Assembly (NCBI RefSeq): GCF_008312885.1 | Contig: NZ_VSSO01000003.1 | Coordinates: 1-64,000 of the forward strand | From: Lolliginicoccus suaedae | Lineage (GTDB): Bacteria; Actinomycetota; Actinomycetes; Mycobacteriales; Mycobacteriaceae | DNA: 64,000 nucleotides | Direction of reading: 5' to 3' | Notes under the pieces: model-generated | Database searches by the model: none | Told to the model about the DNA's origin: nothing | What the model saw: only the letters and a program-made list of their open reading frames with translations | Made by a program: the position numbers and the translations under genes | Shown: in pieces, positions 1-64,000 of the stretch | How the letters are laid out: each line of letters begins with the position of its first letter | Position numbering within the stretch: the first letter of the stretch is position 1

Positions 1-14
1 ACGCCCACCAGGCA

Positions 15-34
15 CCCCGCCGAACACGGCGGGG
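15..34. terminator. GC-rich hairpin, probable terminator
   Basis: CCCCGCCG and CGGCGGGG form a perfect 8-bp stem around the loop AACA. No U-run follows on either strand. The rest of 1-276 shows no coding region I can support. It probably ends a gene lying beyond the window edge. Confidence 0.45.
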
Positions 35-254
35 AAGCTCCCCCAGGCACAGCCAGCCACTCTAGCATCCCCGCGCCCCGGGAGGCAACAACGCCCCTCC
101 GCGATCCGGTTCCGCCTCGTGCCCGTCCCCCGCTTGGAGCGGGGCCCGCGCACCGGCTGGCTCCAAGAAAGTTACACACCCGCTCGTCCGAACACAAATC
201 CCCCGCCACGCCCTGGTGGCGAGGACCCCAACAGGTCATCAACACCAGGCAGCG

Positions 255-272
255 CGCTCTCGGAGGAGAGCG
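255..272 (-). terminator. tyrS terminator hairpin
   Basis: Seven-base arms CGCTCTC and GAGAGCG around a GGAG loop lie 5 bases beyond the tyrS stop codon on the minus strand, the place expected for its transcription terminator. There is no clear U-tract, as is common in actinobacteria. Confidence 0.5.
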
Positions 273-276
273 AGCC

Positions 277-1548
277 CTAGACGCGTCGGATCCCGGCGAA
301 GTTCCGCTTGCCACGGCGGATGACCAGCCATTCCCCATGCAGCCAGTCACCTTCGCCCGGCTCCCAGGCCTCGTCGCTGATCCTGTTGTTGTTGATCGAG
401 GCGCCGCCCTCGCGGATGGTTCGCCGGGCCGCGCCCTTGCTCTCGCACAAGCCGCTCGCCACGAGCAGATCAACGATGGTGCGCGGCTCGCCGTCACGCA
501 GCTCCGCGACCGAGGCCTCGGTCAGGGCAGCGGCGAGGGTCGAGCGATCGAGGCCCGTGATCTCCCCGCGGCCGAACAGGGCCTGGCTGGCGAGCTCGAC
601 GGAACGCGTGTTGTCCTCGCCGTGGACCAGGGTGGTCATCTCCTGCGCGAGGCGCTTCTGCGCGGTACGCAGGTGCGGCCGCTCCCTCGTCTCGGCCTCG
701 AGCTCATCGAGCTCGCCCTGGGAAAGGAAAGTGAACCACCGCAGGTACTTGATGACGTCAGCGTCGCCGGTGTTGATGAAGTACTGGTACCAGGCGTAGG
801 GGCTCGTCATCTCTGGGTCGAGCCAGAGGCTGCCACCGCCCGTGGACTTACCGAACTTCTTGCCGTCCGCCGAGGTGACCAGCGGCACGGTGAAGCCGTG
901 CACGTGCGCGCCATCGAGCCTGCGCACGAGATCGACCCCGGCGATGATGTTGCCCCACTGGTCCGATCCGCCGACCTGCACGGTGCAATCGTGCTTGCGA
1001 TGCAGCTGCACGAAGTCCTGGGCCTGGAGAAGCATGTACGAGAACTCCGCGTAGGAGATCCCGTCGCCCTCGAGGCGTCGCTTCACCGTCTCCCGCGCCA
1101 GCATGACGTTGACCGAGAAGTGCTTGCCGATATCGCGCAGGAAAGAGATCGCGGACTGGTTCGCCGTCCAGGTGATGTTGTTCTCGATGATTGCGGCGTT
1201 AGGGGCATCCTCGAACTCGACGAAGCGCTCGAGCTGGCCCTTGATGCGGTCGGCCCATTCCGCAACGAGATCCTCGTCGTTCATGCTGCGCTCGCCGACG
1301 TCGCGCGGGTCACCGATCAGTCCGGTGGCTCCGCCCGCGAGCACGATGGGCCGGTGCCCGGCGCGCTGCATGCGGTGCAGCACCAGCAGCGGGATGAGAT
1401 GGCCAGCGTGCAGGCTCGGCGCGGTGGGATCGAACCCGGCATAGACCGTCGTCATGCCGGATGAGAGTTGCTCGCGCAGCGCGTCAGCATCAGTGGATTG
1501 CGCGATCAGGCCACGCCAGGTCAGTTCTTCGAGGATGTCGATCGTCAC
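277..1548 (-). CDS. tyrS: tyrosyl-tRNA synthetase
   Basis: Cytosolic class I aminoacyl-tRNA synthetase that charges tRNA-Tyr with tyrosine. The class I HIGH signature appears as HAGH inside [11 protein letters not shown] near residue 50, and the KMSKS loop as KFGKS near residue 235, followed by a GGGSLWLD stretch. The last ~65 residues look like an S4-type RNA-binding domain ([18 protein letters not shown]), normal for bacterial TyrRS. Length of about 423 aa is typical. I place the start at GTG 1548, because an ATG four codons upstream (1560) directly abuts the GAGGA ribosome-binding sequence; the ATG remains possible. The neighbouring mpg, Trm112-like and lipase/ligase genes reproduce the mycobacterial order. 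Confidence 0.95.
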
Positions 1549-1581
1549 GCACCCGATCATTCCTCATGCGCGGCGCCCAGG

Positions 1582-2262
1582 CTAATGCCCCAGGCCAACG
1601 CGCCCGGCTGCGTCCGTGGCTGCCGGGTGGCGCCGGTACGCGGATACTGCTGGATGACCGTGCAGCCAGAACCTCCACGGGCGATCGGCGGCGAACCGCA
1701 CCCCGACGCGTGGCCCTGCACGGATGGGCTCCTCGTGATCGTCGGCGCGATGCCCGAGCCGGACCGGTGCCCCAGCGGCGAGCACATCACTACCACGCAG
1801 TTCCCAGGGGATGCCGAGCGAGGCGGCGAGGTTGGCCGGGCCGCGCGCGAGCTGATGCGCGGCGCGGTCCATGCCCCGGCGGGCTCGGGCAGCACTGATG
1901 CCGCCGAGGATCTCGCCGGCTCGGAGCAGCACTCCGCCCGCGCGGCCCGCGGGGCCGTAGGTGATGTTGAGGCACTGGTGCATCCCGTAGATGCGGTAGA
2001 TGTACAGGTGCCCGGGCGGACCGAACATCACCTGGTTGCGCGCGGTGGGGCCGCGGTAGGAGTGGGCCGCGGGGTCTGGCCAGGGGCCGTCGGGCGGACC
2101 GCCATAGGCTTCGGTCTCGACGATCCGCAGCCGTACCGGGCCATGCTCGATCGTGCAGCCAAGCAGGAGCCTGGCCGCCTCGCAAGGAAGGCTCGACCGG
2201 AGCGCGGAGCGCAGGTCCTCTCCCCTATTCGCTGGGCGTTCCCGCCGCGATGTACCGCGCAT
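1582..2262 (-). CDS. mpg: 3-methyladenine DNA glycosylase (AAG/MPG family)
   Basis: Base-excision repair enzyme that removes alkylated purines such as 3-methyladenine. The MPG family marks are present: VETEAYGG with the catalytic glutamate, AHSYRGPTARNQVMFGPPG, the intercalation/active-site strand LYIYRIYGMHQCLNI, and a C-terminal GPRVGVRFAADRPWRFW. About 220 aa, slightly longer than the roughly 200 aa usual in mycobacteria. The start is uncertain. ATGs at 2280, 2274 and 2262 all overlap the end of the Trm112-like gene, and homologues would begin near a GGGGAGAGG that is followed only by a CTG. Likely co-transcribed with the Trm112-like gene upstream. Confidence 0.85.
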   Translation of the reverse strand: MRGTSRRERPANRGEDLRSALRSSLPCEAARLLLGCTIEHGPVRLRIVETEAYGGPPDGPWPDPAAHSYRGPTARNQVMFGPPGHLYIYRIYGMHQCLNITYGPAGRAGGVLLRAGEILGGISAARARRGMDRAAHQLARGPANLAASLGIPWELRGSDVLAAGAPVRLGHRADDHEEPIRAGPRVGVRFAADRPWRFWLHGHPAVSAYRRHPAATDAAGRVGLGH

Positions 2263-2437
2263 GGGTCTCGTCATCGACATCGCGGGCCTCGTCGACCAGC
2301 AGGACCGGGATGCCGTTCTCGATCGGATAGGCCTTGCGCAGCCGCGGGTTGTAGAGCGCCTCGTCCTCGATGAGGATGAGTAATCCGCGATCCTCGGGGC
2401 AGGCGAGGATGTCGAGCAGTACTGGGTCTAGTGGCAC
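2225..2437 (-). CDS. Trm112 family small protein
   Basis: Seventy-residue protein of the Trm112p/YcaR-like family (PLDPVLLDILACPEDRG.L...YNPRLRKAYPIENGIPVLL). Bacterial members are small and often single-cysteine; eukaryotic Trm112 activates methyltransferases, but the bacterial role is not settled. GTG start preceded by AAGG. It sits between the lipase/ligase fusion and mpg, the same place as in mycobacteria (Rv1684 region). Its 3' end overlaps the possible upstream starts of mpg, suggesting translational coupling. Confidence 0.8.
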   Translation of the reverse strand: MPLDPVLLDILACPEDRGLLILIEDEALYNPRLRKAYPIENGIPVLLVDEARDVDDETHARYIAAGTPSE

Positions 2438-2458
2438 GGTGGTCTACCTTATCTGGAT

Positions 2459-5431
2459 TCAGGGTTGCTTGCGCTTGATGATGCGCTTGCGGGCAGCCTC
2501 GGTCAGCCGCATGTACTTGTGCGTGGTGGTGTCGTAGTACCACGCGTGGCTATCCGCCGCGGGGAGACCCTGCTGGGCGAGCAGGCGTGTCTTTGGGCGG
2601 TACCAGGTGGTCATGGGGAGTTCCCGCACCTCGTGGATGATATCGGGGCGCTGGGTGCCCGGCAGCACGGCGAGCGCGCGATCGAATTGCTCCGGGGTGA
2701 ACTCCCGGCCAGGCTCGTCGCTGCGGCGGGATACCGAAGCGATGACGAATACGCGCCCTTCGTGCTCCACGCCATATACAACGGCGAGATCGAGCACCTC
2801 GACGTCGGCAAGCGCGTCCTCGATGGGCAACGAGTACACGATCCCGCGCTCGGTGCGCATCACGCTGTTGCGGTTATCGACCATCCAGTAGTCGCCATCG
2901 GTGTCGCGGCGGAAGAGATGGTCGGTCGGGATCCAGATGTCGCCGGGCTTGAATACCCCGCGGATGACGTTGGAGCTGTGCTCGACCCCGGTGCGCGGGT
3001 GGGCGAGCAGCAGGCCGGTGTCGTCGTCCTCCACCTCGCGGACAAAGCCTCTCTCGTCCTCGATGAAGCGATTGCTCTCCACATCGAATGCCGCGAGCTT
3101 GATCGTCGCGGATCCGGGTATGGGCCGCCCCTTCGCGCCGGGCTTGGCGCCGGTGATGTTCGCGAGGACTGCCTCGCCCTCGGTGGAGGCGTAGAACTCG
3201 ACGACGCTGGCGGGCGCGAACCGCTCGGTGACACGCTGCCACAGGCTCCGGGGCATCCCGGAGCCCATGAAGAGCCGGATGGGATGGTGCCGCTGGATCT
3301 GCAGGTCCTCGTCCTCGACGAGCTCGCGCAGCAGCGTCCAGGTGTAGGACACGACGGTCACGCCGTAGCGGTGGACCTCCTCGGCGAACTGGGAGGAGTC
3401 GAAAGTGCGCGTCAGCGCGATGCGGGCGCCGCCGGCAACGGCACCACCGAGGGTCATCAGCAGGCCGGAGGGATGGTGCAGCGGGGTGAGGCAGTAGACG
3501 GTATCGCTGGCGGTCAGCGAGGCGGCGGACGCGGTACCGAACGCCGACAGTGCCCAGCGGTGGTTGGTGATGAGCTGGGGCTCGATGTGGCCGCGTGAAC
3601 GAGTGAAGACGATGAACGCGAGGTCGCTAGCGATGCCCGGGTTGGGCCGGTACCACGCGGGCAGCTCGACTGCTTCCGGATCGATCTTCTCCAGGTCGGT
3701 GACGTTGGGGTGGCCATCGACACCTAGGTCGCGGATATCGCCACCGCCCAGCACGTAGACCTGTCCACCGGTCGCGATGGCGTCGTCCATGTTCTGTGGG
3801 TCGGTGACGATGCCGGTCGCTTCGCTCAGACGGAGCGCGTCCTCGAGGTTGGTGCCCGGTTGCAGCAGCACGCTGACGGCGCCAAGCCGGGAGAGCGCGG
3901 CGATGGTCGCCAGGGCGCTCGGGCGCGTTTCCATAAGCACCGCGACGTGGGTGCCCTGCCGGACCCCGACCGAGATCAGGCCGCGCACGACGTTGTCGAT
4001 GCGCTCGTTGACCGCGGCGTTGGTGTGGACGCGGTCATCGAAGAGGAAGCATTCTCCGAGCGGGGCCCGCCTGCCCTGTTCCTCGAGGAGCAGGCCGAGC
4101 GACATGCGGGTATGGGCCTGCATGACGCCGAGCCTTGCGAGTCGCGGCAGTGTCCGGGCAGCCTCCCCGGCGATCTCCTTGGTCGTCTTGGCCGCGCCGA
4201 CGGTGGCGTCGACGAAGTCCTGCGCGACGCCGAAGCCGATCTCGGCGGCCTGGCTGGCGCTGTTGACGAGCCGCGACATGACGGTGTAGTCGCCATCGGC
4301 GGCGGGCTGGTCCTCGTCGGTCATGGGCTTGGCGACCTCGGGGCGCTCGGCGTTGCCCTCGTTCCAGCGGACCCATTGGGCGACGGTGGGCCAGGTGAGG
4401 GTGCCGGCGCTGCTGCCCACCACGAGACCGAAATGGCCCGCCTTGAGGGTTGCCTCGTAGACGTCGGCCCGGGGCGCTGCGCGGCGGATCCCGCGGACGG
4501 CGCGCGGCAGGCCGATATCGTCGGTCGTCCCCACGAACGCCAGCACCGGGCAGACGATCTCGGCGAGGCTGATGAGGCGATCATCGATGACGAAGCCGCC
4601 GGTCATCATCCGGTTGTGCACGACGAACTGCTTGAGCAGCTCAGCGATCGCGGGCCCGGACCACGCGACCCATCCATCGACCTCGAGGAAGCGGCGCTGC
4701 TTCTCGCGCGGCAGCAGCGCCTCCCGGTCGTGGAGCTGCATGAGGAAGTCGAGGCGGGACTTGACCGTCTTCACGGGGTCGAGCATCTGGAAGCCGGTAC
4801 GGACCATCCAGCCCGGGATGGCGAGGCGATTGAAGACGTGGTCGGCGAGGAAGTCCGCGCCCTTCGAGGCGAATCCCACCGTGATGCCCATGGGCAGCGC
4901 GACCGCATCGGTGGGCGAGCCGAAGGTGATGAGGCTCTTGATGCCGCGGGAGCGCCGGTAGGCGGCGGTCTGGTAGCAGAACATGCCGCCCTGCGAGTAC
5001 CCGGCGAGGTGGACGTCCTTGCCCGTGTGCTCGCGGACGATGTCGACGACATCGCTGACTGCCACGACGTGGTCAGCGAGGTTACGGGCCATGCCGCCGA
5101 CCTCGCGGTCCGGGGCGCCGAAGTCGACGACCCACGGGTCGAGGCCGTTGTCGTGGAGAATCCCCACCGCGCCCTGGTCACGGGTGACGTCATAGATGTC
5201 GGTGGCCACCATCAGGGGCGGGACGAGAATGACCGGGGCCCGCTCGTCGAGATCGTCGGCGGCCGGGAAGTACCGGCGCAGCCGGAACATCGGGCGCCGC
5301 TCCATCACCGCGAACGGCGAAGCCTCCTCGCCGGTGTCGAGCCCTCCGAAGCGGATCACTTCGAGACCGTTCTGCGCAGTGGCGAGGACTCGATGCACCG
5401 GCGACGTGAGGGTTCGGGCAGTGAACTTCAC
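2459..5431 (-). CDS. two-domain lipase/PHA-synthase-like and acyl-CoA-synthetase-like protein
   Basis: Fusion of about 990 aa, orthologous in architecture to mycobacterial Rv1683. The N-terminal ~380 residues are an alpha/beta hydrolase of the PHA-synthase type with the nucleophile elbow GYSQGG (Ser where true PhaC has Cys), an acid in GTTDDIGLP and a histidine in KAGHFGL. The C-terminal half is an AMP-binding (FadD-like) module with the YASTEGE and MVDNRNSVM motifs. Its phosphate-binding loop reads FTRSRGHIEPQL instead of the usual Ser/Gly/Thr-rich TSGTTGxPKG, so ligase activity is doubtful. I chose GTG 5431 because GGAGG lies five bases before it; ATGs at 5443 and 5503 are in frame but poorly placed. 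Probable role in acylglycerol or storage-lipid metabolism (inference from family). Confidence 0.85.
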   Translation of the reverse strand: MKFTARTLTSPVHRVLATAQNGLEVIRFGGLDTGEEASPFAVMERRPMFRLRRYFPAADDLDERAPVILVPPLMVATDIYDVTRDQGAVGILHDNGLDPWVVDFGAPDREVGGMARNLADHVVAVSDVVDIVREHTGKDVHLAGYSQGGMFCYQTAAYRRSRGIKSLITFGSPTDAVALPMGITVGFASKGADFLADHVFNRLAIPGWMVRTGFQMLDPVKTVKSRLDFLMQLHDREALLPREKQRRFLEVDGWVAWSGPAIAELLKQFVVHNRMMTGGFVIDDRLISLAEIVCPVLAFVGTTDDIGLPRAVRGIRRAAPRADVYEATLKAGHFGLVVGSSAGTLTWPTVAQWVRWNEGNAERPEVAKPMTDEDQPAADGDYTVMSRLVNSASQAAEIGFGVAQDFVDATVGAAKTTKEIAGEAARTLPRLARLGVMQAHTRMSLGLLLEEQGRRAPLGECFLFDDRVHTNAAVNERIDNVVRGLISVGVRQGTHVAVLMETRPSALATIAALSRLGAVSVLLQPGTNLEDALRLSEATGIVTDPQNMDDAIATGGQVYVLGGGDIRDLGVDGHPNVTDLEKIDPEAVELPAWYRPNPGIASDLAFIVFTRSRGHIEPQLITNHRWALSAFGTASAASLTASDTVYCLTPLHHPSGLLMTLGGAVAGGARIALTRTFDSSQFAEEVHRYGVTVVSYTWTLLRELVEDEDLQIQRHHPIRLFMGSGMPRSLWQRVTERFAPASVVEFYASTEGEAVLANITGAKPGAKGRPIPGSATIKLAAFDVESNRFIEDERGFVREVEDDDTGLLLAHPRTGVEHSSNVIRGVFKPGDIWIPTDHLFRRDTDGDYWMVDNRNSVMRTERGIVYSLPIEDALADVEVLDLAVVYGVEHEGRVFVIASVSRRSDEPGREFTPEQFDRALAVLPGTQRPDIIHEVRELPMTTWYRPKTRLLAQQGLPAADSHAWYYDTTTHKYMRLTEAARKRIIKRKQP

Positions 5432-5563
5432 GGGGACCTCCATCCTCGCCCGCCACCGTGGCCCGGTGCCGGGGATGTGCGCTCTTCCTGAATCTTCGCA
5501 CATCCCCCAGCACGGTTTCTGCTACACGGGCTCCCATTTACCGTGCATGGCGGTGGTTGTTGG

Positions 5564-8201
<2,638 letters not shown>

Positions 8202-8279
8202 GGTGTTGCTTCTCCTTGTCGTTCCTGGTGCCTAGTGTTCGCTATCGTTCATTGGCCCTCGCTGGCCTCGCTCAGCCTC

Positions 8280-10880
<2,601 letters not shown>

Positions 10881-10884
<4 letters not shown>

Positions 10885-11843
10885 GCAGGTTCTCCGGGGG
10901 TGGCTGGGGAAGGCTCGACCGCTCCGGTGCCCGCTGGGGTGACCATGGTGCCGATGCCTTCCTTGGTGAAGATCTCGAGCAGCACCGCATGCGGGACCCG
11001 GCCGTCGATGACGTGGGCCGACGGGACCCCGCCGCGCACGGCCCGCAGGCAGGCCTCCATCTTGGGGATCATGCCGCTCGCGAGGGAGGGCAGGAGCTGC
11101 TCGAGCGCGGCGGAATCAATGGTGCTCACCAGGGAGCTGGTATCGGGCCAGGCCGTGTAGAGGCCCTCGACGTCGGTGAGCACGATCAGCTTCTCCGCCC
11201 CGATGCCCTCGGCGAGGGCGGCAGCAGCGGTATCGGCGTTGATGTTGTGGACCACCCCGGCGCGATCAGGCGCGATGGTGGAGACCACCGGGATGCGCCC
11301 CGTCGCGACGAGATCGAGCACAGCGGTGGGATTGACCTCGGAGACGTCACCAACGAGCCCGATGTCCACGAGCTCGCCATCGATCACGGCCTCGCGCTTC
11401 TCCGCGGTGAACAGGTGCGCGTCCTCGCCGGAAATGCCCACCGCGTACGGCCCGTACTCGTTGATCAGGCCCACGAGCTCGCGCCCGACCTGGCCGAACA
11501 GCACCATGCGCACGATGTCCATGACCTCGTGCGTGGTGACGCGGAAGCCGCCCCGGAACTCGCCCTGCATGCCGAGCCGCGACAGCATGCGGGTGATCTG
11601 CGGGCCGCCGCCGTGCACGACGATGGGGTGGATGCCGCACGTGCGCAGGAAGACCATGTCCGCGGCGAAGGCACGCTTGAGCTGGTCATCGACCATGGCG
11701 TTGCCGCCGTACTTGACGACGATCGTCTTGCCGTGGAACTTCTGCAGCCAGGGCAGGGCCTCGGCGAGCACATGAGCTTTGTCGAGCGCGGTCAGGGCCT
11801 CGAGCCGTGTCTCGGCGGGGACGTCATTCGGGTCATCGGGCAT
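10881..11843 (-). CDS. argB: acetylglutamate kinase
   Basis: Phosphorylates N-acetylglutamate. Amino-acid kinase fold with the ATP/substrate elements VVKYGGNAM and VVHGGGPQI near the N-terminus and VVSTIAPD.. plus [14 protein letters not shown] further on. 320 aa, a little longer than the mycobacterial ~295 aa through N- and C-terminal extensions. As the committed kinase in the cyclic (argJ-containing) pathway it is expected to be arginine-inhibited; this is family knowledge. Gap of 30 bases to argJ upstream. Confidence 0.97.
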
Positions 11844-11873
11844 GGAGCAGTGGCCTTCCTCCGGGAAGCTGGA

Positions 11874-14161
<2,288 letters not shown>

Positions 14162-14650
14162 CTATTTGCGCATGATTCCCTTGATCTGCTCCAGGCGCTC
14201 CCGGGCCGCCCGCGCACGGTTCTCCCACTGCTGCTCCAGCGACAAGCTCTCGGCACGCTCCACATCCGTCTCCGGAGCACCGATCGCCACCGCGAACTTC
14301 GCGGCGATCCGATCCCGGACCTTGCTGAACGTGGGGATGCCATCACTGGTCCATCCCTCGTCGTCCCCGGAACCGGAGCCACCAGGCCTGCCCAGCGGCG
14401 GGACCTCGCCCACAGGCAGGTCCTCCACGTCACCGGCGCGCACCACCCCGCCGGCGGCCGACAGAGTAGCTCCCGAGAGCTCCTCGCCCGATGCTGGGCC
14501 CGCGACCAGAGACAACTGCGCAACCTGATGGAGCGCGCGCAGATCCTCGCGACCGACGGTCGCTGCGGACACTACCTCGCATAGCTGCGCGTCGCCCAGC
14601 ACGGACAACGCGCGTGACAATGACTCGATCGACGACTGCTTCTTCTCCAC
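14162..14650 (-). CDS. hypothetical protein
   Basis: 162 aa, no family recognised. The sequence starts with a helical segment (SSIESLSRALSVLGDAQLCEV), has a Gly/Pro/Asp-rich linker around residues 75-105, and ends in a charged helix (ENRARAARERLEQIKGIMRK). No signal peptide or membrane span. GTG start with GAAGGGAG about nine bases before it. Lies between pheT and argC on the same strand, 69 bases after pheT, so it could be the last gene of the pheST transcript. Its codon use and well-placed start support a real gene. Confidence 0.65.
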   Translation of the reverse strand: MEKKQSSIESLSRALSVLGDAQLCEVVSAATVGREDLRALHQVAQLSLVAGPASGEELSGATLSAAGGVVRAGDVEDLPVGEVPPLGRPGGSGSGDDEGWTSDGIPTFSKVRDRIAAKFAVAIGAPETDVERAESLSLEQQWENRARAARERLEQIKGIMRK

Positions 14651-14719
14651 GACGACGAGCTCCCTTCGGGCGTGTGCTTCCAGGATACGTCGCGCTGCCG
14701 GGCCAGCACGGCCACATGG

Positions 14720-17200
14720 CTAGCGCAATCGGGCCCCGACGGCTCCTGTGGCCCGCTCGACCGCAGCGTCACGAGCAGCCGACGCCTCCTCTTCAGTCAA
14801 CGTACGGTCCGCGGCACGGAACCGCAGCGAATACGTCAAGGATTTCTGGCCCTCGCCAAGCTGCTCGCCCGCGAAGACCGCGAACAGCTCGATGCTCTCG
14901 AGCAGCTCGCCAGCGCCTTCGCGCAACGCGGATTCCACCGACGCGGCGGGAACATCCTCGGCGACGACGACGGCAACATCCTGGAGCACTGCGGGAAAGA
15001 CCGACAGCCGCGGCGCAGGAAGGTTCTCGCGCACCGGCAACGCGTCGAGCTCCATCTCGACCACGCAGGTCCGCGACGGCAGTCCCATCTCCTCGACGAC
15101 CGCGGGATGCAGCTCGCCCGCATGGCCGATGACATGGCCATCCACGACTAGCTCCGCGCAGCGCCCGGGATGCCACGGAAGCTCCTGGGCCGCGCGGCGC
15201 TCGACCGCCACGCCCGCTGCGCTCGCGACGGCATCCGCTGCCTCGAACGCATCCACGGCGTCCGCGGCGCGGCCCGGCCCCCACGGCCCGCGCGGCAGCC
15301 GCGCCCCGGAGAGCACGATGCCCACGCGTACCGGTTGATCAGGCAGCGAGGCGAAGAGCTCATCCACCTGCTCGGGCGTCGGGCGCCGATCCACCGGAAG
15401 CATCGGCACCGGACGGGTCCCGCTCGTGGGCAGCACCACCTGGCCGATCGTGAACAGCGAGACGTCGTGCTGGCCCCGCGCGACATTGCGCGCCAGCACG
15501 TCCAGCATTCCCGGCAGCAAGGTCGTCGCCAGGCTCGCGCGCTCGCTATCCAGCGGGTTCAGCACCCGCATGGCCTTCCGCCGCGGATCGTCCTCCGCGA
15601 GCCGGAACTGGTCGAACACCTTCGGCGAGATGAAGGGTGACGGCTGCACCTCCACGAATCCCGAATGTGCCAGGGCCCGGCTCACCGAGCGCCGTCGCCG
15701 CTGCAGAGCAGTGAGGCCCGAGCCAGCCGGCGCGGTCGGCAGCACCGAAGGAATGAGATCGAGCCCCTCGAGCCGCAGCACCTCTTCCACGAGGTCGGCG
15801 GGCTGCGTGAGATCCGGCCGCCACGATGGCGGGGTCACCAGCAGCTGCGTGGACTCGCCCACCGTCTCCTCAAGGACCGTGGCACCAATCTGCTCCAGCC
15901 GATGCTGGGCCGCGCCCGCCGCGTACTCCACGCCCGCGACCTTGTCCGGCAGCCGGGAATCGATGCGGATCATCACACGCTCGGGCACCGCGCCGATATC
16001 CGTGAGCCCGGGCTCCACATCGCCGCCAGTGATCTCCGCGAGGAGGGCCGCGGCGCGGTCGAGCGCGGCCACAGTCACCGCGGGATCGACAGCACGCTCG
16101 AAGCGACGGCTCGCCTCGCTCGAGAGCTTGTGGCGCCGCGCCGTCCGGAATATCGCCAGCGGATGCCAGCAGGCCGCCTCGAGCAGCACCTCGGTGGTCT
16201 CGCCCGAGACCTCGGTGCTCGCACCGCCCATCACCCCGGCGAGCGAGACAACGCCGGAATCATCCGCGATGACCACATCCTCGGGATCGAGGGCGCGCTC
16301 GACCTCGTCGAGCGTGACCAGCCGCTCCCCCGACCGGGCGCGCCGGACCACGAGATCGCCGGAGACGCGCGCCGCGTCGAACGCATGCATCGGCTGGCCG
16401 AGCTCGAGCATCACGTAGTTGGTGACGTCCACCGCCGGCGAGATCGGCCGGATGCCCGACAGCATGAGGCGCAGCTGCATCCACCACGGGGTGATGGCCT
16501 GCGTGTCGATGCCCGTCACGCGACGCACCGCGAACCGTGCCGCATCGGCCTCCGCCTCGACGCTGACGCCCCAGGCTGGGCCCTCCGCACCGTGGTCAGG
16601 CCCTTCGGCCGGGTCCGCGAAGGAAAGGTCGAACCCGCAGCACAGCTCCCGCGACAAGCCGCGGACCGAGAGGCAGTAGCCACGATCCGGTGTCACCGCG
16701 AGCTCGATGACGGTGTCGTTCAGCCCCAGCAGCTCGTGGGCGTCATCGCCCGGCGAGGCCGTGCCGGGCGGCAGCACGAGGATCCCCGCATGGTCCCGGC
16801 CGAGCCCGAGCTCGCGCACCGAGCAGATCATGCCGTCGGAGACTCGGCCGTAGGTCTTGCGGGAGGCGATGGTGAAGTCACCGGGCAGCACGGCCCCGGG
16901 GAGCGCCACGACCACGAGGTCGCCCTCGGCGAAGTTGCGGGCACCGCACACGATCCCCTGGGGATCGGCGGCCCCGACATCGACGAGGCAGAACCGGATG
17001 GGCTTCTTGAACTCGGTGAGCTCCTCGATCGACGAGACGCGACCGACCCGCAGCGGACCCACCACGGGTCCGGGCCTGGTCACGTCCTCCACCTCGAGGC
17101 CCACGCCGACGAAGCCGGCGTCGAGCTCCTCGGCGGAGATGCTCCAGCCTGGATTGGCACGCTGGATGATGTCTGTCAGCCAGGACTGCGCTACTCGCAC
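14720..17200 (-). CDS. pheT: phenylalanyl-tRNA synthetase beta subunit
   Basis: Beta chain of the alpha2-beta2 PheRS. N-terminal EMAP/OB-type tRNA-binding domain (from ~residue 40, [17 protein letters not shown]), B3/B4 editing domain (~205-390), B5 domain, catalytic-like core and a C-terminal anticodon-binding FDX-ACB domain ([16 protein letters not shown]... [17 protein letters not shown]). 826 aa, normal. Start 59 bases after pheS; both are needed for the enzyme. Confidence 0.97.
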
Positions 17201-17259
17201 GGGTGCTCGCTCCCTCGAATCACGTGTTCACGAAAATCAACAGCAAAGAAAAACTCTGG

Positions 17260-19255
<1,996 letters not shown>

Positions 19256-19261
19256 CGCAGA

Positions 19262-19305
19262 AACGACCCGGGGGTTGCGATCGGAAATCGGTTCCCCGGG
19301 TCGTT
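19262..19305 (-). terminator. terminator of the infC-rpmI-rplT operon
   Basis: Perfect 12-bp stem (19262-19273 with 19294-19305, arms AACGACCCGGGG / CCCCGGGTCGTT) and a 20-base loop, 21 bases after the rplT stop. On the minus strand the stem is followed by TTCT. It separates the ribosomal operon from tsnR, whose TTG start is six bases further on. Confidence 0.75.
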
Positions 19306-19326
19306 GCTGTGCTGCGCCTGTGCTGG

Positions 19327-19716
19327 TCAGGCCGCGTCCTCGGACGGAGCGTTCACGTCAGCCGGGAGCGCTGCCTTCGCGGCGGCGACGAGGGCGGTGA
19401 ATGCCTCGGCGTCGGAGACGGCGATCTCGGCGAGGTTCTTGCGGTCCACCTCGATACCGGCAGCCTTGAGACCCTGGATGAACCGGTTGTAGGTGATGTC
19501 GTTGGACCGTGCGGCCGCGTTGATGCGGGTGATCCACAGCTTGCGGAAGTCACCCTTGCGGGCACGGCGGTCCCGGTAGGAGTAGTTCATCGAGTGGAGC
19601 ATCTGCTCCTTGGCCTTGCGGTACAGGCGCGAGCGCTGTCCGCGGTAGCCCTTGGTGCTCTCAAGAACTGTCCGACGCTTCTTCTGAGCGTTTACCGCTC
19701 TTTTCACGCGTGCCAC
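19327..19716 (-). CDS. rplT: 50S ribosomal protein L20
   Basis: Binds 23S rRNA and is needed early in large-subunit assembly. Family-typical basic N-terminus ([13 protein letters not shown]) and [20 protein letters not shown] core. 129 aa, with a short acidic C-terminal tail. Third gene of infC-rpmI-rplT. In other bacteria L20 represses this operon; whether that happens here is not visible. Confidence 0.98.
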
Positions 19717-19780
19717 TGTTGTCGTCCTGTCACTTTTCGGGGGTCATCGACCCGGCTGGTCTGGCTGTCTCGGGCTCGGG

Positions 19781-19975
19781 TCAGATGCCGAGCATGCGCT
19801 TGACGCGCTTCTGGTCGCTCTTGGCGACCTCGGTGACGCCCTCGAGGCGGCGGGTGCGGTCACTGGGCTTGTGAACGAAGAGGTGGCGACGGTTGGCCTG
19901 CTCGCGGAGCAGCTTGCCACGGCCCGTCACCTTGAAGCGCTTGGAGGCGCCGCTGTGGGTCTTGTTCTTCGGCAT
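19781..19975 (-). CDS. rpmI: 50S ribosomal protein L35
   Basis: Small basic ribosomal protein of 64 aa with the usual [20 protein letters not shown] start. Located between infC and rplT, as in nearly all bacteria. Confidence 0.98.
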
Positions 19976-20121
19976 TGGATGTCCTCAGTTCTGTCGAGTG
20001 TTCGCAGTGCTCGCCGCTCGCGCGGCTGGGCACTGCACGTCCTTGCGGAACGGCGTGGTCCGGCAGCATGCACGCCGATCACCCTGCCCGGCCGTGCCGC
20101 CGGGCAGCGATGGATCCTGGA

Positions 20122-20727
<606 letters not shown>

Positions 20728-20787
20728 GGGGCCTCCTAGGTCGAATCTGCTGCGGTGCGACAGCGAACCCAGTGCCCCAACAAGAAT

Positions 20788-20827
20788 GCCCCTAGCGCCG
20801 GATCCATCATGGATCAATGCCAGGGGC
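20788..20827 (-). promoter_or_regulatory. structured leader hairpin upstream of infC
   Basis: On the minus strand GCCCCTGGCATTGATCCAT pairs with a downstream arm ending in AGGGGC, giving a long stem with a short loop, followed by ATTCTTGTTG. It lies about 60 bases before the ATC start of infC. This looks like an attenuator or regulatory leader of the operon; no known leader family was matched. Confidence 0.45.
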
Positions 20828-21026
20828 CCAATTGCCGACCGGCCCGCGCGCAAAAGCCGTGCCCACTGGGCATTGCCTACGCTCACCCAGCCCTGTACAG
20901 GCTTGGTACCACGGGACCGGACCACTGGACACCGTTCAAGCAATGCTGGTGCAGCGGTGGGAGCTTGGGCTCCACTTGATGCCCCCGATATGCTCGAGGA
21001 CGGTCGCGTATGACATCGTACCAGGC

Positions 21027-21407
21027 ATGACAGACGATTCCTACCGGGTGGCCGCGGACGCGACGACTTCCCCGGACGCCGAGCTGCCCGTGCGCGAGCT
21101 CGCCGCGATCCCGGCCATCGAAGTAGTCTCCCGCGCGGCGGTCATGCTCATGAGCTCCGCCGCGGAGAAGCTTGGCCTCTCCGCGGAGAACCCCTCCGAC
21201 AGCGAGTACTTCGACCTCGATGAAGCACGGCGCATCATCACCGCCCTCGCTGGCCTTATCACGGCCTCCGCCGAGTACCTCGGCCCCCACGCAGGGCCGC
21301 TCCGCGACGGACTGCAAGCCCTGCAACGGGCGTTCCGCGAGGCCTCCGCCTACCCCGACCCGCCCGGGCAGGGGCCCGGCGAGAAGTACACCGGCCCCGT
21401 CCACTAG
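21027..21407 (+). CDS. DUF1844 domain protein
   Basis: 126 aa, acidic. The central part ([18 protein letters not shown] ... [17 protein letters not shown]) is the DUF1844 pattern: an alpha-helical bundle of unknown function widespread in actinobacteria and other phyla. No signal peptide. Start ATG 21027 is where homologues begin; the longer open frame runs back through the infC leader. Divergent from infC and convergent with uvrA. Confidence 0.8.
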
Positions 21408-21465
21408 GAGGCCCGGTCCACAAGGGCGCGGCCTTCCCTGCCGCGAGAGCGTCCTGAGGGCCCGT

Positions 21466-21510
21466 CCAGCGGAAGCTTTTCCCGCCTCAGCGGTGAGAAG
21501 CTTCCACTGG
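21466..21510. terminator. bidirectional terminator, palindromic repeat family B
   Basis: CCAGCGGAAGCTT (21466-21478) pairs with AAGCTTCCACTGG (21498-21510), one G-U, with an inner loop containing CCCGCCTCAG. It lies between the convergent DUF1844 and uvrA genes, so it can stop transcription from both sides. The arm and loop sequence resembles the palindrome at 63675-63715. Confidence 0.6.
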
Positions 21511-21566
21511 GCGGCGTGTCCCCTGGGCGGCGATCCGCTGGCCCCGGGCCGCACAGGCTGCACCGG

Positions 21567-24428
<2,862 letters not shown>

Positions 24429-24571
24429 GTTCATCCCTTCTCGAGCCCAGGCCCGGCCACCCGGCGGCCACTGTGCACGGAACATGCTACGACCCCCTAC
24501 TGACACTTCGCCGTTTTCGCTGGTAGAGAGCACTCCGCACGTCGTCATCCGGAAGCCGCTAGCGTGGGGCC

Positions 24572-25264
24572 ATGGCAGACGAAGCAGGCATCCCCGTCCC
24601 GATCGACGACCACTACACCGGCGCCACCACAGTCGGCGGGCCCGCCCAGTGCTTGCGGACCCCCACCGCCTCGATCTACAAGCTCGCCGTGGGCCCGATG
24701 GATAACAATGCCTACCTCGTGGTGTGCGAGAGCACACGCGAGGGACTGCTGATCGACGCCGCCAACGAGCCCCGGCGCATCCTCTCCCTCGCTGAGCAAG
24801 CATGCGAGCGGCTCGCGCTGATCGTCACCACGCACCGTCACCAGGACCACTGGCAGGCCCTCGCCGAGGTCGCCACCGCCACCGGCGCCCCGACCGCCGC
24901 TCACGCCATCGATGCCGAGCACCTGCCCCTGCGGCCCGACCGCCTGCTCGCCGACGATGACACCATCACTATCGGCGACCTCTCGCTGCGAGTGATGCAC
25001 CTGCGCGGGCACACCCCGGGCTCGATCGCACTTGTTCTCCGCGACGGAAGCCAGAACCACCTCTTCTCGGCGGACAACCTCTTTCCGGGCGGACCGGGAA
25101 AGACGACACGACCGGAGCAATTCGCATCCCTCATGAACGACCTCGAGAACAAGGTCTTCGGGCAGCTTCCTGACGAGACGATCGTCTATCCAGGGCACGG
25201 CAAGGACACCACGCTCCGCGCGGAGCGCCCCCATCTCGCCGAGTGGCGGGCCCGCGGCTGGTAG
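24572..25264 (+). CDS. metallo-beta-lactamase fold hydrolase
   Basis: 230 aa cytosolic protein of the glyoxalase-II-like metallo-beta-lactamase group. Metal ligands: THRHQDHW (HxHxDH), GHTPGSIAL, a Asp in LFSADNLF and the final His of VYPGHGKDT. Closest known gene by position is M. tuberculosis Rv1637c. Substrate not predictable, though a hydroxyacylglutathione-type thioester is the family norm. Divergent from uvrA with 143 bases between. Confidence 0.88.
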
Positions 25265-25448
25265 AGGCAGCGAAAGCCACCAGCACGTGCGCGCGGGCCG
25301 GGGGGCGGCAAGCAGCGCCCGGCGGCTGGTCCGGCCTGGCCCGGACCGGCCGCCGCACAGGACATTCACCGCGTTTCGGCCGATGGACGTTCACAAGCAG
25401 CGAATCTGGGTAACTTGGTGAACGGAAACCCCCAGCGAAAGGCCAGTC

Positions 25449-26255
25449 ATGATCCTCCGGAGAATCGCGCGCCCCATGATCGCCGGCGTTTTCATCGCCA
25501 ACGGCATCAGCACGCTGCGCCAGCCCAACGAGGTAGCAGACAAGGCAGCACCGTTCATCGACTACGCGCACGGCACCCTGCCACCAGAAGTATCCAGCAA
25601 GCTCCCCCAGGATCCCGTCACGCTCGCCCGGATCAACGCCGCAGCGCAGATCGGTGCGGCGGGACTGCTCGCCTGGGGCCGCGCGCCCCGGCTGGCCTCC
25701 GGAGTGCTGGCCACCAGCCTCATCCCGACGACTGTCATCCAGCATCCATTCTGGGCCGAGACCGATGCCGCGGCCCGCGCCAACCAGCGCCAGCACTTCC
25801 TCAAGAACGTTGGCCTGCTCGGTGGCTTGCTGATCGCCGCGGCCGATACCGAGGGCCGCCCCTCCGTGGGCTGGTGGGCCCGGCGCTTCGCGACGCGCGC
25901 ATCCGGGACCATCTCCGCCGCGCTGCCCGTGATCGGATCTGTCGCGTCGTCATCGGGATCGACCACCAAGGACAAGCTCGCGGAAGGCTGGTCGACCGTC
26001 GCCGAGCGCGCCGCCGACGGATTCTCCACCCTCGCCGACCGCACCAAGGACGTCGTGGAGGACGCCGCCGACACGACCTCCCGCTGGTACGGCACCGCGG
26101 CGGAGCGCGCCCCAGGGATCTACGAGGCCGCGGCTGATCGTGGGGGCGAGCTCTACCACAAGGCCGCCGAGCGCACGACCGAGGCCGCCCACCACGCCGC
26201 GGACGCCGCCCGCGGAGGCACCGCAGAGGTCCGTTCCCGCCTGCGCCATCGCTAG
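25449..26255 (+). CDS. DoxX family membrane protein with alanine-rich C-terminal tail
   Basis: 268 aa. Residues 1-150 form a four-helix DoxX-like membrane domain (RIARPMIAGVFIANGISTL ... ARINAAAQIGAAGLLAWGRAPR). The last ~110 residues are Ala/Asp/Arg-rich with a repeating amphipathic pattern (AERAADGFSTLADRTKD, EDAADTTSRWY, AADAARGG), reminiscent of LEA or apolipoprotein-like helices. ATG preceded by AAAGG. DoxX proteins in mycobacteria take part in membrane redox complexes; the tail function is unknown. Confidence 0.8.
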   Translation: MILRRIARPMIAGVFIANGISTLRQPNEVADKAAPFIDYAHGTLPPEVSSKLPQDPVTLARINAAAQIGAAGLLAWGRAPRLASGVLATSLIPTTVIQHPFWAETDAAARANQRQHFLKNVGLLGGLLIAAADTEGRPSVGWWARRFATRASGTISAALPVIGSVASSSGSTTKDKLAEGWSTVAERAADGFSTLADRTKDVVEDAADTTSRWYGTAAERAPGIYEAAADRGGELYHKAAERTTEAAHHAADAARGGTAEVRSRLRHR

Positions 26256-26379
26256 GACGGCCCGGGAACAACGTTCTTCGACTCCACGTTGATGCTGCAT
26301 TAGGGTGGTGGGCCCGAGCGCTGTCCCGAGGGCGGGAAGCGCCGGCCCACGCCCTGGTGGCGGAGTCGAAGGAGTCTGG

Positions 26380-28674
26380 GTGGAGCAACGCGAGATCGAC
26401 CGCGAGCAGGAGTATGTCTCGATGCTGTACGGGCGGCTCGATGCGCTGCGCGAGCAAACCCGCACTCGCATCCGCGACGTCCTGCGCATGCGCGAGGAGA
26501 ACCCCCAGGAGGTCTCCGAGCGCGAGTCCTACAATGCCCTGTATACCGACAAGCTCGCCAAGTACACCGCTGCCGAGAATGGCCTGTGCTTCGGCCGCAT
26601 CGACGATGTCGACGAGTCCGTCCGCTACATCGGTCGCATCGGCATGTGGGACGACGAGGTCGATAGCGAACCACTCCTGCTGGACTGGCGGGCCCCGCTC
26701 GCCCGCGCGTTCTATCTCGCGACCCCCGCCTCGCCAGACGGCGTTGCCCGGCGGCGGCACCTCCGCACACGTGGCCGCGTGGTCACCGCGCTGCACGACG
26801 AGATCCTCGACCCCGATGCCGCGGACACCCTCACCGCGAGCGAGGACGGCAGCGCCGAGACCGTGAGCGAGGGAGTCGCTGGGGAGAGCGCGCTGCTCGC
26901 CGCGATCAGTGCCGCCCGCACCGGACACATGACCGACATCGTCTCGACCATCCAGCGCGAGCAGGACGTCATCATCCGCTCGCACCATCGTGGCGTGCTC
27001 GTCGTCGAGGGCGGGCCCGGAACGGGCAAGACTGCTGTGGCGCTGCACCGCGTCGCCTACCTGCTCTACACCTTCCGCGAGCAGCTCGAGCGATCCGGGG
27101 TACTGATCATCGGGCCGAACTCGACCTTCCTCGACTACATCAGCCAGGTGCTCCCCTCCCTCGGCGAGACGGGCGTCGTCCTCTCCACCGTCGGTGACCT
27201 CTACCCCGGAGTCACCGCGCGCATCCACGACGCCGACGACGTCGCGGCCATCAAGGGATCGATGCGCATGGTCGATGTCCTCAAGACCGCCGTGCGCGAC
27301 TGGCAGACCGTGCCGGGCACACCGATCGAAGTGCCGTTCGATACCTACACCCTGCAGGTGGACAAGGCGCTCGCTACCCGGGCCCGAGGCCGCGCCCGCT
27401 CCTCCCGGCGCCCGCACAACAAGGCGCGGGAGATCTTCGTCAGCACAGCCGTGGACCTGCTCGCCACCCAGTACCGCAAGGTGCTCAGCGCCGGCATCGA
27501 CGGCGGCCACGATCTGCTCGACCGCGATGACCTCGCTGATATCCGCGACGAGCTGCGGGCCGACCCCGCGGTGCGCGGCGTTCTGGACTCGCTGTGGCCG
27601 ATGCTCACTCCCCAGCAAGTGCTCATGGAGCTGCTCAGTGACCCCGACCGGCTCCGGTCCGCGAGCGGCGACCTGCTCGCGAAGGACGAGCAGGAAACGG
27701 TGCTCCGCGCCCGCGCCGCGCTGTTCTCCGATACCGATGCGCCGCTGCTCGACGAGCTCGCGGAACTGATCGGCATCGACAACGACGACGATGACGAGGC
27801 GGCCCGCGCGCAGTGGCGGGCTCGCATCGCCGAGGCCCAGGATGCCCTCGACATCCTCACCGGCTCAGCGCCCCAGGACCTCGAGGATGATCTCGACCCC
27901 GAGATCCTGATGGCCTACGACCTGATCGACGCCGAGACCCTCGCCGAGCGGCAGCAGCACCGCCAGTACCGCACCACTGCCGAGCGGGCCGCCGCGGACC
28001 GCCAATGGACCTACGGCCACACCATCATCGATGAGGCCCAGGAACTCTCCCCCATGGCCTGGCGCATGGTGATGCGACGGACCCCGAACCGGTGGATGAC
28101 CATCGTGGGCGACCCCGCGCAAACCGGCAGCCCCGCCTCGGCTGGTTCCTGGAGCGATGCGCTGGGGCCCTACGTGGCGCAGCGCTGGCGCTTGCAAGGC
28201 CTCAGCGTCAACTACCGCACGCCTGCGGAGATCATGGACGTCGCCAGCGATGTGCTCGCCGAGTTCGCTCCTGGCCTCGACGCGCCCCGGTCGATCCGGC
28301 ACTCGGGCCATGAGCCCGTGATCGAGCACGTCGGCGCCGATGATCTCGCGCTGGCCGCGTGGGAGCACCTGGAGAAGTGGCGCGAGGAGCCCGGCACCAG
28401 CGTGATCCTCGCCCCCGATGCACTGGTCGAGCAAGTGCGCGAAGCTGCGTCCGAAGGTAGTGGCAGCACCGATGCCACCGTGCTGTCCGTGCGGGAGGCG
28501 AAGGGACTCGAGTTCGATTCGGTGCTGATCGTCGAGCCGGGCGCGATCGCCACCCAATCGACGCGCGGGATGAGCGATCTGTATGTGGCCATCACTCGTG
28601 CCACGCAGCGCCTCGCGATCATCCACCACGCCCCCATGCCCGCCAGCCTGGAACAGGCAGCGTCGGTGCGGTAG
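26380..28674 (+). CDS. helD: HelD-type superfamily 1 helicase-like ATPase
   Basis: About 764 aa. UvrD/Rep-type motor with Walker A EGGPGTGKTAVALHR (~residue 210), Walker B DEAQELSP, GDPAQTGSPAS, NYRTPAEIMD, VREAKGLEFDSV and YVAITRATQRL. The N-terminal coiled-coil start (EIDREQEYVSMLYGRLDALR) is characteristic of HelD, which enters stalled RNA polymerase and releases it from DNA; in several actinobacteria it gives rifampicin tolerance. I choose GTG 26380, five bases after AAGGAG. It stands between the DoxX and universal stress genes, not in the corresponding mycobacterial segment as far as I recall. Confidence 0.9.
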   Translation: MEQREIDREQEYVSMLYGRLDALREQTRTRIRDVLRMREENPQEVSERESYNALYTDKLAKYTAAENGLCFGRIDDVDESVRYIGRIGMWDDEVDSEPLLLDWRAPLARAFYLATPASPDGVARRRHLRTRGRVVTALHDEILDPDAADTLTASEDGSAETVSEGVAGESALLAAISAARTGHMTDIVSTIQREQDVIIRSHHRGVLVVEGGPGTGKTAVALHRVAYLLYTFREQLERSGVLIIGPNSTFLDYISQVLPSLGETGVVLSTVGDLYPGVTARIHDADDVAAIKGSMRMVDVLKTAVRDWQTVPGTPIEVPFDTYTLQVDKALATRARGRARSSRRPHNKAREIFVSTAVDLLATQYRKVLSAGIDGGHDLLDRDDLADIRDELRADPAVRGVLDSLWPMLTPQQVLMELLSDPDRLRSASGDLLAKDEQETVLRARAALFSDTDAPLLDELAELIGIDNDDDDEAARAQWRARIAEAQDALDILTGSAPQDLEDDLDPEILMAYDLIDAETLAERQQHRQYRTTAERAAADRQWTYGHTIIDEAQELSPMAWRMVMRRTPNRWMTIVGDPAQTGSPASAGSWSDALGPYVAQRWRLQGLSVNYRTPAEIMDVASDVLAEFAPGLDAPRSIRHSGHEPVIEHVGADDLALAAWEHLEKWREEPGTSVILAPDALVEQVREAASEGSGSTDATVLSVREAKGLEFDSVLIVEPGAIATQSTRGMSDLYVAITRATQRLAIIHHAPMPASLEQAASVR

Positions 28675-28753
28675 GTCGCGCGGCTCTGTGCCAGGCCCAG
28701 CAGCGACAGGTCGCGCGGCTCTGTGCCAGGCCCAGCAGCGACAGGTCGCGCGG
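28674..28753. repeat. 35-bp tandem repeat, about 2.3 copies
   Basis: A 35-base unit beginning GGTCGCGCGGCTCTGTGCC starts at 28674 and again at 28709, with a third partial copy (GGTCGCGCGG) at 28744. The first copy begins within the helD stop codon. No protein reading fits; likely a slipped-strand duplication in an intergenic region. Confidence 0.85.
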
Positions 28754-28776
28754 CGGCAAAAGCACCGGAACCAGCC

Positions 28777-28824
28777 AAACGCGATAGAAACCACACCGAT
28801 TCCGGGGCCGTTTCTATCGCGTTT
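28777..28824. repeat. palindromic intergenic element, family A (copy 1)
   Basis: Perfect 15-bp inverted arms AAACGCGATAGAAAC (28777-28791) and GTTTCTATCGCGTTT (28810-28824) around an 18-base loop. The same arm core recurs at 52011-52060 with a different loop. Lies downstream of helD; may also serve as a terminator. Confidence 0.8.
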
Positions 28825-28934
28825 AGCGGGCGCCGGAACACGCGGGCACCGGGGATCACGGACGCCGAATTCCGCAGGCACCGGAGACAACGGGCACCGG
28901 GGATCGACGCCGCGCTGGACACGGCCCCGCGAAC

Positions 28935-28972
28935 AGCAATGCCCGCCCCGGATATCCGGAGCGGGCATTGCT
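28935..28972. terminator. bidirectional terminator between helD and usp
   Basis: Near-perfect 38-base palindrome: arms AGCAATGCCCGC and GCGGGCATTGCT with a self-complementary centre CCGGATATCCGG and one mismatched pair. Located between convergent genes. Confidence 0.8.
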
Positions 28973-29018
28973 CAAGCTAAGCACCTTCCGCTCTACACTG
29001 CTGCGAGCGGATGCTGTG

Positions 29019-29471
29019 TCAGCGGGTGGTGTGGACGATCAGCACGTCGCTGGCGGACTTGCGTGCCACGTCTGATGGCACGGAGCCCAGCAGGCGGCCG
29101 GTGATGGTGTTGAGCCCCCGGTTGCCCACGACGAGCAGATCGGCATCGACTTCCTCGACGAGGGCGAGGAGCGAGTCCACGGGGGCACCGACGACGGCGC
29201 GCTCGACGATGTTCTTGGCTCCGACGGATGCGGCACGCTCGCGTGCGCTGCGGAGGATCTCATAGGTGGGCGCGGCACCCGTGATCTGGTAGGCGTCCTC
29301 CTTGAGGACGTCCGCGGCGTCGCCGAGCTCCTTCGGGTCCGTCGGGTAATAGGCGCACGCCAGCACGAGGCGGGCGTTCTCGTCACCAGCGAGTGAGCCC
29401 GCCTTCTCGACAGCCTTCAGTGATGACTCGGAACCATCGGTACCGACGACAATCGTGCGGTAGGCGGTCAT
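29019..29471 (-). CDS. universal stress protein
   Basis: 150 aa UspA-family protein, the positional counterpart of mycobacterial TB15.3 (Rv1636), which binds cAMP/ATP. Starts with YRTIVVGTDGSESS and ends with the nucleotide-binding pattern GNRGLNTITGRLLGSVPSDV (G-2x-G-9x-G-S). ATG 29471 is preceded by GGAGG at five bases; the upstream in-frame start at 29519 lacks homology. Confidence 0.93.
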   Translation of the reverse strand: MTAYRTIVVGTDGSESSLKAVEKAGSLAGDENARLVLACAYYPTDPKELGDAADVLKEDAYQITGAAPTYEILRSARERAASVGAKNIVERAVVGAPVDSLLALVEEVDADLLVVGNRGLNTITGRLLGSVPSDVARKSASDVLIVHTTR

Positions 29472-29661
29472 TCGTTCCTCCCATGATCTTGCCTGCGCTC
29501 GGGGCCTCACAGCTTGCACTAGTGAGTGCGTGCATCAAAACACTACTAGCGGAAACACTAGCGGTATCACTGCCCCCCCACGGCAAGTTTCGGGGGGAAA
29601 ACACCAAACTGCCACGATCTTGGACCGCGATGTTCCTCACACTCCGGGTGTGTCGTGCTTT

Positions 29662-31818
<2,157 letters not shown>

Positions 31819-31886
31819 AGGCAACAGGGTAGTGAGAGGGGACGACAATTCCCACGACGGTCGCGGGCGGGCAGTACGGTGGGATC
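31819..31886. promoter_or_regulatory. divergent leaderless promoters of uvrB and the DUF402 gene
   Basis: The 68-base gap carries TACCCT seven bases before the uvrB ATG (minus strand) and TACGGT six bases before the DUF402 ATG (plus strand). Both fit the actinobacterial TANNNT -10 placed so that transcription begins at the start codon. Confidence 0.5.
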
Positions 31887-32429
31887 ATGCCCGAGCACCA
31901 CGTCCCGGCCCATCAAGGCATCCATCCCCCGAAAATCGAGACGTTCGATGTCGCGGCGGGCACGAACATCGATCCGAAGGGTTTCGTGCGCTCGGTCGAT
32001 ATCTACCGTGCCGAGCCGTGGGGCCTGTACATGGGCCGCCCGGCTGACCACCGCCAGTTCCACTACATGGAATCGTGGCTGCTGCCCAGCTTGCGGATCC
32101 GCGTCACGATCTTCCACTTCAACCCCGGCCACGAGCGGGACCAGGACTACTACATCGATATCGGTGAGTTCACTGCCAGCGAGGATTCCTGGAGGTCCGT
32201 GGATCACTATCTCGACATCATCGTGCGCGAGGGCCGCGACGCCTATCTCGAGGATGTGGACGAGCTGCTCGCCGCCCACCAGGCGGGGCTCCTGTCCGTC
32301 GAGGCGGCCTCGGCGGCAGTGCTGACCGCGACCACCGTGATGAGCGGAATCGCCGCGCACGAGCATTCGCTGAAGAAATGGCTCGCTGCCCACGGCATTG
32401 CCCTGCAGTGGCGCTCCCCCGCTAGCTGA
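31887..32429 (+). CDS. DUF402 domain protein
   Basis: 180 aa, counterpart of M. tuberculosis Rv1632c. DUF402 (FomD-like/SA1684-type) beta-barrel: YRAEPWGLYMGRPADHRQFHYMESWLLPSL followed by IFHFNPGHERDQDYYIDIGEF. Some family members are nucleoside di-/triphosphate hydrolases; acidic residues in DQDYYIDIGEF fit a metal site, but no activity can be assigned. Ends eight bases inside the 3' end of convergent coaE. Confidence 0.82.
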   Translation: MPEHHVPAHQGIHPPKIETFDVAAGTNIDPKGFVRSVDIYRAEPWGLYMGRPADHRQFHYMESWLLPSLRIRVTIFHFNPGHERDQDYYIDIGEFTASEDSWRSVDHYLDIIVREGRDAYLEDVDELLAAHQAGLLSVEAASAAVLTATTVMSGIAAHEHSLKKWLAAHGIALQWRSPAS

Positions 32430-33531
32430 GCCGGGCGCGGGCCTGCTCGAGCCACTCGTCGAGCGCGATCTCTTCACCTCGGCCGCGCAGTTCCACATAC
32501 TCGTCGCGAGCTGCCGGGTCCGCGCGCAGGAGGTCTCTCAGCTCGAGCGCGAGCCTTTGGCCGGGTGAGCCAGCTAGCTGGAGGTGGACCGTGGCGGGCC
32601 GCCCCGGGTCAGCATTGGCGTGACGCCCGAGCACCTCGTGGATAGCATCGTCGCTGTCCGGTGTGGCGGTCCCTGCCGCGGGGAACCCAGCTTCGGCGAG
32701 GCGGTCCGCGAGCTCGTCGGCCTGGCCCTGCTCCGCCACGGCGATCTGGATATCGATGGTGTCGGGCGCGGGAAGCCCAGGTACGGAGGTGGGGCCGATG
32801 TGCTCGACGGTGGCCCCCGTGCCGGCGCAAGCCAGCCGCAGCCTCGCCACGAGCCGGGCAGCCTGCTCCGGCCATCGGGGATCCGGCTCGATCGGCGTTA
32901 CCGGGGCCGGGGCAGGGGTGCGGGCGCGCAGGTTGTGCGCGAACGGGACGAGCCGGTCGTGCCAGGCCGCGGTGACCTGCTGGAGCAGGTGCTCGCGATC
33001 CTCGGTGTTGTCGAGCCAGATATCGGCGGCGGCGCGGCGCTGCTCATCGGTGGCCTGGGCCGCGATGCGGGCGCGGGCGTCGGACTCGGGCATGCCGCGG
33101 CTGCTGGTGAGGCGGTGGACGCGCTGGTCCTCCTCCGCGTGCACGACCAGGACGAGGTGGCAGGTGGGCGCGAGGCCATTCTCGATGAGCAGCGGGATGT
33201 CGTGGATGATGATGCCGTCGGGCGGGGCGGCGGCGATGAGCTCGGCGGTGCGGGCTCCCACGCGGGGATGCACGATGCCGTTGAGGGTGGCGCGGGATTG
33301 ATCGTCGCTGAAGGCGACGGCGGCGAGCGCGGGCCGGTCGAGGGTGCCGTCGCTGGTGAGGATGTCGGGGCCGAATGCCTCGACGAGCTCGGCAAGGCCG
33401 GGAGTTCCGGGCTCGACGACCTCGCGCGCGATCTTGTCGGCATCAACGATGGTGGCGCCGAGCTCAGCGAGCCTGGTCGAGACAGTGGATTTTCCGGCTC
33501 CGATGCCGCCGGTGAGGCCTACGCGTAGCAC
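32422..33531 (-). CDS. coaE: dephospho-CoA kinase fused to GrpB/UPF0157 domain
   Basis: Last step of coenzyme A synthesis: phosphorylates dephospho-CoA. Residues 1-200 are CoaE with P-loop TGGIGAGKSTVS, DADKIAREV and HDIPLLIEN. Residues ~205-369 are a GrpB-like nucleotidyltransferase-fold domain (PDPRWPEQAARL ... VEHIGPTSVPGLPAPDTIDI). The same fusion is known for mycobacterial CoaE (Rv1631), where the tail affects stability. GTG start, no evident Shine-Dalgarno. Confidence 0.94.
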   Translation of the reverse strand: MLRVGLTGGIGAGKSTVSTRLAELGATIVDADKIAREVVEPGTPGLAELVEAFGPDILTSDGTLDRPALAAVAFSDDQSRATLNGIVHPRVGARTAELIAAAPPDGIIIHDIPLLIENGLAPTCHLVLVVHAEEDQRVHRLTSSRGMPESDARARIAAQATDEQRRAAADIWLDNTEDREHLLQQVTAAWHDRLVPFAHNLRARTPAPAPVTPIEPDPRWPEQAARLVARLRLACAGTGATVEHIGPTSVPGLPAPDTIDIQIAVAEQGQADELADRLAEAGFPAAGTATPDSDDAIHEVLGRHANADPGRPATVHLQLAGSPGQRLALELRDLLRADPAARDEYVELRGRGEEIALDEWLEQARARLS

Positions 33532-33618
33532 GCGGTCGAGTCTGCCATACCGTGTGGGTGCTAGTTCCCGGTGGCCGTTCCTGGCGATCTCAGCCGTAGC
33601 GCGCGCTCTGGCAACGGG

Positions 33619-33654
33619 CCGAGCCCCGGCCTTCGAAGGAAGGCCGGGGCTCGG
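33619..33654 (-). terminator. rpsA terminator
   Basis: Perfect 15-bp stem (33619-33633 with 33640-33654, arms CCGAGCCCCGGCCTT and its complement) with a six-base loop, 36 bases beyond the rpsA stop. No U-tract. Confidence 0.8.
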
Positions 33655-33689
33655 TGGGCGATGCTGGACTGATCAGCTGTTGGGCTGGA

Positions 33690-35162
33690 TCAGCCGTTGT
33701 TGCCGGAGAGCTTCTCGCGGAGCGCGGCGAGCTGCTCGTCGCTGGCGAGGGTCCCACCGGAACTGGTGGTGCTCGGCGCGGCGACTGCCTCGGCGACGCC
33801 ACTGTCGGAGGAGTAGTTGCTCGGTGCGGCCTCGGCGGCTTCTGCCTCGACCTTGGCGAACTTCTCCATCTGAGCGGTGTGCATCTTGTGGCGACGCTCG
33901 GCCTCGGCGTAGCGGGCCTCCCACTCCTCGCGCTGCTTCTCGAAGCCCTCGAGCCATTCGTTGGTCTCGGGATCGAAGCCCTCGGGGAAGATGTAGTTGC
34001 CAGCCTCGTCGTAGGAATCGGCCATGCCGTACTTGGCGGGGTCGAACTCCTCGGTGTACTCCTCGTTGGCCTGCTTGAGGCTCAGCGAGATCCGGCGACG
34101 CTCGAGGTCGATGTCGATGACCTTGACCATGGCATCGTCGTTGACGCTGACGACCTGGTCCGGCACCTCGACGTGGCGCTCGGCGAGCTCGGAGATGTGC
34201 ACGAGGCCCTCGATCCCCTCTTCGACGCGCACGAACGCACCGAACGGAACGAGCTTGGTGACCTTGCCGGGCACGATCTGGCCGATGGCGTGGGTGCGGG
34301 CGAACTGGCGCCACGGATCTTCCTGGGTCGCCTTGAGCGACAGGGAGACACGCTCGCGGTCCATGTCGACATCGAGGACCTCGACGGTGACCTCGTCGCC
34401 GACCTGCACGACCTCGGAGGGGTGATCGATGTGCTTCCAGGACAGCTCGGAGACGTGCACGAGGCCGTCGACCCCGCCAAGATCGACGAAGGCGCCGAAG
34501 TTGACGATGGAGGACACGACGCCCTTGCGGACCTGGCCCTTCTGGAGCTGGTGCAGGAACTCGCTGCGAACCTCGGACTGGGTCTGCTCGAGCCATGCGC
34601 GGCGGGACAGGACCACATTGTTGCGGTTCTTGTCGAGCTCGATGATCTTGGCCTCGATCTCCTTGCCGACATAGGGCTGGAGGTCGCGGACGCGGCGCAT
34701 CTCGACGAGGGAGGCCGGAAGGAAGCCACGGAGGCCGATGTCGAGGATAAGTCCACCCTTGACAACCTCGATAACGGTGCCCTTGACGGCCTCGTCCTTC
34801 TCCTTGAGCGCCTCGATGGTGCCCCAGGCGCGCTCGTACTGCGCGCGCTTCTTGGACAGGATCAGGCGCCCGTCCTTGTCTTCCTTGGTGAGGACGAGTG
34901 CCTCGACAGCGTCACCGACCGTGACTACCTCGCTGGGGTCGACATCGTGCTTGATCGACAGCTCGCGGGACGGGATGACACCCTCGGTCTTGTAGCCGAT
35001 GTCGAGCAGGACCTCGTCGCGATCGACCTTGACGATGATCCCTTCAACGATGTCGCCGTCGTTGAAGTACTTGATGGTTGCGTCGACGGCGGCGAGGAAG
35101 TCCTCGGCGGAGCCAATATCATTGATGGCTACCTGCGGCGAGGTCGAGGTTGTGGTGGGCAT
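33690..35162 (-). CDS. rpsA: 30S ribosomal protein S1
   Basis: mRNA-binding ribosomal protein. Four S1 OB-fold repeats begin near residues 35 (GDIVEGIIVKVDRDEVLLDIGYK), 120 (KGTVIEVVKGGLILDIG), 205 (RKGVVSSIVNFGAFVDLGGVDG) and 290 (GQIVPGKVTKLVPFGAFV). A ~120-residue acidic/Ala-rich tail follows. About 490 aa; actinobacterial S1 has four rather than six repeats. ATG 35162 matches the conserved start PTTTSTSPQVAIND; an upstream in-frame start at 35183 is less likely. Confidence 0.96.
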   Translation of the reverse strand: MPTTTSTSPQVAINDIGSAEDFLAAVDATIKYFNDGDIVEGIIVKVDRDEVLLDIGYKTEGVIPSRELSIKHDVDPSEVVTVGDAVEALVLTKEDKDGRLILSKKRAQYERAWGTIEALKEKDEAVKGTVIEVVKGGLILDIGLRGFLPASLVEMRRVRDLQPYVGKEIEAKIIELDKNRNNVVLSRRAWLEQTQSEVRSEFLHQLQKGQVRKGVVSSIVNFGAFVDLGGVDGLVHVSELSWKHIDHPSEVVQVGDEVTVEVLDVDMDRERVSLSLKATQEDPWRQFARTHAIGQIVPGKVTKLVPFGAFVRVEEGIEGLVHISELAERHVEVPDQVVSVNDDAMVKVIDIDLERRRISLSLKQANEEYTEEFDPAKYGMADSYDEAGNYIFPEGFDPETNEWLEGFEKQREEWEARYAEAERRHKMHTAQMEKFAKVEAEAAEAAPSNYSSDSGVAEAVAAPSTTSSGGTLASDEQLAALREKLSGNNG

Positions 35163-35345
35163 TAGGTGAGGTGCTCCGGACATTTGGACTCAAAGTTACA
35201 TGGACAGGTGCAGGCCCGCGCGGCACCTCGAGCGCCCCTGCTGGAAGACACCGCAGAACGAGTTCGCCGGGAGGCTCTCCCTGGCAGCCCTCGAGCACCC
35301 TCAGGCACACGCAAAACCCTACCGTGCACACGGCACAGCACGAAT

Positions 35346-35375
35346 AGACTACGTGATCAGACTGTTGCGCGGCAA
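35346..35375 (-). promoter_or_regulatory. candidate rpsA promoter
   Basis: On the minus strand TTGCCG (35370-35375) and TAGTCT (35346-35351) are spaced 18 bases apart, a good sigma-70-type pair. It would give a leader of about 175 bases to rpsA, room for translational autocontrol by S1. Confidence 0.4.
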
Positions 35376-35525
35376 ACCCGACCCGCAGCAACAACAGTCG
35401 ATTCCTCGTCGATGCTCGGGGCCGCTCGACCGACCGGCGAACAGTGCCGTTCTCGCCCCCTCGCCCTGCCATCGATCGCCCCGCCAGCACCCGGCTGATA
35501 ACCGTCAGAGCGAGCCGCTGTACAT

Positions 35526-35548
35526 TACTGTGTGTCGCACAGTATAGT
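35526..35548 (+). promoter_or_regulatory. padR operator overlapping its -10 box
   Basis: Perfect inverted repeat TACTGTG-TGTCG-CACAGTA (35526-35544) overlaps the -10 hexamer TATAGT (35543-35548), which lies seven bases before the padR ATG. PadR family repressors bind such dyads and repress themselves, so this is very likely the autoregulatory site. Confidence 0.65.
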
Positions 35549-35555
35549 AGGACCC

Positions 35556-35897
35556 ATGACGCGGGAAGAACTGCTAGCAGGGCACATCCAGGAGCTACGC
35601 AGGGGCACCGTCGCACTGGCCTGCCTCGCGACGCTCTCCGAGCCCCGGTACGGCTATGCACTGCTCGAGACCCTGCGAGCGGCAGGCCTCGATGTAGACG
35701 GCAACACCCTCTATCCACTCCTGCGGCGCCTCGACAAGCAGGGCCTGCTCGACAGCGAGTGGAACACCGAGGAGCCACGGCCCCGCAAGTTCTATCGCAT
35801 CAGCGAGCTCGGAACCGCACTCCTCGGGGAACTGACCGAGGAGTGGCGGACCCTCAATTCATCCATCGAGGCACTGGCACAAGGAGCAATCGAATGA
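35556..35897 (+). CDS. PadR family transcriptional regulator
   Basis: 113 aa. Winged helix of the PadR type: GTVALACLATLSEPRYGYALLE, then GNTLYPLLRRLDKQGLLDSEW and RKFYRISELGTALL. No large C-terminal domain, so a short PadR-s2-like member with a dimerising last helix. It overlaps the next gene by four bases (ATGA). The pairing with a HAAS-domain membrane protein is a recurrent arrangement. Confidence 0.9.
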   Translation: MTREELLAGHIQELRRGTVALACLATLSEPRYGYALLETLRAAGLDVDGNTLYPLLRRLDKQGLLDSEWNTEEPRPRKFYRISELGTALLGELTEEWRTLNSSIEALAQGAIE

Positions 35898-36850
35898 CTA
35901 CCTTGACCGAGCGCTATGTGGGGGACGTCGTCCGGCGCCTTCCCGAGAAGCAGCGCGGAGACATCGCCGCGGAGCTCACCGTCGCGATCAGCGACATGAT
36001 CGACGCGCGCACCGACGCTGGCCAGCCCTTGCCCGACGCCGAGCGCGCGGCACTGATCGAGCTGGGCGAACCACGAGCCCTGGCCGGGAAGTACCGCGAC
36101 CGGCCCCAGTACCTGATCGGGCCCGAGCTCTTCCCCGACTACCTCAGGCTCGTGCAGCTGCTCGCCTCGATCGTCCTCCCCGTCATCGCCGTGGTGATCG
36201 TCGCGGTCAAGCTGCTCGAGAACGCCCCGATCAGCAGCGTGCTGGGCTCAGCGATCGGCGTCACCTTCGAGACCGCTGTGCAGCTCGTGTTCTGGGTGAC
36301 GCTGGTCTTCGCGATCATCGAGCGGTCCGGGCGCCAGGAGGACGTGATCGAGCATGAGGACTGGGACCCGAATTCCCTGCCGGACCCTGCCGGCGCGACC
36401 ACGATCTCGCGCGGCGAGGCAGTCTCGGGAATAGCATTCCTCCTCATCGCCATTGGTTTCCTCTTCTGGCAGCACCTGCGCTCACCGTTCTCCACCCTCG
36501 ACGATGCCCGCGTGCCGATCCTCGACCCCGAGCTATGGAACGGCTGGATGCAGGTCATCATCGCCGTCCTTGTCCTCTCGCTGGTGATCGAGGTCGCCAA
36601 GCTCGTTCGCGGCCGCTGGGACTATCCCCTCGCGATCGCGAACACCGCGGCGAACGTGGCATTCCTCGCTATCGTCGGCTGGCTGGCCAGCTCGGACGAT
36701 CTCATCAACCCCGATCTGCTAGCGACCATCGCCGACCGGGCCCAGTGGGATTCCGTGCCCACCATCAATCCGTGGCTGATCATCCTGGTCATCGCCGTGA
36801 TCGCGATCTGGGACAGCGCGGAGGGCTTGCGCAAGGCACGGGCCGCCTAG
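35894..36850 (+). CDS. HAAS domain membrane protein
   Basis: 318 aa. The N-terminal ~80 residues form a HAAS/DUF1700-type signalling domain (ERYVGDVVRRLPEKQRGDIAAEL ... ELGEPRALAGKYRDRPQYLIGP). About six transmembrane segments follow (LLASIVLPVIAVVIVAVKLL; FWVTLVFAII; SGIAFLLIAIGFLFW; VIIAVLVLSLVI; NVAFLAIVGWLA; WLIILVIAVIAIW). Start overlaps the padR stop. HAAS domains are found beside PadR regulators and are thought to interact with them; ligand unknown. Confidence 0.85.
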   Translation: MTTLTERYVGDVVRRLPEKQRGDIAAELTVAISDMIDARTDAGQPLPDAERAALIELGEPRALAGKYRDRPQYLIGPELFPDYLRLVQLLASIVLPVIAVVIVAVKLLENAPISSVLGSAIGVTFETAVQLVFWVTLVFAIIERSGRQEDVIEHEDWDPNSLPDPAGATTISRGEAVSGIAFLLIAIGFLFWQHLRSPFSTLDDARVPILDPELWNGWMQVIIAVLVLSLVIEVAKLVRGRWDYPLAIANTAANVAFLAIVGWLASSDDLINPDLLATIADRAQWDSVPTINPWLIILVIAVIAIWDSAEGLRKARAA

Positions 36851-36928
36851 CCACGCTGGAAGGGCCCGCTGCACGGCCCGGGCCCATGGCTAAGCTGGTG
36901 GCTTCCCGATCAACCAGTGGCAGGAAGC

Positions 36929-37774
36929 ATGAGCCCCCATCCACCGCACGAGCCCGACCCCGAGCACACGACCGTCTCGCAGCGTCGCGTGACCTCGCCC
37001 GAGAGCGACGCCGCCAACCGCGCCTGGTGGGATCACGATGCCGCCGCGTACCACGACGAGCACGCGGACTTCCTCGGCGTCGACTCCCCCGCTGGCGAGT
37101 TCATCTGGTGCCCCGAGTCCCTGCACGAAGGCGATATGCGCCTGCTCGGCGACATCAGCGGCAAGCGCATCCTCGAGATCGGGTGCGGCTCCGCGCCATG
37201 CTCGCGGTGGCTCACCAGCAATGGAGCCACCGCGATCGGGCTGGACATCTCCACGGGCATGCTGGATCGCGCCCGTGGCGTCATGGCGCGGGGCGGACCG
37301 CAGGTTCCCCTGGTGCAGGCCTCCGCGGAACGGCTGCCATTCGCCAGCGAGACGTTCGACGCGGCCTGCTCCGCGTTCGGTGGCGTGCCATTCGTCGCTG
37401 ATTCCGCCCGCGTCATGCGGGAGGTCGCGCGGGTGCTTCGACCAGGCGCGCCCTGGGTGTTCTCGATCAACCACCCGATGCGCTGGATGTTCCCCGACGA
37501 TCCCGGCCCCCGCGGCTTGACAGTCGTTTCCTCCTACTTCGACCGCAGCCCGTACGTGGAGGTGGATCGCAACGGCATCCCCGCGTACGTCGAGCATCAC
37601 CGCACGATGGGCGATCGCGTCCGCGAGATCGTTGCTGCTGGGCTCGTGCTCGAGGATGTCATCGAGCCGGAATGGCCGGAGTGGCTCGATCGGGAATGGG
37701 GCCAATGGAGCCCGCTGCGGGGCTGGCACTTCCCCGGCACCGCGATCTTCTGCACGCGCAAGCCCGCGGCCTGA
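36929..37774 (+). CDS. class I SAM-dependent methyltransferase
   Basis: 281 aa. Motif I ILEIGCGSAPCSRWL, acidic loop GLDISTGMLDRARG, and motif II/III region EVARVLRPGAPWVFS. The N-terminus NRAWWDHDAAAYHDEH is typical of the UbiE/Methyltransf_11 group in actinobacteria, and the C-terminal EWPEWLDREWGQWSPLRG is a signature of this subfamily. Substrate unknown. ATG preceded by AGGAA. Convergent with the GT-C-like membrane protein. Confidence 0.87.
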   Translation: MSPHPPHEPDPEHTTVSQRRVTSPESDAANRAWWDHDAAAYHDEHADFLGVDSPAGEFIWCPESLHEGDMRLLGDISGKRILEIGCGSAPCSRWLTSNGATAIGLDISTGMLDRARGVMARGGPQVPLVQASAERLPFASETFDAACSAFGGVPFVADSARVMREVARVLRPGAPWVFSINHPMRWMFPDDPGPRGLTVVSSYFDRSPYVEVDRNGIPAYVEHHRTMGDRVREIVAAGLVLEDVIEPEWPEWLDREWGQWSPLRGWHFPGTAIFCTRKPAA

Positions 37775-37783
37775 TCGCGGCAG

Positions 37784-39553
37784 CTACTCCCCCGCGTGCA
37801 CGGCAACCCCCACCGGCCCGGTGCCCACGCACATCTCGAGTCCCGGATCCAGGGTGCGGAGCAGGAGGGTGTCCCCGCCCCCCACGATGCGGACATGCAC
37901 GGTGTTGAGCCCCGGCTCCACCGGGAACACGACCTCGCGGGCAGGCTCGCCATCGAAGCGGATCGTGGCATTGCCCGGGCCCGAGGCGAAGTAGTTCAGC
38001 TGGGCGGTCCACCCATGCTCGATCATGGCGCCGTCGAGCGGGACCCGGCGCGGGGCACTATCGGTGATCCGGTGCCCGCAGTCCGGCACGGGCCCGGGCA
38101 GGATGCGCCGGTTCCACCACACCTCGGCGGGCACGATCGCTCCCTCGTCAGTGATCATCCGCAGGTCCGTGACCGAATCCCTCACGACGATGCGGTCACG
38201 CAGCGGAGCGAGGAACTCGCTCGCGAGATTCATGGGATAGGAGACGGGCCCGAGCACCGTCCACGGCACTTCCTGCTCGAGGAGCTCCACGGTGCCAGCT
38301 CCCGTGGCTGCCCGGATGCCCTCCATGTAGGAGCGCGCCGGGGAGTCCGACCAAGAGTGGGAGAACGCGATGGTCGTCCAGGTGCTGCCGGCGACGAGCA
38401 CCGCGCCCGCCACGGCCAGCGACACCGGCCGCAGCATCAACGGCGGCACCCTGCGTGGATCACGGCACGGCGCAACGAGCACCAGGGCGATCGCGATCGC
38501 GATGACCACGGCGGAGTCAGCGAGATAGCGCAGCGACAGAACGATCTCGATGGCCGTGCCACTGCCTCCGCGCACGGCCGCGACCGGCACCAGGGTGACC
38601 GCGACATACAGCATCGCTGCTCCCAGGACGAGCAACGAATGCCGCTTGCGCCTCCCCACGAGCACGATTCCCCCGGCCACCACGGCTAGGGCCACCACCG
38701 CCAGCACGAGCGGCGGGTCCGCCCACGGCGTCGAGGGCTGCCACCGCTCCCATCGCCAGGGCCCGCCGACGAGAGCAGGCACCACTCCATCAACGACCGC
38801 GCGCGCGAGGAATCGCGGATAGCTGGCCACCCCGTCCCAGGAGGCATCGCGGGCCCCGGCCAGGTAGTAGAAGGGCAGCCACGCCACCAGTACGAGGCCG
38901 TGCGCCAGCCACATCGGCCATGTGCGGCGCAGCATCCCCGGTGCGGCGCCGGTCACCCGCGACCACAACAGCAGCGCGGCCAGCGCGACCGCCGGAACCA
39001 CGATGGCCTTCTCGAAGAAGCCGAGACCCACCACCAGCACCGCCACGCTGCTCACCAGCCACCGTCGCCGGCCGGTCCGCGCATAGAGCACCGCATCGCC
39101 TACCACCCAGGCCATCGCGGCTTGCAGCGGTAGCGCGTTCAGGGCGGCGGACCACCATGCCATCGCCGGCAGCGTCAACGGCCCGAGCGCGAACCAAGCG
39201 AGCGGCACGAGCAGCACGGGCCGCCACCCGACGAGGATGACCAGCATGCGCAGCACCGCCAGGAGAACTACTGCCTGGAGCAGCAGCACCGATGCCGCCG
39301 CGAGCCCCCACCCGAGCGGGCTGGCCGAGGTGACGATCCACGTCACCAGGAACGCCAGCGGCATCACATGGCCATCGTGGCTGGCCAGGAGCAGATCAGC
39401 CGACCAGGGCGCCTCGCGGGAAGCACGGCTCGCGAGGACGAAATCGTCCCAGTAGAAGTAGCCCTCGTGCAGCCCCCAGCCACGCAGCAGAAGCGCCACC
39501 GCCATGATCGCTAGCGCCCAGCGAAGGAGCACCGAGCGCCGCTGATCACGCAT
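37784..39553 (-). CDS. polytopic membrane protein, GT-C glycosyltransferase-like
   Basis: 589 aa with about nine or ten hydrophobic spans and a C-terminal ~170-residue soluble domain. The first outer loop contains GYFYWDDFVLA, the acidic pair seen in GT-C glycosyltransferases that use lipid-linked sugars. The C-terminal part (PGNATIRFDGEPAREVVFPVEPGLNTVHVRI) looks like an extracellular beta-sandwich. ATG 39553 overlaps the hydrolase stop by eight bases. Could act in cell-envelope glycosylation; that is inference. Confidence 0.72.
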   Translation of the reverse strand: MRDQRRSVLLRWALAIMAVALLLRGWGLHEGYFYWDDFVLASRASREAPWSADLLLASHDGHVMPLAFLVTWIVTSASPLGWGLAAASVLLLQAVVLLAVLRMLVILVGWRPVLLVPLAWFALGPLTLPAMAWWSAALNALPLQAAMAWVVGDAVLYARTGRRRWLVSSVAVLVVGLGFFEKAIVVPAVALAALLLWSRVTGAAPGMLRRTWPMWLAHGLVLVAWLPFYYLAGARDASWDGVASYPRFLARAVVDGVVPALVGGPWRWERWQPSTPWADPPLVLAVVALAVVAGGIVLVGRRKRHSLLVLGAAMLYVAVTLVPVAAVRGGSGTAIEIVLSLRYLADSAVVIAIAIALVLVAPCRDPRRVPPLMLRPVSLAVAGAVLVAGSTWTTIAFSHSWSDSPARSYMEGIRAATGAGTVELLEQEVPWTVLGPVSYPMNLASEFLAPLRDRIVVRDSVTDLRMITDEGAIVPAEVWWNRRILPGPVPDCGHRITDSAPRRVPLDGAMIEHGWTAQLNYFASGPGNATIRFDGEPAREVVFPVEPGLNTVHVRIVGGGDTLLLRTLDPGLEMCVGTGPVGVAVHAGE

Positions 39554-40220
39554 CAGGAACCAGGAGATCCAGCGCCGCGGCAATGATCGTCTCGTTCATC
39601 GCGGGACGGGCACCACCGCCGAGATCGTGGCGGGCCTTCTCCACGATCACGAGCCGGGACGGAGCGGTGATCCCGCGCAGCGCGGCGGTGGCCTCGTCGG
39701 GCGTGCCGAATGGATCTCGCTCCCCGTGCACGAACATCGTCGGCCCAGTGATCGCGGGAAAATGCTCGGTACGCATCCGGTCTGGCTTGCCGGGCGGATG
39801 AAACGGGTACGAGAGCAACAGCAAGCCATGCGCGAGACCAGGCTCGTCCGCGCAGAGCATGCTCGCCTGGCGACCACCATAGGAATGACCACCGAGGAAG
39901 ACCGGGGCGTCCGTGCGCTCGCGCAGCATCCGTGCCGCGAGCGCGATGCCCGCGCGATCGACGCCCGCATGCGCGCGGTGCGGAGGCCCGGCCGGTCGCC
40001 GGACCCGGAACGGAAGATTGAAGCGAAGGACAAGGACGCCCTTGCGGGCGAGCTGGCTGGCGATCTCCACAAGCAGCGGGCTCGTGGCGTCGCTGCCCGC
40101 GCCGTGGGCGAGCGCGAGGGCCGCGCGCGGGGCGCTGCACTCATGGAGCAAGCCGGTCACCGAAGCATCGCCGTCGGTGAGCGCAACAGGAACCACGGGA
40201 GGTGCCGGCACGGAATACAT
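39546..40220 (-). CDS. KANL3/Tex30-type alpha/beta hydrolase
   Basis: 224 aa. Nucleophile elbow GGHSYGGRQ, ALAHGAGSD oxyanion region, acid in VHGERDPFGTPDE and His in KARHDLGG. This is the dienelactone-hydrolase-like KANL3/Tex30 family of actinobacteria; the substrate is unknown. ATG 40220 has a TACCGT -10 box seven bases upstream, so it may be leaderless; a start at 40304 is in frame but lies upstream of this promoter. Confidence 0.82.
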   Translation of the reverse strand: MYSVPAPPVVPVALTDGDASVTGLLHECSAPRAALALAHGAGSDATSPLLVEIASQLARKGVLVLRFNLPFRVRRPAGPPHRAHAGVDRAGIALAARMLRERTDAPVFLGGHSYGGRQASMLCADEPGLAHGLLLLSYPFHPPGKPDRMRTEHFPAITGPTMFVHGERDPFGTPDEATAALRGITAPSRLVIVEKARHDLGGGARPAMNETIIAAALDLLVPDA

Positions 40221-40334
40221 GCCGACGACGGTAGCGGACGGGCCCGGCTGGAACATTTCGCGACGCGATCTGGTTACGTAGGGTAGACCGAGCCGGGCCA
40301 CCACCCCGGCAAACGATCAACGTTAGGAATAACA

Positions 40335-40721
40335 GTGGCGACTAAGGCCCTCACCCACACCGATTTCGAGTCCACGATCACTGATAACGACGTGGTCCTG
40401 GTGGACTTCTGGGCCGAATGGTGCGGCCCCTGCAAGTCCTTCGCCCCCACGTTCGAGGCATCCTCGGAGAAGCACCCCGATGTGGTCCACGCCAAGGTTG
40501 ACACCGAGGCCGAGCAGCAGCTCGCGGCGGCCGCGGGAATCCAGTCGATCCCGACCGTGATGGCGTTCCGCGAGGGAATCCTCGTTTTCGCGCAGCCCGG
40601 CGCCCTGCCGTCCGACGCGCTCGAGAGCCTGATCACGCAGGTCAAGGATCTCGACATGGACGAGGTTCGCCAGCAGATCGCCGCGCAGCAAGAGAACCCC
40701 GCGCAGGAGAACGCTCAGTAG
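40335..40721 (+). CDS. trxB1: thioredoxin
   Basis: 128 aa disulfide reductase with the active site WAEWCGPCK, cis-proline in SIPTVMAF and no signal peptide. The stretch SEKHPDVVHAKVDTEAEQ is shared with mycobacterial TrxB1 (Rv1471), hence the symbol. GTG start after AGGAA. The C-terminal tail is Gln/Glu-rich. Confidence 0.92.
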   Translation: MATKALTHTDFESTITDNDVVLVDFWAEWCGPCKSFAPTFEASSEKHPDVVHAKVDTEAEQQLAAAAGIQSIPTVMAFREGILVFAQPGALPSDALESLITQVKDLDMDEVRQQIAAQQENPAQENAQ

Positions 40722-40753
40722 CAGGCTCGAGCTCCACGCGAGCCGATCGCGAC

Positions 40754-40782
40754 CGGGGAGGCAGTGAAGAACTGCCTCCCCG
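40754..40782. terminator. bidirectional terminator between trx and the dehydrogenase gene
   Basis: CGGGGAGGCAGT and ACTGCCTCCCCG form a 12-bp perfect stem with loop GAAGA between convergent genes. Confidence 0.8.
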
Positions 40783-40811
40783 TGCTGCATCCGAAAGCCC
40801 TTCGAGCGCGA

Positions 40812-41885
40812 TCAGCCCCGGCGCCCCACGCGCGCCAGCACCAGTTCGGTGAACTCGCTCGTCGATGCCAGCCCGCCGAGGTCGGCAGTGGCCACACCAC
40901 TGGCGAGGGTGGTGGAGATGGCGTGGCGGATGCGGTGCGCGGCGTCGTTCAGGCGGTGGTCGGCGCGCTGTCCTGCCAGCCACTCGAGCAGCAAGGCCGC
41001 GGAGAGGAACAACGCGGTCGGGTTCGCGCGGTTGCGCCCGGCTATACCGGGCGCGGCACCGTGCGCCGCCTGGGCCATCGCCTGGGTGTCCGAGGCGTTG
41101 AGCGAGGCCGCGAGGCCCAGCGAGCCTGACAGCTCCCCTGCGAGGTCGGACAAGATGTCGCCGAGCATGTTCTCCGCGACGATGACGTCGAAGTCACCGC
41201 CGCGCACCAGGTGCGCGGCCATCGCATCGACGTGCTCATCATCGACGTGCAGCCCTGGATGCTCGCTCGCCACCTCACGGCACGCGTCAAGGAACATCCC
41301 CATGGACAGCGGTAGCACGTTCGCCTTGTGCACGATGGTCAGCCGCTTGCGCCGTGTCATCGCGAGCTCGCACGCGACGCGGGCAATGCGCTCGCACGCT
41401 GGCCGGGTGAACACCCCCACGGCGAGCGCGACATCGTTGGTCGGCTTGAACTCGCCCGATCCGACCGCCATGTTGCGGTCGGCGTAGAAGCCTTCGGTGT
41501 TCTCCCGGACGATCACGACGTCAAGGTCCGGGCGCAGCGCACGGATGCCGGGAAGCGCTGCGGCGGGCCGGATGTTCGCGTAGAGGCCGAACTGCTTGCG
41601 GATGCGACCCCCGGGCGCCGTGCGGGCCCGATGCTCGGCGGGGTAGCCAGCGTTGTCGTGCGGGCCGAGGATCCAGCCCGGCATGGTGGCGAGCGCGTCC
41701 ACGGTCTCGGCGGGCAGTGCATCACCGTGGGTATCGATGGCTGCCCGGCCGTAGGGCAGCTCGTGCCAGCCGATGGGCCGCGCGCCCGCCGCTGCCAGCG
41801 CCGCATCCACGACCTTCACCGTGGCGGGCACGATCTCGGCACCGATGCCGTCACCGTGCAGGACTCCGAGCTCGATATCACCCAT
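40812..41885 (-). CDS. isocitrate/isopropylmalate dehydrogenase family protein
   Basis: 357 aa NAD(P)-dependent beta-decarboxylating dehydrogenase. Starts GVLHGDGIGAEIVP; substrate-loop region RENTEGFYADRN; signature NMLGDILSDLAGELSGSLGL. The RENTEG motif resembles isocitrate or homoisocitrate enzymes rather than LeuB (which has RELTGG), so it is not the leucine-pathway enzyme. Exact 2-hydroxy acid substrate unknown; tartrate/malate-type is possible. ATG 41885 follows GAGG; the frame extending to 42611 is a shadow. Confidence 0.82.
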   Translation of the reverse strand: MGDIELGVLHGDGIGAEIVPATVKVVDAALAAAGARPIGWHELPYGRAAIDTHGDALPAETVDALATMPGWILGPHDNAGYPAEHRARTAPGGRIRKQFGLYANIRPAAALPGIRALRPDLDVVIVRENTEGFYADRNMAVGSGEFKPTNDVALAVGVFTRPACERIARVACELAMTRRKRLTIVHKANVLPLSMGMFLDACREVASEHPGLHVDDEHVDAMAAHLVRGGDFDVIVAENMLGDILSDLAGELSGSLGLAASLNASDTQAMAQAAHGAAPGIAGRNRANPTALFLSAALLLEWLAGQRADHRLNDAAHRIRHAISTTLASGVATADLGGLASTSEFTELVLARVGRRG

Positions 41886-41963
41886 GCGTCCATCCTCGCG
41901 CATCGCGGCAAGCCGCTCGCGACCGGGCAGCGCGCGCCGACCATGCCGCGCGATAATGGACCG

Positions 41964-42515
41964 ATGGTGCAATCGGTCGAGCTGCTCCTTGATCCCGGCC
42001 TCGATGCCGCGGTGCGCGCGGACTGGGAGGCTCTGTCCGCGCGGGGTATCCGCGCGTTGCGCCCGCACCACCGGCCGCATATCACCATCGGCGTGGCGAG
42101 CGAGATCTATCCTCGCATCGACAAGGCCCTCGCCCGGGCACTGGCGATGCTGCCGATCCCCGTGACGCTGGGCGGCCTGCTCGTGTTCGGGACGGGCCGG
42201 GTGGTGATCGCGCGCGCGGTCACCATGTCTCCGGAGCTCGTCGAGGCACACCAGGCGGTGTGGGCCGCGATGCACGACTGCCCCGGCCAGCCACGCCATA
42301 CGGCGCCGGGTGAGTGGACCCCGCACGCGACGCTCGCCAAGCGTGTGCCCGTCGCGGAATGCGGCACCGCCATCGAAACTGTCGCGCGGCGCCGCGACCT
42401 GCATGGCCACATCATCGCGGCGCGCCGCTGGGACGGCGAGGAGCATCGGGAATGGCTCGTCGCGGGAACCGATGAGTCCAGCGGTGGCCCACCGATCACT
42501 GGCCCCACCAGTTGA
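41964..42515 (+). CDS. 2'-5' RNA ligase-like 2H phosphoesterase
   Basis: 183 aa. The two HxT/S motifs of the 2H family are PHITIG and PHATLAK, about 90 residues apart, placing it with LigT/cyclic phosphodiesterase-like proteins acting on 2',3'-cyclic phosphates. ATG 41964 has GATAAT six bases before it and no Shine-Dalgarno, suggesting a leaderless transcript. Confidence 0.8.
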   Translation: MVQSVELLLDPGLDAAVRADWEALSARGIRALRPHHRPHITIGVASEIYPRIDKALARALAMLPIPVTLGGLLVFGTGRVVIARAVTMSPELVEAHQAVWAAMHDCPGQPRHTAPGEWTPHATLAKRVPVAECGTAIETVARRRDLHGHIIAARRWDGEEHREWLVAGTDESSGGPPITGPTS

Positions 42516-42621
42516 GCGAGCCGTGCGGAAGGATCTCCTGGTGGGTATCCGCGCCGACCCCCGCGAGCGCGAGCAGGTTGAGAAGGACCAGGACTCCCGC
42601 GAACACCACAAGCACTGTCAT
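42496..42621 (-). CDS. small single-span membrane protein
   Basis: 41 aa: a hydrophobic segment (VLVVFAGVLVLLNLLALAGV) followed by a short soluble tail ending in HGSLNWWGQ. ATG at 42621 with a weak GGAAG upstream. Its last 20 bases overlap the convergent 2H phosphoesterase gene. The membrane segment and ordered tail look real, but there is no homology support from memory. Confidence 0.5.
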   Translation of the reverse strand: MTVLVVFAGVLVLLNLLALAGVGADTHQEILPHGSLNWWGQ

Positions 42622-42703
42622 GGCTTCCACTCTGCGCCGGTGATCGTCCGCGCGACAGTGGCGGGAATGCCATTCCGCAACACATTCCTGCCATACTGCT
42701 GGC

Positions 42704-43768
42704 ATGGTGCTCCGCGTTGCCGTGCTGCTGCCCGCGCAGACCGAGACCTTCGAGCTCGGCGTTGCCTGCGAGGTGTTCGGCGTCGACCGCCGCGATGACG
42801 GGCTGCCGCTCTACCGACTCGATCTCGTGGCCGCCGAGCCGGGGCCAGTATCCACCCGCTACGGCTACAGCATCCCCGCCGAGCATGATCTCGAGGTGCT
42901 CGACCGCGCCGGGCTCATCATCGTCAACGCCGGCGGCAACGGGCTCAATCCGGACGGCTCTACCTGCGTGAGCGAGGACCCGGGCCCGCTCGGCCCGGCG
43001 CTCGATGCGCTGCGCAGGGCCGAGCGGCGCGGAATACCAGTCGCCTCGCTCTGCACGGGCGCGTTCATCCTTGGCGCCGCGGGGATGCTCGATGGGCGCC
43101 GCTGCACCACGCATTGGCGCCACGCGGCGGAGCTGCAGCGCAGGTTCCCGCGCGCCCGTGTCGACCCCTCCGTGCTGTATGTCGAGGATCCGCCGGTGTT
43201 CACGAGCGCGGGCACGGCTGCCTCGATCGATCTGTGCCTGCACCTGGTGCGCCAGCTCGATGGGCCTCGCGTGGCCAATGTCATCGCGCGGCGCATGGTG
43301 GTGCCGCCGCATCGCGAGGGCGGGCAGGCCCAGTTCGTCGATCAGCCGATTCCCGAGGACGGCGGCGATTCGCTCGCGGCGGTGCGGGAATGGATGCGCG
43401 CCCATCTCGCGGAGGATCATTCGGTGGCGGCACTGGCGCGTCGGTCTCGCATGTCCCCGCGAACCTTCGCGCGGCGCTTCGTCGACGAGACAGGCGTGCC
43501 CCCGCACCGGTGGTTGACCGATCAGCGCGTCCTCGCGGCGCAGCACCTGCTGGAGTCGTCGACGTATTCGATGGAGCGGATCGCCTCGCTCGTGGGCTTC
43601 TCGTCCGCGGCGTCGCTGCGCGCGCATTTCCTCCGGCTGCGCCAGGTCACCCCGCTGGAGTATCGGCGCACGTTCGCCGCACCGAGGGGTGGCGCCCAGA
43701 TGCTGGCGGAGCCAGGAACCACGGCTAGGCGGCCCACAACCGTTGCGGCCCGAGGTCCTCGGCGCTGA
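42704..43768 (+). CDS. GlxA family AraC-type transcriptional regulator
   Basis: 354 aa. N-terminal DJ-1/PfpI-like domain (VAVLLPAQTETFELGVACEVFG ... VASLCTGAFILGAAGML, with the nucleophile-elbow Cys in LCTGAF) and a C-terminal AraC double HTH (AALARRSRMSPRTFARRF; ERIASLVGFSSAASLRAHF). Such regulators often sense small amides or amines. ATG 42704 with CATACT six bases upstream. The 3' end overlaps the convergent flavoenzyme by 44 bases. Confidence 0.88.
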   Translation: MVLRVAVLLPAQTETFELGVACEVFGVDRRDDGLPLYRLDLVAAEPGPVSTRYGYSIPAEHDLEVLDRAGLIIVNAGGNGLNPDGSTCVSEDPGPLGPALDALRRAERRGIPVASLCTGAFILGAAGMLDGRRCTTHWRHAAELQRRFPRARVDPSVLYVEDPPVFTSAGTAASIDLCLHLVRQLDGPRVANVIARRMVVPPHREGGQAQFVDQPIPEDGGDSLAAVREWMRAHLAEDHSVAALARRSRMSPRTFARRFVDETGVPPHRWLTDQRVLAAQHLLESSTYSMERIASLVGFSSAASLRAHFLRLRQVTPLEYRRTFAAPRGGAQMLAEPGTTARRPTTVAARGPRR

Positions 43769-44840
43769 CGGGAATGGTGTCCGGGATGGCGTTGCCGGTG
43801 AGCAGTGCTGCCGCCGCGACCGCGAGCGCGGGCGCCATCTGGATGCCATAGCCGCCCTGCCCGGCGAGGAAGCCAAAGCCGGGGAGATCCGGTACCAGCC
43901 CGGCTACCGGTGCACCGTCGGGCGCGAAGGTGCGCAGCCCGCCCCAGGAGCGGCGAACCGTGCGCAAGCCGAGGGTGGTGGCGTCGTTGATCTCCTCCAT
44001 GGCGCGGGCGATGTTCAGTTCCGAGGCCTTGGCATCGCCAGCATCGACGGGGTCGGCGTCGGCGGGCGAGGCGAGGATGCCGTCGCCCTCGGGCTTGAAG
44101 TACCAGCGCTCGGCCGGGTCGCCAATGGTGGGACCGTGCGGATCGACCGGCACGCTCGCGGGGCTGAGGAACAGGGTGCGGCGCTTGGGCACCAGCCCGA
44201 GGGGCCGCGCACCCGCCATCTCGGCGATCGCATCGGCCCACGCTCCCGCCGCGTCGATGACCAGCCCGGCCTCGACGGTCTCCGACGCTGTGGTGATGCG
44301 CCAAGCATCGCCTGTCCGCTCCAGGCCAGTGACGCGCGCCCCGGTGCGAGTGGTGCCGCCGCGCGACTTGAACCCCCGCACATACATCTGGTGGACGGCG
44401 AGCACGTCGATGTCCTGACCACCGCCGTCGAGCACGCACCAGCGCAGCGTCTCCGGCTTCAGCAGTGCTGACTTCGCCAGTGCCGCAGGGGCATCGAGCT
44501 TGTCGACGCTGCCTTCCTGCGCGGCGAGGATCGATGTCAATGCGGCGTCGCTCTCGTCGTCGAACGCTGTCCACAACAGCTCGCGCGGGGTCAGCGGGTG
44601 CGTGTCCCCCCACTGCTCGGCAAGGGAGTCGAATATGGGGCCACTGGCCACGGTGAGGGCCCGCACCACGTCCCCGCCGTAGGAGGGCAGGTACATCGCG
44701 GCGGAGCGTCCGGTCGAGTGGGCGGCGAGCATCGATTCGCCCTCGAGGAGCAGAACGCGGGATTCACCGGCTAGCTCGTAGGCGATGGACGCGCCCGCCA
44801 TGCCGCCACCGATGACGACAACATCCCAGGTCTCGCTCAT
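43725..44840 (-). CDS. FAD-dependent D-amino-acid/glycine oxidase-type oxidoreductase
   Basis: 371 aa DAO-family flavoprotein. Rossmann motif VVVIGGGMAGASIAYEL at residue 7, family block TGRSAAMYLPSYGG, second FAD contact VIDAAGAWAD and C-terminal GLVPDLPGFGFLAGQGGYGIQ. Probably deaminates an amino acid or amine; substrate not predictable. ATG one base after the polA stop. The longer upstream frame is inside polA and is a shadow. Confidence 0.88.
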   Translation of the reverse strand: MSETWDVVVIGGGMAGASIAYELAGESRVLLLEGESMLAAHSTGRSAAMYLPSYGGDVVRALTVASGPIFDSLAEQWGDTHPLTPRELLWTAFDDESDAALTSILAAQEGSVDKLDAPAALAKSALLKPETLRWCVLDGGGQDIDVLAVHQMYVRGFKSRGGTTRTGARVTGLERTGDAWRITTASETVEAGLVIDAAGAWADAIAEMAGARPLGLVPKRRTLFLSPASVPVDPHGPTIGDPAERWYFKPEGDGILASPADADPVDAGDAKASELNIARAMEEINDATTLGLRTVRRSWGGLRTFAPDGAPVAGLVPDLPGFGFLAGQGGYGIQMAPALAVAAAALLTGNAIPDTIPVSAEDLGPQRLWAA

Positions 44841-44841
44841 A

Positions 44842-47592
44842 TCAATGCCCCGCGCTCTCCCACGAAGTTCCCGCGCCCATCGATACATCGAGCGGCACGG
44901 ACAACGTGTATGCCCCTTCCATCTCCGTACGCACCAACTGTTCCACGGTTTCCCGCTCGTCGCTACGCACTTCGAGAACAAGCTCGTCATGGACCTGCAG
45001 CAGCATGCGGGAGCGAAGCTGCTCCTTGGCGAGTGCTTTGTGCACGCGCAGCATGGCGACCTTGATGATGTCGGCGGCGCTTCCCTGGATGGGGGCGTTG
45101 AGCGCGGCGCGCTCGGCCACCTCGCGGCGCTGCCGGTTGTCGCTGTTGAGATCGGGTAGGTAGCGGCGACGGCCGAACACCGTCGAGGTGTAGCCGTCCT
45201 TGCGGGCCTGCTCCACCACCTCGTGCAGGTAGTCGCGGACCGCGCCGAACCGCGCGAAGTAGGCCTCCATCTGCGACTTCGCTTCGTCGTTGGAGATCTT
45301 GAGCTGCTGCGCGAGGCCATAGGCGGACAACCCGTACACCAGGCCGTAGGACATCGCCTTGACGCGCCGCCGCAGCTCGGGGGTCACTTCGTCGAGCGGC
45401 ACGCCGAAGGCTTGCGAGCCGACGAAGCTGTGCAGGTCCTCGCCGGCATTGAACGCGCCGATGAGCCCCTCGTCACCGGACAGGTGCGCCATGATCCGCA
45501 TCTCGATCTGCGAGTAGTCCGCGGTGAGCAGCGTGTCATAGGTGGTCTCGCCCGAGTGGCCGACCACGAAGGCCTCGCGGATGCGTCGGCCCGCATCGGT
45601 GCGGATGGGGATGTTCTGCAGGTTTGGCTCGGTCGAGGAGAGCCGCCCGGTCGCGGCGATGGTCTGGTTGAAGGTGGTGTGGATGCGTCCATCGTCGGCG
45701 ACGGTCTTGAGCAGGCCCTCGACGGTGGTCTTCAGCTTGGTGGCGTCGCGGTGCGAGAGCAGATGCTGCAGGAAGGGATGCTGCGTCTTCTCGTAGAGCC
45801 CCACGAGCGCCTCGGCGTCGGTGGTGTAGCCGGTCTTGGTGCGCTTGGTCTTGGGCATGTCGAGCTCATCGAACAGCACGACCTGCAGCTGCTTCGGCGA
45901 GCCGAGGTTGATCTGCTTGCCGATCTCCCCGTAGGCGGCCTCGGCAGCGTCATGGACGTGGCTGGCGAACTCCTTGCGCAGGTCCTCGAGCATGCCGGTG
46001 TCGACCGCGATGCCCGCCGCCTCCAGGCTGGCGAGAACAAAAGCGAGCGGCAGCTCCATCTCCGTGAGCAGGGTGCGCGACTCTATTCCGTCGAGCTCGG
46101 CGTCGAGGGCATTGGCGAGGTCCGCCACCGCGCGGGCCCGCAGCATCGCTGCCCGGGCCTGCTTCTCGTCGGTGTCATCGGCATCATCGAGCAACGACAG
46201 CTGCTCGGTCTCGTCCTCGTCGATGCGCAGCTCGCGGCCGAGGTAGCGCAGCGAGAGGTCGTCGAGCTTGAATGTGCGCTGCCCGGGCCGCACGAGGTAG
46301 GCCGCGAGCGCGGTATCGCTGCCCACCCCCTCGAGGGTCCAGCCGCGTCCGCGCAGCGCATGGATGGCCCACTTGACGTCGTGCACGGCCTTGAGATGAT
46401 CGGGGCTCGCGAACCACTCACCGAGCGCGGCCTCATCATCGGAGCCGAGCTGCTCGGTGGCGAGATAGGCACCCGTTCCGTCCGCGGCAGCAAGAGCGAT
46501 CGCAGTGGCGTCGGCATCATGAACGCGGTGGACGCTGACGACCTCGACGCCATGCCGGTCACCGGCGGTGGCGTGAGTGGCAAGCCAGTCGCGGACCGTG
46601 CCGGGCTCGAGAACGGCGCCGTGGATGTCGAACCCGCTGTCCGCCTCGGGCTCGGTGGAGGAGAGCGAATCGAACAAGCGATCACGCAGCACCCGGAACT
46701 CGAGGTCGTCGAAGAGCCCATGGATGCGTTCCCTGTCCCACGCCCGCAGCTCGAGGTCCGCGGGCTGGTAGGGCAGCGCCATGTCGCGCACCATCTCGGT
46801 GAGGTCCCGGTTGAGCAGCACCGCGGAGAGGTTCTCGCGGAGCGAGTCGCCGACCTTGCCGCGCACCTTGTCGACGTTCTCGACGAGGCCATCGAGCGAG
46901 CCGTACTCGCGGATCCATTTCGCGGCGGTCTTCTCCCCCACCCCCGGGATGCCGGGCAAGTTGTCGCTCGGATCCCCGCGCAGCGCGGCGAAGTCCGGGT
47001 ACTGCGGCGGCGTGAGCCCGTACTTCTCCTCCACCGCTTCCGGGGTGTACCGGGTGAGATCGGAGACGCCCCGCTTCGGGTACAGCACCGTCACATCGTC
47101 GGTGACGAGTTGCAGGGAGTCCCGGTCGCCGGTGCAGACGAGCACCTCGAATCCCTGCCCAGCGGCGGCGGTGGCGAGCGTGGCGATGATGTCATCGGCC
47201 TCGAACCCGGCCTCGGCCATCACCGGGATGCCCAGCGCGGCGAGCACGTCCTTGGTGATCTCCACCTGCCCCTTGAACTCATCGGGGGTCTTGGCGCGGT
47301 TCGCCTTGTACTCGGGGAACTTCTCGCTGCGGAAGGTCTGGCGCGAGACGTCGAACGCTGCCGCCACGTGGGTTGGCCGCTCGTCCCGCAGGAGGTTGAT
47401 CAGCATCGACGTGAAGCCATACACGGCGTTGGTGGTCTGCCCGCTCGAGGTCTGGAACTTGTCCGCGGGCAGCGCGAAGAAGGCCCGGTAGGCCAACGAA
47501 TGCCCATCGAGCAGCAGCAGGCGCGGGCGACCGCCGCCCTCGGGCGAGGCGGATGTGGAGGACGCGGGGATCTTCGCTGCGGGGGAACTCAC
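44842..47592 (-). CDS. polA: DNA polymerase I
   Basis: About 916 aa. 5'-3' flap nuclease domain at the N-terminus (LLLLDGHSLAYRAFFALP; DNLPGIPGVGEKTA), a degenerate 3'-5' proofreading domain lacking clear acidic triad motifs, and the polymerase domain with motif A DYSQIEMR, motif B RRRVKAMSYGLVYGLSAYG and motif C VHDELVLE. The fingers helix has Tyr (MSYG) where E. coli has Phe762, as in mycobacteria. GTG 47592 is preceded by TAGACT at seven bases and has no Shine-Dalgarno: leaderless. Confidence 0.96.
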   Translation of the reverse strand: MSSPAAKIPASSTSASPEGGGRPRLLLLDGHSLAYRAFFALPADKFQTSSGQTTNAVYGFTSMLINLLRDERPTHVAAAFDVSRQTFRSEKFPEYKANRAKTPDEFKGQVEITKDVLAALGIPVMAEAGFEADDIIATLATAAAGQGFEVLVCTGDRDSLQLVTDDVTVLYPKRGVSDLTRYTPEAVEEKYGLTPPQYPDFAALRGDPSDNLPGIPGVGEKTAAKWIREYGSLDGLVENVDKVRGKVGDSLRENLSAVLLNRDLTEMVRDMALPYQPADLELRAWDRERIHGLFDDLEFRVLRDRLFDSLSSTEPEADSGFDIHGAVLEPGTVRDWLATHATAGDRHGVEVVSVHRVHDADATAIALAAADGTGAYLATEQLGSDDEAALGEWFASPDHLKAVHDVKWAIHALRGRGWTLEGVGSDTALAAYLVRPGQRTFKLDDLSLRYLGRELRIDEDETEQLSLLDDADDTDEKQARAAMLRARAVADLANALDAELDGIESRTLLTEMELPLAFVLASLEAAGIAVDTGMLEDLRKEFASHVHDAAEAAYGEIGKQINLGSPKQLQVVLFDELDMPKTKRTKTGYTTDAEALVGLYEKTQHPFLQHLLSHRDATKLKTTVEGLLKTVADDGRIHTTFNQTIAATGRLSSTEPNLQNIPIRTDAGRRIREAFVVGHSGETTYDTLLTADYSQIEMRIMAHLSGDEGLIGAFNAGEDLHSFVGSQAFGVPLDEVTPELRRRVKAMSYGLVYGLSAYGLAQQLKISNDEAKSQMEAYFARFGAVRDYLHEVVEQARKDGYTSTVFGRRRYLPDLNSDNRQRREVAERAALNAPIQGSAADIIKVAMLRVHKALAKEQLRSRMLLQVHDELVLEVRSDERETVEQLVRTEMEGAYTLSVPLDVSMGAGTSWESAGH

Positions 47593-47819
47593 GCGACACA
47601 GTCTAGAGAGGAGCCCCGACACTCGGCGGCATCGACGTGTCGCTCGATTCGCGGCCCGGCAAAACGGCGGGGGAAACACTGGCGCAACACGCCGACGTGC
47701 GCATCCGAAACGAAACGGACGTAAGGTTCCACAGCTGAGAAGATCAAACGGACAAATCGCGGAAGCACGCGATTCCGACCGGCCCCGGCACCGCGCTCGC
47801 GCGACCGGGAGGAGGACAC

Positions 47820-49190
47820 GTGATAAACACTGCTAGCCGGCGCGGCGCATCGCTCGGGGCGGCCGCGCTCGCGACGCTGCTGCTCGCGCTGCTCTCGGCA
47901 CTCCTCGCGAGCGGATTCGCCCACGCCCAGGATCCGCCCGGCGATGATCCTGCCGCCACCGGCACCGTGCAGGGGACCCTGGTCAACGCGGGCACCCAGG
48001 TGGCCGGGGCAACGCTCACCGCCATCGACGAGTCGGGCGACGAGGTGGCCGAGGCCACCTCCAACGAGCGTGGCCGCTGGTCGATGATGCTCCCGCCCGG
48101 CACCTACACGATCACCCTCGTCGAGGCATCCCTGCCACCGGACGTGCTCGTGCAGACCAGCGAGCGCACCGTCACCGTCCGCGCGGACCGCGTCGCCTCC
48201 GTGATCTACACCTTCGGCGACATCCGCAGCGGCCTCGACATCTCGCTGGGCGAGAAGCTGCTGCGATTGACCATCGAAGGGCTCCGATTCGGCCTGGTCA
48301 TCGCCATCACCGCAGTGGGACTGAGCCTGATCTTCGGCACCACGGGCCTGACGAACTTCGCCCACGGCGAGCTCGTCACCATCGGGGCAGTGGCCGCATG
48401 GGTCGCGAACCTGCTGCTCGGCGAAGTGTTCCGTTTCGGCGACGGCACCTCATGGGGCGCGAACCTCAGCCTCGCCGCGAACCTCGGCATTGCCACGATC
48501 ATCGCGGTCATCGTCGGCATCATCGTCGGGCTGCTCAACAACTCGGTGATCTGGCGGCCCTTGCGCCGCCGCGGGGCCAGCCTCGTCGCGCAGCTCGTGG
48601 TCTCCATCGGCCTCGCGCTCGCCCTGCGCGCCGCGATCCTGTTGTTCTTCTCCGACCGCTCGCAAGCGTTCACCACCTACCAGGCGCAGCGGCAGATCGA
48701 GCTCGGCCCGGTCGCGATCACCCCGGTCAACCTCGGCACCATGGCGGTCAGCCTGGTGGTGCTCGTCGCGGTCGCGCTGATGTTCAAGATGACCCGCATC
48801 GGCAAGGCAATGCGCGCCGTCGCCGATAACAAAGATCTCGCGGCCTCGTCCGGCATCAATGTGGAGCGCGTAATCGCGTTCGTCTGGGCGCTCGGTGGTG
48901 GCCTCGCCGCGCTCGGCGGGGTGCTGTTCGCGATCTCGGAGCTCAACGGCACCGTGCAGTTCGAGATGGGCTTCAAGCTGCTGCTCCTCATGTTCGCCGG
49001 CATCATCCTCGGCGGGCTCGGCACCGCCTACGGCGCTCTCCTCGGCTGCGTGCTGCTCGGACTCCTCGTGCAGTTGTCCACGCTCGTGATCAATCCCGAC
49101 CTGAAGTACACAGGAGGCCTGCTGGTGCTCATCCTCGTGCTCGTGCTGCGCCCGCAGGGAATCCTCGGTTCCCGGACGAGGGTGGGGTGA
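47820..49190 (+). CDS. livH: branched-chain amino acid ABC permease LivH with extracytoplasmic N-terminal domain
   Basis: 456 aa. Residues 1-36 are a signal peptide ending AHAQD. Residues ~45-125 form a carboxypeptidase-regulatory-like beta-sandwich (GTVQGTLVNAGTQVAGATL ... GRWSMMLPPGTYTI). From ~145 on it is a LivH permease with the usual GLSLIFGTTGLTNFAHGEL and RAVADNKDLAASSGIN coupling segment. GTG start after GGAGGAGG. Likely imports a hydrophobic amino acid or related substrate together with livM, livG, livF and livK. Confidence 0.9.
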   Translation: MINTASRRGASLGAAALATLLLALLSALLASGFAHAQDPPGDDPAATGTVQGTLVNAGTQVAGATLTAIDESGDEVAEATSNERGRWSMMLPPGTYTITLVEASLPPDVLVQTSERTVTVRADRVASVIYTFGDIRSGLDISLGEKLLRLTIEGLRFGLVIAITAVGLSLIFGTTGLTNFAHGELVTIGAVAAWVANLLLGEVFRFGDGTSWGANLSLAANLGIATIIAVIVGIIVGLLNNSVIWRPLRRRGASLVAQLVVSIGLALALRAAILLFFSDRSQAFTTYQAQRQIELGPVAITPVNLGTMAVSLVVLVAVALMFKMTRIGKAMRAVADNKDLAASSGINVERVIAFVWALGGGLAALGGVLFAISELNGTVQFEMGFKLLLLMFAGIILGGLGTAYGALLGCVLLGLLVQLSTLVINPDLKYTGGLLVLILVLVLRPQGILGSRTRVG

Positions 49191-49197
49191 GGCACCG

Positions 49198-50199
49198 ATG
49201 AACATCCTCGGAATCGACGCCGGCGTGGTGCTGAGCAACGCGCTCGCCCAGTTCGTCGGCCCGCAAGCAATCTTCTTCGCGCTCCTCGCGATCGGGCTGA
49301 ACATCCACTTCGGCTATACCGGCCTGCTGAACTTCGGGCAGATCGGCTTCGCGCTCGTCAGCGCCTACGGGGTGGGCATCACCGTGGTGGTCTATGACCA
49401 GCCGATGTGGCTCGGACTGATCGTGGGCATGGGCGCATCGGTGGTGCTCGCGCTCCTGCTCGGCGTTCCGACGCTGCGCCTGAGGGCCGATTACCTCGCC
49501 ATCGTCACCATCGCCGCATCCGAGATCCTGCGGCTCGCCGCCCGCTCCACCGCCTCCGATGACATCACCCGCGGCACGCGCGGCATCCAGGGGCAGAACT
49601 TCGCGTTCCAGTCGATCAACCCCTACGACTCGGGCCGCGAGTACACCATCCTAGGGGTGAAGTTCCTTGGCTCCACCCTGTGGTCGATGACCGTCGGCTG
49701 GGCGCTGATCGCTGTCCTCGTCGTGGTCGTATGGCTGCTGGTGCGCAGCCCGTGGGGGCGCGCGCTCAAGGCCGTTCGCGAGGACGAGGACGCGGCCCGC
49801 GCGCTCGGAAAGAACGTCTTCATGTACCGCATGCAGGCGCTCGTCCTCGGTGGCTTCTTCGGTGGCCTCGCCGGCATCTTCATCGCCATGACACAGGCGC
49901 TGAATCCCGACTTCTTCTCCACCCAGCAAACCTTCTTCGCCTGGACCGCCATGATCCTCGGCGGTGCAGCCACGGTGCTCGGGCCGGTCGTCGGCGCGAT
50001 GGTGTTCTGGTTCGTGTTCTCCCTCATCGACAACGTGCTCCGCCAGCTCGCCACCGGCCCCGACTCGGTGCTGCCCATCTCCGCGCAGCAGGTCGGCGCC
50101 GTGCAGATCATGCTGGTCGGCATCCTGCTCGCGGTGCTCATCATCTACCGCCCCCAAGGCATCCTCGGACGCAAGGAGGAGGTGCAGCTCAATGCCTAA
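49198..50199 (+). CDS. livM: branched-chain amino acid ABC permease LivM
   Basis: 333 aa polytopic permease. LNIHFGYTGLLNFGQIGF is the family entry motif and LKAVREDEDAARALGKNVF the EAA-like coupling loop to the ATPases. Eight or nine transmembrane segments. Starts 7 bases after livH; its last eight bases overlap livG. Confidence 0.94.
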   Translation: MNILGIDAGVVLSNALAQFVGPQAIFFALLAIGLNIHFGYTGLLNFGQIGFALVSAYGVGITVVVYDQPMWLGLIVGMGASVVLALLLGVPTLRLRADYLAIVTIAASEILRLAARSTASDDITRGTRGIQGQNFAFQSINPYDSGREYTILGVKFLGSTLWSMTVGWALIAVLVVVVWLLVRSPWGRALKAVREDEDAARALGKNVFMYRMQALVLGGFFGGLAGIFIAMTQALNPDFFSTQQTFFAWTAMILGGAATVLGPVVGAMVFWFVFSLIDNVLRQLATGPDSVLPISAQQVGAVQIMLVGILLAVLIIYRPQGILGRKEEVQLNA

Positions 50200-51156
50200 T
50201 ACCACCAGTGACCCGTTCACCGGGGTCGAGCGCGTGCCCGGCAGCCCCAAGCCCGACCCGATCATCATCGCCGACCACGTCACACGCTCGTTCGGCGGCG
50301 TGCGAGCGGTCAACGTCGAGCACCTCGAGATCGAGCGCGGCACCATCACCGGGCTCATCGGGCCGAACGGAGCAGGCAAGACCACCCTGTTCAACCTGCT
50401 CACCGGGTTCGACCGCGCCAACAGCGGCACGTGGTCGCTCGACGGCACGACGATCTCCTCGAGGCCCGCCTACCGGGTGGCGCGCAGCGGCATGGTCCGC
50501 ACCTTCCAGCTCACCAAGGCGCTCTCCCGCCTCACCGTGCTCGACAACGTGCGCCTCGGCGCGACGGGCCAGACCGGCGAGAGCATGATCGGCGCCCTGA
50601 TGCCGTGGTCCTGGCGCGCGCAGGAAGCCGAGATCACCGAGCGCGCCCACGCGATGCTCGCGCGGTTCAAGCTCGACGCGAAGGCCAGCGACATGGCTGG
50701 CTCGCTCTCCGGCGGGCAGCGCAAGCTCCTCGAGATGGCACGAGCGTTGATGACCGATCCGAAGGTCGTGATGCTCGACGAGCCCATGGCCGGAGTGAAC
50801 CCCGCGCTGACCCAGAGCCTCCTCGGGCACATCAAGTCCCTGCGCGACGACGGCACGACCGTGGTGTTCGTCGAGCACGATATGGACGTCATCCGCGACG
50901 TCTCCGACTGGGTCGTTGTGATGGCACAGGGCGAGATCATCGCGGAAGGACCACCGAGCGAGCTCTCGAGCAACCCAGCAGTCGTCGACGCCTACCTCGG
51001 TAGCCACCACGACAAGCCGCTCGAGTTCGACGAGCATGGCAATCCCGTCGGCGAGACGGCACGCATGGTCGAGGAAATGGAAGCTCAGCTCGCCCAGCGG
51101 GTCCAGAGCGGCCAGAGCATCTCCGACGCTCGAGAGCCCGAGAAGGGAACCAGCCG

Positions 51157-51160
<4 letters not shown>
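50192..51160 (+). CDS. livG: branched-chain amino acid ABC ATPase LivG
   Basis: 322 aa. Walker A GPNGAGKTTLFN, signature LSGGQRKLLE, Walker B VVMLDEPMAGVNP and H-loop VEHDMD. Longer than the usual ~255 aa: there is a 20-residue N-terminal lead and a ~45-residue polar C-terminal tail (MVEEMEAQLAQRVQSGQSI). ATG 50192 overlaps the end of livM. Confidence 0.95.
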
Positions 51161-51978
<818 letters not shown>

Positions 51979-52010
51979 CGGGCGGCTGCTTGCCGAACTG
52001 GCCGAAGCTG

Positions 52011-52060
52011 CAAACGCGATAGAAACTGCCGACAACCCCGGGCAGCTTCTATCGCGTTTG
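52011..52060. repeat. palindromic intergenic element, family A (copy 2)
   Basis: Twenty-base arms (52011-52030 and 52041-52060) with one G-U, built on the same core AAACGCGATAGAA as the copy at 28777, and a ten-base loop. Downstream of livF, so it could end the transcript. Two copies of CCGGTGCGTTTGCGGAA follow at 52068-52084 and 52090-52106. Confidence 0.8.
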
Positions 52061-52138
52061 GCGTTTTCCGGTGCGTTTGCGGAAGCGGCCGGTGCGTTTG
52101 CGGAAATGCCACGCCCGCCACCGCGCGACCAACAGCAA

Positions 52139-52169
52139 CGGGGCGGCGCTCGATGTGAGCGCCGCCCCG
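52139..52169. terminator. bidirectional terminator between livF and livK
   Basis: Perfect 13-bp stem CGGGGCGGCGCTC / GAGCGCCGCCCCG with loop GATGT, between the convergent liv genes. Confidence 0.85.
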
Positions 52170-52194
52170 CTAGTGCTTGTCGAGCTGTGCCAGG

Positions 52195-53505
52195 TCAGTC
52201 ACCGACGACGATGTAGTCCTCGACGGGGAGGAGCGCGTTCGCCGGGCCAAACTCCAGCACACCGTAGGATCCGACACCGGGCTCGCCCGCCGGGGCGAAC
52301 TCGAGGTCACCAGTGACGCCGTTGTAGTCAACATCCTCGCCCGCTGCGATCAGATCGCGGCACTCGGCGAACGATGCGCAATCCTCGCCACCGCTGGTGA
52401 TGGCGTTGACCTCGGAGGCGATATCGGTGCCGTTGGTGGAACCCGCGGCCTCGGCGGCGAGCGCGGAGATGATCACCGCGTCATATGCCTCGGCGGAGTA
52501 CTGCAGGTCTGACAAGCTCAGGCCGGAAGCCTCGCCCGCCGCGCGCACGCGCTGCTCGAAGTCACTGCTCATCGGCGACTGGGGGGCCGTTCCCTTCATT
52601 CCCTCGAGAATGCCGGAGTCCATGCCCTCGCCGAGCGCGTTGCCCATGTTGCCGTCGGTGCCGTAGACGTTCTTGTCCTGTGGCCCGATGCCGATCTCGG
52701 ACATGCGAGTGATGATCCGCTTGCTCTCGTCGAACCCGATCACGGCGATGCCGTCGGGATCGAACTGCGCGATCTCATCGAGCTCGGCGTTGAACGACTG
52801 GGCGTTCGGGTCATAGATGATGACCTGGATCTGGTCCTCAGCGATGCCCGCTTCCTGGAGGAACCGCTCAGTGTTGCGACCCAGCCCCGCGCCGTAGGGA
52901 TCGTTGCGGGCGAGCACGGACACTCGCTGCACGCCATCGTTGGCCATCAGCTGGACCAGCGCCTGCGCCTGGAGCACATCGGTGGGGGCGGTACGGAAGT
53001 ACAGGCCCTTGTCCGGGTAGCACACGAACTGGTCGGAGGTGTTCGCCGGCGAGAACATGACGACGCCAGCATCAACGACCTTGTCGATCACGCTGAGCGA
53101 TACGCCGGAGGATGCCGCACCGATGATCACCTGGACGCCATCGGCGAGCAGCCGGTCAACGGTCTGGTTGGCGATGTTGGTGGTGGTGTCGCCCGAATCA
53201 CCCTGGTTGATGGTGACGGGATTGCCCAGCACTCCACCGGCGTCGTTGATCTCCTGGACGGCAAGCTCGGAGCCCGCGATCTCCGGGGGCCCGAGGAAGG
53301 CAAGGTCACCGGTCTGCGGCAGCAGGCCACCGAACTTCAGCGGCTCGGTGGACGGGTTGCCGGTGGCCTGTGCCTGGGGCGGGTCGCAGTCGGTGTCAGC
53401 GAGCTGCACCTCGTCGGCCGAATCGTCGGAACCACCGCACGCGGTCAGCAGCAGCGAGGTGGCACCCGCGATGGCTGCGAGGCGGATCCAGTGTGGTTGC
53501 GCCAT
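52195..53505 (-). CDS. livK: branched-chain amino acid ABC substrate-binding lipoprotein
   Basis: 436 aa periplasmic-binding-protein-like receptor anchored by a lipid. Signal peptide with lipobox LLTAC followed by GGSDDSADE; then the Peripla_BP_6 fold (PLKFGGLLPQTGDLAFLGPPEIAGSEL by pieces, VIIGAASSGVSLSV, DQFVCYPDKGLYFRT). A cluster of Cys in the mature part (CDPP, FVCY, EDCASFAEC) may form disulfides. ATG after GAGGAGA. It faces livHMGF tail to tail instead of leading the operon. Confidence 0.93.
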   Translation of the reverse strand: MAQPHWIRLAAIAGATSLLLTACGGSDDSADEVQLADTDCDPPQAQATGNPSTEPLKFGGLLPQTGDLAFLGPPEIAGSELAVQEINDAGGVLGNPVTINQGDSGDTTTNIANQTVDRLLADGVQVIIGAASSGVSLSVIDKVVDAGVVMFSPANTSDQFVCYPDKGLYFRTAPTDVLQAQALVQLMANDGVQRVSVLARNDPYGAGLGRNTERFLQEAGIAEDQIQVIIYDPNAQSFNAELDEIAQFDPDGIAVIGFDESKRIITRMSEIGIGPQDKNVYGTDGNMGNALGEGMDSGILEGMKGTAPQSPMSSDFEQRVRAAGEASGLSLSDLQYSAEAYDAVIISALAAEAAGSTNGTDIASEVNAITSGGEDCASFAECRDLIAAGEDVDYNGVTGDLEFAPAGEPGVGSYGVLEFGPANALLPVEDYIVVGD

Positions 53506-53680
53506 AGGGAAGTCTCCTCAAAGATCGGGCCCGGGTGCAGCCGCTCGCTCGCGCGCGAGCGGATCCCAGGCGTCCTTGTGAGGAACATAGCGGCAATTAC
53601 GACCAATCGCTCGGCCGACTCGCCGCATGTCACCATCCCGCAATAGTGGAAACGAAGAGTTTCCACAATGGTTCAGTATT

Positions 53681-54415
53681 CTACTTTCCGGTTTTGGGTT
53701 TCATGGAAAGCGTATCGATCACGACCTGCGCGACAACCTTCATCGTCGTGCGACGATCCATCGCCGCCCGCTGGATCCAGCGGAACGCCTCCGGCTCCGT
53801 CATGCCGTGCGCCTTCATCAGCGCGCCCTTCGCCCGATCGATGAGCTTGCGCGTCTCCAGCCGATCAGTGAGCTCGCCGACCTCCCGCTCCAGCGCCTTC
53901 AGCTCAGCGAAGCGGCTCGTGGCCAGCTCGATCGCCGGAACCAGATCGCCCTGCGAGAACGGCTTCACCAGGTATGCCATCGCGCCCGCGTCCCGTGCGC
54001 GCTCCACGAGCTCGCGCTGGCTGAAAGCCGTGAGGATGACCACCGGGGAAATACGCTTGGCCGCGATCTCGGATGCGGCATCGATACCATCGCGCACCGG
54101 CATCTTCACATCCATGATGACCAGGTCCGGTGTCAGCTCCTCGGCGAGCTCCACCGCGCGCTGCCCATCACCAGCTTCCCCGACGACGTCGTAGCCCTCC
54201 TCGCGGAGCATCTCGGTCAGATCGAGCCGGATCAGCGTCTCGTCCTCGGCCACGAGCACGCGACGGACCGGCCACGCCGACCTGGAATCCCGCTCCCCGG
54301 CCGCGTCCTTCGCCTCCGACGCGATCACGCCCGCGACGTCCGATGCGCCAGCGCCCCCTGGCGCGCCAATGCCGCCGGACTGATCCTGCAACGCCTCGGA
54401 GTCCTTCATCGACAC
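53681..54415 (-). CDS. pdtaR: ANTAR-domain response regulator PdtaR
   Basis: 244 aa. Receiver domain (VLVAEDETLIRLDLTEML; phospho-Asp in LVIMDVKMPVRDG; Lys in YLVKPF) and a C-terminal ANTAR RNA-binding domain (LIDRAKGALMKAHGMTEPEAF). Counterpart of M. tuberculosis Rv1626, partner of the kinase PdtaS, which acts by binding RNA hairpins. A ~50-residue disordered lead precedes the receiver domain. GTG 54415 is five bases after GAGGGG; ATG 54409 is an alternative. Confidence 0.93.
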   Translation of the reverse strand: MSMKDSEALQDQSGGIGAPGGAGASDVAGVIASEAKDAAGERDSRSAWPVRRVLVAEDETLIRLDLTEMLREEGYDVVGEAGDGQRAVELAEELTPDLVIMDVKMPVRDGIDAASEIAAKRISPVVILTAFSQRELVERARDAGAMAYLVKPFSQGDLVPAIELATSRFAELKALEREVGELTDRLETRKLIDRAKGALMKAHGMTEPEAFRWIQRAAMDRRTTMKVVAQVVIDTLSMKPKTGK

Positions 54416-54633
54416 CCGTTCCCCTCACCTGCCGCCGAACACGTTCTCGACCGCGTTGTATTGTATTCGCTCCGCAGCAAGAGCCTACCGCCGCAGGTGG
54501 CCCGCGCGCGATCATCCAGCGAGCCCCACCACGCCCGATCCCGGGACGTGCGTGCAGCATCCACGTTCGGGTAGCATGCACTGTTGTCCGCGCATCGCTC
54601 GGTTACACGCCCTACAACCGATGCGCGCGGCCC

Positions 54634-54707
54634 GCCCTCGTAGCCCAATTGGCAGAGGCAACGGATTCAAAACCCGTACAGTGTGAGTTCGAGTCTCACC
54701 GAGGGCA
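54634..54707 (+). tRNA. leuX: tRNA-Leu (anticodon CAA)
   Basis: 74-base cloverleaf: acceptor GCCCTCG pairs with CGAGGGC, discriminator A, T-arm GTGAG-TTCGAGT-CTCAC, anticodon loop TTCAAAA giving CAA (reads UUG). The CCA end is not encoded. The anticodon stem has an A-C mismatch at its loop-closing position, and the variable arm is short for a leucine tRNA. Next to pdtaR as leuX is in M. tuberculosis. Its 3' end is the attachment site of the integrated element. Confidence 0.85.
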
Positions 54708-54711
54708 CTTC
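54685..54711 (+). other. attL (27-bp direct repeat in tRNA-Leu 3' end)
   Basis: Repeat begins GAGTTCGAGTCTCACC and ends GGGCACTTC, covering the T-loop, 3' acceptor strand and four bases beyond the tRNA. Identical to 62688-62714. Confidence 0.9.
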
Positions 54712-54770
54712 GCTGTGCATACTGCCTGAGCTGCAGAGTTGATCTCAGCTCCGTATGTCATTCTCCCCTT

Positions 54771-54808
54771 GTGGCCACAATATGCTCGCCCGTGGCCACA
54801 CTTGCGCC
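54771..54808 (+). other. integrase arm-type sites, left end
   Basis: GTGGCCACAA (54771-54780) and CGTGGCCACACTTGCGCC (54791-54808), two copies of a TGGCCA-centred box 20 bases apart just inside attL. The second matches 62572-62589 at all but one base, as expected for arm sites bound by the integrase at both ends. Confidence 0.55.
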
Positions 54809-54899
54809 GCGTCAGCGCCCTCGACGACGCTCTCGCGGGCACTGTGCACAACGCCCGCCTGCTGAGGTCGGCAGACGGGCGTGTCGAGCGGTCCGGAAG

Positions 54900-56114
54900 T
54901 CAGCCCACCTCGGCCCACAACGCGGCAACCTTGCCGCCCTCAGCCCGCTCGTGAGCCTCGGCCACGTCGGCCTCGTCCTCGCCGAACAAGTCCGAGTAGA
55001 TGTCGAGCGTCATGGCCGCCGACTTGTGACCGAGCATCTTGCGCACGTGCATCACGTTGGCGCCGCGAGAGATCGCTAGCGACGCCGCAGTGTGCCGCAA
55101 GCTGTGCGCGGTCACCCGGGGAAAGTACTCGTCAGCGGCCATGCAGCGGGCCACCGCGCCCTCTAGCCACGACCGCTTGCCCGGAGGCTTGGCGTACCCG
55201 CCGACCGCGTTCGGAAACACGATGTCCTCGCGCCCCTTGCCCTAGATCGCCGCCTCGAACATCGGCACGAGGAACTTCGGGAACACGATCGAGCGGCACT
55301 CCCAACCCTTCGGCGTGCCGACGGCGGCCTTGCCGTCCACCACGGTCGTGTTGCGCCCGATGTGCACACGCCGCCGGAGGAGATCGACGTCGCCGACGTG
55401 AAGCCCGGCCAACTCGCCCCACCTGATGCCCACATAGGCCAGGACCAAGACGATCGCGGCCTTGCTCCCCGACTCGCGAGCCAGTGCCCGGACTTGGTCG
55501 GCGTTGAGGTAGCCGCGTTCCAGACGGTCACCGTCCTCGGTGATCGTCGCCGTTGACGCGTGCTCTTTGCGTGGCAGCTCGATCCCCGCACCGGTCTTGG
55601 ACCGCGCCTTTGCGGGATTCTTGGGGATCACCTCGTCGAGGACCGCTCGGTCGAGGATCTGAGAGAGCATGTTGTGATTCCGCAGCACCGAGGTCACCGA
55701 CTGCATCCGGGCCATGTCCGTAACCCACCGCTGCACCTCGCACGCGCGGATCTCGTCCACGCGCGTGGATTCCCACCGAGGCAGCACGTGGTTATCGAGC
55801 GCCTTGCGATAGACGGACAGCGTCGAAGGCTTGATCTTCGGCTTGGCGAGCAGCCAGTCGTGGCCGAGGTGGCCGACCGTGGGAGCAAGCGTCACGACCT
55901 CGGCGGCGGGAGCCTCGGCCTCGGTCGCGAAACCGCGTTTGCCGGTCCGCTTGCCGTTGAGGGTGAACCGGGCGCGCCATTGGAAGTGGCGACCGCGACC
56001 CGGGCCGCGCTTGCGATCTTTCGCGAGATCGGCCTCGAAGGTTCCCGTGAAGGTCTCGCAGTCTTTGCAGACGCGGTAGGCCGAGGCCGACACCTTGATA
56101 ACTGGAGTTGTCAC
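54900..56114 (-). pseudogene. int: tyrosine site-specific integrase, interrupted by an in-frame amber codon
   Basis: 404 codons from GTG 56114, with a single in-frame TAG at 55244-55242. Before it: an N-terminal zinc-ribbon-like part (YRVCKDCETF), AP2-like and SAM-like core-binding domains (PSTLSVYRKALDNHVLPRW) and the first catalytic Arg (YVGIRWGELAGLH). After it, in the same frame: HSLRHTAASLA, MLGHKSAAMTLDIYSDL with the H-x-x-R, H and Tyr residues. Without readthrough the protein loses three of its catalytic residues. The GTG start overlaps the HTH gene stop (GTGA). Closest to attL, as expected for the enzyme that inserted the element. Confidence 0.88.
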
Positions 56115-56314
56115 TTGCTGGCCTCCTGCACCTTGCGAACGATCTTGAAGATCGCGGGCTGACTCACGCCGAGCATGGCAGCGACCTCGCGCTGTGACCG
56201 TCCGGCCGCGATCATCGCGACCACAGCTCGATCGCGACGCTCCTCGGCGCCTTTGACCGCAGCTCGAGCGGCGTCGAGCGCCGCGATCGAGTCGGCCAAC
56301 CCCTCCTCCGTCAC
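56111..56314 (-). CDS. small helix-turn-helix protein, possible excisionase/regulator
   Basis: 67 aa. N-terminal helix of Ala/Arg/Glu (DAARAAVKGAEERRDRAVVAM) and a C-terminal HTH (REVAAMLGVSQPAIFKIV). Overlaps the integrase start by four bases, so it is co-translated with it. Candidates: recombination directionality factor or repressor. GTG start without a good Shine-Dalgarno; purine-rich GGAGGAGGGG lies just after it, so the true start could differ. Confidence 0.65.
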   Translation of the reverse strand: MTEEGLADSIAALDAARAAVKGAEERRDRAVVAMIAAGRSQREVAAMLGVSQPAIFKIVRKVQEASK

Positions 56315-56876
56315 TGTGGGCGGTGGTGCGGGAGCGGCGTCCTCGACAACGTTCTCGAAGTTCGCACCGCGGTGGTGCCTTCCCCGGCTTCACCGTCGAT
56401 GACGTCATGGAGGCCGGGGCGGGTACCCAAGGACCGACTGTGACGGGACTGACTTGCCCGGTGGCTCCAAAAACTGATGTTCGGATCGATCGCTGAAACT
56501 GCGACTGGCGGGTGGGAAGGTTGCCGCAGTTCCGGCCAGGTAGTAGTCCGGTTTCCCGCACGAACTGGCCTGACTCTTGGCCTGCGCGTAGCCCTCCCCA
56601 GGTCGTGTCCGGACCCAGGGAGCGCAGCAGCCTCCCCGAAACCAGGCGACCCGCTCGGGACAAGGGGGTTCGGCCGGCGAAGCGAAATTCTCGGCCATCT
56701 GGGACGTCACCGAGACACCAGTCCAGGCTGAGCGACACGTGTGCGTGCCAGATGCGCGTACGCAAGAACCGCTATCGATCTGCCCAAAAGTGCACGTCAG
56801 GCTAAACTTCTAGGCTCATGGCGGTGTGCATCAGCTCGCACGAGTGGTACTCTACGTGTAGTTTATGCACTCTTCG

Positions 56877-56906
56877 TTGCCTTTTCGTCGCGTCACGTGC
56901 TACTCT
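56877..56906 (+). promoter_or_regulatory. promoter of the cargo operon
   Basis: TTGCCT (56877-56882) and TACTCT (56901-56906) with an 18-base spacer. The -10 lies eight bases before the ATG at 56915. A dyad-like CTACGTGTAG around 56852 just upstream could be a repressor site. Confidence 0.5.
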
Positions 56907-56914
56907 CAGCCAGC

Positions 56915-56983
56915 ATGAAGCCCAACGAACCATCCAGTTCCTTACAACGAAGTACTGCAAGTACTACGACGAAGCATCAATGA
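56915..56983 (+). CDS. 22-aa leader ORF
   Basis: Ser/Thr-rich peptide starting MKPNEPSSSLQRSTAS and ending TKHQ. Starts eight bases after a good -10, so it may be translated from a leaderless mRNA. Its stop overlaps an ATG (ATGA at 56980-56983) that opens a four-codon ORF. No homology; regulatory leader is the most likely role. Confidence 0.4.
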   Translation: MKPNEPSSSLQRSTASTTTKHQ

Positions 56984-57000
56984 AGAGAAGGTGAATAGAG

Positions 57001-57107
57001 ATGATGATCCGAACTCCGTGACCTGGCGGGGTTTACACCCCACCCGACAAACGCGCCCGACACCAGCAAGGAGCGGAAACGTGGCAACGAAGATGCACAG
57101 CCCCTGA
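57001..57107 (+). CDS. two coupled mini-ORFs in the cargo leader
   Basis: A six-codon ORF (MMIRTP, 57001-57021) whose stop overlaps a GTG (57018) by four bases. That GTG opens a 29-codon ORF ending in TKMHSP at 57107. Within it, GTG 57081 has AAGGAG at a good distance and could start its last nine codons. Sequence is not protein-like; translation is only suggested by the overlaps. Confidence 0.3.
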
Positions 57108-57163
57108 TCCGCACTTCCAAGAGAGCGGCCCCGGACGCAGACCGAACAGGAAGGACAACGGGC

Positions 57164-57234
57164 ATGAACCCGACGATAAGAGCACCGTGACACGCGTCAC
57201 ATTCGCTGAAGATGTGCCGAATTGGCGGCAATGA
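57164..57234 (+). CDS. two coupled mini-ORFs immediately before the cargo genes
   Basis: ATG 57164, nine bases after GAAGGA, encodes MNPTIRAP. Its stop overlaps GTG 57187 (GTGA), which encodes MTRVTFAEDVPNWRQ. That stop in turn overlaps ATG 57231 (ATGA), the start of the 175-aa cargo protein. The chain would deliver ribosomes to the cargo start, which has no Shine-Dalgarno of its own. Confidence 0.4.
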
Positions 57235-57758
57235 AGAACGGAGAAGTCACCGTGAGACCAGGACACCGGCAAGCACAAGACATGTTCTTGGAAGCAGGCA
57301 AAGCCTTGGGCCACAGCATTCGTCGGCAGTATTCGACCGAGTTCCCCACCGACGGGGTGTGGCTTCTGAAGGATTCCTTGCTGGGCTGCGACATTCCCGT
57401 TGCGGCCATCGAGGTGATCGTGACCGAAGGCAAGAAGACCCGCCAAGGGTCGATCTTCGTCCTGGAATCCATCTCACCAGCAGTAGGCATCGTCTTGCTG
57501 CAGGACGAAGAGATCCGACGTGGAATGTGGCGAGACGGGGCAACCGACTCGGCCATCGAACGGGAGATCGAGCACCGCGAAGCACATTTGCACCGTTTGG
57601 CCGAAGGGTCCAAACAGCGCATCGAGGTGTGGAAGAAAGCGAATCTGGACTACGTCCACGATCGCGCACTCCGCACGGCTGCCGCCGCACGCCATCGGGC
57701 GGCGTCAGCCACGACAAAGAAAGACAACAACAAGAAAGATTTTCCATGTCTGTCATAA
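57231..57758 (+). CDS. PD-(D/E)XK nuclease-like protein of the cargo operon
   Basis: 175 aa, not assignable to a named family. Residues ~12-95 follow the restriction-endonuclease-like fold: a first helix (AQDMFLEAGKALGH), then TDGVW (D41), then VAAIEVIVTEGKK (E61), GSIFVLESISPAVGIVLLQDEE. D41 and E61 fit the D...E part, but the usual Lys of ExK is Ile (E-V-I); K68/K69 might substitute. The second half is a highly charged helix (EREIEHREAHLHRLAEG) and a Lys-rich tail. ATG coupled to the upstream mini-ORF; its end overlaps the next gene by 13 bases. A TTG three codons upstream is an alternative start. Probable DNA-targeting partner of the DGQHR protein (inference). Confidence 0.6.
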   Translation: MKNGEVTVRPGHRQAQDMFLEAGKALGHSIRRQYSTEFPTDGVWLLKDSLLGCDIPVAAIEVIVTEGKKTRQGSIFVLESISPAVGIVLLQDEEIRRGMWRDGATDSAIEREIEHREAHLHRLAEGSKQRIEVWKKANLDYVHDRALRTAAAARHRAASATTKKDNNKKDFPCLS

Positions 57759-59092
57759 ATTCAGGAACGACGGTGTCCGGGGTCACTCGCATCAAACGGC
57801 CCGGCATCGGATACGTGTACCGGGCGATAATTCCCATCCATGATCTGTACGAGCAACTGCGACGGAGCGTGGTGCGTTACGCACCGCGCTACCAGCGGGG
57901 GTTCAAGTCGAGGTTCGCTGGTGAGATGAAGGATTCGGACTACGACGTCCTGCTTCCCATCACCGACCCGACGCTGCAGATCGATCCCAAGCGGGCGGCA
58001 GCCATGGCGGTCAAATACCTCATGGCCTACAACGACGAAGACGACAAGCATCTGTTCAATGCTGACGTCATCTGGAACGCCCGCATCGAGGGAGCCGGTG
58101 ACCAAGAAGATTCGGTGACGTATGACGAGAAAGGGCAGTTGCTCACGGTTCACTCTGTGATCACCGTTCCGGACTCCGGTCACCGGCACTTCGCCTACTA
58201 CTTGCTGGGCGATTGGTTCCACCACCCAGAAAAGATCCCCAAATCCGTCGACGTCGACGGTGATCTCATCGAGGGGGACCGCATCCGGGATTGGGTCGAG
58301 CGCCTCAACCTCAGGAACAAGAACGAGCATCAGGTGTATTGCGACATCTACTCCATCGATGCAGTGAAGGAAGGTTGGTTGTTCGACGAGTTCAACGCCG
58401 ATTCCAAGAAGCCTTCCGCGGCTGTCGAACTCGACATGAACTGGGCGAAAGACCCGGAGCGACGCTTCATCAAGAAGTTGATGGACGAGAGTTCAATCTT
58501 CGAGCGCGACCAACTGGAGGTGCGATCCACCAGCATCGCCGAACAGTCCCAGAAGCTCACGACGACCTCGACGCTGGTCCGGGCCATCAACCCGTACCGC
58601 AAGAAGCTGTCCGATCTCGAGAAGAACGACGCGGCGTCATACCAGGACCTCGTCGACTTCTTCAACGCGTTCTACGAGGAGTGGTCGAACCACTTCGAGG
58701 TCTTTAAGCCGAACGCCAAGGGACGCATCGAGTCTCGCAAGACCTCGCTGGCCACCGCGAACATCATTTACTTCCCGATGTTCCGGCTGATCATCGAGAT
58801 GTGGGATCGGTTCCGCGGCGAGAAGAAGCGATGGAATGACGAGGAGTCCAAAAAGACGTGGACGAAGGCGATCGCCAAGCTCGCCGGAAACACTACAGCC
58901 AGCGACGGTTGGAAGGGAGCTGTCATGGACCGCGCCAACACCGACTGGCAGGGCAGGATTTTCATCGAAACGTTCGACGCAAAGACCGGCGAACCCAAGG
59001 GATGGTCACTAAGCAGCACGCGGCAAACCCGCGACGCTGCCTACCACTATCTCAATAAGATCATCGGCCTCCCAACCGATGACTCGCAGTAA
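57746..59092 (+). CDS. DGQHR/DndB-like protein of the cargo operon
   Basis: 448 aa. Residues ~20-285 show the DGQHR-domain layout of DndB and relatives: VYRAIIPIHDLYEQL, then LLTVHSVITVPDSGHRHFAY (the D-G-Q-H-R motif as D-S-G-H-R, 143-147), then LFDEFNADSKKPS and SSIFERDQLEVRSTSIAEQ. The C-terminal half carries DLVDFFNAFYEEWSNHF and a Trp/Lys-rich region. DndB regulates DNA phosphorothioation, and DGQHR proteins recur in defence loci. No dnd modification genes are here. Overlaps the 175-aa gene, so the two are one unit. Confidence 0.65.
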   Translation: MSVINSGTTVSGVTRIKRPGIGYVYRAIIPIHDLYEQLRRSVVRYAPRYQRGFKSRFAGEMKDSDYDVLLPITDPTLQIDPKRAAAMAVKYLMAYNDEDDKHLFNADVIWNARIEGAGDQEDSVTYDEKGQLLTVHSVITVPDSGHRHFAYYLLGDWFHHPEKIPKSVDVDGDLIEGDRIRDWVERLNLRNKNEHQVYCDIYSIDAVKEGWLFDEFNADSKKPSAAVELDMNWAKDPERRFIKKLMDESSIFERDQLEVRSTSIAEQSQKLTTTSTLVRAINPYRKKLSDLEKNDAASYQDLVDFFNAFYEEWSNHFEVFKPNAKGRIESRKTSLATANIIYFPMFRLIIEMWDRFRGEKKRWNDEESKKTWTKAIAKLAGNTTASDGWKGAVMDRANTDWQGRIFIETFDAKTGEPKGWSLSSTRQTRDAAYHYLNKIIGLPTDDSQ

Positions 59093-59103
59093 CAGGCAGG
59101 AAC

Positions 59104-59138
59104 CGACTAGCCGCCTCCACCACGGGGGTGGCTAGTCG
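59104..59138 (+). terminator. terminator of the cargo operon
   Basis: CGACTAGCCGCC (59104-59115) pairs with GGTGGCTAGTCG (59127-59138), one imperfect pair, twelve bases after the stop codon of the DGQHR gene. Confidence 0.7.
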
Positions 59139-59925
59139 CGCTTGGAGCGACAATCGCCCTGCGCTATACCCCTGGGCGGGGGGGACACCTTTCGAACCCC
59201 GGTCGGCGCAACACGTGGATCGGCAGGCATAGGACAGGCCAGTTCCACACTGACGCGGCCAAGGGCAGCCACCACGGCCCGATTGTCGGGTCCATCCTTA
59301 GTTCCGGATACGGCCCGCTCGATGTCGTCTACACAGGGTTAGAACGCCCTGGCTGCCCACCTGGCCGTCGCGGCAAGTTCACGCATCGCGCGCCCAACTC
59401 GGCGCGCAGTTCGTCGAACGCAGGTGCGCCCAGGACTAGCCTCGGCGTGATGAAGATGGAGTCCTACGGCGTGCGCTGCTCGAGTGACGATCGCTGGTCA
59501 TTCCGTTTGTCGCTATCCCCGGCGCACACCTGCGGCGCTGCTGGCAGCGCATGCACCGTCGACTCTTAAGGTCGAGGTTGTGCCCAAGAACGACAACCTC
59601 CGGCACCAAGTCGCCGCCAACACATCCCTAGGTGCCCCCCTCGACGATCCGCGCCGACGGCAGGCGCGCGACCGGGCCGCATTACCTCCGATGTATGCGC
59701 GTTCTGCGCAACGCCAAGGGTGATCTGTCCTAGGAATCCGCCAATCTACTTCTGAGCGATCTTGACCGACCGTAGTCGTGCACATGAACATCGCCCAACT
59801 GTCCCTAATACCGCCGAGCTCGCCTTACCCTGACCGACTCCGACTGCGTAGATAGCTCGGCACCGAATCGTCACTCGCCGAGCGCGCTTTTCGCCTCGAT
59901 GGTTGACGCCGGATTGGTGTAGCCC
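59139..59925. other. element region without a recognisable gene
   Basis: About 790 bases between the cargo terminator and the terminase. One plus-strand frame is open from about 59213 to a TAA near 59570, but it lacks an evident start and family likeness, so it may be a decayed phage gene or chance in GC-rich DNA. The other frames are interrupted by stops. Confidence 0.5.
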
Positions 59926-61548
59926 GTGACCGACAACCGCACGCTCGACCGGCTAGCCGAGCTGGCCGCCGGAGATCCTGCGCGCAGGGCGATCGCCGCG
60001 CAAGAGATCGCCCGCGCCGGGTGCTTGCGCGACCACGTGACGCCGGGCGATCTGGCCGTCGCCCTCGACCCTACGAACCGCCAAGTGGGGTGGCTGCGCA
60101 AGCTCGAACTCGGCCTCGTCTGGGTCGCGGAGACCGACGGCGCTCGACTGCTCGTCTCGGCACCAAGCCAGGGGGGTAAGAGCCAGCGCGTGATCTGGTT
60201 TGCGGTGTGGTGCCTCGTTCTCGACCCCGATCGACGGATCGTGATTTTCACCCACAGCGAGGAGCTGGCTCGCGCGCACTCCGAGCGCATCCGGGCGATC
60301 ATCTCGCAGTACGGAACCGGCGCCAAGGACGCGCAAACCGGATCACTCTTGCCGGACCGCCTCGGTATCGGACTCGGCGACAAGACCGCCGCCGGTCGTT
60401 GGACTCTGGCCGGACGTCGAGGTGGCGTGACCGCCCTCGCCGTCAAGTCCGCCCTCCCCGGCATCTCGGCGGATCTACTGATCCTCGACGACCTCCACAG
60501 CGGAGCCGAGTCGGCGGAGTCCCGCACCGGGCAGCGCAAGCTCCGCACCGTGTGGGAGACCGCGATCAGGCAACGTCTCTCCCCCGGCGGTCGTGTGGTG
60601 AGTATCGGCACTCGCTTCGGCGTCGGTGACATTCAGACGTACCTCCTCGGCCAGAAGGCGTGGCAGCGGCTCAACTTCCCGGCGATCGCCGAGCCGGGCC
60701 TCCTCGACTCGCTCAAACGCGAGCCGGGTACGCCATTGGACAGCGCCCGAGGTGTCCGCGACTGGGAGGCGATCAAGTCCACGACACCGAGCTAGACGTG
60801 GCAGACGATGCACCAAGGCGACCCGGTCCCGGCGGAAGGTGGCCTGTTCAAGCGCGCGTGGTTCGACGATCACCAGATCTCGACCACACCTCTTCGGCTG
60901 CGCACGATCGTCGCTGTGGACCCGGCCGACTCCGGCCACGGCGATGAGTCGGGGATCGTCGTCCTCGGGCTCGATCCCGACGGCGTCGTGTACCTCCTCG
61001 CCGACCACAGCGGGCAGATGACGAGCGACCAATCGGCACGCCGAGCCGTCGAGGCTGCCCGCACCCACAAGGCCACCGCGATCGTCGTCGAGGGTTACGC
61101 GACCGGCACGACCTATCAGCGCATCCTGTCTGACGCCTCAATCGCCCTTCGCTGGCCGGTGCGCGTGAAGATGTGGCGCGGCAGAGGTGACGCCTTGCAA
61201 CGGGCCGCCGGTCTGCGCAACGCCGCCGAGATCGGCCGGTTCCGCATCGTCGGCGAGCTGACCACGTTCGAGGCGGCCGCGACGACGTGGCTCTCCGGCA
61301 AACACCAACCGGACCGAGTGGCCGCCGCTGTGGTGGGCTTCGATCATCTGGCCGGACGCCGTGGCGGCCTCGGCTCGATCGCCATACCGTCGTCCGCACC
61401 GATCACCGGACGCCCGTCCCCAATGTCGCCGAACCGCTGGCAAGCGAGCACGGTCGGACCCGACCGAGCCGCAATCGAGGCGGCCAGTGACCCAAGACAG
61501 GCCGCCGGTTACCTCTCTGCGGGAGGCTTCGGCACTTCGGTTCGCTAG
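59926..61548 (+). pseudogene. phage large terminase subunit, interrupted by an in-frame amber codon
   Basis: 540 codons in one frame with a single TAG at 60793-60795. Before it is the packaging ATPase: Walker A-like SAPSQGGKSQR, HSEELARAHSERIR, Walker B LLILDDLHSG and coupling region GTRFGVGDIQTYL. After it, in frame: WQTMHQGDPVPAEGGLFK, then an RNase-H-like nuclease domain with VAVDPADSGHGDESG and VVEGYATGTTYQ. This is the usual order of a headful-type terminase, so the TAG replaces a sense codon in the linker between the domains. GTG start. No small terminase, portal or capsid gene adjoins it. Confidence 0.85.
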
Positions 61549-61564
61549 CCGCGAAGGGCGTCCT

Positions 61565-62491
61565 CTACAGGTCTGAGGCTTCTAGCATCGGAGGCTCCCA
61601 GGTCTCTCCGGTGTACCTGAGTGGATCTGAGGCGACGGCAGCGGCGATTGCGTCGGCGAACCCGAGGCGGTCGGCCACGCACTCACTGAACGATGCTTCG
61701 TTAACGACGTCGAAGTCGAACACGCCTTTGATTGACTCGGTTTCAAGCTGTCGTCGAGCTGTCGTCCACTTCGGCCGCAACACGACAGGCTCCCTTGATG
61801 TCGTGTCCACGACAATGATCTCAGCGCTCGTAACTACAACGGGGAAGATGAGATCGAAGTACACGAACCTCTTTCGCTTACCCACGGACGAGAAGTTCGC
61901 TAATCCCTTGTAGTCGCGTTGTGCTGCGCGGATGGCTTTCGCCAACGGATGCACGAGCGAAGTGAAGATGCCGTTGTTGGTCGCGGACCAGTTGGCACTC
62001 TCGCGTTCAAGCCGAGTTAACTGAGTCGCCCGGAAGTAGTCCTCACCGCATTGCCTTGCGATGTCGGCGAATCCAAGCACCTCCCAGGCCGGTTTCAGCC
62101 TGGAGGACTTGCTGTCAGGAATCTTGAACCGCAATTCCTCGACGGGAATCTTGTGCTGAGTCGGTTGCCGCTTAAATTGCCAAGCGGGGAGTGTCCGACC
62201 GACAGCGACGTAGGGCATGGTCGATTGCTTGCACTCGACGAGGAACTTGGTGGCGACAATCACCTGTGCGTCTTCGTCTCGGAGCACTTGGCGGTACCCG
62301 TAGACATCGAGCTCGCGTGACTTGTTCGGGTCATCGACGTCCTGAAAGGCCCAACCGAGACGGGGATGGCAATCCGCATCGGCGAGGACATGCGCAACTG
62401 TCTGTTCCAGAAGCCAGCCCGCGTTCGTGAGCGCAGTCAGCAGGTCTGGGTCAGAGGGCGAGTTCCCGTCGTGATCGGAGTCTGTCGGCAC
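61565..62491 (-). CDS. PD-(D/E)XK restriction-endonuclease-like protein
   Basis: 308 aa. Residues 20-95 are nuclease-like: LTNAGWLLEQTVAHVL (helix), GWAFQDVDDPNKSRELDVYGY (D62) and TKFLVECKQS (E86-C-K88), a complete D...ExK site. The remainder (KPAWEVLGFADIARQCGED ... FVYFDLIFPVVVTSAEIIVVD) has no recognised domain. GTG start; possibly leaderless. Convergent with the terminase and next to attR, a common site for phage-borne defence genes. No methyltransferase accompanies it, so it may recognise modified or non-self DNA, or act by another trigger. Confidence 0.7.
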   Translation of the reverse strand: MPTDSDHDGNSPSDPDLLTALTNAGWLLEQTVAHVLADADCHPRLGWAFQDVDDPNKSRELDVYGYRQVLRDEDAQVIVATKFLVECKQSTMPYVAVGRTLPAWQFKRQPTQHKIPVEELRFKIPDSKSSRLKPAWEVLGFADIARQCGEDYFRATQLTRLERESANWSATNNGIFTSLVHPLAKAIRAAQRDYKGLANFSSVGKRKRFVYFDLIFPVVVTSAEIIVVDTTSREPVVLRPKWTTARRQLETESIKGVFDFDVVNEASFSECVADRLGFADAIAAAVASDPLRYTGETWEPPMLEASDL

Positions 62492-62539
62492 GGTTCGATC
62501 TTGTCAGGCTCACACCCTTCGACGGGTATCGCCTCGCGG

Positions 62540-62589
62540 CGTGGCCACACAGTGGCCCAAACCGGCCACATCGTGGCCACATTTGCGCC
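62540..62589 (+). other. integrase arm-type sites, right end
   Basis: CGTGGCCACACAGTGGCC, CCGGCCACAT and CGTGGCCACATTTGCGCC, a cluster of TGGCCA boxes about 100 bases inside attR. The last (62572-62589) matches the left site at 54791-54808 with one difference. Confidence 0.55.
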
Positions 62590-62687
62590 TATGAACCAGG
62601 GATAGAGCCTATGAAAACCGAATTACATCGATACACCTTTTCACAGGTAAAAGGCAGTTTCCGAGCCGCTGACCTGGGGTGCCGCTA

Positions 62688-62714
62688 GAGTTCGAGTCTC
62701 ACCGAGGGCACTTC
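62688..62714 (+). other. attR (27-bp direct repeat)
   Basis: Exact copy of 54685-54711, i.e. the 3' part of tRNA-Leu plus four bases, without the rest of a tRNA. Marks the right end of the element. Confidence 0.9.
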
Positions 62715-62810
62715 CTGCCGGGCCCGCCCTGGACCCATTCCGCGCGGCCCGGTCCCACTGCGGCCCGGTCTTTGTACGGCCCGGTCCCCAACGGGCAAGC
62801 CCCTCGTGAC

Positions 62811-63569
62811 CTAGCCCCGCCCCGGTCCCCGCTCCTGGTCCGAGAGCAGCTCCGCGAGCTCCGCGATCCGATCCTCCAGCTTGCCGATGTGCTCGTCGAG
62901 GGCGTTCACCTGCGCGCGCGTCGCTGCTTCCTGTGTCTCATCGTTCTCGGCGACCCTATTGACGATCACCGACGCGATGGTGCCCGTGATGACACCGATG
63001 ATGCTGATGCCGCCGAACATCAGCAGCACCGCAATGATCCGACCCACTGTCGTGACGAGCACGATGTCGCCGTAGCCCACGGTCGTGACCGTGACGATGG
63101 ACCACCACACAGCATCGCCGAAGTTCGTGATCTGCGTGCCCGCGGCGTTGCGCTCGGCGTCGAGCACCGCGAGCGATGCCATGTAGATCAGCAGCGTCGC
63201 CGAGGCCGCCGCATAGATGCCCACCCGGCCATGCAGCGTGCGGCCCACCGAGGCATGGAGCTTCTGCACGACGATAACCACACGCAGCAGCCGCAACGGC
63301 CGCAGCATCGGCAGCGCCACGATCGCGAGCTCCAGCGGGTGGGTCAGGAACCATCGCAGCTTCCGCTCCGCCGCGACGAAGCGCACGAGGTAGTCGATAG
63401 CGAAGACCACCCATACGCCCACCATGATCAGTTCGGTGGCCGCGCGCACTCCCGGCTCCGGCCGCAGCACCGAGACGCTGTAGGCGACGATGTAGACGAT
63501 CGCGGCGCCCACCATCGGCCACTCGGTCGGAGGCAGCACGGATCGTGGATCGGGAATGCGGCGGATCAT
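62811..63569 (-). CDS. voltage-gated-type potassium channel
   Basis: 252 aa. Six-span channel subunit: the selectivity filter TTVGYGD follows a pore helix (FGDAVWWSIVTV), an S4-like arginine series (RPLRLLRVVIVVQKL) precedes it, and a C-terminal coiled coil (NALDEHIGKLEDRIAELAELL) may tetramerise it. ATG 63569; the in-frame start at 63659 overlaps no homologous sequence. First chromosomal gene after attR. Confidence 0.88.
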   Translation of the reverse strand: MIRRIPDPRSVLPPTEWPMVGAAIVYIVAYSVSVLRPEPGVRAATELIMVGVWVVFAIDYLVRFVAAERKLRWFLTHPLELAIVALPMLRPLRLLRVVIVVQKLHASVGRTLHGRVGIYAAASATLLIYMASLAVLDAERNAAGTQITNFGDAVWWSIVTVTTVGYGDIVLVTTVGRIIAVLLMFGGISIIGVITGTIASVIVNRVAENDETQEAATRAQVNALDEHIGKLEDRIAELAELLSDQERGPGRG

Positions 63570-63674
63570 CCAGGAATGGTGCCACGGCGAGGGTTCGATG
63601 GCGAAAAAGTCCTGGCGCTTTGACCGTTCCAGCGCGCTGGGACCATTGCCTGGCTGCAACCATTGGCGGGCGCG

Positions 63675-63715
63675 AGTGGAAACTTTTCCCGCTCAGGGGA
63701 GGAAAAGTTTCCACT
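63675..63715. terminator. palindromic repeat family B, probable pyk terminator
   Basis: Perfect 15-bp arms AGTGGAAACTTTTCC / GGAAAAGTTTCCACT around an eleven-base loop CGCTCAGGGGA, downstream of pyk. Arms and loop resemble the palindrome at 21466-21510. Confidence 0.7.
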
Positions 63716-63798
63716 AATGCGCGCGGTTGGCCCCGCCGAGGGCCCGCCCGGGCCAAGCGGTGCCCGGCCTGCCCCTGCCCGACGCCCACTACCGCGCG

Positions 63799-64000
63799 CT
63801 AGTGGTCGTCCTCGCCGATGCGATGCACCTGGATGAGGTTCGTCGAGCCGACGGTGCCGGGAGGAGCCCCGGCGACGATCACCACACGGTCGCCGCGCTC
63901 GTAGCCACCGACCGAGAGCAATGCCTCATCCACCTGGCGGATCATCTCATCGGTGCTCTCCACGTAGGGCACCGTGAACGTCTCGGTGCCCCACGTCAGT
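63799..64000 (-). CDS. pyk: pyruvate kinase, C-terminal part
   Basis: Last 66 residues of pyruvate kinase, running off the window edge. The frame reads LTWGTETFTVPYVESTDEMI ... RGDRVVIVAGAPPGTVGSTN, ending QVHRIGEDDH before TAG at 63799-63801. The VAGAPPGTVGSTN block is the effector-domain signature of bacterial pyruvate kinases. Matches Rv1617 in order. Confidence 0.93.
   Translation of the reverse strand, partial: LTWGTETFTVPYVESTDEMIRQVDEALLSVGGYERGDRVVIVAGAPPGTVGSTNLIQVHRIGEDDH

Follow-up and report, generated by a model that had tools for sequence, protein, structure and literature searches.

A divergent, YopQ-like DndB-family protein and its overlapping partner gene on a small decaying integrative element of Lolliginicoccus suaedae

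We analysed a stretch of 64,000 nucleotides from Lolliginicoccus suaedae (positions 1 to 64,000 of contig NZ_VSSO01000003.1, assembly GCF_008312885.1; hereafter the window) and found a small integrative element that carries an overlapping pair of genes, P1 and P2. P2 belongs to the DndB/DGQHR family and, in profile comparisons, matches the YopQ proteins of phages better than the other groups of this family. We tentatively favour the reading, to which we would give somewhat less than an even chance, that P1-P2 is an element-maintenance or lysogeny-regulator operon, with P2 as an NTP-responsive, DNA-associated regulator and P1 as its dedicated partner. A pair of this kind is undescribed in the listed titles and abstract openings of the DGQHR and DndB literature. 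The features discussed are listed in Table 1.

Table 1. Features of the element and its integration site, in window coordinates.
Feature	Coordinates	Strand	Basis
tRNA-Leu (anticodon CAA), integration target	54634..54708	+	ARAGORN
attL, 27-bp perfect direct repeat, over the tRNA 3' end	54685..54711	+	Repeat search, empty sites
Tyrosine integrase, candidate GTG start 56114, in-frame TAG 55242-55244	54897..56114	-	Pfam (N-terminal piece only)
67-aa helix-turn-helix (HTH) protein	56111..56314	-	HTH_3, E 1.2e-5, above cut-off; codon score 0.38
P1, 175 aa from ATG 57231, 168 aa from GTG 57252	57231..57758	+	ORF listing, translation
P2, 448 aa, DndB/DGQHR-family, YopQ-like	57746..59092	+	Pfam, PHROG, profile comparison
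15-bp hairpin after the P2 stop	59104..59138	+	RNA fold
Phage terminase large subunit, in-frame TAG 60793-60795	59926..61548	+	Pfam, phage records
P3, 308 aa, PD-(D/E)XK-like (SRELDVYGYRQ ... VECKQS)	61565..62491	-	Homologue alignment
attR, 27-bp perfect direct repeat	62688..62714	+	Repeat search, flank matches

The pair lies on an element of 8.03 kb (54685-62714) inserted in the tRNA-Leu(CAA) gene. A DNA search with 54560-57200 showed an empty tRNA-Leu(CAA) site in all three other genomes of the genus that were searched, and in each of them homology at the tRNA site stops at the repeat. Past the repeat, this query gave shorter matches elsewhere to the tRNA part only and a 101-base match of 72% in genome G777. 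The left and right window flanks join at one place in all three congeners, and at one such place (L036) the end of the left flank and the start of the right flank fall inside the same 27 bases. We set the boundaries of the element accordingly, because the flanks meet at the 27-bp repeat in the congeners. The repeats and the empty sites bear out the mobile-element setting in which a sequence-only reading of this DNA had placed the pair. The tRNA-Leu(CAA) gene was the sole tRNA gene detected in the window.

The element encodes the HTH protein and the tyrosine integrase on the minus strand, P1-P2 and the large terminase on the plus strand, and P3 on the minus strand. P1-P2 faces the HTH gene and the integrase over a 0.9-kb gap, and the HTH gene overlaps the candidate start of the integrase by 4 nt. 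The first piece of the terminase found matches in 1928 of 50,697 phage records, the best being a Rhodococcus phage. We conclude that this is a small, decaying, phage-derived integrative element. Both broken phage genes, the integrase and the terminase, are stopped by TAG specifically, in DNA that is GC-rich.

ORF listing and translation confirmed two overlapping genes of 175 and 448 aa, as had been read from the letters, with an overlap of 13 nt on the same strand. The left end of the pair had been put at 57164, which starts an 8-codon frame only, and P1 begins at 57231 or 57252; the GTG at 57252, which is preceded by GGAG, appears the more likely start. We used 19 gene-like ORFs of the window to train a codon score, and the same genes served as controls. 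The P1 frame had the best score of the six frames, at 0.14-0.18 per codon, which falls short of every one of the 19 control genes (minimum 0.22); in wrong frames, the controls reached at best -0.43 on the plus strand and 0.32 on the minus strand. P2 scored 0.53 against a control mean of 0.50. Beyond the P2 stop, the RNA fold of 59090-59150 had an energy of -33.9 kcal/mol (z -5.9, equalled by 0 of 200 shuffles), and the hairpin at this place is likely to be a transcription terminator without a T run. It is absent from the list returned by our terminator scan, which demands a T run. A promoter scan found no sigma-70-like promoter at 56300-59300.

P2 matched the Pfam DndB family (PF14072) with an E value of 2.3e-8 and 34.0 bits, above the gathering cut-off of 29.1. 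The score against the DGQHR domain model TIGR03187 was 24.7 bits (E 1.7e-5), below the NCBIfam cut-off of 58.85, and YopQ of SPbeta also falls below this cut-off with 39.5 bits. TIGR03233 gave 14.8 bits, far below its cut-off of 328, and the PADLOC DndB model matched weakly (E 0.0021). A QR pair, a pentapeptide and an FxxxN motif are given as hallmarks of the DGQHR domain in the available portion of PMC4619093. P2 carries QR, DSGHR and FxxxN; its pentapeptide, D-S-G-H-R, is not an exact DGQHR, and D, H and R are retained. The ordered trio QR...D..HR...FxxxN arose in 2 of 5000 shuffles, and the IFERD and FNADSKK blocks are also present in P2. The DGQHR/DndB-like layout claimed earlier for P2 was therefore upheld by the family match and the motif trio, and the sequence identifies P2 as a genuine, very divergent DndB/DGQHR-family protein. 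Membership of P2 in a Dnd or Dpd system was considered and rejected, given the NCBIfam scores below cut-off, the weak PADLOC match and the profile scores described below. A PDB sequence search found no solved relative, with a single match at E 0.91 for query A3.

The first lead to YopQ was a tblastn match (E 2) to ORF65 of Psychrobacillus phage Perkons, a phrog_5732 protein encoded between an integrase and an MrpR protein. The phrog_5732 family matches P2 at E 9.1e-5 over residues 241-318 only, and P2 and Perkons YopQ share 22% identity over 258 columns. We compared P2 with the profiles of seven DndB-family groups using hhalign. YopQ scored best (50.6, 269 columns, E 4.9e-6), followed by DndB at 38.0 and the remaining groups at 28.6, 23.8, 22.4, 16.6 and 15.9, while shuffled P2 (60 shuffles each) scored at most 26.8 against the YopQ profile and at most 24.2 against the DndB profile. 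Upstream of the DxxHR motif, P2 and five of six YopQ proteins carry a [WF]NA block; no such block precedes the motif in the 37 proteins of the other groups, one of which has WNA elsewhere. The groups were drawn from 54 loci: 35 of these gave the 37 rows beside YopQ, with one duplicate among the 37, L015 entered the comparison as L032p, and a further 18 were omitted as unfit for the groups or the motif filter. Among these 18 remaining family loci, the [WF]NA block occurs in L005 only, and the best score against P2 was 24.3. Since the 37 comparison proteins were chosen by a script that demanded DGQHR or DGQQR, the departure of P2 from DGQHR is not independent evidence, and the [WF]NA block is the sole unselected shared trait because the pentapeptide was a selection criterion.

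One-to-one hhalign comparisons of P2 gave 34.2 for L032p, 32.8 for Perkons YopQ and 32.4 for a DndB, and the other five YopQ proteins scored from 28.0 down to 14.8 with DndB proteins interspersed. These scores mix YopQ and DndB, so that the preference for YopQ rests on the profile and is weakened. A tree of 45 rows united P2, L032p and YopQ (97/95), with a long-branch warning. When L032p and four other long rows were removed, P2 moved to the base of DndB and its neighbours (84/81); when P2 and the same four rows were removed, L032p stayed with YopQ (98/95). In an AU test, the tree with P2 constrained to YopQ gave p 0.33, so that the clade was neither rejected nor demonstrated. The tree position of P2 is fragile, and we label the protein YopQ-like rather than a proven YopQ, because the one-to-one scores fail to separate YopQ from DndB and the placement in the tree shifts when L032p and the other long rows are left out. 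Taken together, the comparisons suggest that the likeness of P2 to YopQ equals or exceeds that to DndB and is far greater than that to DpdB, and that its nearest relative is perhaps YopQ from phage dormancy-control operons.

YopQ relatives were found in 34 phage records, including yopQ of SPBc2, all of which are named for Bacillus, Geobacillus, Staphylococcus, Mammaliicoccus or Psychrobacillus. The genes on either side of yopQ are of the same kind in SPbeta, phi3T, Geobacillus E3 and Perkons: on one side an integrase-like gene, which is YopP in SPbeta, and on the other the gene for the repressor MrpR/YopR or an equivalent. An operon between a YopP-type integrase and MrpR is not the setting of P2, whose neighbours are P1 and the downstream terminase, and the two settings were not found to be linked by a gene for MrpR, for a second integrase-like protein or for a P1-like protein. 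In the available portions of the literature, yopQ is described as a member of the yopM-yopR lysogeny operon encoding a ParB_N_Srx domain (PMC8612738) and is placed among the core genes of SPbeta-like phages that are most likely active in lysogeny (PMC10516654); these portions of the two articles state no function for YopQ.

We then turned to P1, for which a PD-(D/E)XK-like pattern had been claimed and which had been cast as a small nuclease-like partner of P2. The residues of the pattern, D41 and E61-V62-I63, are present. However, P1 contains no strict (D/E)xK match, the catalytic lysine being missing from D41...E61-V-I, and 74 of 2000 shuffled P1 sequences (3.7%) show the pattern. Searches with HMMs found no family for P1: there was no convincing match in Pfam, PHROGs, NCBIfam or PADLOC, where no model matched it, and the best match (E 0.074) was to a PHROG of unknown function. 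A PDB sequence search gave no match, and hhalign scored P1 against P3 at 12.6. With no (D/E)xK, no family and a pattern this common in shuffles, P1 was rejected on sequence as a PD-(D/E)XK nuclease, and the claim of a nuclease-like partner has no sequence support. P1 may still have a PD-(D/E)XK fold, because the core sequences of this fold diverge.

No homologue of P1 was found in the phages (three matches at an E limit of 10, the best at E 0.5), in the plasmids or in the IMG/VR scans. At E up to 0.01, P1 had matches in three of 297 other genomes of the order. Two of these were identified as a peptide-chain release factor and an apolipoprotein N-acyltransferase, and were for this reason taken as chance; the third, L045, is a frame with a TAG. 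A second match in the genome of the window itself (L046), which has no Pfam family and resembles a wrong-frame translation, was discarded. The 1231 frames of ten loci, six of them around YopQ genes, included no counterpart of P1.

Tblastn searches with P2 at E 1e-3 brought up no homologue in 50,697 phages, where an E limit of 10 gave three matches, all at E of about 2, or in 72,556 plasmids. The IMG/VR scans and the GTDB contigs yielded none either, in scans that demand exact matches of 8 or 9 residues and would miss distant copies. The same was true of two partly overlapping samples, one of 396 other genomes from the order and one of 395 from the phylum; the phylum sample, apparently the same draw, was searched again with alignment A2. 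The congeners G349 and G368 gave no match to P2, and the L032 protein, a P2 relative from the same order discussed below, has no homologue in IMG/VR or the phages. Of 200 genomes of the order, 18 have PF14072 itself, and of 296 genomes of the class, 27 do; both counts include the genome of the window. We surveyed pairing at 29 other PF14072 loci of the order, using an adjacent-ORF heuristic and flanks of about 1.5 kb, and saw no P1-like neighbour by eye; 25 further loci (L051-L075) were searched with P1 and P2 only. The survey and the homology searches gave no sign of conserved pairing: neither a homologue of P1, nor a close one of P2, nor another copy of the pair appeared in the collections and samples that we searched. 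Among the loci surveyed, L021 has a DndE protein as neighbour of its DGQHR protein. At L020, a GIY-YIG domain gene (L020:1068-1463 (+)) lies directly upstream of tandem DGQHR proteins, so that a nuclease-domain gene beside a DGQHR protein occurs in another form. The genome of L020 also has a canonical DndB about 10 kb away.

A better candidate for a nuclease on the element, as judged by sequence, is P3, and the sequence-only reading is corrected on this point. Searches of Pfam, PHROG, NCBIfam and PADLOC with E values up to 1 gave no family for P3, and a PDB sequence search gave no match. P3 aligns at 34% identity, over 85% of its length, with an Arthrobacter plasmid protein whose gene shares a 17-kb stretch with genes for a DNA methyltransferase and a helicase. 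The two proteins have in common SRE(L/I)DV(Y/H)GYRQ...ECKQS, which we take to be a recognisable PD-(D/E)XK core; by itself, the strict PD-(D/E)XK pattern arises in 241 of 2000 shuffled P3 sequences. A Mycolicibacterium plasmid homologue of P3 is without the SRE...ECKQS part.

How might the pair act? In the regulator reading, P1 and P2 would be co-transcribed as a two-gene operon, and P2, with the ParB/Srx fold expected from its family, would be, or would once have been, an NTP-responsive, DNA-associated regulator that binds both ligands. It would act from the region where the HTH-integrase genes and P1-P2 diverge and help to keep the element integrated and silent, and P1 would be a DNA-binding subunit or a P2-controlled effector working jointly with it. 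The sources, as far as they are available, offer several precedents for DndB: the Salmonella protein binds palindromes in the promoter of its own operon (PMC4507180), a DndB-like protein binds ATP and GTP (PMC12704722), and a further proposal makes DndB a nucleotide-degrading effector or nuclease (PMC10853773). The profile and PHROG matches to YopQ, the [WF]NA block, the lysogeny setting of yopQ, the HTH and integrase genes opposite the pair and the hairpin behind P2 speak for the regulator reading. The interruption of both integrase and terminase counts against it, since such an element may no longer need control, as do the mixed one-to-one scores, the shifting tree position and the low identity to Perkons YopQ.

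Defence was the other role suggested from the letters. P2 would then be an NTP-dependent sensor of DNA or its modification, as in GmrSD, SspE and DndI, and would gate a cleaving or toxic P1 as antiphage cargo. The presence of P3 on the same element fits this view, as do the GIY-YIG gene directly upstream at the DGQHR locus L020 and the GC content of the pair (57.7% against 67.5% for the window). In the parts of the published work at hand, the nucleases of DndI and SspE are gated by NTPases with a DGQQR domain, and when the DGQQR motif of DndI carries R87A, ATPase activity is lost and phage resistance falls (PMC11662687); the DGQQR and DGQHR motifs are related by sequence, and GmrS and GmrD may be separate genes (PMC4619093). 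Against this, the nuclease motif of P1 is no better than that of about 4% of shuffles, P1 has neither a family nor a PADLOC model, the DndB model is weak on P2, and a second copy of the pair was not found in the collections searched. We consider a defence role rather unlikely; a regulatory or maintenance role is somewhat better supported. The earlier proposal of an antiphage or element-maintenance module thus gains some support for maintenance from the similarity of P2 to YopQ, and for its antiphage half nothing positive was found apart from family association and the nuclease-like gene P3.

It is also improbable, in our estimate, that a decaying prophage remnant carries the pair as passenger DNA without present function. 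Such a view would account for the in-frame TAG in each of the integrase and terminase genes and for an element of 8 kb with no capsid gene among its proteins searched against Pfam or PHROGs. The P1 and P2 frames, however, are intact despite decay elsewhere in the element, and the codon use of P2 is gene-like, that of P1 somewhat less so.

Dnd and Dpd genes had been reported as lacking. For dpd this holds locally only, and dndC, dndD and dndE are absent from the eight proteins of 53684-63659 searched against Pfam, but the same genome encodes dpdC, two dpdB, dpdA, dpdD and dpdJ (PADLOC; L033, G000:C3 about 303000-315200), so that the host cell may modify its DNA. A PDC-S37-like protein lies a few kb from this cluster. 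That P2 acts on the host Dpd system (7-deazaguanine DNA modification) as a decoy or modulator shielding the element from restriction is very unlikely: the two DpdB proteins belong to the Pfam family of P2, but P2 scores 16.6 and 23.8 against the DpdB profiles, inside the shuffle range measured on the YopQ and DndB profiles, the cluster lies outside the element at a distance of about 245 kb, and no link between it and P2 was found.

A divergent YopQ relative with a single overlapping partner on an 8-kb element would be a small test system, in which the function of the DGQHR family could be tested outside DNA phosphorothioation. Among the core genes of SPbeta-like phages, yopQ stands beside that of the master repressor, and our finding is of moderate interest in that it may connect a rare protein with an uncharacterised one from the core set of these phages. 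A bolder and doubtful extension is that YopQ-like DGQHR proteins are cross-phylum, NTP-switch regulators of prophage and satellite dormancy, of which P1-P2 would be an actinobacterial-type version with an undescribed small partner replacing MrpR as the output subunit.

Among known systems, GmrSD, SspE and DndI (DUF262 plus HNH) resemble the pair in their DGQ(Q/H)R-type ParB/Srx domain and, for GmrSD, in the possibility of separate subunits; in Pfam, however, P2 has no DUF262 match and P1 no DUF1524/HNH match. DndB shares PF14072, the FxxxN and QR motifs and the C-terminal region with P2 and is its second-best profile, and differs in that dndCDE are lacking among the element proteins searched and that P2 has DSGHR in place of DGQHR. 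The PF14072 protein at L032:4604-5863(-) carries PDSHHRH, close to the PDSGHRH of P2, gave the best one-to-one score with it and lies near serine recombinase and Rep genes. Its own partner is downstream, overlapping and of 156 aa, with HEISH (HEXXH-like, by eye), and profile comparison of the L032 protein favours DndB (63.9) over YopQ (39.9), whereas the trees put it with YopQ; the pair L032:4131-5863(-) is possibly another element-control pair. For YopQ, a clear pairwise match with P2 is confined to the Perkons protein, and P2 has the new upstream partner P1 instead of an MrpR neighbour. In common with P2, the YopQ proteins have PF14072 (four of six above the cut-off, two just below), the [WF]NA block, a temperate-phage setting, a DxxHR motif without Q (DGFHR or DGYHR in all six) and a length of 427-460 aa, which brackets the 448 aa of P2.
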